DNA from: an uncultured Kiloniellales bacterium | GTDB taxonomy: Bacteria; Pseudomonadota; Alphaproteobacteria; Kiloniellales; JAKSDN01 | Assembly (NCBI GenBank): GCA_947258885.1 | Contig: CAMYKD010000059.1 | Span: 1-40,935 of the forward strand | Length of the DNA stretch: 40,935 nucleotides | Direction: 5' to 3' | Shown: piece by piece, positions 1 through 40,935 of the stretch | How positions within the stretch are numbered: the first letter of the stretch is position 1 | Layout: each line of letters opens with the position of its first letter | Made by a program: the position numbers and the translations under genes | Notes under the pieces: model-generated | The model's input: the letters and a program-made list of their open reading frames with translations, nothing else | The model's database searches: none | Told to the model about the DNA's origin: nothing

Positions 1-1
1 C

Positions 2-1024
2 AAGCAAGCGGCATCGGCCAGCCAAATGGGACGGTTCGAGACCGAGTTCCTGGCTACCGACGACAACCTTGCGGCGCTTGCCGACCTTTCGGGGGATTGG
101 ATCGATCGGGTCCACGACCGTCGTCCGCCGAAGATGGTGGTCCTCGATATAGATGCCAGCGTCAGCCCGACCTACGGCGACCAGGAAGGGACGGCCTACA
201 ACGGGCACTTCGGCAGCACCTGCTATCATCCTCTGTTCCTGTTCAACCACATGGGCGACCTGGAACGGCGCCGCCTGCGTCCCGGCAACGTCCACAGTGC
301 CGGCGGCTGGCGGGATGTCCTGGTGCCGGTTGTCGAACGTTACAAGGAACGGCAGGTTCGGGTTTACTTTCGCGGCGACGCGGCGTTCGCCTCGCCGGAC
401 ATTTGCGAATACCTCGAAGCCGAGGGAATTTTCTATGCGATCCGGTTGCCCGCCAACAGGGTGCTCCAGGAAAGCATCGCCCATCTGCTAACCGGCCCGG
501 TCGGACGCCCGCCCAAGCATGTACAGCGCTTCCATGCCAACTTCAGCTATCAGGCCGGATCGTGGGACCGGAAACGCCGCGTGGTCGCCAAGGTCGAATG
601 GCATCCCGGCGAACTCTATCCCCGCGTCGGTTTCATCGTCACCAACCTGAGCCGCCCAGCCGAACGGGTCGTTGCCTTCTACAACCAGCGGGGCACGGCG
701 GAGCAATGGATCAAGGAAGGCAAGTACGCCATCAAGTGGACCCGCCTGTCCTGCCGCAAGTTCCGCAACAACGAGGTCCGGCTCCAGCTTCACGCCCTGG
801 CGTACAACCTGGCCAACTTCATGCGGACCTTGGCGCTGCCGAAAGAGGTGGAGCACTGGTCGCTGACGACGTTGCGGGAGAAGCTGGTCAAGATCGGGGC
901 CAAGGTCGTCGCCCATGGCCGGTACGTCACGTTCCAGATGGCCGAGGTCGCCATCCCCGGTGACCTGTTCGGCGACATCCTGCGCCGTATCGACCGGCTC
1001 AGACCGAAGCCTGCTCCGACATGA
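2..1024 (+). CDS. IS1380-family transposase, 5' end outside the window
   Basis: DDE transposase of an IS1380-type insertion sequence. The reading frame is open from base 2 (the codons before the first ATG at 26 read KQAASASQ), so the N-terminus lies upstream. Family landmarks are visible: the first catalytic Asp region VLDIDAS followed by PTYGDQEGTAYNGHFG, the second Asp region YFRGDAAFASP, and the third acidic region QRGTAEQWIKEGK. The 341 residues present cover the catalytic part of a family that is usually about 430-460 residues. The frame is intact to its stop, so the visible part is not a pseudogene. I could not identify the right terminal inverted repeat in the roughly 250 bases that follow. 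The element borders the low-GC hydrolase/porin segment downstream. Confidence 0.9.
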   Translation, partial: KQAASASQMGRFETEFLATDDNLAALADLSGDWIDRVHDRRPPKMVVLDIDASVSPTYGDQEGTAYNGHFGSTCYHPLFLFNHMGDLERRRLRPGNVHSAGGWRDVLVPVVERYKERQVRVYFRGDAAFASPDICEYLEAEGIFYAIRLPANRVLQESIAHLLTGPVGRPPKHVQRFHANFSYQAGSWDRKRRVVAKVEWHPGELYPRVGFIVTNLSRPAERVVAFYNQRGTAEQWIKEGKYAIKWTRLSCRKFRNNEVRLQLHALAYNLANFMRTLALPKEVEHWSLTTLREKLVKIGAKVVAHGRYVTFQMAEVAIPGDLFGDILRRIDRLRPKPAPT

Positions 1025-1272
1025 CCGGGGGGATACTGACGGTCCGTGCTGCCGACGGGACGGGTGTGTCTCGAATGTCGTGTCGAACCCAATACCGGAC
1101 ACCACCAGGGCCAGCGGGCCCTCTATCGCATTACAATTTGACCGTTGCCAACCGGCAGAAGCACACGGCTTGCCAATCGAAAGCAATTACGGCACGTTTT
1201 TCTGCGTGGATGAGTCCACATGGAGAATCCCAGTTCAATTTCTTAAACGGCTGATCAAATCAGGAGCGGACC

Positions 1273-2268
1273 ATGAAGAGCCCTATTCTTGTGAAGTTTG
1301 GACTGATAGCGGGACTGATAGGTTGGACCGCACTCGGTGCGATCCCGATAACACAGGCCGCAGAAGAGATGCCACAGTGCATCAAGGAGTGGGCTGCGCA
1401 AGGCTACTTCATGGAATTCAACGGACACAAGATCTTCGTGCATGCCTCGGGTCCGGAGGGGAAGGAAGGGGTGTTGGTGGTACACGGCTACCCCGGCTCG
1501 TCCTGGGACTTCGCCGGCGTGGTCGGTCCGGTTTCGGAGAAGACGCGCATCGTGGTGCCCGACATGCTCGGTTTCGGCCAAAGCGATACGCCGCTAAAAG
1601 GCACGTTCAAGAATAACTTCTCGCTGCTAAAGCAGGCCGACTTATACGAGGCTGTGGCTGCGAATGAACGCTTGGAGACCGTCATCCTCGTGGCGCACGA
1701 TATGGGCCAGACCGTCGGTCTTGAACTCATGGCCCGTCAAGAGGAAGGCAAATTGCCGTTTCGGATCAAGCATGCGATCTTGTTAAACGGGTCAACGTTA
1801 GTCGATATGGTCCAGCTGACACCAGGGCAGCAGAAGTCGTTGAAGATGCCGGATGAAGCTCTCGCCAAAGCCGCTCCTCCTGAGGAGTGGCACAAGGACA
1901 TTGCCCCGAGCTATGGCTCCAAGATGCAGAGCTCGAAAGACAAGCTCAATATGGCTCTTGATTGCCAGGTCGCCCAGATCTACGCGAATGATGGTGGCAA
2001 GGTGATGAGTAATATCGTCCGCTATCTCCTTGAGCGGAAAGAGTTCTACGATCGCTGGGTCGGAACATTCACGAATTTCAGCAGCGCGCCGATGACGGTG
2101 ATCTGGGGCAAGGACGATCCCGTCGCCGTCGAGCCCATGGCGGATCGCGTAAAGGCTTGGCGCCCGGAAACCGATCTCTACAAGCTGGATGGCATCGGGC
2201 ACTGGCCTTCGATTGAGGCTCCCGACTTTATAGCCGAGGCGATCCTTCACAGGCTGCCGTCTGAGTGA
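1273..2268 (+). CDS. Exported alpha/beta hydrolase, Asp-nucleophile type (epoxide hydrolase/haloalkane dehalogenase-like)
   Basis: 331-residue alpha/beta hydrolase. Residues 1-30 form a signal peptide ending near TQAA, so the enzyme is probably periplasmic. The oxyanion-hole motif HGYPGSS is at 71-77. The nucleophile elbow AHDMGQ places Asp143 where most esterases have Ser; this is the pattern of epoxide hydrolases and haloalkane dehalogenases. Candidate acid residues are Asp281/Asp282 in WGKDDPV, and the catalytic His is His310 in GIGHWPS. Start chosen because AGGAG sits 6 bases before the ATG. The stop overlaps the next gene's GTG by 4 bases, so hydrolase and porin are translationally coupled. 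Base composition is lower in GC than from 4.5 kb onward and the gene follows an IS transposase, suggesting horizontal transfer. The true substrate cannot be told from sequence. Confidence 0.85.
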   Translation: MKSPILVKFGLIAGLIGWTALGAIPITQAAEEMPQCIKEWAAQGYFMEFNGHKIFVHASGPEGKEGVLVVHGYPGSSWDFAGVVGPVSEKTRIVVPDMLGFGQSDTPLKGTFKNNFSLLKQADLYEAVAANERLETVILVAHDMGQTVGLELMARQEEGKLPFRIKHAILLNGSTLVDMVQLTPGQQKSLKMPDEALAKAAPPEEWHKDIAPSYGSKMQSSKDKLNMALDCQVAQIYANDGGKVMSNIVRYLLERKEFYDRWVGTFTNFSSAPMTVIWGKDDPVAVEPMADRVKAWRPETDLYKLDGIGHWPSIEAPDFIAEAILHRLPSE

Positions 2269-3611
2269 GGTCAATGAACCGTAGCATTGCGCGACATCTA
2301 TCCGGAGTCCCTTTGCTCCTTGTGTTCTGCCTGACGCATGCCATCAGTCTCGACGCATTAGCTGAATCGGCCAAGCTGAACAATTCCTTTAGTCCGATTG
2401 CCGAAGACATCGAAAGCCTATTGACGCCTGATCCGGTAATTAGGAAGTCCTTGATTCCCTTCGCACCGTTGCAGCCATTGCACGACGCATGGGATTACGC
2501 TGATGGTCGAATTGAAGAAGAAACGGGCCTCAATCTTGGTCTGAGTCTAACAGCGGCCTTCACACAAATGACCGAATCTCTTCCTGGAACCGATGATAAT
2601 GCCTTTGGCTATGATGTCGGGTTCTACGGTCAGTGGCCTTTGCTGGCAAAGGAGACGGAGTGGGAAGGATTTCTCAGTTTCTTGGTTCAGGGCAGAAATA
2701 GTCTGTTCACTGACGATGCCCCTGGTTCATTATTTGTCAATGCTGGTTCCTTGGCGGGCCCCGTTGACTCCTTTGACGACGACCAGGGCTTCGTCCTGCG
2801 GGAGATATGGTGGCAACAGGGGTCTAAGGATGCTGGTTTTCAGTACCGCATCGGCAAGATAGCGCCGGATACGATCGTCGGAACCGTATCTCAGTTCGAT
2901 AGCGCAAATCTTGATTTCTTAGCGCTGGGGCAGGTGGTCAAACTATCGTCGAGATTTGCCGACGCTGGTTTTGGAGCGGCGGCAGGTTTCTATCCGGAAG
3001 GCGAGAGTAAGCACCAGCCACACCTTCAGCTCTATATTTCCGATCAGAACGGCGACAGACAGGACTCCGGTGACATCGGCGAGGGAGAATTCTATAAGGG
3101 CGCTGAGATTGGCTTTCGGCCCTTCCCGCAAACTGACAACGCGCCATTATGGCGATTCGCGGTCTGGCATGCGGATGAGCAAGACAAAGAAGGAATCGAT
3201 TCAGGCTATGGTGTCCTAAGTAAAATCGAGCAAGAATTGGACCCGGAGGGACGTTTTATCGGCGTTCTAAACTATGGTCACAGCTGGGACGGTGCACCTG
3301 CTAGGAATCAACTGACTGGAAGGTTGGTCATCGAGGATCCGTTCCGATTCATCAACCCAAGTGTCGATTTGGCCGGCGATCGGCTAGGACTCGGTGCCTC
3401 ATGGGTTGATCCTGCCGTCTCCGGAGCAAGGAGCGAATACAATCTTGAGGTTTACTATCGCTTCCCGCTTTTTCCCAACATCGACTTAACGTTTGATGCG
3501 CAATACATGATCGATCCTGCATTCATCCCTGTTGTTGAAGAAGCCTCGCCAGGCACGGAAACCTTTGATGATCTGTTTGCCTTCACGGTGAGGCTCAGGA
3601 CGACGTTTTGA
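2265..3611 (+). CDS. OprB-like carbohydrate-selective outer-membrane porin
   Basis: 448-residue beta-barrel outer-membrane protein. It has an N-terminal signal peptide (hydrophobic core PLLLVFCLTHAISLDALA) and many alternating amphipathic segments rich in Gly/Asp/Tyr/Phe. It ends in VRLRTTF, with the C-terminal Phe used as the outer-membrane insertion signal. Length and segments such as YDVGFYGQWP, FRFINPSVDLAGDRLGLGASW and YNLEVYYRFPL match the OprB porin family. The GTG at 2265 overlaps the hydrolase stop (GTGA); an ATG at 2274 is an alternative start. It probably supplies the uptake route for the substrate of the co-transcribed exported hydrolase (inference from coupling). Codon use is AT-richer than the bulk of the window. 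Confidence 0.8.
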   Translation: MRSMNRSIARHLSGVPLLLVFCLTHAISLDALAESAKLNNSFSPIAEDIESLLTPDPVIRKSLIPFAPLQPLHDAWDYADGRIEEETGLNLGLSLTAAFTQMTESLPGTDDNAFGYDVGFYGQWPLLAKETEWEGFLSFLVQGRNSLFTDDAPGSLFVNAGSLAGPVDSFDDDQGFVLREIWWQQGSKDAGFQYRIGKIAPDTIVGTVSQFDSANLDFLALGQVVKLSSRFADAGFGAAAGFYPEGESKHQPHLQLYISDQNGDRQDSGDIGEGEFYKGAEIGFRPFPQTDNAPLWRFAVWHADEQDKEGIDSGYGVLSKIEQELDPEGRFIGVLNYGHSWDGAPARNQLTGRLVIEDPFRFINPSVDLAGDRLGLGASWVDPAVSGARSEYNLEVYYRFPLFPNIDLTFDAQYMIDPAFIPVVEEASPGTETFDDLFAFTVRLRTTF

Positions 3612-4509
3612 TCGCCTTTCTCAGAACACGGACTGACGACCCGGCATAGAGCTCTCCGCTTATGGGCCTGTGCGCGATCCATAGGCGCCGGCCAGCGCAG
3701 CGGTGCAAGGGCAGCGCGCCGCCGTGGCCGTTCCCGCCCCGGATATGGGCGTTCAGAATTGAAGAGCTGATACCTTGCGTTGTTACCCTGGCGCTGATGG
3801 AAATAGCCGCTGATTTGCAAACAATCAGGCAACCGTCATGACTGTGCCCCCTCGCGACGAGATTTCTAAGCCGAAGCGCGAGCGTTTCTTTCCGCTCTCC
3901 GTCGCGGAGACTCTCGCAAAGATTAAGGAGACGCCGTTTCAAGTCCACAGCTACCACGAGCGACTCCCGCTGCTCTTTCAGAACTGTGACGTCGAGTGTC
4001 AGTTGGGGCATCAACTGACGAGCTTCTTACGTCTGAGTTATCTGGCCGTGTTTTCGTTGCCCGAGTTCGTGAACGAGAATTTGGCGCGTCTGGCACTCGT
4101 GCGCGCCATACAAGAGTTTGCCCGCATTGACCGCGGGCCCCACCTTGCCACGCGCGACCAGCAAATCGTCATTTACCGTGCATACCTTGGCACACTTGGC
4201 ACAGTTTCCATCACTCAGGACATAGTCAACGCTGGAAATCGGTCTTACCTCCTGTTCCGGAAGATCTCGAGGATCACAAAGTCGCAAGGCATTGTGCACC
4301 ATGAGACATTGCTTGCTCGCACAGTGATAGCCTAACAAGCGAGTCAACGAGACAAGCCGAATCCGCTTCACGCTCTCAGCGCAATGGCCAACAAACGGGA
4401 GCCAGGCCCCAAGTTTGTTGGCCTAGTCGCACGCAAGAAGCGGATAGGCCGGGGGCCGGCCGCCGGTCTAGGCTGCGTGGTCAGCAAGGGAGCGAGGAGT
4501 GCCGCGACG
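3612..4509. other. Mostly non-coding or degenerate spacer between porin and DMT exporter
   Basis: About 900 bases with intermediate GC. One plus-strand ORF (3838-4335) and two shorter minus-strand ORFs (3595-4014 and 4027-4371) are open, but none shows a recognisable domain or a good ribosome binding site. Fully overlapping ORFs on both strands are typical of a decayed or antisense-read sequence, perhaps an old mobile element. I could not identify it. Confidence 0.4.
3838..4335 (+). CDS. Unassigned ORF, 165 residues, doubtful
   Basis: The frame is open for 165 codons with an ATG start, mixed third positions like the neighbouring hydrolase/porin segment, and no clear Shine-Dalgarno sequence. 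The product would be soluble with no signal peptide, membrane segment or motif that I recognise. Two minus-strand ORFs cover the same bases, so the coding strand is not settled. It may be a hypothetical gene of the acquired segment, or antisense to a degenerate mobile-element gene. Confidence 0.25.
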   Translation: MTVPPRDEISKPKRERFFPLSVAETLAKIKETPFQVHSYHERLPLLFQNCDVECQLGHQLTSFLRLSYLAVFSLPEFVNENLARLALVRAIQEFARIDRGPHLATRDQQIVIYRAYLGTLGTVSITQDIVNAGNRSYLLFRKISRITKSQGIVHHETLLARTVIA

Positions 4510-5439
4510 ATGAATCCGACGATGAGTTCCAGGGACTGGCTGCTGCTGCTCGTGCTCTCCGTGCTGTGGGGCGGGTCGTTCTTCTTCGTCGAGGTCGCGC
4601 TCGCGGAGCTGGGGCCGCTCACCGTGGTGACGGGGCGGGTCGCCCTGGCCGCGGCGGCGCTGATCGGCCTGGTCTATCTCGGCGGCGGGCGCATGCCCGG
4701 CGCGCCGCGCCTCTGGGGCGCCTTCCTGGTCATGGGCGCGCTCAACAACCTGATTCCCTTCAGCCTGATCGCCTGGGGCCAGGTCCATATCGACAGCGGC
4801 CTGGCCTCGATCCTCAACGCCACGACCCCGCTGTTCACCGTGGTCCTGGCGCATTTCCTGACGGCCGAGGAGCGCCTCACGCCGGGCCGCCTGGCCGGCG
4901 TCCTGCTCGGGCTCTCGGGCGTCGCCGTGCTGATCGGGCCCGAGGCGCTGGCCGGCCTGGGCCTGGCCGGCCTCGGCCAGGTCGCCGTCCTCGCCGCCGC
5001 CCTCTCCTATGCCTTCGCCGGGATCTTCGGGCGCCGCTTCAAGGGCCTGCCGCCCGCCGTCGCCGCGGCCGGAATGCTGACGGCAACGACGGTCATGATC
5101 CTGCCGCTGGCGCTCGCCGTCGAGCGGCCCTGGAGCCTGAGCCCCTCGGGCGAAACCTGGGGCGCCATGCTCGGGCTCGCGCTGCTCAGCACCGCGGTCG
5201 CCTATCAGATCTACTTCCGCATCCTGGCCAGCGCGGGGGCGACGAACCTCCTGCTGGTCACCTTCCTGATTCCGGTCAGCGCGCTGCTGCTCGGCGTGCT
5301 GGTGCTCGGCGAGCGGCCGCAGTGGACCGCCTTCGCGGGCATGGCCCTGATCTTCGCCGGCCTCGCCGCGGTCGACGGGCGGTTGCTTTCGCGCCTGCGG
5401 CGGCGTCCGGTCTCTGACGCCGCGCGGCGATCCGTCTGA
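4510..5439 (+). CDS. DMT-superfamily (EamA) inner-membrane transporter
   Basis: About 309 residues with ten hydrophobic segments in two EamA halves, the RhaT/YdcZ-like drug/metabolite transporter fold. Diagnostic features are the N-terminal LLLLVLSVLWGGSFFFVEVAL, the NNLIPFSLIAWGQ segment with the following SGLASILNATTPLF, and the second-half SAGATNLLLVTFLIPV and ALLLGVLVLGER segments. The frame is open back to 4384, but the first 42 codons are basic and unlike the family. The ATG at 4510 has GGAG upstream (in gcgaggag) and gives the standard N-terminus. Substrate unknown; this family typically exports amino acids or metabolites. It marks the return to high-GC coding style after the low-GC segment and is convergent with the exonuclease gene. 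Confidence 0.85.
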   Translation: MNPTMSSRDWLLLLVLSVLWGGSFFFVEVALAELGPLTVVTGRVALAAAALIGLVYLGGGRMPGAPRLWGAFLVMGALNNLIPFSLIAWGQVHIDSGLASILNATTPLFTVVLAHFLTAEERLTPGRLAGVLLGLSGVAVLIGPEALAGLGLAGLGQVAVLAAALSYAFAGIFGRRFKGLPPAVAAAGMLTATTVMILPLALAVERPWSLSPSGETWGAMLGLALLSTAVAYQIYFRILASAGATNLLLVTFLIPVSALLLGVLVLGERPQWTAFAGMALIFAGLAAVDGRLLSRLRRRPVSDAARRSV

Positions 5440-5557
5440 GAGTCCGGCCCAAATTGGACTCGCCCGTTGCCCCTCGGGCGCCGGGCGCAGACATCCGTCC
5501 GCTTGGCTGTCCTCGCTTCGCTCAGGGCGCGCGGTCGCGCTTGCCGGCGCGCCGGTG

Positions 5558-7669
5558 TCAGAACTGGGCCTGCAGCTTGCGGATCTCCACGATCCGGCTG
5601 GAGGCCTCGATGGCCTGGTCCAGGGTATGGATGCCCCGCGAGTCGAGCAGGTCGAGCATGTGCACGAAGACCCCGGCGGTGATCATCGCGTCGCTGAGCG
5701 CCGAATGGCGGTTGGCGACCTCGACGCCGAAGCGCTCGGCGATGCCGTCCAGGGTGTGGTCCGGCGCGTGGTCGTGCAGAAAGACCGACAGCAGCAGGGT
5801 GTCGAGCACCGGGTTGTCGAAGGAAAGGCCGCAGGCCGCCTCCTTGAGCTTGATGAACTTCATGTCGAAGGCGGCGTTGTGGGCGACCAGGACGGCGTCG
5901 CCGACGAAGGCCTTGAACTGCGGCAGCACCACTTCCATCGGCGGCTTGTCGCGGACCATGTCGTCGGTGATGCCGTGAATGCGGATCGACGCCTTCGGGA
6001 TGCGCCGGCCGGGGTTGATCAGCCGGTCGAAGGTCTCGCCGGTCAGGACCCGCCCCTTGGCGATGCGCACCCCGCCGATCGAGATCGTCTCGTCGCCGGC
6101 CGAGGGCCTGAGCCCGGTGGCCTCGGTGTCGAAGACCACGTAGTTCAGCTGGCGCAGCGGCGTCTCCCCCAGCGACGTGTCGGCGCCGGTTTCGCCGAAG
6201 AGGTCGAAGTCGTAGAACTCCGGGCGCGGCGGAAGCGCCTCCTGCGGCTGCTGGAACTGCGGGCGGACCGGCACGGCCAGCGGCATCCGCAGGTAGGCAT
6301 GGCCGGCGCGCTGCGCGCTGCTCCACAGCTCGCTGCCGTGATGCTCCATGATCTCCCTGACCGTATGGCCGCCGATCGCGCCCTCGAGCGGGACGTCGAG
6401 CCAGGAGTCGAGAACGTCGGCGGGGATCGGCTGGCCGGGCCAGACGATCTCGATATAGACGTTCCGGTCGCCGAGCAGGGCCTCGACGTCGAAGCGCTCG
6501 GCGGCCGTATGCGCGTGGATCCGCCCGACGAGGTGTTCGAGGGCAAGCACCAGGGAATGGCTGTCGCCCCGCAGCCACAGCGGCATGCCGATCATGGTGG
6601 CGTCGATGCCCAGCCGGCCGCGCAGCCGGCCGATCACGCAGCCGAGCAGATCGACCGAATAGACGTCCGACATGAGCCAGTGGCCGGCGGTCAGCGAGCG
6701 GTACGCGTCGGCCAGGGACTCGAGGCGCTCGCTGAGCGACTCGGCCTCCGCGCCGATCACGTCCTGGAACCTGCTTCGTTCGTCCTGGTCCATGTCCGGG
6801 TTGGACTGCAGGGTCTCCCCCGCGATGCGCAGGTTGGCGATCGGAGCCCGCCACTCCTCGGTGATCGAGCGCAGCATCGAGTCGCGCTTGGCGAGGTCCT
6901 TGACCTCCTCGCTCACGTCGGTGAGGGAGAGGACGTAGCCGGTGGTGGCGCCGGCGGCATCGAGGATCAGGCTCATGCGCCCCTGCAGCAGCATCTGGGA
7001 GTCGGCGGTGGCGCAGACGAACTGGACCGTCGAGCGGCTGGACTCGCGGTTCCTGCCCTCCTCGAGCGGCTCGGCGAGCTGCTCCAAGGTGTGAATCACC
7101 GGTTCCCGGGCCAGCAGCTCGAACAGGGGGCGGCCCAGGCCGAGCGCTTCCGGCGAGCCGAGAATCCGCGCCGCCATCTGATTGTAGAGCACTATCCTGT
7201 GAGCCGTATCACAGACGATGACGCCTTCGCTGAGGTCCAGCAGGATCGCGGCCAGGCGGTTCTTCTGTTCCTCGACGTCGGCGGTGGCCGAGGTCACGGA
7301 CTTGACGACCGCGCGCCGCGCCCCGCTGAGCTCGCGGGCCAGCTCGTTGGCGGCGTCGGGCAGGCCGCCCAGGAAGTGGGATTCCGGCAGCTCGACGGCG
7401 CGACCCGCCCGCGAATGGGTCAGCGTCTGGATCTCCCGGGTCAGCATGGCCAGGGGCCTGACCAGGCGGAGCTGCAGGACGACCCACGCCAGGACGCAGA
7501 GCGCCGCGACCCCCAGCGCAGAGAAGACGGCGTAGACGATCAGCTGCGGCTCGACGGCTTGCGAGGCGGGACCGGACCCGGCGGCGAGCCACAAGCCGCC
7601 GGCCAGCAGAAGGCCCATGGCCGCGGCGAGGCCCCCCAGCACGACGACAAGAACGACTTTCAAACTCAT
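5558..7669 (-). CDS. Membrane-anchored PAS/degenerate histidine-kinase fused to DnaQ-like 3'-5' exonuclease
   Basis: 703-residue modular protein. Two membrane segments lie at about 5-30 and 42-66, with a HAMP-like linker to 120. A PAS-like domain follows at about 135-255 ([18 protein letters not shown]). Residues 268-325 look like a HisKA/DHp hairpin with Glu271 in place of the phospho-accepting His (TEEWRAP instead of SHELRTP). Residues 335-464 resemble a HATPase domain that has lost its G boxes but keeps the closing strand pattern ([12 protein letters not shown] and YLRMPL). The C-terminal domain (508-670) is an intact DEDDh exonuclease: DTEATG (Asp514, Glu516), HNAAFD (Asp602), and His655 with Asp660 in HSALSD. 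It is the last gene of the signalling cluster, 22 bases after the REC gene, with GAGGGACC before the ATG. DnaQ-like genes of this type are known companions of DUF294 and acetate-type symporter genes; the substrate is unknown. Confidence 0.85.
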
Positions 7670-7691
7670 CGCCGGTCCCTCGGCCGATCGG

Positions 7692-8075
7692 TCAAGCCGG
7701 GTCCTCGTCCGGCTCGAGGTACCGTCTGACCAGGCTCAGCAGGTCACGTGTCGAAAACGGCTTGGTGATGTAGTCGTCGGCGCCCAGGGCCAAGCCCTTC
7801 TCCCGCTCGATATCCCGGCCCTTGGCGGTCAGCATGATGACACGAACGTCCTGCCAATCGGGGTTGGCGCGGATCGTCTGGCAGACCGAGTAGCCGTCCC
7901 GCTTCGGCATCATTACGTCGAGCAGGATGAGATCCGGACACTTTTCCTCGATGGCCAGCAGGGCGGCCTCGCCGTCGCGGGCGACGCGCACGTCATAGTT
8001 CTCGTGCTTCATCAGGAATTCCAGCGAATGGAGGATGTGGGGCTCGTCGTCCACCACCAGCACGGAATGCGTCAT
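7692..8075 (-). CDS. Stand-alone REC response regulator (1)
   Basis: 127-residue receiver domain with no output domain. The acidic pocket is VVDDEP near the N-terminus, the phospho-acceptor Asp is in [14 protein letters not shown], the conserved Thr is in MLTAKG and the Lys is in ITKPFS. The frame is open far upstream, but the ATG at 8075 carries a strong GGGGAGGAG seven bases before it and gives the exact REC start. It lies between the DUF294 gene (26 bases) and the exonuclease gene (22 bases). It closely resembles the second REC protein at 12719-13096, including RANP, MLTAKGR, GADDY and TKPFSTR, pointing to duplication within the cluster. The probable phosphodonor is the symporter-kinase of the same operon (inference). 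Confidence 0.92.
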
Positions 8076-8101
8076 CTGTTGTCTCCTCCCCTGCGGACCG
8101 G

Positions 8102-9580
8102 TCAGAACAGCTCGCCCGCGAACTCGTTGCTCACGCGCTTGCGCAGAGTCTCTATGGCCTTCAGCGAATCCACCAGGATGTCCTTTTCGCGCTCGGAGAG
8201 GGCGTCGGGATGAACATGATTGCCCACCTTCTTGCCCGCCTTGAAGTCGGTTATCTGCTGGCGCAGCAACAGGCGCGTGATGTGGTGGAAGGCGCCGGTG
8301 AGATAGTCCTGCTCGTCCTTGTCGAACACGCCGGCGCCATGCAGCGCCGCGATCCGGCCCAAGGTCGTGGTCACCGCGATGCCCTCGCGCAGGCACAGCA
8401 GCCGCACGTTGCTCACCAGGGCCAGCGTGCCGGCATGCTTCAGGTTGATCTCTCCCTTGTGCTCGGGCTTCTCCGTGTCCGTGCGGAAGCGGCCGAACCA
8501 GCCGAGGGCGACCCCGGCCTGAGACACCTCGCGGTGAAGCTCGCCCAGGAACGCGTGGCTGGACTTTGCCATCTTGGTCACGTGCCGGCGCAGCTCCTCG
8601 GCCATCCAGACCTCGCCGAAAGCGCCCTGGAAGTCGAAGAAGATGTCGGAGAGCTGGATCGCGATGACGCTGCGTTTGCGGCCCCACATCCTGATCTGGT
8701 CGCGCCACTGGGTCCGGGTCTTGCGCCACACCGGGTTGGTCGCCATCACGTAGCCCCCGCAGTACGGGAAGCCGACGGCGTCGAGGTCGCGGGTCATGCG
8801 CTCGGCCAGCTCGATGAAGAAGATATCGATCGGCCCATGCTCTTTGTCCGGATAGTCCTCGAGGATGAAGCCGTTGTCCTGGTCCGGATAGAGGAAGTTC
8901 TCGCCGCGCCCGCCCGAGCCCATGATGATCAGCGAGAACGGCACCGGCGCCTCGCCCCAACCCGCCTGCGCCATGGCCTCGAGATGGGTCTCGAGGAGCC
9001 GGCGATGGATATCGCGGTTGATGTGCGTGATCACCGCCTGGATCTCCGGGGCCGGCACATTGTCCAAGAACAGGCTGTCGGCCAGGTCGACCTGGGCGGC
9101 CTTGATCTCGCGCAGGCCGTCCAGCGTGTCCTGGTGGCTGATCAGATCGATCTCGCGCAGCACCTGATCGCCGGCGACCGCCAGCGCGTCCGACAGGTTG
9201 ATGACGCCGAGCGGGTGGCCCCGGCGGTCGGTCACCGGCATGTGATGCCAGCCGAAGCGGCGCATGCGCGCGATGGCGTAGTAGAGATAGTCGTCGGCGT
9301 CGATGGTGCGCACCGGCGTGCTCATGACGTTGCCGATCGCTTCGCTGCCGTCGCAGCGCAACGCGATCCGCCGGGTGACGTCCTGCTCGGTGACGATGCC
9401 CGCCAGCCGCCCCGCCCGGTTCGTGATCAGCGCGCTGGTCTGCTTGGCCGCGGCCATGCGCCCCAACAGCTCGGCCACCGTGGCTTCGCCCGGCAGAACC
9501 ACCGGCGACCCGCGCATATAGTCGCGAACCAGGTGCGAGAAGATCCGGGTGCGCGGTTGCATGAGGCCGGAGTCCGCCAT
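8102..9580 (-). CDS. CBS-pair / DUF294 putative nucleotidyltransferase
   Basis: 492 residues. Two CBS motifs occupy about 16-135 (VRDYMRGSPVVLPGEATV and VMSTPVRTIDADDYL), probably binding an adenine nucleotide. The GlnD-like nucleotidyltransferase core of DUF294 follows, with GSGGRGE at 221-227 and the metal-binding DQDN (Asp233, Asp235). A helical C-terminal DUF294_C region extends to the end (AGTLALVSNVRLLCLREGI). No cyclic-nucleotide domain is seen. The start lies 3 bases after the kinase stop, so the two are tightly coupled. In gamma- and alphaproteobacteria this family is found next to acetate-type sodium:solute symporters and DnaQ-like exonucleases, as here. The nucleotide it transfers and the target are unknown. 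Confidence 0.88.
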   Translation of the reverse strand: MADSGLMQPRTRIFSHLVRDYMRGSPVVLPGEATVAELLGRMAAAKQTSALITNRAGRLAGIVTEQDVTRRIALRCDGSEAIGNVMSTPVRTIDADDYLYYAIARMRRFGWHHMPVTDRRGHPLGVINLSDALAVAGDQVLREIDLISHQDTLDGLREIKAAQVDLADSLFLDNVPAPEIQAVITHINRDIHRRLLETHLEAMAQAGWGEAPVPFSLIIMGSGGRGENFLYPDQDNGFILEDYPDKEHGPIDIFFIELAERMTRDLDAVGFPYCGGYVMATNPVWRKTRTQWRDQIRMWGRKRSVIAIQLSDIFFDFQGAFGEVWMAEELRRHVTKMAKSSHAFLGELHREVSQAGVALGWFGRFRTDTEKPEHKGEINLKHAGTLALVSNVRLLCLREGIAVTTTLGRIAALHGAGVFDKDEQDYLTGAFHHITRLLLRQQITDFKAGKKVGNHVHPDALSEREKDILVDSLKAIETLRKRVSNEFAGELF

Positions 9581-9583
9581 GGG

Positions 9584-12334
9584 TCACTCCGCGCTCTGCG
9601 CGACGGGGGCTCTTTCGAGCGGGATCGTGAAGGCGAACTTCGCGCCGTGGCCGGGCACGCTCTCGACCCAGATGCGGCCGCCGAAGTACTCGACGATCTG
9701 GCGCGAGATGGCGAGGCCCAGGCCGCTGCCGCCCGGCCGGTCGGTCAGGGCCTCGTTCGCCTGCTGAAACTTCTCGAAGATCATCCGGCGGTTTTCGGGC
9801 GCGACCCCGGGGCCGTTGTCGGCCACGCTGACGTAGAGGCCCTCGTCCCGCGTCTCGGCCGAGACGACGACGAGGCCATGGGTTTGGTGGCAGAACTTCA
9901 CCGCGTTGGACAGCAGGTTGACGATAACCTGCATCAAGCGGTCGCGGTCCACGTGGACCCTCGGCAGGTGGCCGTCGAGCTTGACTTCCAGCCGGACCGA
10001 CTTTTCGGCCAACAGGCCGCTGCTGACGGCCAGGGCTTCGTCGATCACCGCTCTCGGATCGATGTCGTCCAGCTCCCACTCCATCCGGCCGGCCTCCATC
10101 TTGGCCAGGTCGAGGATCTGGTTGATCAGGCGGGTGAGGCGCTCGCTCTCCTTGACGATGATGGTGAGGAACCGGCTCCGTTCCTCGGTGTCGAGGTCCG
10201 GGTTGTCGAACAGGATCTCGCTGAACGAGCGGATCGAGGTCAGCGGCGTGCGCAGCTCGTGGCTGACCGTCGACAGGAAATCGTCCTTTAGCCGGTCGAG
10301 CTCCTTGAGGCGCTCGTTGGCCGCCCGCAGCTCGGCGGTGGTCGCCTCCAGCTCTCGCGATTTCTGCTCCAGGGTGTGGCTGTATTCGATCACCTGCGAG
10401 GTCTCTTCGAGGATCTTCATGACCTCCTCGATGCCGACGACCTCGCCCTTGGCCACCGAAGCCACCATGACCCGCGCCGAGGCGGCGCCGATGGCACCGG
10501 CCAGCAGGCGTTCGGCGAAGTTCACCAGGTCGGCGTCGGCCTGGCGCAGCTTGGCGAGGTTTAGACCGCGGGCGCGGGCGTAGCCGCCCAGCGCACGTTG
10601 GGCCGTGCTCTTGCCGACGAAGCGGACGATCAGGGCGCGCAGGTCGGCCACCGTGGCGGACCCGCGCCAGAAGCGCGACCCGCCTTGCGCGCTCGACTGC
10701 CGGAACACGTCGACGAAGAGCGCCGCCTGGATGCGTTCGATGGCGCTTGGGTGGCTCCTCAGGGAGAGCGCGACGTAGCCGCCGATATTGACCAGCATGC
10801 TCCAGAACAGGGCATGCGACAGACTGTCCATGCCCTGCAGGCCGAACAGCTCGTGCGGCTTCAACAGCCCCATGCCCAGCGGCCCGGCATCGATGAACTC
10901 GATCGGCAGCCAGCCGGAGCGGGCAAAGGACGGCAGCAGAAGCGTGTAGGCCCAGACCGCGAAGCCGAGGCTCAAGCCGGTCACGGCGCCGCGGCGCGTG
11001 CCGGCCTTCCAGAAAATGCCGCCGATGATGGCCGGCGCGAACTGCGCGGCGGCGGCGAAGGACACCAGCCCGATCGTCACCAGGGCGTCGGATTCTCCGA
11101 TCAGGTGGAAGTAGGCATAGCCGAGCAGCAGAATCAGAATGATGCTGGCCCGGCGAATGAACAGCAGCAGCACGGTGAGATCGCCCCGCTCGGTCAGCCT
11201 GAGCCAGGTCAGGCGCAACAGCACCGGCATGACCAGGTCGTTGCTGACCATGGTGCTGAGAGCGATGGCGGCGACGATCACCATCCCGGTGGCCGCGGAA
11301 AGGCCGCCGATGAACGCGAAGAGCGCGAGGAATTCCTGCTGATCGAACATCGGCAAGGTGAGCACGAAGGTATCGGCGTCGACCCCGCCGTCCGGGAAGG
11401 CCAGGCGTCCGCCGAGCGCGATCGGCAGGACGAAGATGTTGATGATCAGCAGGTACAGCGGGAACAGCCAGACCGCCTTCTCCAGGTGGGCCTCGTTCAC
11501 GTTCTCCACCACGGTCACCTGGAACTGCCGGGGCAGGCAGACGATCGCCGCCATGGACAGCAGGGTGAGCGTCATCCACTGTCCGTAGCTCGCGCCGCTC
11601 AAGGTGAGCAGGTTCGCGACCTCCGGCGTGGCCCTGGCTGTAGCGAACAGGTCCGCAAAGCCGTCGTACAGCCCGAAGGTGACGAACAGGCCCACGGCCA
11701 GGAACGCGATCAGCTTGACCAGGGATTCGAAGGCGATCGCCGCGACCATGCCTTCGTGATGCTCGCTGGCGTCTATGTGCCGGGTGCCGAAGAGGATGGC
11801 GAAGGCCGCCATGACCAAGGCGACGAGAAAGGCGGTGTCCTGCAATACCGGAACCCGGCCAGAGGGGTGCGGCGTGATCACCTCCGGATACTGCAGCAGC
11901 ACGTTGAAGCTGGTGGAGACGGCTTTCAGCTGCAGGGAAATGTAGGGCATGATGCCGACCACGGCGATCACCGTCACGAGGACGCCCAGCTGCGTGCTCT
12001 TGCCGTAGCGAGAGGAAATGAAGTCGGCGATCGAGGTGATGCGGTGGGCCTTGCTGATCCGAATGATCTTGCGCAGCACGAACCACCAGACCACGAAGGT
12101 CAGGGTCGGGCCGAGATAGATCGGCAGGAAATCGATGCCGCTCGAGGCGGCGCGTCCGACGCTGCCGTAGAATGTCCACGAGGTGCAGTAGACGGCGATC
12201 GACAGGGCGTAGATATAGGGGTTGGCGATGACGCTGCGCCCGGCGTCGGCCCTCTTGTCGACATAATAGGCGATCGCGAACAGCAGGCAGAGATAGGCCA
12301 GGGACGTCAGCAGTATGGACCAGCCGCTCAGCAC
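9584..12334 (-). CDS. Sodium:solute symporter-domain sensor histidine kinase (CbrA/CrbS type)
   Basis: About 916 residues. Residues 1 to about 560 are an SLC5/SSSF transporter domain with some 13 membrane helices (VYCTSWTFYGSVGRAASSG and IADFISSRYGKS are typical). A STAC domain follows at about 572-630 and a coiled coil at 640-688. HisKA then has His692 in STVSHELRTPLT, and HATPase has the N box LMQVIVNLLSNAVKF, DNGPGVA and GGSGLGLAIS. No REC or clear PAS domain is present. The frame is open to 12652, but a GTG at 12334 gives the normal first helix and lies 2 bases after the stop of the small membrane protein. Homologues CbrA and CrbS sense histidine/nutrient state or acetate. The adjacent symporter and fatty-acyl-type regulator suggest a short-chain carboxylate signal here (inference). 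Confidence 0.92.
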   Translation of the reverse strand: MLSGWSILLTSLAYLCLLFAIAYYVDKRADAGRSVIANPYIYALSIAVYCTSWTFYGSVGRAASSGIDFLPIYLGPTLTFVVWWFVLRKIIRISKAHRITSIADFISSRYGKSTQLGVLVTVIAVVGIMPYISLQLKAVSTSFNVLLQYPEVITPHPSGRVPVLQDTAFLVALVMAAFAILFGTRHIDASEHHEGMVAAIAFESLVKLIAFLAVGLFVTFGLYDGFADLFATARATPEVANLLTLSGASYGQWMTLTLLSMAAIVCLPRQFQVTVVENVNEAHLEKAVWLFPLYLLIINIFVLPIALGGRLAFPDGGVDADTFVLTLPMFDQQEFLALFAFIGGLSAATGMVIVAAIALSTMVSNDLVMPVLLRLTWLRLTERGDLTVLLLFIRRASIILILLLGYAYFHLIGESDALVTIGLVSFAAAAQFAPAIIGGIFWKAGTRRGAVTGLSLGFAVWAYTLLLPSFARSGWLPIEFIDAGPLGMGLLKPHELFGLQGMDSLSHALFWSMLVNIGGYVALSLRSHPSAIERIQAALFVDVFRQSSAQGGSRFWRGSATVADLRALIVRFVGKSTAQRALGGYARARGLNLAKLRQADADLVNFAERLLAGAIGAASARVMVASVAKGEVVGIEEVMKILEETSQVIEYSHTLEQKSRELEATTAELRAANERLKELDRLKDDFLSTVSHELRTPLTSIRSFSEILFDNPDLDTEERSRFLTIIVKESERLTRLINQILDLAKMEAGRMEWELDDIDPRAVIDEALAVSSGLLAEKSVRLEVKLDGHLPRVHVDRDRLMQVIVNLLSNAVKFCHQTHGLVVVSAETRDEGLYVSVADNGPGVAPENRRMIFEKFQQANEALTDRPGGSGLGLAISRQIVEYFGGRIWVESVPGHGAKFAFTIPLERAPVAQSAE

Positions 12335-12336
12335 GC

Positions 12337-12591
12337 TCAGCGCCCCCCGAGCTCCCCGCCGCCGGGCGGAGCGGGCGGCTCTTCTCCCGCGGCCCGGGTT
12401 CCCGAAACCGCGTGCAGCCCGATCAACGCGATAGTCCCGGCCCAGACACAGAACAGATAGAAGTAGAGCAGCGGCACGCCGAAGAGAATGACGTCGGCGC
12501 TGAAGATCGACAGCAGCGGCGGATTGAAGGCGAGAAACGCGAGGAGAAAGAGGGCGATCGCACGCTCGCCGACGAGACCCGGCCGATACAT
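12337..12591 (-). CDS. Small membrane protein coupled to the symporter-kinase (CbrX-like position)
   Basis: 84 residues with two hydrophobic helices (about 9-25 and 31-57) and a Pro/Gly-rich tail. The ATG at 12591 is preceded by GGGAG at good spacing. Its stop lies 2 bases before the GTG of the kinase, so translation of the kinase probably depends on this ORF. A small coupled ORF ahead of cbrA (cbrX in Pseudomonas) is known from memory; I cannot show sequence homology. It may be a kinase subunit or a leader that sets kinase expression. Confidence 0.75.
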   Translation of the reverse strand: MYRPGLVGERAIALFLLAFLAFNPPLLSIFSADVILFGVPLLYFYLFCVWAGTIALIGLHAVSGTRAAGEEPPAPPGGGELGGR

Positions 12592-12651
12592 TCCTACGGC
12601 TCCCGCCGGGGGCGCGGACCCTCGGCCCGCGGTGCCCGGCATCCTGAGGCA

Positions 12652-12674
12652 TCCGGGCGGTATGATCGCCCGGA
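12652..12674. repeat. Hairpin between REC gene and small membrane gene
   Basis: Perfect 8-base inverted repeat TCCGGGCG / CGCCCGGA with a 7-base loop in the 127-base gap of the operon. There is no following T run, so it is not a standard terminator. It may be an RNA processing or attenuation element separating the regulator/REC genes from the downstream kinase genes. Confidence 0.45.
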
Positions 12675-12718
12675 ACGGCCGGCCGGATAAAGCGGGGCCA
12701 GGCCCGGCGCCGCGGCGC

Positions 12719-13096
12719 TCATTCCTCCGCACCCTCCAGAAGCTTGCGCGCCCGCTCGACGATCTCGCGGGTCGAAAACGGCTTGGTCACATAGTCGTCC
12801 GCGCCCAGCTCGAGGCCCTTGCGGCGGTCCAGCTCCCGGCCCTTGGCGGTCAGCATGATGATCTTGACCCCGTCCCAGGCCGGGTTGGCGCGTATCGCGC
12901 GGCACACGTCGTAGCCGTCGCGTCGCGGCAGCATGACGTCGAGCAGGACCAGATCGGGCATCCGGCTCTCCATGACCCGGAGCGCCGCGTCGCCGTCGCG
13001 CGCGACCTGCACGCCGTAGCCGGCCTGTTTCATGAGGAAGCTGAGCGAATCGACGATATTGGGCTCGTCTTCCACGACCAGGACACTTCGGGTCAT
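12719..13096 (-). CDS. Stand-alone REC response regulator (2)
   Basis: 125-residue receiver with no output domain: VVEDEP acidic pocket, phospho-acceptor Asp in LVLLDVMLPRRDGY, Thr in MLTAKG, Lys in VTKPFS. The ATG at 13096 has GAGG directly upstream. It lies 28 bases after the ScfR-like regulator gene. It is very similar to the REC protein at 7692-8075. Because it has no DNA-binding part, it must act by protein contact; the HisKA-like hairpins in the kinase, regulator and exonuclease are the obvious candidate partners (inference). Confidence 0.92.
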   Translation of the reverse strand: MTRSVLVVEDEPNIVDSLSFLMKQAGYGVQVARDGDAALRVMESRMPDLVLLDVMLPRRDGYDVCRAIRANPAWDGVKIIMLTAKGRELDRRKGLELGADDYVTKPFSTREIVERARKLLEGAEE

Positions 13097-13124
13097 CCTC
13101 GCGGCCCCCCAACGCGCGGTCCGG

Positions 13125-14687
13125 TCATCGAACGAACGACGGGTAGGCGCGCTGCGCGCAGTCGCGTCGTTCGCACAGCCGGCAATGAACGCCGACCGGC
13201 ACGGCGATTTCGGGATTCCCCAGGTCCATGCCGTCTGCATAAACGAGCTGCGGTGCGAAAGACACTTCGCAGCCGACCCCGATCGAATAGTGGCTGCTCG
13301 GCGCCCGGTACCCGCCGCCGGACTTGGTCTCGGTCTTCGCTATGCAGAAGTAGGTGGCGCCATCGGGCAGGCGTGCCAGTTGCCGGTCTATGCGGCCGGG
13401 CCTCATGAAGGCGCCATGCACGTTCCAGCGTGGGCAGGTGCCGCCGTAGCGTGGAATGCGCAGGCCGGAGCCGCTGAATCTCTTCGAGACATTGCCGGCG
13501 ATGTCGACCCGCAGGAAGTGAAACGGCACGCCCTCCGCGCCGGGGCGCCGCAAGGTGGTCAGCCTGTGACAGACCTGCTCGAAGCTGACGCCGAAACGCC
13601 GGCCGAGCAGTTCGATGTCGTGGCGCAGGGTGCATGCCGCCTCCAGGAATTCGTCATAGGGCATCAAGAGGGCGCCCGCGAAGTAGCTTGCCAGCGCACG
13701 GCGGTACATGTCACGCGCCGCCTGCGTCGAAAGCTGGGTCTCGGCCAGCCTGGCCTCGAACAGGGGGCCCAGGGTCGAGAGCCCGATCTGCCGCGCGACG
13801 CGGAAGGTGGCGCTGCTGGCCGGCAGCGCCTCGGGGATACCGAAGCACGGCCGCTCGCCGTTGAGACCCTCCTCGGGTTCCGCGCCGGTGTCCTGCGCGC
13901 CGAGAACGACGGTGATGCCGTGGCGCTCGGCCAGCACGGCGGAGAGCGACTCGAAGGCGCCGGCCTTGCGCAGCCCGATTTCGCGCCGCGCCGCGTCGGC
14001 CGCGTCCTCCAGATCGGGGAAATGGTTGTGCCGAGCGTGCAGGGCGTCGGTGACCTCGTCGACCGGCGAGTCGGCGCCGCGCAGGTCCTGAAACCCCTCG
14101 CCGGTGATGAACTCGAACAGCTGGTTGACGAGATCGGTCAGCTTTTCGCTTTCCTCGACCAGGATTGCGACGAACTGCTGGCGCTTGCGCGCCGCCAGGT
14201 CGACGTTGTCGTGCAGGATCTCGGCAAAGGAGCGGATCGAGGTCAGCAGGGTCAGCAGCTGGTGGCTGGAGGCGGCCAGATAGGGATCCTCGGCAAGACG
14301 CGCGCTGAGGCCCCGAAGGTCCTCCCGGGCGTTCCGGTAGGCCCGGTAGAGCGCGAGGAACGCCTGGCAGGCCGCCGGCGCGCTGCCGACCAATTCGTTC
14401 AGCTCGCCGGCCTCGATCTCGATGTCGCGGAACAGCGGATCGCCGAAAAGCTCGGCGATGTCGGCGAGCAGCCGGGCCTCCTCGTTGCCCGAGAAGGCCT
14501 GAAGGTCGATATCGAAACACTCCGAGAGTTTCAGCAGCAGCGGGCGGTTCAGGCTGCGCTGGTTGTGCTCGATCAGGTTCAGATAGCTGGGCGATATGCC
14601 CAGCTGCGAGGCCATGGCGACCTGGGTCAGGCCCTGCCGATGGCGCAGCCGGCGCACCCTGTTGCCCAACATGGCCTGTCGCGGCAT
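13125..14687 (-). CDS. XRE-family ScfR-like regulator with inserted HisKA-like hairpin
   Basis: 520 residues. An XRE helix-turn-helix lies at about 7-62 (RVRRLRHRQGLTQVAMASQLGISPSYLNLIE, split by the turn). Residues 135-195 match a HisKA/DHp hairpin: SSHQLL..LTSIRSFAEIL followed by a helix ending VEESEKLTDLVNQLFEF, with His142 at the phospho-acceptor position. The C-terminal half is the ScfR / DUF2083 type found in short-chain acyl regulators (RamB, MccR, PccR), including RYGGTCPRWNVHGAF, and ends in a Cys cluster CRLCERRDC. The ATG at 14687 has GGGAGG 7 bases upstream; the 21 codons before it are leader. It is divergent from the symporter and first in the signalling operon, so it probably controls both and itself. 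Related regulators respond to acyl-CoA or central carbon status. Confidence 0.85.
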   Translation of the reverse strand: MPRQAMLGNRVRRLRHRQGLTQVAMASQLGISPSYLNLIEHNQRSLNRPLLLKLSECFDIDLQAFSGNEEARLLADIAELFGDPLFRDIEIEAGELNELVGSAPAACQAFLALYRAYRNAREDLRGLSARLAEDPYLAASSHQLLTLLTSIRSFAEILHDNVDLAARKRQQFVAILVEESEKLTDLVNQLFEFITGEGFQDLRGADSPVDEVTDALHARHNHFPDLEDAADAARREIGLRKAGAFESLSAVLAERHGITVVLGAQDTGAEPEEGLNGERPCFGIPEALPASSATFRVARQIGLSTLGPLFEARLAETQLSTQAARDMYRRALASYFAGALLMPYDEFLEAACTLRHDIELLGRRFGVSFEQVCHRLTTLRRPGAEGVPFHFLRVDIAGNVSKRFSGSGLRIPRYGGTCPRWNVHGAFMRPGRIDRQLARLPDGATYFCIAKTETKSGGGYRAPSSHYSIGVGCEVSFAPQLVYADGMDLGNPEIAVPVGVHCRLCERRDCAQRAYPSFVR

Positions 14688-14719
14688 GGCGATGCCTCCC
14701 CAAACGCCTCTTGTTCTTG

Positions 14720-14758
14720 TTTGACTGATTTTACACGTTTTCGTGAACATGCGTCAAA
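14720..14758. promoter_or_regulatory. Nested dyad over the regulator promoter, candidate operator
   Basis: An outer inverted repeat TTTGAC / GTCAAA (14720-14725, 14753-14758) and an inner CACG-TTTT-CGTG (14734-14745) share nearly the same centre. The inner dyad lies in the -35/-10 spacer of the regulator promoter. Binding there would repress the operon; autorepression by the XRE regulator is the simplest reading. The TTTGCAAA motif reported for RamB/PccR-type proteins is not present. Confidence 0.45.
14728..14757 (-). promoter_or_regulatory. Predicted promoter of the ScfR-like regulator operon
   Basis: On the minus strand TTGACG (14757-14752) and TAAAAT (14733-14728) are separated by 18 bases, close to the sigma-70 consensus. 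Transcription would begin near 14720, about 33 bases before the regulator start codon. Confidence 0.6.
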
Positions 14759-14761
14759 AGA

Positions 14762-14823
14762 TTGACAAATTTCCTTGGGCAGGCGAACGCACGATTGACG
14801 CTGTGCCGAATTAACGAATAGGT
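14762..14823 (+). promoter_or_regulatory. Possible promoter(s) of the sodium:solute symporter gene
   Basis: Two plus-strand TTGACR -35 candidates occur: TTGACA at 14762-14767 and TTGACG at 14795-14800. The latter has a weak AATAGG/ATAGGT -10 candidate 16-17 bases on (14817-14823). The leader to the ATG at 14962 would be about 130 bases. Weak match. Confidence 0.3.
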
Positions 14824-14961
14824 TACCTTCGGATCTGTGTAAGTACTTTCAGGTTTTCGCCGAGCCGCCTCGCGGGCGGACCGGCGGGAGCGAATCCGGT
14901 CCAGGGCCCAGAAGAATCAACACCAACAGGGCCGGGGCCTTCAAGAAGGGGGACGTTACAT

Positions 14962-16950
14962 ATGGCACCGAAGGTTATCTGGCTCTTCGTGTTCGTCGCG
15001 CTGTACTGGGCCTACTGCATCTTCTGGGGCGTCAAGTCGGCGATGGCGGCGAAGACGGCCTCGGACTACTTCATCGCGGGACGGCGCCTGTCGCTCTGGG
15101 TATTCGTCCTGGCGGCGACGGCGACGTCGTTCTCCGGCTGGACGTTCATGGGTCACCCGGGCCTCGTCTACCGCGACGGGTTCCAGTACGCCTATGCCTC
15201 GTTCTACACCATCACCATTCCCTTCACCGGCGTGCTGTTCCTGAAGCGCCAGTGGATGCTGGGCAAACGCTTCGGCTACGTGACGCCGGGCGAGATGCTG
15301 TCGGACTACTTCCGGGGCGACGCCATACGCATCCTGGTGGTGCTGGTCGCGCTGTTGTTCTCGATCCCGTACCTGGGCGTTCAGCTCGGCGCCTCGGGCT
15401 TCCTGTTCAACGTGCTGACCGACGACCTGATCTCGACCAATGTGGGCATGTGGGTCCTGTCGCTGGTGGTGCTGATCTACGTGGCCTCGGGGGGCCTCAG
15501 GGCGGTGGCCTACGTGGACACCGTGCAGTGCATCCTGCTCGGGCTCGGCATCGTGATCACGGGCATCATCGCGCTCAACCTGGCCGGCGGCTGGGACGCC
15601 TTGAACGCCGGCTTCGCCGAGCTCGGCAAGACCGACGTCGGCAAGTGGGGCGCAACGCCGGACGGCTACAACGCCTACTTCGCCATTCCCGGCGTGATCC
15701 AGTTCACCGCGGGCCTCGGCAAGGAGACGCCGGTCGGCGGGCTGTGGACCGGCATCATGTGCCTGACCTACATGTTCGCGCTGATGGGCATCCAATCGGC
15801 CCCGGCGTTCTCCATGTGGGCCTTCGGCAACCAGTCGCCCAAGCCCTTCGCGCCGCAGCAGGTCTGGGCCTCGTCGTTCTGCATCGGCCTGATCCTGTTC
15901 TTCTTCACCGCGTTCCAGGGCATGGGCGCGCACCTCTTGGGCGCCAACCCGGCGGTGACGGAGGCCGGACTGGGGATTTCGAACGTCCTGGACGGCGCCG
16001 CGATCTCGGCCAAGCCGGACTCGCTGGTCCCGTACTACTTCAACCAGATTGCGGACACCATGCCCTGGCTGGTCGGCATCCTGGCGGTCTGCGCGCTGGC
16101 GGCGATGCAGTCCACCGGCGCGGCCTATATGTCGACGGCCGGCGGCATGCTGACCCGCGATCTCTACAAGCGCTACCTCAACCCGACCGCCAGCCACACC
16201 ACCCAGAAGCTTTTCGGGCGCCTGGGCGTGGCCTTCATCGTGCTGTCGGCCTTGCTGGTGGCGACCTTCTCGCGGGACGCTCTGGTGCTCTTGGGCGGTC
16301 TGGCGGTGGCCTTCGGGTTCCAGATGTGGCCGTCCCTGGCGGCGATCTGCTGGGTCCCCTGGATCACCCGTCAGGGGGCAACCTGGGGCCTGGCGGCCGG
16401 CTTGATCGGCGTGATCTTCACCGAGACCTTCGGCCAGACGATCGCGGGCTGGGTCGGCATCGAGCTGGCCTGGGGCCGTTGGCCCTGGACCATCCACTCG
16501 GCCGGCTGGGGCATGATCCTGAACCTGGCCGTGTGCATCCCGGTCTCGGCCATGACCCAGAACTCCGAGGACAGGGCCCACCGCATGAAGTACCACGGCT
16601 TCCTGCGCGAGCACGCCAGCCTGTCGCCCGGCAAGAAGGGCTTGGTCCCGGTCGCCTGGATCGTCACCATCGCCTGGATGTTCTTCGGCATAGGGCCGGG
16701 CGCGGTGATCGGCAACGACATCTTCGGCGCGCCTGATGCGGGCGTCGAGGGCTGGACCTTCGGCATCCCCTCGATCTGGGCCTGGCAGATCCTGTTCTGG
16801 CTGCTCGGCGTCGGCATGATGTGGCTCCTGGCCTACAAGATGGAGATGTCGACGGTGCCCGACAAAGAGGTCGAGGCGCTGGTCGAAGACATCGGCGACG
16901 TGGTGCAGACCCCGGCCGCCCAAGCGGGCGCCGGCGGGGCGGGGCGGTAA
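14962..16950 (+). CDS. Sodium:solute symporter (SSS/SLC5 family)
   Basis: 662-residue inner-membrane Na+-coupled symporter with about 13 helices. Family features are the SDYFIAGRRLS motif after helix 1, ATATSFSGWTFMGHPG in helix 2, the VASGGLRAVAYVDTVQ segment, and AMQSTGAAYMSTAGGMLTRD (the SSS signature region). It is longer than PutP/ActP because of an extra loop and C-terminal helices; the tail is Ala/Gly rich. A GGGGGA lies 8 bases before the ATG. It is divergent from the ScfR-like regulator/kinase operon and ends in a strong terminator, so it is a monocistronic target of that system (inference). Likely substrates are short-chain carboxylates, judged only from its partners. Confidence 0.92.
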   Translation: MAPKVIWLFVFVALYWAYCIFWGVKSAMAAKTASDYFIAGRRLSLWVFVLAATATSFSGWTFMGHPGLVYRDGFQYAYASFYTITIPFTGVLFLKRQWMLGKRFGYVTPGEMLSDYFRGDAIRILVVLVALLFSIPYLGVQLGASGFLFNVLTDDLISTNVGMWVLSLVVLIYVASGGLRAVAYVDTVQCILLGLGIVITGIIALNLAGGWDALNAGFAELGKTDVGKWGATPDGYNAYFAIPGVIQFTAGLGKETPVGGLWTGIMCLTYMFALMGIQSAPAFSMWAFGNQSPKPFAPQQVWASSFCIGLILFFFTAFQGMGAHLLGANPAVTEAGLGISNVLDGAAISAKPDSLVPYYFNQIADTMPWLVGILAVCALAAMQSTGAAYMSTAGGMLTRDLYKRYLNPTASHTTQKLFGRLGVAFIVLSALLVATFSRDALVLLGGLAVAFGFQMWPSLAAICWVPWITRQGATWGLAAGLIGVIFTETFGQTIAGWVGIELAWGRWPWTIHSAGWGMILNLAVCIPVSAMTQNSEDRAHRMKYHGFLREHASLSPGKKGLVPVAWIVTIAWMFFGIGPGAVIGNDIFGAPDAGVEGWTFGIPSIWAWQILFWLLGVGMMWLLAYKMEMSTVPDKEVEALVEDIGDVVQTPAAQAGAGGAGR

Positions 16951-16980
16951 GCCCTCCTCACCACGCAATCTATACTCTCT

Positions 16981-17008
16981 GGGGGAAGGCCTTGCCTTCC
17001 CCCTTTTT
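16981..17008 (+). terminator. Rho-independent terminator of the symporter gene
   Basis: A perfect 10-base stem GGGGGAAGGC / GCCTTCCCCC with a 3-base loop is followed directly by TTTTT. It starts 30 bases after the symporter stop and separates it from the small membrane/TPR pair. Confidence 0.92.
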
Positions 17009-17072
17009 CTTTGGCCCGGAGGGGCCCTTCGGAAGTGTTGGCGCGGACGCGTCCGGCCGCTATAGAAGACCC

Positions 17073-17312
17073 ATGGAGACACTCTTCACCAAGGACTACG
17101 TGCTGTTCTGGGCGGCGGCCCTGGGCGTCGCCTTGTTCTTCCCGGTCCGCCAGTTGATCTGGGTGCTCTACATGCGCCGCGCCCACCGCCAGGGAACGCC
17201 CGACGAGGCCGAGGGCCTTCGCCTCAAGAAGCGCGCCGCGGTCACGGCGGCACTGCTCTGCCTCGTCGTCGCGCTGCTCTATACGAACCACTTGTTCGGG
17301 ACCCAGCCATGA
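17073..17312 (+). CDS. Small two-helix membrane protein
   Basis: 79 residues with two membrane helices (about 9-30 and 53-72) joined by a basic cytoplasmic loop. The ATG at 17073 gives a compact, plausible protein; the longer frame upstream reads through the terminator. Its stop overlaps the ATG of the TPR gene (ATGA), so the two are coupled. No family recognised. Confidence 0.7.
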   Translation: METLFTKDYVLFWAAALGVALFFPVRQLIWVLYMRRAHRQGTPDEAEGLRLKKRAAVTAALLCLVVALLYTNHLFGTQP

Positions 17313-17920
17313 ACCCGCGGGTCTTGCGCCGCTTCATCGTCCTCATGGCGCTGCTCACCGTCGGCGCCTTCGTCTTCTGGGACGTGCTCGAGGACTATGT
17401 GCAGCGCGAACCCGGCGACTACTACACCGAAGCCGGCTCCAACCGTCTGGTCGACGAGCTCTACGACGAGGCGTTGGACAACTTCGACAAGGCGCTCGAG
17501 GAGGCCCCGGACCACCGCGGCGCCCTGATGGGCCGGGCCTTGGTGTTCATCCAGACCGAGCGCTACGACGACGCCATCGCGGAGCTCGACTACCTCATCG
17601 ACTATCTGGACAAGACTCTCGAACCCGACGACAAGACCGGATTCGGCGTGCTCGCCGCGGCCCACGCCAACCGGGGGATCGTCCACGACCGGCTGGGACG
17701 CTACGAGCAGGCGCTCGAGGACTACGTCCAGGCCCTCAACACCGACAACGAGACGGTCGAGGGCCCCGGCGTGGTTCACAAGATCCTATACGGCTCCGAC
17801 CGCGTGTCGAGCGTGCGCGACCGGGCGATCTACATCTACGAGCAACTCCAGAAACCGGAGGGCGAGCGGATCCTGCGCATCCCGGAGTTGGACGCCAAGC
17901 AGCGGATGTACAAGCCCTGA
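17309..17920 (+). CDS. Membrane-anchored TPR protein
   Basis: 203 residues: an N-terminal signal anchor at about 9-26, then an exposed domain with tetratricopeptide repeats (YDEALDNFDKALEEAPDH; YDDAIAELDYLIDYL; AHANRGIVHDRLGRYEQALEDYVQAL). It is coupled by a 4-base overlap to the preceding small membrane protein, which suggests a two-protein membrane complex. A short GGGCC-GAA-GGCCC hairpin (17923-17935) follows and may end both this and the convergent gene. Function unknown. Confidence 0.82.
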   Translation: MNPRVLRRFIVLMALLTVGAFVFWDVLEDYVQREPGDYYTEAGSNRLVDELYDEALDNFDKALEEAPDHRGALMGRALVFIQTERYDDAIAELDYLIDYLDKTLEPDDKTGFGVLAAAHANRGIVHDRLGRYEQALEDYVQALNTDNETVEGPGVVHKILYGSDRVSSVRDRAIYIYEQLQKPEGERILRIPELDAKQRMYKP

Positions 17921-17939
17921 CCGGGCCGAAGGCCCTTCG

Positions 17940-18143
17940 TCAGCCGAACTGGACGATGCCGAGCACGTCCTGGAACAGCACCAGGAAGAAGAACGTCGCC
18001 GCGATGCAGCCGAACAGCATCCGCACGAAGTCCGTCTTGCCCTCCGAGTCGCGGTACCTGATGCCGTTCCAGGCGATGAACCCTGTGGCCGCCAGGAACA
18101 CGATGTTGATCGGCATTTCCCACGCGCCGGCGAATTCGAACAT
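17940..18143 (-). CDS. Small two-helix membrane protein
   Basis: 67 residues, with hydrophobic segments at about 11-28 and 41-63. Two GAGGG stretches lie shortly before the ATG at 18143. It is convergent with the TPR gene and downstream of the 154-residue protein on the same strand, 63 bases away. No family recognised; composition and start signal support a real gene. Confidence 0.6.
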   Translation of the reverse strand: MFEFAGAWEMPINIVFLAATGFIAWNGIRYRDSEGKTDFVRMLFGCIAATFFFLVLFQDVLGIVQFG

Positions 18144-18206
18144 GGCCCTCGCGACCCTCGACCGCTGTCAAGACCGTCCGGTTCTACCAGACCCGTCCGC
18201 CTGCGC

Positions 18207-18671
18207 CTAGGGACCGCGGTTGAGTTCGTCCTCCTCGAAATAGGGAGGCAGGACCGAGGTCGCCTCGACGCCCGCGATCTGCCCGACCACGAGGCCCACC
18301 ACGAGCACGGAGCTCAGGATCAGGCAGGCGTAGGTGAAGTGCCGCACGCCGTTGGGAACATGGGTCACATAGTTATGGTCGTAGCGGTGATAGGCCGGGT
18401 CGCGCGAATCGATCAGGTCGATCTCGTCCTGGCGGAGGATGCGCAGGGCAAACTCGCGCGCCCAATGCGGCACCTCGCCGCGCAGCATGTAGCCTTCGAA
18501 CAAGCGGTCGCTGAGGGCCTCCGGCAGGTCCTGGCCGTACCAATCGTGGTAGGCCAGCTGCAAGACCTGGAACTCGCCGGTCTGCAGAATGTTCGCGGCC
18601 TGGGCGACCAGGGTCCGCTCCGGGTCCTCTTCGCGGTCCGGCCGCATCAGGGTTCTCAATAGGCCGTGCAT
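18207..18671 (-). CDS. Hypothetical protein with a C-terminal membrane helix
   Basis: 154 residues. The N-terminal part is charged and helical (about 1-105), with the segment LQLAYHDWYGQDLPEALSD. A single membrane helix follows at about 114-134, then a short acidic tail. The fold looks like a cytosolic domain anchored at its C-terminus. It is upstream of the small membrane gene at 17940-18143 and may be co-transcribed. The start at 18671 lacks a strong ribosome site; an internal ATG (MRPDREED, ninth residue) is possible. Confidence 0.6.
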   Translation of the reverse strand: MHGLLRTLMRPDREEDPERTLVAQAANILQTGEFQVLQLAYHDWYGQDLPEALSDRLFEGYMLRGEVPHWAREFALRILRQDEIDLIDSRDPAYHRYDHNYVTHVPNGVRHFTYACLILSSVLVVGLVVGQIAGVEATSVLPPYFEEDELNRGP

Positions 18672-18822
18672 GTATAAGATGTGGGGACGATCGGCACGGC
18701 GACAATGAGCGCCGGGGTGTGCGCGCCCTCACGATTCCGTGGCGGGCCATTGTGGAGCCGCTTGCCCAACGGCCGCTCGCACCCGGGTGATGTCGAAACG
18801 CCAAGGTCATGAGCCGTCGCGA

Positions 18823-18928
18823 TCCTTCGAGACGGCCCTTCGGGTCGCCTCGGAGGATGAGGAGTCGTTCCTTTGATGAACGTCTTCCTCCTGGTGAGGA
18901 GGCCGCCGCAGGCGGCCGTCTCGAACCA
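18823..18928. repeat. Long imperfect palindrome, dispersed-repeat type
   Basis: Outer arms TTCGAGACGGCC (18826-18837) and GGCCGTCTCGAA (18914-18925) are perfect complements. Inner arms around CCTCGGAGGATGAGGA and TCCTCCTGGTGAGG also pair, so about 100 bases can fold into one hairpin. Palindromes with this TTCGAGACGG and AGGATGAGG vocabulary are common dispersed elements in alphaproteobacterial genomes. It fills most of the 276-base gap between pdxJ and the hypothetical gene. Confidence 0.75.
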
Positions 18929-18947
18929 TGGCGGCCGTACCGAGCCG

Positions 18948-19712
18948 TCAGAAGGCCGCGGCGGTGGTGAGCGCGGCGGGGGCCAGGGCTTCGAGGTACT
19001 TGGCGACCGCGGTCTCGAAGCCCCAGACGAGGGCGTCGGCGGTGACCGCGTGGCCGATCGAGGTCTCGGCGATCCAGGGCGCCGCTTCGATCAGCCGGGG
19101 CAGGTTGTCGAGGTTCAGGTCGTGGCCGGCGTTGAGGCCGAGGCCCGCGGCGCGCACGGCCCGGGCGGTCGCGACCAGCTTGGCGAACTCGGCCTCCCCC
19201 GCGGGCGAGCCGAAGGTCATGCCGTAGGGCCCGGTGTAGAGCTCGACCCGGTCCGCGCCCGTCGCCTTGGCGGGCGCCGCCACGGCCGGGTCCGTGTCGA
19301 CGAAGAGCGAGACCCTTATGCCCTGCGCCTTCAGCCCGCCGACCACCTCCGTAAGGAACGCGGCGTTGGCCGGGATGTCCCAGCCGTGGTCCGAGGTGTG
19401 GGCCTCGGGCGCGTCGGGCACCAGGGTCGCCTGGTCCGGGCGCACCTCGTGGACGAGGTCCAGCCAGTCCGGGCTCGGATAGCCCTCGATGTTGTACTCG
19501 ACCGCGCCGCCGTACTCCTCGCGCAGCAGGGCCGCGAGCGCGCGCACGTCGCTCTTCCGAATGTGCCGCTCGTCGGGGCGGGGATGCACGGTGATGCCCT
19601 GGGCGCCGCCGCGGATCGCCAGGCGCGCGGCCTCGAGCACGGAGGGGTAGCCGATGTCGCGCTGGTTGCGCAGCAGGGCGACCTTGTTGAGGTTGACGCT
19701 GAGCTTTGTCAT
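18948..19712 (-). CDS. pdxJ: Pyridoxine 5'-phosphate synthase PdxJ
   Basis: 254 residues. It condenses 1-deoxyxylulose 5-phosphate with 3-amino-2-oxopropyl phosphate to make pyridoxine 5'-phosphate in the DXP-dependent vitamin B6 pathway. It belongs to the variant subgroup starting LSVNLNKVALLRNQR. Catalytic landmarks are ITVHPRPDERHI (His), VEYNIEG (Glu) and LNAGHDLNLDN (His), and the phosphate-binding end has ETSIGHAV. The cytosolic TIM barrel has normal length. It is divergent from a MocR-type regulator gene 86 bases away, and an ATTGTT-N5-AACAAT operator lies 4-20 bases upstream of its ATG. PLP-responsive control is therefore likely (inference). Confidence 0.95.
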   Translation of the reverse strand: MTKLSVNLNKVALLRNQRDIGYPSVLEAARLAIRGGAQGITVHPRPDERHIRKSDVRALAALLREEYGGAVEYNIEGYPSPDWLDLVHEVRPDQATLVPDAPEAHTSDHGWDIPANAAFLTEVVGGLKAQGIRVSLFVDTDPAVAAPAKATGADRVELYTGPYGMTFGSPAGEAEFAKLVATARAVRAAGLGLNAGHDLNLDNLPRLIEAAPWIAETSIGHAVTADALVWGFETAVAKYLEALAPAALTTAAAF

Positions 19713-19715
19713 GAT

Positions 19716-19732
19716 ATTGTTACCAAAACAAT
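19716..19732. promoter_or_regulatory. Operator copy 1 at the pdxJ start
   Basis: Inverted repeat ATTGTT-ACCAA-AACAAT immediately upstream of the pdxJ start codon, covering its ribosome-binding region. It matches the copy at 19793-19809 in both arms and in two flanking spacer bases. Likely binding site of the adjacent MocR-like regulator. Confidence 0.65.
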
Positions 19733-19792
19733 TTGAGTCTGTGTTCCCTGTATGATACTAATGTCACCGTAACGCCCTGAGTCAACTGAATT

Positions 19793-19809
19793 ATTGTTAT
19801 GGAAACAAT
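19793..19809. promoter_or_regulatory. Operator copy 2 centred on the MocR start codon
   Basis: Inverted repeat ATTGTT-ATGGA-AACAAT, with the regulator's ATG in the spacer. No Shine-Dalgarno sequence precedes the ATG, so the message may be leaderless or the operator may double as the initiation region. A TATGAT -10-like box lies at 19751-19756. Confidence 0.65.
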
Positions 19810-21152
19810 CTGGCAGCCGGACCTGACGGAACGAAGCGGCCCGCTCTACCGCGCCATCGCGGAGCGCCTGGCCGAGGACATCCGCGAGCGCCGGCTCGAG
19901 GCCGGCCAGCGCCTGCCGACCATGCGCATTCTGGCCGAACGCCTCGAGGTCACGGTCGGCACGGTCTACCGCGCCTACGCGCTGGCCGAGACCCAGGGCC
20001 TGGTGGTCCGCCAGATGGGCCGCGGCACCTTCGTGCGCGGCCTGGCCGTGGCGCCGGCGGCCGGGGGCGCGGCGGACAGCACGGCAGAGGGCACAGCGGA
20101 CGGCACGGTCGACCTCAGCCGCAACGAGCCGGTCGAGATCCCGCTGGGCGCGACCCTGCGGCGCACCCTGGCCGAGATGGGCCGCGAGAGCGACCTGGAA
20201 GGCCTGCTCGACTACGGCTTCAGCCAGGGCCAGCCGCGCCACCGCGAGGTGCTGGCGCGCTGGATCCGCCGGCGCGGCTTCGCCGCCGACCCGGAGCGCA
20301 TGATCGTGACCAGCGGCGCCCAGCAGGCGCTGACCATCGCGCTGGGGGCGCTGACCCGGGCCGGCGACACCCTGATGGTCGAGGCGCTGACCTATCCCGG
20401 CATCAAGAACCTGGCGCGGCTCTTCGGGCTCAAGCTGCGGCCGCTTGCCCTCGACCGCGACGGCCTCGATCCCGGGGACCTCCGCGCGGCCTGCCGCGAC
20501 GAGGGCGCCCGCGTCCTCTACTGCATGCCCAACGTGCACAACCCGACGACCGCGACCCTGAGCGAGGCGCGGCGCCGCGAGGTCGCCGAGATCGCCGAGC
20601 GCCACGGCGTCCTGGGCCATCGCCGAGATCCGCCCGGAGCAGACCGTCTATATAAGCAGCCTGTCCAAGACCGTGGCGCCGGGCCTGCGCGTCGGCTCGA
20701 TCACGGCGCCGGCGCGGCTCTACCCGGATCTGGTCGCCGTGACCCAGACGACCAGCTGGATGGCGCCGCCGCTGATGGCCGAGCTCGCCTGCCGCTGGAT
20801 CGAGGACGGCACGGCCGAGGCCCTGGAGCGCCAGCGCGAAGCGGTCACCCGCCGGCTGCACGGCGTCGCCGAGACCGCGCTCGAGGGCGCCGCTTACCGG
20901 CGCGAGCCGCACAACGCCCACCTCTGGCTGCCGCTCGAAGCCCCCTGGTCCGGCGCCGAGTTCGCGGCCAAGGCCGCCGGCCATCGCATCCTGGTGACCC
21001 CCGCCGAGCACTTCGCGATCGATCCCAGCCGCGCCCCCGCGGCCGTCCGCCTCTGCCTGAGCGCGCTCGACGAGGAGCTCTTGTCCGCCGCGCTCGAGAC
21101 CCTGGTCGCGCTGGCCCGCGGCGGCCCCGGCCCGGCCGAGTTCCGCATGTAG
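19799..21152 (+). pseudogene. MocR/PdxR-like GntR-aminotransferase regulator, frameshifted
   Basis: Fusion of a GntR winged helix (residues 1-80; SGPLYRAIAERLAEDI, AGQRLPTMRILAERL, VTVGTVYRAYALAE) with a type I aminotransferase domain, the MocR family of PLP-sensing regulators. The first frame runs to about 20615 (YCMPNVHNPTTATLS present), and the sense then continues in another frame from about 20616 (AIAEIRPEQTVYISSLSKT) to the stop at 21152. The PLP lysine (codon 20667-20669) is kept. The segment between them, which normally has the EDDVYG-type PLP-binding Asp, is missing, so a deletion of several tens of bases that is not a multiple of three is likely, rather than a single-base error. Divergent from pdxJ with two shared operators, it was probably the regulator of pyridoxal-phosphate synthesis. 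A sequencing or assembly fault remains possible. Confidence 0.85.
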
Positions 21153-21315
21153 CCGGCCGCGGGCGGTTTGGAGCAAACGAGCCCATGCACAGTAAAAGAT
21201 CGTTTGTTTTCAAGGGGTTATGGGGTGTCCGGAAGGCAGCGCCGACGCGTAAGCCTTTGAAACAAAAGAATTTTACCACGGAGGCGCGGAGAGCGTAGAG
21301 AACCGAGAAGAGGGC

Positions 21316-21346
21316 TTGGTTTGCGCGTAGAGCGCGCGAAAACCAA
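21316..21346. repeat. Hairpin inside the repeat spacer
   Basis: TTGGTTTGCGCG pairs with CGCGCGAAAACCAA across TAGAG, with two extra bases on the right arm. No T run follows. It sits inside the larger inverted repeat. Confidence 0.55.
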
Positions 21347-21349
21347 AGA

Positions 21350-21369
21350 GGGAAACAGGGACTGGCTCG
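21350..21369 (+). repeat. Unit of a repeat shared with 33710-33820
   Basis: GGGAAACAGGGACTGGCTCG differs at only one position from the first 19 bases of the palindrome arm at 33710-33728 (A for C after GGGAAAC), then diverges. The same core GACTGGCTCG recurs at 33811-33820. See the entry at 33695-33820. Confidence 0.65.
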
Positions 21370-21537
21370 TTTTCGCTCCCGTCCGCGCGCAAGAATTCAG
21401 GTTGTTCCTCTGTGTCTCTGCGCCTTCTCTGTGGTGACCCTTCCCTTTATCCGAAAGCGACGCGGTTCCGGTTTGTTCTTGATAAACGCCTCGGGAAGTG
21501 CTATTGTTCCTATAATAGGGAAATCAGGGAGGCAACC

Positions 21538-22168
21538 ATGGACTCCTTTCAAGTGATCGCGGAGGGTGGCGAGACGCTGATCGCCGGCTGGCTGAGCGTG
21601 ACGCTGAGCGCGGGCCTGCGCCTGCCCGAGGACGAGAGCGAGGAGCGCCGCCAGTTCCTCCTCGAGGGCGCCAAGGCGGCGCTCGAGCAGCTGGCGCCCG
21701 CCGGCGCCTGGCTCGGCGAGCGCCTCCAGGCCGTCCAGTTCCTCTGCGCCCATTCGGCCGCCATGGACTGGCAGGGCCAGGCCAACTCGCCGCACTTGGT
21801 CGACCAGGTCCGCGAAAAAGCCCAGCGCTTCGCCGCCCAGATGATGGCCCTGACCGGCCGCCAGCTCGCGACCCTGGCGCGCCTGCGCGACCAGCGCCGC
21901 CGCGAAGACGAATCCGCCGAGCGTCGGGCCTTGCGCAAGGAGGCGCACGCGACGAACGAGCAACTCGCCCGCGGCAGCGCGTTCACCGCCGAGCTCGAGC
22001 GCATGATGGAACTGGGGGGCGAGGTGGACGAGGCGCCGGAGGCCACGCCACCCACCGTCCCCAGTGCCGGAGCCGCCGCCCGCCCCCGAAGCCAGCTTGA
22101 ACCGCCAGCAGCGAAGGGCGCTGAAACGCCTGGAGAGGCGGGCGGGCCGGCGCGCGGGGGCCGGGTAA
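21538..22168 (+). CDS. Helical hypothetical protein with probable 3' frameshift
   Basis: About 210 residues, largely helical and charged, beginning MDSFQVIAEGGETLIAGW. Start chosen for GGGAGG 6 bases before the ATG. The in-frame reading continues to 22347 and overlaps the convergent gene by 145 bases with a low-complexity Ala/Arg/Ser tail. From about 22045-22065 another frame reads SPVPEPPPAPEASLNRQQRR followed by ALKRLERRAGRRAGAG and a TAA at 22166-22168. That is a natural-looking basic C-terminus and removes the overlap, so a one-base indel (real or sequencing) near 22050 is likely. No function can be assigned; it has no signal peptide or membrane helix. Confidence 0.6.
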
Positions 22169-22202
22169 CGGCGCAGGCCGCGCCGGCGCGCGCGCCTGCC
22201 GG

Positions 22203-23285
22203 TCACGGGCTCAGCCGGCCGCGTGCCTGTTCGAGCAGGGCCATGGCCGACCCGAGGTCCTCGCCGATGCTCTCGACCACGGCGGCGAGCTTTGCGCGCT
22301 CGTCCTCGAGCTCGGCGATCCGCGTGTTCAATCCGGCGATGGCCTGATCGACGGACTGCTGCTCGGCCCGGGCCGCCTCGAGCGCAAGACGGGCCTCCTC
22401 CCGCGTGGCGGCGAGTTCGGCCGTTTCCGTGCGCGCCGTCTCGACCTCCGCGGCGAGGGCGTCGCGCCGCTGTTCCAGGGTGCCGAGCTCCTCGTTGAGC
22501 GCCTGCAGACGCGCGGGCGCGGCCTCGAGCGCCGACTGGGTCGAGGCCAGCTCGGCCAGCAGCGCCTCCTGCTCGCCGCGCAGGGCGGCGAGCTGCTCCT
22601 GGTTCGAGCGAACCTCCTGGCGGCTCGCCTCCAGGGCCTCGCCGGCGGCCGCGAGCTCGCTTTCCAGGGCGGCCAGCCGCTGCGCCGTCTCGTCGCGCTC
22701 GGCGGCCAGGGCAGCGGTTTCCTCGCGCGCGCCGTCGCGCGCGGCCTCGGCCTCGGCGGCCTCGCCCCGAACGGCCTCGAGCGCCGCCACCGCGCTCGGG
22801 TACGCCTCGATCGCCCGGCCCTCGGCCTCGAGCTCGGCGATCCTGGACTCGTAGCCGCCGACCAAGGCCAGTCCGCCGCCGACCAGCGCGACCGCCAGCA
22901 GCGCCGCGACCGCCCAGGCGAGCCGCTCGCCGCCCGACCGGCGCGGGCGCTTCGGGGCGGCCGGCGGCGGGGCGCCGGGCGCCCCCGGCTTGGCCGCGGC
23001 GGCGGATTTCGCGGCCGGCGCCGGCCCCGCGGCCGCAGTCGCCTTGGCTGCGGCCGCGGCCTTCGCCTCGGCCGTCTCACGCGGCGCTTCGTCGGGCGAC
23101 GCGCCGCCGGTCTCCGGCTCTGGCGCCGCCGGCCCAGGCGCCGCCGTCTCCGGCTCCGGCGCGTCCGTCGCGTGCGGGTCGCCGCCGGCCTCCGCCGCCT
23201 TGGCGGCGTCCTTGCGGTCCTCCGTCCCGTTCTGTTTCGCGCCCTTCGCCTTGCCGCGCCCGCCCTTGGATTTCGCTGCCGCCAT
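22203..23285 (-). CDS. Coiled-coil protein with Ala/Pro-rich N-terminus and one membrane helix
   Basis: 360 residues. Residues 1-118 are low-complexity (Ala/Pro/Glu/Lys) with a basic stretch PKRPRR just before a membrane helix at about 122-145. Residues 148-355 form a long coiled coil made of EL-, LA- and EA-rich heptads. The type II topology (cytoplasmic N-terminus, external coiled coil) resembles cell-envelope structural proteins, but no family signature is seen. Low-complexity composition makes any homology assignment unsafe. It is convergent with the preceding hypothetical gene. Confidence 0.7.
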   Translation of the reverse strand: MAAAKSKGGRGKAKGAKQNGTEDRKDAAKAAEAGGDPHATDAPEPETAAPGPAAPEPETGGASPDEAPRETAEAKAAAAAKATAAAGPAPAAKSAAAAKPGAPGAPPPAAPKRPRRSGGERLAWAVAALLAVALVGGGLALVGGYESRIAELEAEGRAIEAYPSAVAALEAVRGEAAEAEAARDGAREETAALAAERDETAQRLAALESELAAAGEALEASRQEVRSNQEQLAALRGEQEALLAELASTQSALEAAPARLQALNEELGTLEQRRDALAAEVETARTETAELAATREEARLALEAARAEQQSVDQAIAGLNTRIAELEDERAKLAAVVESIGEDLGSAMALLEQARGRLSP

Positions 23286-23433
23286 GACCGCGTCCGCCTT
23301 TCTCCGTCTCGTTGCGGGCCCCGAGCGGGCCCGCCTGCAGGTATAGATGCCCCGGATTTCACGGCGATCAAGCGGCGGCGATCAAAATGTCTCCGCGCCG
23401 GCCCTTGACGGGAGTTCCGGGGCCGGAGGCACG

Positions 23434-24279
23434 CTAAGTTCTCCTTTTCGCCTTCGGAACCGCCTTCTCGACCTCATAGTTCACGGCCACCATCCAGTCG
23501 GCATAGTCTTGGTCTATCTTCTTGAGCGACTGTGTGAGCTCCTGCTTGAACGCGGTTTCGATCGGGCCGCCGCGGCCGGGCCAGATGCGGAACTTGATCC
23601 GCAGATAGCTCTTTCCGCTCGGTGTCTGGAACCGGCCGACCGCTTCCGACGGCGCGCGGAAGACGGCGGCGAACTGCTCGACGACCGAGTCGGTCACGGC
23701 TCTCGCCACTTTCTCCATTTCCGCGGCCCGCTCCGGCTCGCCCGTAAGGGTCACGTCCGCCTGGATCCGGACATAGCCGCGGGGGAAGTTGATGACGTTC
23801 GTGATTGACCGATTGGGTATCAACACCTCGGCGCCCATCGCGTTCTGCAGCACCGTGAACCGCATGCCGACGCGCTGGACGACCCCGACCTGATCGCCGA
23901 TCTGCACCATGTCGCCGACATCGAACTGGTCCGTCAGGACAACGGTCAGCCCGGTCACGACGTCCTGTACGATTCCTTGGGAGCCGAACCCGACGGCAAG
24001 CCCGACGATCGACGCGCTCGCCAAATAGGCCGTCAGGGGTATTCCAAGCTCGTTAAGCGCCCACCCCAGGGCGCCGAAGTAGAGGGAAAAGACCAAAAGA
24101 CTGGTAATCAAGCTGTTGACCGTCCGGGCCTTGCTGAGGGAGCGGTCCATCGTCCGCTCCATGACCCGCTCGCTGACGGCGCGGACCAAACGGACGGCCA
24201 GATGCGCGACGACCACGACAACGGCGATCAGCGCAAGCCGTTCGAGAGTGCCAAGGCTATCATGAAGCAGGTCTTGCAT
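23434..24279 (-). CDS. MscS-family small-conductance mechanosensitive channel
   Basis: 281 residues, the length of E. coli MscS. Helices lie at about 12-32 and 57-80, and the pore helix at about 85-115 contains GLAVGFGSQGIVQDVVTGL, the Ala/Gly-ridged TM3. The beta domain follows with DQFDVGDMVQIGDQVGVVQRVGMR and the LIPNRSITN motif, then the alpha/beta C-terminal domain. It releases solutes on hypo-osmotic shock from the inner membrane. It is divergent from trkH, pairing turgor release with K+ uptake. Confidence 0.92.
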   Translation of the reverse strand: MQDLLHDSLGTLERLALIAVVVVVAHLAVRLVRAVSERVMERTMDRSLSKARTVNSLITSLLVFSLYFGALGWALNELGIPLTAYLASASIVGLAVGFGSQGIVQDVVTGLTVVLTDQFDVGDMVQIGDQVGVVQRVGMRFTVLQNAMGAEVLIPNRSITNVINFPRGYVRIQADVTLTGEPERAAEMEKVARAVTDSVVEQFAAVFRAPSEAVGRFQTPSGKSYLRIKFRIWPGRGGPIETAFKQELTQSLKKIDQDYADWMVAVNYEVEKAVPKAKRRT

Positions 24280-24583
24280 GCCGTAGGGTCTGTTCGATCA
24301 AAGGAGGGGCTGGAGGAGTCGCTCTCGTTATACCAGAGGCCATCGACAATGAACTCTGATATTGGTTGGGTTCACCGCCAAATGCGGTCGCGCTTCGCCG
24401 ATGTTGCGTCGGCTGTTTCGAACGGTTGAGTTCCGGGTGAGTACCGGGAACAGAATAGCGGTCGCCGGCCGGGGCCCGCGCTTCGACCGCAGGGGCGTCC
24501 TTGCCGCTCCTGCCTTGACCTGCATCAAGTCCCCGCGCCCCGCACCGCGCTAAGTCTCTTGCACTGACAAGGAGCGCTCCCCC
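24280..24583. other. Divergent control region of mscS-like gene and trkH
   Basis: A 304-base gap. It holds the FNR-type box listed separately near the trkH side and a short direct repeat CCGGG-tgagta-CCGGG near 24436. No gene is seen in it. Confidence 0.5.
24515..24528 (+). promoter_or_regulatory. FNR/FixK-type box at class II distance before trkH
   Basis: TTGAC-CTGC-ATCAA fits the FNR/FixK consensus TTGAT-N4-ATCAA with one change. A -10-like TAAGTC lies at 24551-24556. If transcription starts at 24563, the box is centred at -41.5, the standard class II activator position. The trkH GTG follows 21 bases after that start. Confidence 0.6.
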
Positions 24584-26083
24584 GTGTCGCCACACGGCAA
24601 GACGGTTCTGCGCGACCTGGGGGTCGTGCTGCACGTGCCCGGGCTGATGGCGCTGGTCTCGCTGCCGCTGGCCTGGCTCTTCGACGAGGGCACCGCGGCG
24701 GGGCCGCTGCTGATCACGGCCGCGGCCGCGCTGCTGCCGGGTCAGGCGCTCTACTGGAGCTGCCGGCGGGCGCCGGCGATGCGCCTGCGACACGCCATGG
24801 TCACGGTCGTGGTCTCGTGGATCGCCGTGCCGCTGATCGGCACCCTGCCGTTCCTGCTGATCGCGGGGGCGCTGGGCGCGCAGCCGGCCGCGAGCGACAG
24901 CGTGCTTGTCTTCCGCGACTTCTGGAACGCGCTCTTCGAATCCATGTCCGGCTTCACCAGCACGGGGCTCACCATGGCGCCGCGGCCGAGCGCGCTGCCG
25001 CACTGCCTGCAGTGGTGGCGCTCCTTCATGCAGTGGGTCGGCGGCGTCGGCGTCGTCGTGCTCATGCTCTCGGTGTTCCACCCCTCGGGCGACGCCTACC
25101 GGCTCTACTTCTCCGAGGCGCGCGAGCAGACGATCGTCCCGGACATCGCCGCCACGGTGCGCACGATATGGTGGATCTATCTGCTCTATACGGTGCTGGG
25201 AGTCCTGCTGCTCCGGGCGACCGGCATGACCGGCTGGCAGGCCGTCAACTACGCCATGACCGGCATCGCGACGGGCGGCTTCGGCGTCACGGACAACAGC
25301 CTGGCCGACTTCGGCGCGGGCCCGCGCCTGGCGATGGTCCTGATCATGCTGGCCGGCGCGGTCAGCTTCGCGACGCACTACCGGCTGCTGACCCGGGACC
25401 GGGTCGGCCTGCTGTGGAAGGACGCGGAAAATCACGCCCTCGTTCTGCTGCTGGTCCTCGGCGCCGGGCTGCTGGCGCTCGAGAACCTCTGGTACGGCAG
25501 CGGCGCGGGTTGGCTGGACAGCGTCTTCCAGTGGACCTCGGCCCTGGCCACGGCCGGGTTCTCGACGGTGCCCTTGGAGACCTGGAGCCCGACGGCGCTC
25601 GTTCTCCTCAGCCTGGCCATGGCCTGCGGCGGGGCGGCCGGCGCCACGACCGGGGGGCTCAAGCTGCGGCGCGTGGTCCGGCTCGCCAGCGGCGCCTTCG
25701 CCCGGGTCCGCGGCGTGGCGCTCCATCCCTGGCGGCTGATGGACCACAAGCCCATGGCCGACGCGGCGGTCGAGGCGCATACCGCGCGGACCTTCGAGGC
25801 GGCGATCGTCATGGCGGCGCTCTGGGCGGCCGCGGTCTTCGCCGGCACCCTGCTGCTGCTGCACGCCGCCGGTCCCGAAATCGCCCTCGATCACGTGGTG
25901 CTCGAGGTCACCTCGGCGCTCGGCAACGTCGGCCTCTCGACCGGGATCACCGGTCCCGGCCTGCACTGGTCCGGCAAGCTCGGCCTGATCGTCGTCATGT
26001 GGATGGGACGGCTCGAGATCGTTCCGATCCTGGTGCTCGTCGCCGCCCTGGTCATGGCAGCCCGCCACCGGGCCGTCCGGTGA
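24584..26083 (+). CDS. trkH: TrkH-family potassium uptake membrane protein
   Basis: 499 residues, the pore-forming subunit of a Trk-type K+ uptake system in the inner membrane. Four pore-loop units of the SKT family can be read: SMSGFTSTGLT, YAMTGIATGGFGVTDNS, SALATAGFSTVPLET and SALGNVGLSTGITG. Start is GTG at 24584, with AGGAG 10 bases upstream; no better start lies downstream. The C-terminus is short and basic. No trkA is seen in the window, so the cytoplasmic NAD-binding partner must be elsewhere. The FNR-type box suggests oxygen-dependent expression. Confidence 0.93.
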   Translation: MSPHGKTVLRDLGVVLHVPGLMALVSLPLAWLFDEGTAAGPLLITAAAALLPGQALYWSCRRAPAMRLRHAMVTVVVSWIAVPLIGTLPFLLIAGALGAQPAASDSVLVFRDFWNALFESMSGFTSTGLTMAPRPSALPHCLQWWRSFMQWVGGVGVVVLMLSVFHPSGDAYRLYFSEAREQTIVPDIAATVRTIWWIYLLYTVLGVLLLRATGMTGWQAVNYAMTGIATGGFGVTDNSLADFGAGPRLAMVLIMLAGAVSFATHYRLLTRDRVGLLWKDAENHALVLLLVLGAGLLALENLWYGSGAGWLDSVFQWTSALATAGFSTVPLETWSPTALVLLSLAMACGGAAGATTGGLKLRRVVRLASGAFARVRGVALHPWRLMDHKPMADAAVEAHTARTFEAAIVMAALWAAAVFAGTLLLLHAAGPEIALDHVVLEVTSALGNVGLSTGITGPGLHWSGKLGLIVVMWMGRLEIVPILVLVAALVMAARHRAVR

Positions 26084-26180
26084 GCGCTCCCTCGCGGCCG
26101 CTCCAAGGCCGCGCCGCGGGCAAGCCCGGAAATTAGTATTGTGTCCCCGATTTACGAGCGCCCGAAGGCGCGACGCGCCG

Positions 26181-26630
26181 TCACTTGCCGTGCGTCGCGA
26201 TCCACTCCGCCGCCAGGCGCTTGGCCTTGGCGAGGTCGGCGGGGGTCATGCGCGCAACGAGGACGTCGCGGTTGGTGCCGGCGATCGAAGAGAGCCATCC
26301 GGCCCCCGTCTGCGCCGCCGCGATGTCGTACCACATGTAGGCCAGGACGTTGTCCCGCGCGATGCCGGTGCCGCCGGAATAGGCGTTGCCGAGGGCGTAC
26401 TGGGCGTCGACGACCCCCTGCTCGGCCGCCTTGCCCCACCACCGCAGCGCCTCGGCGTAGTCCCGTGCCACGCCCTGGCCGTCGCGGTACATGGTGCCGA
26501 GGGCGAACTGGGCCTGGGCGTTCCCCTGTTCGGCCAGCGTCCGGACCGCCGCCGCGTGCTGGTCCGCCCAGACCGGCGCCGCCAGCCCTACCGTCAGGGC
26601 GAGGGCGAGGGCGAATATGACGTGCCTCAT
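26181..26630 (-). CDS. Exported Sel1-like repeat protein
   Basis: 149 residues: signal peptide 1-23 (cleavage near VWADQ), then Sel1-like repeats (AEQGNAQAQFALGTMYRDG, YAEALRWWGKAAEQG, AQYALGNAYSGG). The ATG at 26630 has GGGAGAG 7 bases before it; the 13 codons upstream are non-native. A periplasmic helical-repeat scaffold is expected. It lies 66 bases after the universal stress gene and may be the last gene of the TRAP operon. Partner unknown. Confidence 0.82.
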   Translation of the reverse strand: MRHVIFALALALTVGLAAPVWADQHAAAVRTLAEQGNAQAQFALGTMYRDGQGVARDYAEALRWWGKAAEQGVVDAQYALGNAYSGGTGIARDNVLAYMWYDIAAAQTGAGWLSSIAGTNRDVLVARMTPADLAKAKRLAAEWIATHGK

Positions 26631-26696
26631 GACAGTCTCTCCCCTGTCTGCATCTTCGCCGGGCCCCACGACGGCCTCGCTTGGTACAACACACTT

Positions 26697-27119
26697 CTAC
26701 CGCACCACGTAGACGGAACACTTGGCATGGCGGACGACGCGCGCGGCGGTGCTGCCCAGCAGATAGTCGGCGACGTTCGGCTTGTGCGATCCGATGACGA
26801 TCAGGTCGGCGCCGATCTTCTCCGCGTAGGCGAGGATTTCCTGATAGGTGCCGCCGAAGCGGACGGTCGTCGTCACCTTGTCGGCCGCCGCGCCCATGCC
26901 GGCAACGAGGGCGGCGAGCTCCTGCTCGGCCTTCGTCGAGGCCATGGCCTCGTAGTTTTCGGCCAGGAACTGCGAGACGATCACCGGACCCGCCTGGATG
27001 ACGGTCAGCAGTTCCACCTCGGTGTCGTCGGCCGTGGCGAAGTCCGCGGCGATGCCGAGCACTTCGTTGACGCGTTCGCCGTGTTCCAGGTCGATGGGCA
27101 CGAGTATCTTGCGGGGCAT
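26697..27119 (-). CDS. Universal stress protein, UspA family
   Basis: 140 residues, a single Usp domain starting MPRKILVPIDLEHGE. The ATP-binding loop is visible near the end: VIGSHKPNVADYLLGSTAARVVRH, i.e. G-x2-x-N...G-S-T as in ATP-binding Usp proteins. It is cytosolic. It lies 30 bases downstream of the TRAP permease gene; Usp proteins encoded with TRAP transporters (such as TeaD) are thought to modulate transport, so that role is likely here. Confidence 0.92.
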   Translation of the reverse strand: MPRKILVPIDLEHGERVNEVLGIAADFATADDTEVELLTVIQAGPVIVSQFLAENYEAMASTKAEQELAALVAGMGAAADKVTTTVRFGGTYQEILAYAEKIGADLIVIGSHKPNVADYLLGSTAARVVRHAKCSVYVVR

Positions 27120-27149
27120 GGGCGGCTCCTCGGTTCCTCTCCGCGCCGG

Positions 27150-29387
27150 TCAGCCGGACTCGCCGCCGGCGGTGGCGGGGGCGGTATCGCGCCGTCGCGC
27201 CGCCAGCTGCACCAGGACGACTGGCGCCATGACGGCCAGGGCGGCGAGGTCGCTCTCCCAGCTCGGCGCCACCAGCAGCAACCCGCCGACGCCCATGAGG
27301 AAGCGCCAGCCGGCGTCCAGCCGCGCCAGGAAGAACCCGGAGACCGCCGTGGCGATCGCGAAGACCCCGAAGGCGCAGGTCACGGAGACCTGAATGAACG
27401 AGGCCCAGGTGAAATACTCGGGCAGGACGATCAGCATGGTCGGCGCGTAGACGAAGACCATCGGCACCATAAGCTTGCCGATGCCGAGCGTAAACGCGTT
27501 GACGCCGGTGCGGAAGGGGTTGGAGCCGGCTATGCCGGCGGCCGCGTAGGCCGAGGCGCAGACCGGCGGCGTGATCTCGGAGATGACGCCGTAGTAGAGC
27601 ACGAACATATGCGTCGCCAGCGCCGGCACGCCCAACTGCGCCAGCGCCGGCTGGGCGACCGAGACCAGCATGATGTAGAGCGCCGTGGTCGGCAGGCCGG
27701 CCCCCATCAGGATGCAGGCGATGGCGATCAGGACCAACGACAGGAACTGCTGTATCGAGGCCTGCCCGAACACCTCGAGCGGGATCCAGCCGATCAGCAG
27801 GTGGAGGGTCTCGGCCATGTCGCGGGCGCCGTTGGTGACCATGAAGCCGAGGCGGAAGGCGACGCCGGTCGTGTTGATGACGCCGACGACGATGCCCACG
27901 GCGGCGCAGGCGGCGCCGACCGCGAGCGCGTACTGGACGCCGACATGGAAACTGTCGAACAGCTTCTGGAAATCCTGGCGCTCGCGCTTGTGCAGGAGGC
28001 TGAGGATGAGGCCGCCCGCGAGGATGCCCGCGAGAGCGGGCGAGAAGCCGCCGTCCGAGGCCTTCCACAGGATGAAGGTCATCAGCCCGGCGGGCACGAT
28101 CAGCGTCAGCGGCTTTTGAAACGAGGTGAAGCCGACGACGATACAGAACATCAGCCCCATGAAGGCGGCCATGTTCGGCGAATAGCCGCTGAACAGGACG
28201 ATCAGCAGCGCCAAGAGCGGCAGCACCGTGTGCCAGCCCTCGCGCCAGATCTGCAGGAACTTGGGCAGCTGGTCCTTCGCATAGCCGCTGAGGCCGAGCC
28301 GCTTGGCCGTGAAGTGCACGATCGACAGGACGCCGACGTAATGCATGGCGGCCGGCACCACGGCGGCGATGACGATCGTCGTGTAGGGCACCTCCAGGAA
28401 CTCGGCCATCAGGAACGACGCCGCGCCCATGATCGGCGGCGTGATCTGTCCGCCGGCGCTGGACGCGGCCTCGACGCCGCCGGCGAAGTGACCGGGATAG
28501 CCGAGGCGCTTCATGTTGGGGATGGTCAGCGAGCCCGTGGAGACGGTGTTGGCGATCGACGAGCCGGAGATGGTGCCGAAGAACGCCGAGGAGACGACGC
28601 TGACCTTGGCCGGACCGCCGGTGTACCTGCCGGCCAGCACCATGGCGTTGTCGACGAAGAACTGGCCGAGCCCCATGCGCTGGGCGACGACGCCGAACAC
28701 CACGAAGTGGAAGACCACGGTCGAGACGACCCACAGGGTCACCCCGAAGATTCCCTCCTGCGGGAAGTACATGTTGTTGATGAACTGCCGCCAGTCGACG
28801 CCCGGGTGCTTCAGAATCTGGAACGGCATCTGCGGTCCCAGCAAGGCATAGGCGACGAACACCAGGATGATCATCGGCAGGACGAAGCCGAGCGACCGGC
28901 GCGTGATCTCGAGCACCAGGACGACGAGCGCCGTGCCGAGGACGATATCCGGCGTCGAGGGATCGCCCTGGCGCAGCGCCTGCTCCGGGATCTCGTAGCC
29001 GAAGACGCTCAGCCCCTGCCACGAGACCGCCAGGAAAAGCGCCGCCGCGACGCCGATGGCGGCAAACGCCCAGTCGTAGACCGGGACGTTGCCCCAGCGC
29101 CACCACGTCTTTTTTCGGTATTCGAGCAGGCTCTGGGTGCGAAACAGCGGAAACCCGGCGAAGATCATGACGAACAGGCCGGTGAGGTGAATCCCCATGT
29201 GCTCGTGTTCGACCGGCGTCCCGAAGCCCGCGGTCCAGATATGATAGAGGGCGAAGGCGATGGCGACGTAATACAGGATCCGCGCAAGCACCGGGCCGTT
29301 GTCGCGGGTCACGAGGGCCGAGTCGTATTGTTTCTCGAGCTCTTCGGCGGCTTCGATATCGAGTGTGCCGGATGGGTGCTCGATCAT
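27150..29387 (-). CDS. TRAP transporter fused permease (DctQM), TAXI type
   Basis: 745 residues with about 18 membrane helices: a 4-helix DctQ-like N-terminal part (about 45-190) fused to a DctM part. DctM landmarks are FFGTISGSSIANTVSTGSLTIPNMKRLGY, GGQITPPIMGAASFLMAEFLEVPY and AGLPTTALYIMLVSVAQPAL. AGGAGG precedes the ATG at 29387. With the TAXI binding protein upstream it forms a secondary, ion-driven uptake system in the inner membrane for an organic acid or similar solute. Substrate cannot be read from sequence; TAXI relatives take glutamate, 2-oxoglutarate or C4 acids. Confidence 0.93.
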   Translation of the reverse strand: MIEHPSGTLDIEAAEELEKQYDSALVTRDNGPVLARILYYVAIAFALYHIWTAGFGTPVEHEHMGIHLTGLFVMIFAGFPLFRTQSLLEYRKKTWWRWGNVPVYDWAFAAIGVAAALFLAVSWQGLSVFGYEIPEQALRQGDPSTPDIVLGTALVVLVLEITRRSLGFVLPMIILVFVAYALLGPQMPFQILKHPGVDWRQFINNMYFPQEGIFGVTLWVVSTVVFHFVVFGVVAQRMGLGQFFVDNAMVLAGRYTGGPAKVSVVSSAFFGTISGSSIANTVSTGSLTIPNMKRLGYPGHFAGGVEAASSAGGQITPPIMGAASFLMAEFLEVPYTTIVIAAVVPAAMHYVGVLSIVHFTAKRLGLSGYAKDQLPKFLQIWREGWHTVLPLLALLIVLFSGYSPNMAAFMGLMFCIVVGFTSFQKPLTLIVPAGLMTFILWKASDGGFSPALAGILAGGLILSLLHKRERQDFQKLFDSFHVGVQYALAVGAACAAVGIVVGVINTTGVAFRLGFMVTNGARDMAETLHLLIGWIPLEVFGQASIQQFLSLVLIAIACILMGAGLPTTALYIMLVSVAQPALAQLGVPALATHMFVLYYGVISEITPPVCASAYAAAGIAGSNPFRTGVNAFTLGIGKLMVPMVFVYAPTMLIVLPEYFTWASFIQVSVTCAFGVFAIATAVSGFFLARLDAGWRFLMGVGGLLLVAPSWESDLAALAVMAPVVLVQLAARRRDTAPATAGGESG

Positions 29388-29572
29388 TCAAACTCCTCCT
29401 TTGGCCCCCGCCCGGGACGGCGCGATGGCCGCCCCATGGCGCCGCGGGTGACGGATCTGCGCGTCCGCCACGCGAAAACGAAAGGATCCCCAGCCCGGAG
29501 GCCCCCGGCCGGCGAGGTTCGACGGAACGCGCCCCTGCCCGCCGGCCGGAAGGCCTTGCCCGGGGAGCCCCC

Positions 29573-30586
29573 CTACTTGAGCACGCCCACTTCCTTGTAG
29601 AACTTCTCGGCGCCCGGGTGCAGCGGCACGTTCAGGCCCTCGATGCCCTTCAAGGCCGTTTCCAGGCGGATGACCTTGCCCTTGGCGTGGCCGGTGTCGA
29701 GCAGCTTGCGCGTGGTCTTGTTCCACAACGCCTTGGTGACCTGGTAGATCAGCTCTTCCGGCTGGTCGATGCTGGTCACCAGGGTGCCGTTCACGGCCAG
29801 CGTGTTGACGTCGTACTTGACGCCCTGATAGGTGCCCATCTTGATGGTCGAGGGCACGTAGTAGGGCACCGCCTTGTTCGACGCCTTCACCTCGGCATCC
29901 GAGAACGAATAGAGGTCCATGCCCTTGGTGTTGTCGAGCTGGATCATCGCCGCGACCGGCGTGCCGGCGGCGTAGAAATAGGCGTCCAGCTGACCGTCGG
30001 CGATGCGCTCGGCGCTCTGCGAGTTGTTGAGCTCGGCCTCGTCGATGTTGTCGCGGGTGATGCCCTGTTCGGCGAGCATCAGCTCGACGGCGATCTGGGT
30101 GCCGGAACCGGCCTGGGCGATGCCGACCCGCTTGCCTTTCAGGTCCTTGAGCGAGTTCAGCTTCTTGCCCTTCGGCAGCACCAGGTGCAGGTCCTCCGGG
30201 AACAGGTTGGCGATGACCCGGAGCTTCGGCTTCTTCTTGCCCTCGAACTTGGCCGTGCCGTGATAGGCGAAGTAGAGCGTCGCCGCGCCGGTCAGGCCGG
30301 CCTCCATCTGGCCGGCGTTGATGGCCGTGACGTTGTGCGCGGAGGCGTTGGTCGATTGCGCGATGGCGACCAAGCCCGGCACGCCGCAGTTGCCGCCCTT
30401 GTCGCAGGGCCGCGAGCCCGGCGGGTTGGAGATCGCGTTGGCGATCAGGCCGCCGATCGGGAAATAGGTGCCCCCGGCGCTGCCCGTGCCGATGCGGAAG
30501 AATATCATCTCCTGGGCCTGCGCGGCGGCGCCCATCACCGTCAGGCCGGCAACCGCGGCGGCCAGGAGCTTGAGATTGAGCTTCAT
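29573..30586 (-). CDS. TAXI-family TRAP transporter periplasmic binding protein
   Basis: 337 residues: signal peptide 1-24 (MKLNLKLLAAAVAGLTVMGAA, AQAQ cleavage), then the TAXI fold: FFRIGTGSAGGTYFPIGGLIANAIS, GLTGAATLYFAYHG, LKGKRVGIAQAGSGTQ and VDINTLAV-like YDVNTLAVNGTLV. A CDKGGNCG insertion at about 62-69 could form a disulfide. Start at 30586 is set by GGAGGG 5 bases upstream. A 185-base GC-rich gap with GCCGGCCGG dyads separates it from the permease gene and may lower permease expression relative to the binding protein, as is common for such operons (inference). Confidence 0.93.
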   Translation of the reverse strand: MKLNLKLLAAAVAGLTVMGAAAQAQEMIFFRIGTGSAGGTYFPIGGLIANAISNPPGSRPCDKGGNCGVPGLVAIAQSTNASAHNVTAINAGQMEAGLTGAATLYFAYHGTAKFEGKKKPKLRVIANLFPEDLHLVLPKGKKLNSLKDLKGKRVGIAQAGSGTQIAVELMLAEQGITRDNIDEAELNNSQSAERIADGQLDAYFYAAGTPVAAMIQLDNTKGMDLYSFSDAEVKASNKAVPYYVPSTIKMGTYQGVKYDVNTLAVNGTLVTSIDQPEELIYQVTKALWNKTTRKLLDTGHAKGKVIRLETALKGIEGLNVPLHPGAEKFYKEVGVLK

Positions 30587-31184
30587 CGTAACCCTCCTTC
30601 TTGGTGGTAGATGTTCCAAAACGTCCCCGACGACCGCGGCAGCCTTCGCGGCGCGGGCCCGTCTCTCGAAGCGTCGAGAGCGGCTTTCCGAATAGTGTAA
30701 CGGCACCCCCCGGCGACGGGCGTCTCGTCGCGGACCCGGGCTCACGCCGATCGGGCTCCGCCTGCAGGCTGGTGGTCGCATCGAACCCGCCTCCCCAAGA
30801 CCGCCGGTCTTATGGTCTTGTTTTCTCTAGGCCCGGCGGTTTCACCAATCCCTGGGACGGGATTGTAGGGGCCGCGCGCGGATAATCGCAAATCATAAAT
30901 GGTCGTTCCAAGAAGACCGCGCCGGACCGGCCGGACCGCACCGGAGTTGTCCCGTGGTCCGGCGAACCAATCATTAGGAGAGCTGCATCAGAATACTCCG
31001 TTGCACTGATTGTGACCTCTAATTTTCAGCGGCGATCTGAATCGGCGACCATCCAACCTCGACCTCCGGCGCCCCAAGCCCCCGCCGGATTGCCGTGACC
31101 TTCGCGGCCAATCTGCTAGCCTGTCGTCGGGACTCGCGGCACCGGGGGCGTGCCGGGCACGGACAGAGGGGCGGGCGGCGGGAC
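30587..31184. other. Divergent control region between TAXI operon and homospermidine synthase
   Basis: About 600 bases without a gene. It contains a perfect dyad CTCTCGA-AGCG-TCGAGAG (30663-30680) in the TAXI leader. A cluster of GGTCTT/AAGACC words (30797-30802, 30806-30811, 30814-30819) can fold as CAAGACC...GGTCTTG followed by TTTTCTCT. An AT-richer stretch occurs at 30885-31025. I could not place promoters with confidence. Confidence 0.45.
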
Positions 31185-32615
31185 ATGCCAATCTCGAAAA
31201 AGACGGTCTTCGGCGGCCGGATCGTGGTCTTCGGCTGCGGCACCATCGGGCAGTGCATCCTGCCGATGCTGTTCGAGGCCTTCGAGCTCGGCCCCGAGCG
31301 GATCACCGTGGTCGAGGCGGACGACCATTCGGACTTCCTCGAGCCCTGGCGCGCGGCCGGCCTCGAGTACCTGATCCGCCGGGTGACGCCGGACAACCTG
31401 GCCGAGGCCGCGGGCGAAGCGGCCAAGGCCGGCGACCTGGTGATCAACCTCTCGGTCGGCATCGATTCGGTCGCGCTGTCGGACTGGTGCCACCTGAACG
31501 GCGTGCTCTACGTCGACACCGCGATCGAGCCCTGGGAGGAGAACGTCTGGGACTTCGACCTGCCGACCCAGGCGCGCACCGAGTACGCCTATCACCAGCG
31601 CGCCCGCAGGACCGCGGCCGAGGGCTGGCGGGCGGACGGCCCGACCGCGGTGATCACCCACGGCGCCAACCCGGGCCTGGTCAACCACTTCGTCAAGGCG
31701 GCGCTGCTCGACATCGCGAAGGCCATGGGCCTCGACCGAATCCCGCCCGTGGACCGCCGCGGCTGGGCCGCGCTGGCGCGCGCCACCGGCACCAAGGTGA
31801 TCCACATCGCCGAGCGCGACACCCAGGTCTCGAACCGGCCCAAGCGGCCCGGCGAGTTCGTCAACACCTGGTCCATCCCGGGCTTCGTCGAGGAGGCGGT
31901 GATGCCGGTCGAGCTCGGCTGGGGCACCCACGAGAAGGCCCTGCCGCCGGGCGCCCTGAAGCACGCCGAGGGACCGGGCAACGCGATCTGCCTCGCGCGG
32001 CCCGGCGGCCGGACCCTGCTGCGCTCCTGGGTGCCCCTGGGCGGCCCGATCGCGGGTCTCGCCCTGCCGCACAACGAGACGATCACGCTGAGCGACTATC
32101 TGACCCTGGAAGAGGACGGCGCGGCCATCTACCGCCCGACCGTGGCCTTCGCCTATCTGGCCTGCGACGGCGCCATGGCCAGCTTGCACGAGAGCATGAT
32201 GACCGGGTGGCGCATCCCCGAGGCCCAGCGGGTGCTGAACGCCGACATCGTCGAAGGGCGCGACGAGCTGGGCGTGCTGCTGCTCGGCCACGGGCTGACC
32301 GGCTGGTGGTACGGCTCGCAGCTCGACGTGCACGAGGCCCGGCGCCTGGTGCCCGGCAACAACCCGACGGCGCTGCAGGTGGCCGCCGGCGCGCTGGCCG
32401 CCGCCGTCTGGGCGGCGAAGAACCCCGCGCAGGGCTTCCGCGAGCCGGAGCAGCTGCCCCACGAGGAGGTGCTGGCGACGGCCCGGCCCTACCTCGGCCC
32501 CATGGCGAGCCAGCCGACCGACTGGACCCCGCTGAAGGACCGCGGCGCCATCTTCGCCGAGCCCTGGCTCGACCCCGACGACCCCTGGCAGTTCACGAAC
32601 TTCCTGCTCAGGTGA
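31185..32615 (+). CDS. hss: Homospermidine synthase
   Basis: 476 residues, matching the roughly 477 of the bacterial enzyme. It uses NAD and putrescine (and spermidine in some cases) to make sym-homospermidine in the cytosol, a major polyamine of many alphaproteobacteria. An N-terminal Rossmann motif VVFGCGTIGQCILP (GxGxxG) is visible, followed by family segments VEADDH, ITHGANPGLVNHFVK, FVNTWSIPGFVEEA, LPHNETITLSDYL and LLGHGLTGWWYGSQL. Start at 31185 is preceded by a GGCGGG purine stretch; the frame is open 30 codons further up but those are unrelated. It is convergent, 18 bases away, with an agmatinase-family gene, so the two polyamine steps are adjacent. Confidence 0.94.
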   Translation: MPISKKTVFGGRIVVFGCGTIGQCILPMLFEAFELGPERITVVEADDHSDFLEPWRAAGLEYLIRRVTPDNLAEAAGEAAKAGDLVINLSVGIDSVALSDWCHLNGVLYVDTAIEPWEENVWDFDLPTQARTEYAYHQRARRTAAEGWRADGPTAVITHGANPGLVNHFVKAALLDIAKAMGLDRIPPVDRRGWAALARATGTKVIHIAERDTQVSNRPKRPGEFVNTWSIPGFVEEAVMPVELGWGTHEKALPPGALKHAEGPGNAICLARPGGRTLLRSWVPLGGPIAGLALPHNETITLSDYLTLEEDGAAIYRPTVAFAYLACDGAMASLHESMMTGWRIPEAQRVLNADIVEGRDELGVLLLGHGLTGWWYGSQLDVHEARRLVPGNNPTALQVAAGALAAAVWAAKNPAQGFREPEQLPHEEVLATARPYLGPMASQPTDWTPLKDRGAIFAEPWLDPDDPWQFTNFLLR

Positions 32616-32633
32616 GGGCGGGCCGAAAGCGCT

Positions 32634-33587
32634 TTAGTCGAAGTAGCCCGCGCGGGTCGCGGCGCCGATGTAGTTGAGGATCAGCTGGCCGGCGGTCAGC
32701 GACGAGATGCCGTTGAGGTCGCGCTTGGGGGTGATCTCGACGATGTCCATGCCGACCAGGCGGCCCTTGGTCACCAAGCCGTGGATCAGCTCGCGGACCT
32801 GGTGGAACAGCAGGCCGCCGGCCACCGGTCCGGCCACGGCCGGCATCACGGCGGGGTCCAGGCCGTCGGCGTCGATCGTCAGGTAGGTGCGCCCGCCGTC
32901 CGGGATCCGCGCCAGCACCGCGGCCATGCCGGCCGTGTGCACCTCGTAGGCGGTCACCAATTGAGCACCGTAGGCCAGCGCGTCCTCGACCTCCCGGGTG
33001 CGGGCGCTGCCCTGGCCGCGCAGGCCGATCTGGAAGATCTCGCCGATGTGGGCGAGCTCGGAGGCGCGGCGGATCGGGCTGCTGTAGCCCTCGCGCACGC
33101 CGCCCCGCTCGTCGCGCCAGTCCAGGTGGGCGTCGACGTGCACCAGCGTGACCGGACCCAGGACCTCCAGGGCCCGGAACACCGGGATCGGGACGCCGTG
33201 ATCGCCGCCGATGACGACCGGCAGGGCGCCGCGCCCGAGGATCTTGCGCGCCGCCGCCTCGGCGCGGCGGTAGTGCGCGGTCATGTCGCCGGGATCGGCC
33301 GGCACGTCGCCGCAGTCGACGACCCGAACCTTGCGCCCGTCGAACAAGGGCCCGCCCAGGTCGAAGTCCCAGTGGTCCAGGCCGTAGCTGAGCCGCAGGG
33401 ACTGCCGGCGCACGGCGGTCGGCGCGTTGGTCTGGTCGTTGGTGACCTCGTCGATGCCGTAGGGATCGCCGTAGGGCAGCCCCAAGATCGCGATGTCCGC
33501 CTCCAGTCGGTCGAGATCGGTGCAAAGCGGAAAGCGGAGAAAGCTGTGCGGCGAATGGCGCGGCTCGACGATCAAGGTCTCTGTCAT
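32634..33587 (-). CDS. Agmatinase/arginase-family ureohydrolase
   Basis: 317 residues of the Mn-dependent ureohydrolase fold. Metal ligands are visible in GGDHG, VHVDAHLDWRDE and TIDADGLDPAVMP, the three family signatures. Start at 33587 follows GGGGGGAG. Next to homospermidine synthase, agmatine to putrescine plus urea is the most sensible reaction, supplying the synthase with putrescine. Guanidinobutyrase or guanidinopropionase activity cannot be excluded from motifs alone, so no symbol is given. Confidence 0.88.
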   Translation of the reverse strand: MTETLIVEPRHSPHSFLRFPLCTDLDRLEADIAILGLPYGDPYGIDEVTNDQTNAPTAVRRQSLRLSYGLDHWDFDLGGPLFDGRKVRVVDCGDVPADPGDMTAHYRRAEAAARKILGRGALPVVIGGDHGVPIPVFRALEVLGPVTLVHVDAHLDWRDERGGVREGYSSPIRRASELAHIGEIFQIGLRGQGSARTREVEDALAYGAQLVTAYEVHTAGMAAVLARIPDGGRTYLTIDADGLDPAVMPAVAGPVAGGLLFHQVRELIHGLVTKGRLVGMDIVEITPKRDLNGISSLTAGQLILNYIGAATRAGYFD

Positions 33588-33694
33588 CGCTCCCCCCATT
33601 GGCATTGGAATCCGGCCAAGACCGGGAAGCGTAGCGCCCCCGGCCCCGGCGGTCGAGCGCCGGTGGCCGGGGCAACAAATCGACTCCGACACCA

Positions 33695-33820
33695 TTTCCC
33701 GCCTGCGGAGGGAAACCGGGACTGGCTCCGTGTCATGCCAGTGACATGGTGCCTGTCCCTCTTTCCCGGCCCGCCGCCGGCACCGCGGCCAGTCGGTCCG
33801 CGAAAAAGAGGACTGGCTCG
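33695..33820. repeat. Palindromic dispersed repeat with GGGACTGGCTC core
   Basis: The arm at 33710-33734 is complementary at about 20 of 25 positions to the arm at 33743-33767 (core GGGAC.GGC.CC / GG.GCC.GTCCC) around an 8-base loop. TTTCCC (33695-33700) also pairs with GGGAAA (33710-33715). A third partial unit GAAAAAGAGGACTGGCTCG ends at 33820. A similar unit lies at 21350-21369. The repeats fill most of the 293-base gap between the ureohydrolase start and the signalling operon end. Confidence 0.7.
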
Positions 33821-33880
33821 CAACGCGGAACGGAATCAGAACGCGGACATGGCCGGCCCACCGCCGGGACGTCGGCCTCG

Positions 33881-35062
33881 CTAGGCGGCGCCCTCCGCCG
33901 CCTGGGCCGGCCTGAAGACGTGAACCGGCTCCTTCAGGGGCACGAGCTGGCGCTTGTTCCACAGCCGCTCGATGTCCGCCTGCGAGAACTCGTGGCCGGC
34001 GGAAACGACGAGGCTCCCGCTTTCCGCCTCGATGTCCGAGATCAGACGGTCGCCCGGCTTCAGCCGGTGTATCGGCACCTTGAGCGATTCGTTCGCCGCC
34101 GGCTGGGCCGGCCGGCCCGCCTCGTCGAGGAAGCAGGCCCGCGCCGCCTCCAGGATGTCCGGGTCGTAGTGGACGCTGTTCTCGCCCAGCTTCTTGAAGG
34201 CGCCCGGGATCGACCCTTCCCGCTCCCTGGCCTCGACCAGATCGATCAGGACCCTCAAGATCCTGGCGCCCAGGGGTATCTCCGTTCCGGCGACGCCGTC
34301 GTCCGGGAAACCGTGCCCTTCGAAGCCCTTGTTCTGGTAGTAGATCCACTGGCTGACCTTCTCCAGCCGCGGAATATTCGCGATGAGGTTCCGGCTGACC
34401 TCCGGGGTCCGGGCGAGGATCTCCTGCTCGGCGGTCGAAAGGGGGGCCCCCGCGCGAATCTTGGCGAGGGTCTCGGATGGCAGGGTGATCTGCCCGATGG
34501 GCGACAGCATGGCCGCCACATTCAACTCCCAGGGGTCCGACAGCTTCAGCTGCTTCGCCATCTTGCGGGCCATGGTGCGCAGCTGCGTCGTCCGGCCGAA
34601 GGCTTCGGGCGCCAGAATCATCAGGACGTCGAGCAGCACCTTTACGCTGCCCGCGAGGGTCCGCTCGAGCAGGGTCCGCTCCGCGGTCACCAATTCGTAC
34701 TGCCGCAGCCCGTCCTCGACCGCGCGCCTGAGATCCTGGGGCGGGCAGGGCTTGGTGTAAAACCGGAAGATGTTTCCCTCGTTTACCGCGTCGACGGCGG
34801 TCTGCTGGTCGGCGTTCCCGGTCAACATCATCCGCACCGTATCGGGGGAGCGGTCCCTGACCTGGCGGAGAAACTGGATCCCGTCCATGCCGGGCATGCG
34901 CATGTCGCTGACGACGACGGCAAAGGGTCCGTCGCTTTCCAGCATCGACAGCCCCTCCGGGCCGCCGGGCGCGGTGCTGATCTCGAAGCTCTTGCGGAGC
35001 TGTCGGGTGATGCCCGACAGGACGTTGACTTCGTCGTCGACGAAAAGAACCTTGTTCGTCAC
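33881..35062 (-). CDS. Response regulator with degenerate HD-GYP-like domain
   Basis: 393 residues. The REC domain at 1-120 has Asp53 as phospho-acceptor (VVVSDMRMPGMDG) and Lys104. The second domain aligns with HD-GYP phosphodiesterases but has lost the metal ligands: LSPIGQ (186-191) stands where LHDIGK is expected, Thr219 is at the next His position, and only GHGFPDD remains near the GYP-equivalent region. The domain is therefore probably a binding or signalling module rather than a cyclic-di-GMP hydrolase. The GTG start at 35062 overlaps the HDOD gene stop by 4 bases (GTGA). It is last in the four-gene operon. Confidence 0.85.
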   Translation of the reverse strand: MTNKVLFVDDEVNVLSGITRQLRKSFEISTAPGGPEGLSMLESDGPFAVVVSDMRMPGMDGIQFLRQVRDRSPDTVRMMLTGNADQQTAVDAVNEGNIFRFYTKPCPPQDLRRAVEDGLRQYELVTAERTLLERTLAGSVKVLLDVLMILAPEAFGRTTQLRTMARKMAKQLKLSDPWELNVAAMLSPIGQITLPSETLAKIRAGAPLSTAEQEILARTPEVSRNLIANIPRLEKVSQWIYYQNKGFEGHGFPDDGVAGTEIPLGARILRVLIDLVEAREREGSIPGAFKKLGENSVHYDPDILEAARACFLDEAGRPAQPAANESLKVPIHRLKPGDRLISDIEAESGSLVVSAGHEFSQADIERLWNKRQLVPLKEPVHVFRPAQAAEGAA

Positions 35063-36276
35063 GCGCAATCCCTTTCCTGTCCCATGCCGGTCAGGAGCTC
35101 CGCCCAGCCCGACAGACGGTCCGCAACCCCGACCGCCGCCAGGTATTCGAAATCCAGGACCTTCTCGAGCGGTTCGTCCGGGCCCGTCCATTCGTGGGCC
35201 TGGGTCAGGCCCTCGGCGACATGCACCGCGGTCACCACGTCGAAGCCGCGTCCGGGGCAGTCGCACGGGGTATGATGGTGGGCGACCGCCTCCACGACGA
35301 TGTCGGGCAGGCCCCATAGCCCGACGAGATAGGCGCCGACCCTGGCATGGGAAGCGCCGAGCGCTTGGCGTTCGGCTTCGAGACGCGCGATGTCCTCGCA
35401 GTGCGAAACCGCTACGATGGCCTCGTATTTTTCGGGTTGGTTCGCCGCGAGGACCAGCGCGCCGATGTCGTGCAGCAGCCCCGCGACGAAGGCGTTCTCG
35501 GCCGCCTTGTCGTCCAGACCGGCGTCCTTGGCGATCGATTGCGCGAGGCCGCCGCAGGTGACGCTGTGGGCCCACAGTCCGTCGAGGTCGACGCCTCCGA
35601 CCTTTGGCCCCTCGTACCGCGCGACGATGCCGTGGGTGAGGACTAGGCTCCGAACCCGTTCCACGCCCAGCCGGGCAACCGCCTGAAGCAGGCTCGCAGC
35701 TTTCTCGCCGACACCGAAGTACCCGGAACCGGCGACCTGAAGCACCTTGGTGGTCAGGGCGATATCGCGCGCGACGATCTCCGTGACTTTGTGCACGGCG
35801 GGCTCCGGCAACTGCAGCTCGTGGACCAGCTCGTCGTAGATATCGGGCGGGGTCGGCAGCTCCCGCAGACTCGATACCAACGACTGGACCCCTTCGTCGG
35901 CGATGAGGTCCCGGAGTGCCAGCGCGCGCTTGACCGAAGCCAGCAGGACCTCCGTGTCGCAGGGTTTGGCAAGGAACTGGTGGCTGGTGCCGATCAGGCG
36001 AAAGGCCTCGTCATGCCCCACCTGGCCGGACAGGATGAACCGGATCGCGTGGGGCTGGCGGGCCGCCACCTCGGCCAGCAGGCGCGCGCCGTCCATGCCC
36101 GGCATGCGCATGTCCGAGACGACGACATCGACCCGGGCCGCCTGCATGTATTCGAGCGCCTCCGCGCCGCCGTTGGCGAAGGCCATATCCCACTCGCCCC
36201 GCATGCCACGCAGGTTGCGGCGCAGGCCCTGAAGGATATTGGGCTCGTCATCGACGAAGAGCACGATCGGCTTCAT
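35059..36276 (-). CDS. Response regulator with HDOD output domain
   Basis: 405 residues: REC at 1-120 (Asp55 in VVVSDMRMPGMDG, Lys in FLAKPC) and an HDOD domain at about 130-330 (LRELPTPPDIYDELVHEL, then GLLHDIGALVL). HDOD domains are non-enzymatic helical relatives of HD domains used in signalling, although an HD pair is present in this one. Its start abuts the kinase stop (0 bases) and its stop overlaps the next start, so kinase and both regulators are made together. Target unknown. Confidence 0.9.
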   Translation of the reverse strand: MKPIVLFVDDEPNILQGLRRNLRGMRGEWDMAFANGGAEALEYMQAARVDVVVSDMRMPGMDGARLLAEVAARQPHAIRFILSGQVGHDEAFRLIGTSHQFLAKPCDTEVLLASVKRALALRDLIADEGVQSLVSSLRELPTPPDIYDELVHELQLPEPAVHKVTEIVARDIALTTKVLQVAGSGYFGVGEKAASLLQAVARLGVERVRSLVLTHGIVARYEGPKVGGVDLDGLWAHSVTCGGLAQSIAKDAGLDDKAAENAFVAGLLHDIGALVLAANQPEKYEAIVAVSHCEDIARLEAERQALGASHARVGAYLVGLWGLPDIVVEAVAHHHTPCDCPGRGFDVVTAVHVAEGLTQAHEWTGPDEPLEKVLDFEYLAAVGVADRLSGWAELLTGMGQERDCA

Positions 36277-39207
36277 TTAGGCGGCCTCCTCTGCTCGACC
36301 GCTGCTGGTCAGCGGCAGGCGAACGATGAAGGTCGTGCCTTCCCCGACCACCGACTCAAGGGAAATCGCCCCGCCGTGCTTCTTGACGATGATGCTGTGC
36401 GAGATGGCCAGGCCTTGGCCCGAGCCCTTGCCCGGCTCCTTGGTGGTGAAGAAGGGGTCGAAGACCTTTTCCTGGATCTCCTGGGGGACGCCGACGCCGG
36501 TATCGCTGACCCGAATCTCGGCCCAATCCCCGGTCCTGCGCGTCGCGACGACGATGCGGCCCTTGCCGCCGGTATCCTCGATCGCATGGGCCGCGTTCAC
36601 GATCAGGTTCAGAATCACCTGGTTGAACTCGCCCGGCAAACAGGGGACCTGAGGCAGTTCGGCATCGAAGTCGGTCTCCAGTTCGGCGACGTATTTCCAC
36701 TGGTTGCGGGTCACCGTGATGGTCGTGCCGATGGCGTGGTTGATGTCGATGACGGTCTTCTCCTTGGCGTCGGGATGCGAGAATTCCTTGATCGCCTGCA
36801 CGATCTCGCTGATCCGCCCGACGCCCTCGAGCGATTGCTCGATGGAGGTCGGGATCTCGTCGAGCAGGTAGTCGAGGTCCGCCGCCCCGGCGGCGTCCTC
36901 GACCTCCGCGACGCTCTCCTTCAGGACGCCGCCGGCGTTGGCGGCCTCGACCAGGTCCTTGTATTTCTGCAATACCGAGCCGAGGTCCGAGAAGGCGTCC
37001 TGCATGAAGCGGACGTTGTCGCCGACATACTGCACCGGCGTGTTGATCTCGTGGGCGATGCCGCCCGAGAGCGTGCCGAGCGACTCCATCTTCTGGGCCT
37101 GGAGCAGATCGCGCTCCAGCTCCGCGCGCTCCCGCTCCGCCTGCTTGCGGCTGGTGATGTCCCTACACACCCCCACGAACAGCACGCTGCCGTCCAAATC
37201 CATCCAGTTGACCGCGATTTCCAAGGGAAAGGCGGTGCCGTCCTTGCGCTGGCCCGTCGCCTCGGTGCGGGTGCCGATGACTTTCGCCTCGCCGGTCTCG
37301 AGAAAGCGCTTGATGTAGCCGTCGTGCCGGCTGCGGTGCGGCTCCGGCATCAAGAGCGCGACATTCTTGCCGATCGCCTCGGCGACCGAATAGCCGAAGA
37401 TCCGCTCCGCCGCGGCACTGAAGGAGTGGATGATGCCCTGGTCGTCGATGCTGATCACCGCATCCACGACGGAGTTCATGATCGCGCTCAGCCTCTGTTG
37501 GCTCGAGTGGAGCTCCGCCTGTTTGGCGCGCAACGCCGCGTCGTCCTGATGACGCTTGGTGATGTCGCGCGCGATCGCGGTGAAGGTGTGCCGGTCGTTC
37601 ACCTGCATTTCGCCGACCGAGAGCTCCAGCATGATGGCGGAGCCGTCCTTGCGCAGAGCTTCGACCTCCTGGCCGAAGCCGTTGCTTTCGCCGTCCGGGC
37701 CCAGAACGCTGGAAATCCCGCGGTCCTTGTTTGCCCGGTGAAACGACGGTATCAGCAGGGAGATGTCGCATCCGACCACCCCTTCCGCCGGATACCCAAA
37801 GATCTTTTCTCCGCCCGCGTTGAACGAGTCCACGGTGCCGGCGTCACTGATCGTGAAGATGGCGTCGGAGGCCGTATCGACGATCGCCTGCATCGAGTCC
37901 TTTGCCTGGAGCAATTCCTCCTCGCGCCGCTTCAGTCTCGAGATATCGACATAGGTCGTCAGCGTCTTGCCATCGGAGGCCTTCTTCTCCCGGACTCGAA
38001 CCCAACGGCCGTCGGCGAAGCAGTGCTCGAAGCTCCTTTCCGTACGATGGCCCCCGGATTCTTCGGACGCCCCCCCGTCATTCCGAACCAGAGCCTCCAG
38101 GTTCTGCCCTCTGTCGGCGGCGATGGTGACGAGGTCCTGGAACTTCGCCCCGGGCTCGACGACATCGGAGAGTCCGGAAAAGATGTTGCGGTACTCCCGG
38201 TTGAACAGGACGAGACGGTCCTCTTGATCGAACAGCGCGAAACCTTCCTGGAGCGACTCGACGAGTTCGACCAGTTCCCGCTTCGACTTGACCAGCTCGT
38301 CCTCTCGGCGTTTCAGTTCGGTGATGTCCGTGCGGATCCCGACCGTGCCCCCGTCGGGCGTGCGGCGCCCCGTGACCAGGAGCCACCGCCCGTCGGAGAG
38401 CGCCTGTTCGACCGGCGCGGACAGCTTCCGGTGGTCGCGCATCCTTTCGGCCAGCCACTCCTGCTCCCGGCCGGCGGCCTCGGTGTATTGGCCCCGCTCC
38501 AGGCCGAACCGCAGGATCTCCTCGAAATGCGCGCCGGGCACCATCGCCTCGGCGCTTTCGGTATAGATCTCCTTGTAGTTGTTGTTGCAGATGACCAGCC
38601 GGTCCTCGGAATCATAGAGCGCAAAGCCTTCCGAGATCGACTCGATGGCCTGGACAAGTTGGCCCCGGACCTGGCGGGCCTCGCCGAGCGCGCGGTCGAG
38701 CGCCCGTATCGGCAGCACCCGCAAGGTAACGGATACGGCGAGACCGAGGATCAGCCCGAAGGCCGCGACCACGCCGGTCTTTATCGCGAGTGGCCGCAGA
38801 CCGCTGATCAGCTGCAGTTTGCCGACTTCCACGAACCCGTCGTGCAGGAAGGTCTCCCGCGTGATGGTCGGGCTTCGCGGGGTCGCTCCCCTCTCGAGGA
38901 TGAGATTGCCCTCGCCGTCGAGGACGCGATAGCGTTGCGCGTCGAAATGCGACACGTCCAGTACTTCTTCGATTCTCGGTGTCTGGTAGCGCCACATCTC
39001 CGGGATTGTGGATATGATGCGGGAAATCTTGTCCGCGGGCGACTCCAACTTCGAGGAAACACGGTCGACCTCGTAGGTGTAGGCGGTCCAGAAGAAGATG
39101 AGCGGAACCGCGACGGCCACCGTCGCCGCGACCGCCCCGGCAATCCAGGACAGAAGCCCGCGCAGGCGGCGTTCCTCTCCGGCCATCTGGGCGGGTGTCG
39201 CCGGCAA
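36277..39207 (-). CDS. Membrane-bound sensor histidine kinase with four PAS domains
   Basis: 976 residues. TM1 at about 19-41, a periplasmic domain of about 100 residues (42-141), TM2 at about 142-163. Two PAS-7 type domains follow (about 185-298 and 315-425; both contain EGFALxDxEDRLV), then two FixL-like PAS domains (about 440-552 and 572-690). HisKA has His719 in [10 protein letters not shown] with an unusual long insert (about 730-790), and HATPase has Asn871, DTGVGV and GSGQGLAIS. Start is TTG at 39207 with GGAGGG 10 bases upstream; an ATG at 39186 has no ribosome site. The gene lies 3 bases after a periplasmic binding protein gene, which probably presents the ligand (inference). Confidence 0.9.
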
Positions 39208-39210
39208 GAC

Positions 39211-40056
39211 CTAGTGTCCCTCCGCCAGGGCGAGCGGCAGGTTGCCGTGGCGCCGCAGGAGGCCTGTCCCCTCGGCCGAGGTGAGGAATCGGATGAACCG
39301 CTTCGTCAGTCCGCCGGGGTCGCTCGGGAGGACGGCATAGAAGGTTACCGAGAGCGGATAGGATCCGTTCGACAGGTTGTCGACCGTCGGCGCAACGCCG
39401 TCCAGGGCGAGCGGCTGCAAGGACCGGCCTTCGGCTACGACCGCGGAGAAGGCCGCCGTCGTGAGCGATCCGTCAAGCGTCTCGGCCAGGTCCATGTTCT
39501 CCTGGTCCGTGTAGGCGAGCGGGAGACGGCCCCTGTGCTTCGAGCGGGCCAGCGAGTCTGCGAGGCCCGGCATATGCGCGACCAGAATCTTCCAGCCCGA
39601 ATCGGATTCGGGACGGAGTATCAGGCGGATGGGCGTGGCGTCCGGCCAGGAGATCCGCTCGCCGGCATAGATCTCGAGCAAATCCGCGCGGGTGAGCCCC
39701 GCCCCGGCATCCCGCCGGGAGGTGACGAGTACGAAGGGCGTCTGGGCATAGGCGAACTCGCTGGCGCCCGCTTCGCGTTCCCCTGTCTTCAAGGGACGGG
39801 CGCTCAGCGCGATGTCCAGATCGCCCCCCAGCAAGGCCCGTATTCCGCCGCCGCTTCCGAGGCTGGGAAGGACCTCGATGCGCGCGCCCGGGCTTTGCTC
39901 GACGAACCTTTCGGCCAGCGCCCGCATGGTGCCGAGCGCCACGCCGGTCCCGCCTATTGTCAAGGATTCGGCTTGGCCGGCCGCCGGCGAGGCGAGGTAC
40001 GCGGCGGCGAGGATTAGCAGCGCGGCCCAGGCACGCTTTCGCAACACAAGCAACAT
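39211..40056 (-). CDS. PstS-like periplasmic substrate-binding protein, probable ligand receptor of the adjacent kinase
   Basis: 281 residues: signal peptide 1-29 (AGQA cleavage) and a PBP-like fold of the phosphate-binding type: LTIGGTGVALGTMRALAERF, SLGSGGGIRALLGGDLDIALSARPL, FVLVTSR, and NGSYPLSVTFYAVLP near the end. GGGAG lies 8 bases before the ATG. No ABC transporter genes are present; instead a sensor kinase follows 3 bases later. The protein therefore most likely serves as a periplasmic sensor for phosphate or another anion. It is the first gene of the operon. Confidence 0.85.
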   Translation of the reverse strand: MLLVLRKRAWAALLILAAAYLASPAAGQAESLTIGGTGVALGTMRALAERFVEQSPGARIEVLPSLGSGGGIRALLGGDLDIALSARPLKTGEREAGASEFAYAQTPFVLVTSRRDAGAGLTRADLLEIYAGERISWPDATPIRLILRPESDSGWKILVAHMPGLADSLARSKHRGRLPLAYTDQENMDLAETLDGSLTTAAFSAVVAEGRSLQPLALDGVAPTVDNLSNGSYPLSVTFYAVLPSDPGGLTKRFIRFLTSAEGTGLLRRHGNLPLALAEGH

Positions 40057-40178
40057 TTTTGGCGCTCCCGTAACCAGCCTCTCGGAGACGTATTCCGGCC
40101 CAGCCCGGGGCCATCAAGCCTGAAAGCGCCGCGCCGGAGGTCGCAATACTCTTTTAAAGCTATTTATTATCAGTTAAT

Positions 40179-40197
40179 TCTATATGTTCCATATAGA
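40179..40197. promoter_or_regulatory. Perfect AT-rich palindrome, candidate operator
   Basis: TCTATATG-TTC-CATATAGA: 8-base arms and a 3-base centre, inside an AT-rich patch (40148-40200) unlike its surroundings. It lies 123 bases before the binding-protein gene (minus strand) and 145 before the next plus-strand gene, so it can serve either. Confidence 0.5.
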
Positions 40198-40341
40198 CTA
40201 CGTACCCGCCAGGCCTCCGGCAATGGCCGAGACTTCGGCCGGCGGTGTTCGCCAGGCGCATTCTCGAAAGCAGTTCTTAATCCCGAGCGGCTATCCCGGC
40301 TCGGCGGGTATGGGATCTCCGCGCCCGAGGGAGGCGTCGTC

Positions 40342-40935
40342 ATGGACTGGTGGCCGATCATCGTCGGAGTGATCGCCGCGGCGCTGGCCTACGGCTATTG
40401 GGACCACACGCGGCAAAGCCGCCGCCTGGCCGGGATCTTCGCCGTTCTCGCGGCAAGGCATGGCGGCAAGGTCAAGCGGGCCAGCCTGCTGGCGCTGCCG
40501 CAGCTGCGCTTCGAGAGCGACGGCCGGCGCGTCCTGGTCACGGCCATGGCGACCAGCGGCGCGACCGCCAAGGACAGCGCGCCCTTCACCTTCGTCGAGG
40601 TCGAGCTGCCCTTCGACACCGGGGCCGAGCTCCGCGTCGAGCGGAGCGCGGACCCCGTCGAGCGCCTCATCGACGCCGTCACGCCCGGCCGGCCGCCGGC
40701 GACCGGCCACGAGGCCTTCGATGAGGCCTTCCGGATCAAGGGGAACGACCCGGCCTTCGCGGCGCGCCTGCTCGACGCGCGGGTCCGCAGCGAGCTGTTG
40801 GATTCAGCGCTGCCGCGTCTCGCCCTGCGCGTGGCCGGCCGCAAGATCCTCGTCGATATGGACGGCTATGCTACGGAGCAGGCCGAGGTCGAGGAACTGA
40901 TTGGCCTCGCCGTCCTCCTGGCCGAGCGCTGCGCG
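40342..40935 (+). CDS. Membrane-anchored hypothetical protein, 3' end outside the window
   Basis: At least 198 codons, open to the last base. The ATG at 40342 has GGAGG 8 bases upstream. The product starts MDWWPIIVGVIAAALAYGYW, a signal anchor, followed by a soluble alpha/beta domain (RLAGIFAVLAARHGGKVKRAS, LPQLRFESDGRRVLVTAMA, FTFVEVELPFDTG). It looks like a conserved membrane-anchored protein, but I recognise no family. It is divergent from the binding-protein/kinase operon. Confidence 0.75.
   Translation, partial: MDWWPIIVGVIAAALAYGYWDHTRQSRRLAGIFAVLAARHGGKVKRASLLALPQLRFESDGRRVLVTAMATSGATAKDSAPFTFVEVELPFDTGAELRVERSADPVERLIDAVTPGRPPATGHEAFDEAFRIKGNDPAFAARLLDARVRSELLDSALPRLALRVAGRKILVDMDGYATEQAEVEELIGLAVLLAERCA

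Follow-up and report, generated by a model that had tools for sequence, protein, structure and literature searches.

Two conserved candidate operators between pdxJ and a divergent EhuR/EnuR-like MocR gene in Kiloniella and related Alphaproteobacteria

The stretch of DNA analysed (the window, 40,935 nucleotides of a contig from an uncultured Kiloniellales bacterium) carries the pyridoxine 5'-phosphate synthase gene pdxJ and, divergently oriented, a gene for a MocR-family regulator, with two 17-bp palindromes placed between them. The features of the locus are as follows.

18948-19712, minus strand: pdxJ, pyridoxine 5'-phosphate synthase of the Bacteroidetes-like type (NF003626); Pfam PdxJ match, 2.3e-80
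19716-19732, strand not applicable: operator P (pdxJ side), ATTGTT-ACCAA-AACAAT, ATTGTTACCAAAACAAT; exact match, conserved in 15 of 15 aligned divergons
19758-19763, minus strand: weak candidate -10 box of pdxJ, CATTAG; 16 bp from the -35 box, as read from the alignment
19780-19785, minus strand: putative -35 box of pdxJ, TTGACT; 7 bp from operator M, TTGAC invariant and always at N7 in 15 of 15 divergons
19793-19809, strand not applicable: operator M (mocR side), ATTGTT-ATGGA-AACAAT, ATTGTTATGGAAACAAT; exact match, conserved, containing the mocR ATG (19799-19801)
19799-21152, plus strand: mocR, an EhuR/EnuR-like MocR gene disrupted near 20611-20620; the intact orthologue P0001 is matched over residues 1-266 in one frame and 281-458 in another

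Both 17-mers were found, with no mismatches, at the positions given in the original prediction, and the first and last bases of the spacer are common to the two, as it had noted. Its distance of 4 bases between operator P and the pdxJ start is correct as an offset, three bases (19713-19715) intervening, and the regulator's own ATG does lie inside operator M. A chance origin of the pair was ruled out by three observations: only 0.15 matches with up to two mismatches were expected in a shuffled window, the two sites are the only exact occurrences of ATTGTT-N5-AACAAT in the 4.9 Mb genome, and they are conserved in relatives. A reversed control pattern had no exact occurrence in the whole genome. 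A wider regulon within the same genome was also rejected, as a third exact site is absent and near-matches, at 23 places against 14 for the reversed control, barely exceed the expectation for short patterns. Additional exact sites in Kiloniella lie either beside a different MocR gene, which faces a LysE-like gene (L019 and L024), or at seemingly sporadic, coding positions. At the former loci, around position 1500, this other, distant MocR faces a LysE-like transporter gene, and two close ATTGT..ACAAT-type sites are seen.

The product of pdxJ passed the cut-offs of both TIGR00559 (205.2 bits, cut-off 192.75) and NF003626 (331.7 bits, cut-off 222), and the solved structure closest to it in sequence is 6w6a (1.7e-58). 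Among control genomes, NF003626 matched in Bacteroides only, and the mocR-linked pdxJ shares about 35% identity with the form of the gene that is usual in the order, the canonical pdxJ. The Bacteroidetes-like form is the sole type in the window genome and in Kiloniella, while both types occur in four genomes of the same order (G027, G048, G053 and G058). As no pdxS was found in the window genome, which has one pdxA-like gene scoring slightly below the pdxA cut-off, this pdxJ, the only one found there, is probably the route to PNP. The linked PdxJ proteins were not recovered as one clade; they fall in at least two places among type-2 PdxJ with weak support, and a single joint transfer of pdxJ and mocR therefore cannot be claimed. 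Downstream of pdxJ, at 18818-18933, the window holds an imperfect inverted repeat whose arms, of 20 nt each, are separated by 76 nt.

Membership of the MocR subfamily is evident from the GntR winged helix-turn-helix (PF00392, 2.8e-16) and aminotransferase-like (PF00155) domains matched on the parts of the window gene, both of which are present in the full-length orthologue P0001 together with the PLP-pocket motifs EDDVY and SLSKT in their usual forms. As the two domains lie on opposite sides of a frameshift, the regulator gene in the window is broken, with a deletion that removes some 14 codons, among them those of the PLP-pocket motif EDDVY, and shifts the frame near 20614. The orthologue is intact in congener G002 and, as far as the contig end, in congener G001. 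Comparison with G002 gave dN/dS values of 0.21 before the break and 0.10 after it; both halves are thus still under purifying selection, so that the break either arose recently or reflects faulty assembly. Short parts of the intergenic segment at 21270-21440 are repeated at about 14 other places in the genome with 76-97% identity and belong to a dispersed repeat family.

The regulator had been predicted to be of the PdxR type, which was not borne out by curated profiles, since four intact orthologues scored 210-219 bits against the PdxR equivalog NF052282 (cut-off 320 bits). The same four proteins reached 404-432 bits with the EhuR model NF052286, also below its cut-off (480 bits). On these scores the regulator is placed as a MocR of the EhuR/EnuR-like branch that the cut-offs would assign to neither PdxR nor EhuR. 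An ectoine uptake or catabolism neighbourhood was not found beside it, the adjoining divergent gene being pdxJ, and the pdxJ-linked MocR proteins formed a single clade in a quick tree (support 100).

The original prediction would have been abandoned had relatives lacked the motif between pdxJ and mocR; it was found in every relative with a pdxJ-mocR divergon. The pair recurs at a spacing of 77 bp in congeners G001 and G002, at 76 bp, with one site imperfect, in G004 of the same family, and again at 77 bp in eight genomes that belong to a different family within the order. When about 85,000 named genomes were scanned with a pattern not aimed at pdxJ (one perfect and one 5-5 palindrome), 33 stretches matched, 13 of which lie between pdxJ and a divergent mocR. 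These come from Kiloniella laminariae (two assemblies), K. litopenaei, K. majae, K. spongiae and Kiloniella EL199, from MAGs assigned to Kiloniella or to Kiloniellales/Rhodospirillales, and from three MAGs of less closely related Alphaproteobacteria (L068, L076 and L089); the remaining matches came from varied genomes, with neither pdxJ nor mocR matched nearby. Across 15 aligned divergons the spacing was 75-77 bp in every case, and invariance was seen at 22 of 24 arm positions and 5 of 5 positions of TTGAC but at only 1 of the 55 remaining positions that separate the sites, a result that held with one member per lineage (seven lineages; Fisher p 3e-16). Simple shared ancestry of the intergenic DNA was ruled out by this preservation of the arms alongside a single invariant position among the other 55. 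No site was present at 30 canonical pdxJ loci, nor at 25 type-2 pdxJ loci lacking a mocR neighbour (7 at the order and 18 at the class level), indicating that the sites accompany the regulator and not pdxJ alone. The comparison thus supports the two sites, nearly unchanged among related marine bacteria, as conserved operators of the pdxJ-mocR divergon, to which the adjoining MocR would bind.

An orthodox -10/-35 consensus scan returned no promoter for pdxJ. The invariant TTGAC and the candidate -10 stretch together suggest a promoter, deduced from conservation, with transcription probably starting near 19751, which would place operator M at roughly -58 to -42 and operator P at roughly +20 to +36. 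Depending on lineage, the start of the pdxJ-side site precedes the pdxJ ATG by 20, 25, 28-29, 36-37 or 71 bp, and in Kiloniella an SD-like GAGG lies between the site and that ATG. It had been proposed that initiation is blocked through both start codons, but only the mocR-side site is fixed to its start codon. As the spacing of the two sites stays at 75-77 bp and the distance to the ATG varies, the pdxJ-side site appears to be positioned by the promoter and the partner site, making a block of pdxJ initiation by operator P unlikely.

Alphaproteobacterial relatives of the regulator face other genes (EamA/DMT-like, PhzF-like and aminotransferase genes, as read from translated open reading frames), and the window genome itself has one EhuR/EnuR-like paralogue, on contig C11, adjoining an EamA-type transporter gene. 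Among relatives whose site is recognisable (L094-L121 and L162-L188), nearly all carry the element GTCAA-N7-ATTGTCACC-ATG-ACAA at the mocR start, in the same register with a conserved tryptophan codon. The GTCAA-N7-site spacing of the pdxJ divergons is therefore shared with nearly all paralogues that have a site, and on the opposite strand the element reads as operator-N7-TTGAC, the -35 box of the facing gene. The site over the regulator's ATG is thus an inheritance of the subfamily and not peculiar to pdxJ. Several relatives have an additional TTGACA some 28 bp upstream of the site, together with a -10-like stretch that overlaps the site's first bases, and no SD fits at the mocR start; this supports a near-leaderless mocR message in those genomes, which would begin at or next to the ATG. 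No mocR promoter was identifiable in the pdxJ-linked clade. The message suggested earlier is plausible for mocR, in leaderless or near-leaderless form, and for pdxJ it is conjectural.

Second sites in the paralogous divergons lie at distances of 22, 32-34, 51-54, 74 and 94-97 bp, frequently overlapping the region where the facing gene starts. These distances follow a 10.5-bp rhythm (R 0.75; p 1e-4 for unique distances, an optimistic value because the sequences are related), from which the pdxJ divergons depart by about 1.5 bp, leaving their sites on roughly the same DNA face. Such phasing supports a putative loop in which proteins at the two sites touch.

The pdxJ-linked clade also differs from its relatives at operator positions 6 and 12, which are T/A (G/A at the mocR side in the three distant MAGs) where relatives mostly have C/G. 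Its recognition helix reads TVGTV-Y/L-RAY, or NMGTVYRAY in the distant MAGs, relatives mostly having T or S in place of the Y/L residue, and LPPM, LPTM or LPTV replaces their LPTH. As the linked MocR proteins form one clade, this covariation counts as a single event. The joint difference is what a change of specificity would look like, and such a change would separate the pdxJ circuit from the paralogue.

The reading that we favour, and hold to be somewhat more probable than its negation, is that MocR represses its own gene and activates pdxJ from operator M, with operator P as a second contact and PLP ending the activation. The MocR encoded beside pdxJ would bind both palindromes. As operator M covers the mocR start, bound MocR would repress the mocR gene itself, transcription of which probably begins at the ATG or beside it; lying flush against the TTGAC of a promoter with a weak -10 box, it would also presumably activate pdxJ. 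Operator P, in the early transcribed part of pdxJ, may provide the second contact, 75-77 bp away on roughly the same DNA face, through a putative loop. By analogy with PdxR, high PLP would then switch off activation and match PNP synthesis to need, making PLP the presumed signal. According to the 2016 regulon study (PMC5320631), divergently encoded MocR proteins usually activate their target and repress themselves, apo-PdxR does likewise, and PLP acts against this. With the regulator broken in the assembly, the circuit in the window genome would be either newly lost or misassembled.

Several points count against this activation model, among them the lack of a consensus-scan call for the promoter and the broken regulator of the window genome. 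Sites located downstream of a transcription start more often serve repression. The closest relative to have been characterised, EnuR, is itself a repressor, whose inducers react with PLP (PMC8739950), and EhuR is the nearest family model. The main rival, argued by analogy with EnuR and its repression of ectoine genes, is pure looping repression, in which MocR at M and P, flanking the putative pdxJ promoter at helically phased distances of the kind seen in the subfamily, would keep both genes off until released by PLP or by a PLP adduct-forming amino compound. However, the fixed N7 to TTGAC and the weak -10 box resemble activation, and induction by PLP of an enzyme that makes PLP would make little sense, so that another signal would be needed; looping repression is accordingly considered possible but rather unlikely. 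The closeness of both window sites to start codons is what spoke for a PdxR-type regulator blocking initiation at both genes, an explanation that we regard as highly improbable given the missed PdxR cut-off, the distance of the pdxJ-side site from the ATG, 20-71 bp in different lineages, and the GAGG that intervenes in Kiloniella.

It was also conceivable that the sites serve another MocR of the genome, such as the contig C11 paralogue beside the EamA-type gene, and that the local mocR is dispensable. Such a paralogue exists, its site follows the same plan, and the local gene is broken in the window genome. However, the site pair and the local mocR always occur together, the paralogue sites (ATTGTC..GACAA) differ at positions 6 and 12, the recognition helices differ, and the local gene is under strong purifying selection, so that we give this explanation very little credence. 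Beyond the activation model, a broader evolutionary account is put forward tentatively, at somewhat less than an even chance: a MocR of the EnuR-like branch may have changed its DNA specificity (operator positions 6 and 12 and the helix) and taken over a Bacteroidetes-type pdxJ, which in Kiloniella and its relatives stands in for the housekeeping copy otherwise usual, and DXP-dependent B6 synthesis would there be feedback-controlled through a phased two-operator loop.

PLP-responsive control of transcription has been described mainly for pdxST and salvage genes. With conserved operators at pdxJ, control of the E. coli-type B6 pathway can be put to the test, and their conservation in culturable Kiloniella strains makes a direct test easy. 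Because the site-N7-TTGAC arrangement at the regulator's start codon is fixed, it also provides a general means of predicting the operators of a large group of uncharacterised MocR proteins.

MocR control of PLP synthesis and ATTGT-type EutR/EnuR operators were already known. In the text that could be searched, of the 2016 regulon study (PMC5320631) and of later papers, pdxJ is not named as a MocR target, although the supplementary tables of the former may contain it; within those sources, pdxJ as a target was not found described before. The PdxW and PdxQ groups of that study (Suvorova and Rodionov 2016, PMC5320631) are likewise groups of MocR proteins whose regulons are small and centred on PLP metabolism, and PdxQ faces EamA/DMT-like or PhzF-like genes, as do some relatives here, whereas the targets listed in its text are pdxO, pdxO2, pdxH and transporters, not pdxJ. 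With EnuR, EhuR and EutR, the best family model, the regulator shares the operator arms; the EutR/EnuR operator, ATTGT-N6-ACAAT, varies between species (PMC8739950), and its N6 spacer contrasts with the N7 of all pdxJ-linked sites (ATTGT-N7-ACAAT). Unlike EnuR and EhuR, the regulator scores below the EhuR cut-off and neighbours pdxJ instead of ectoine genes, while EnuR represses a catabolic cluster.

PdxR is the MocR regulator of pdxST in C. glutamicum, L. monocytogenes, B. clausii and streptococci; the genes opposite it serve PLP synthesis or salvage and are in most cases pdxST or pdxK. As here, it is encoded divergently from a PLP synthesis gene with its sites in the common intergenic region; it belongs, however, to another MocR branch, whereas the target here would be pdxJ of the DXP-dependent pathway, with 17-bp palindromes 75-77 bp apart in a genome without pdxS. 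GabR of B. subtilis is, like the regulator as proposed here, a divergently encoded MocR that represses itself and activates its target, but it binds direct repeats and responds to GABA.
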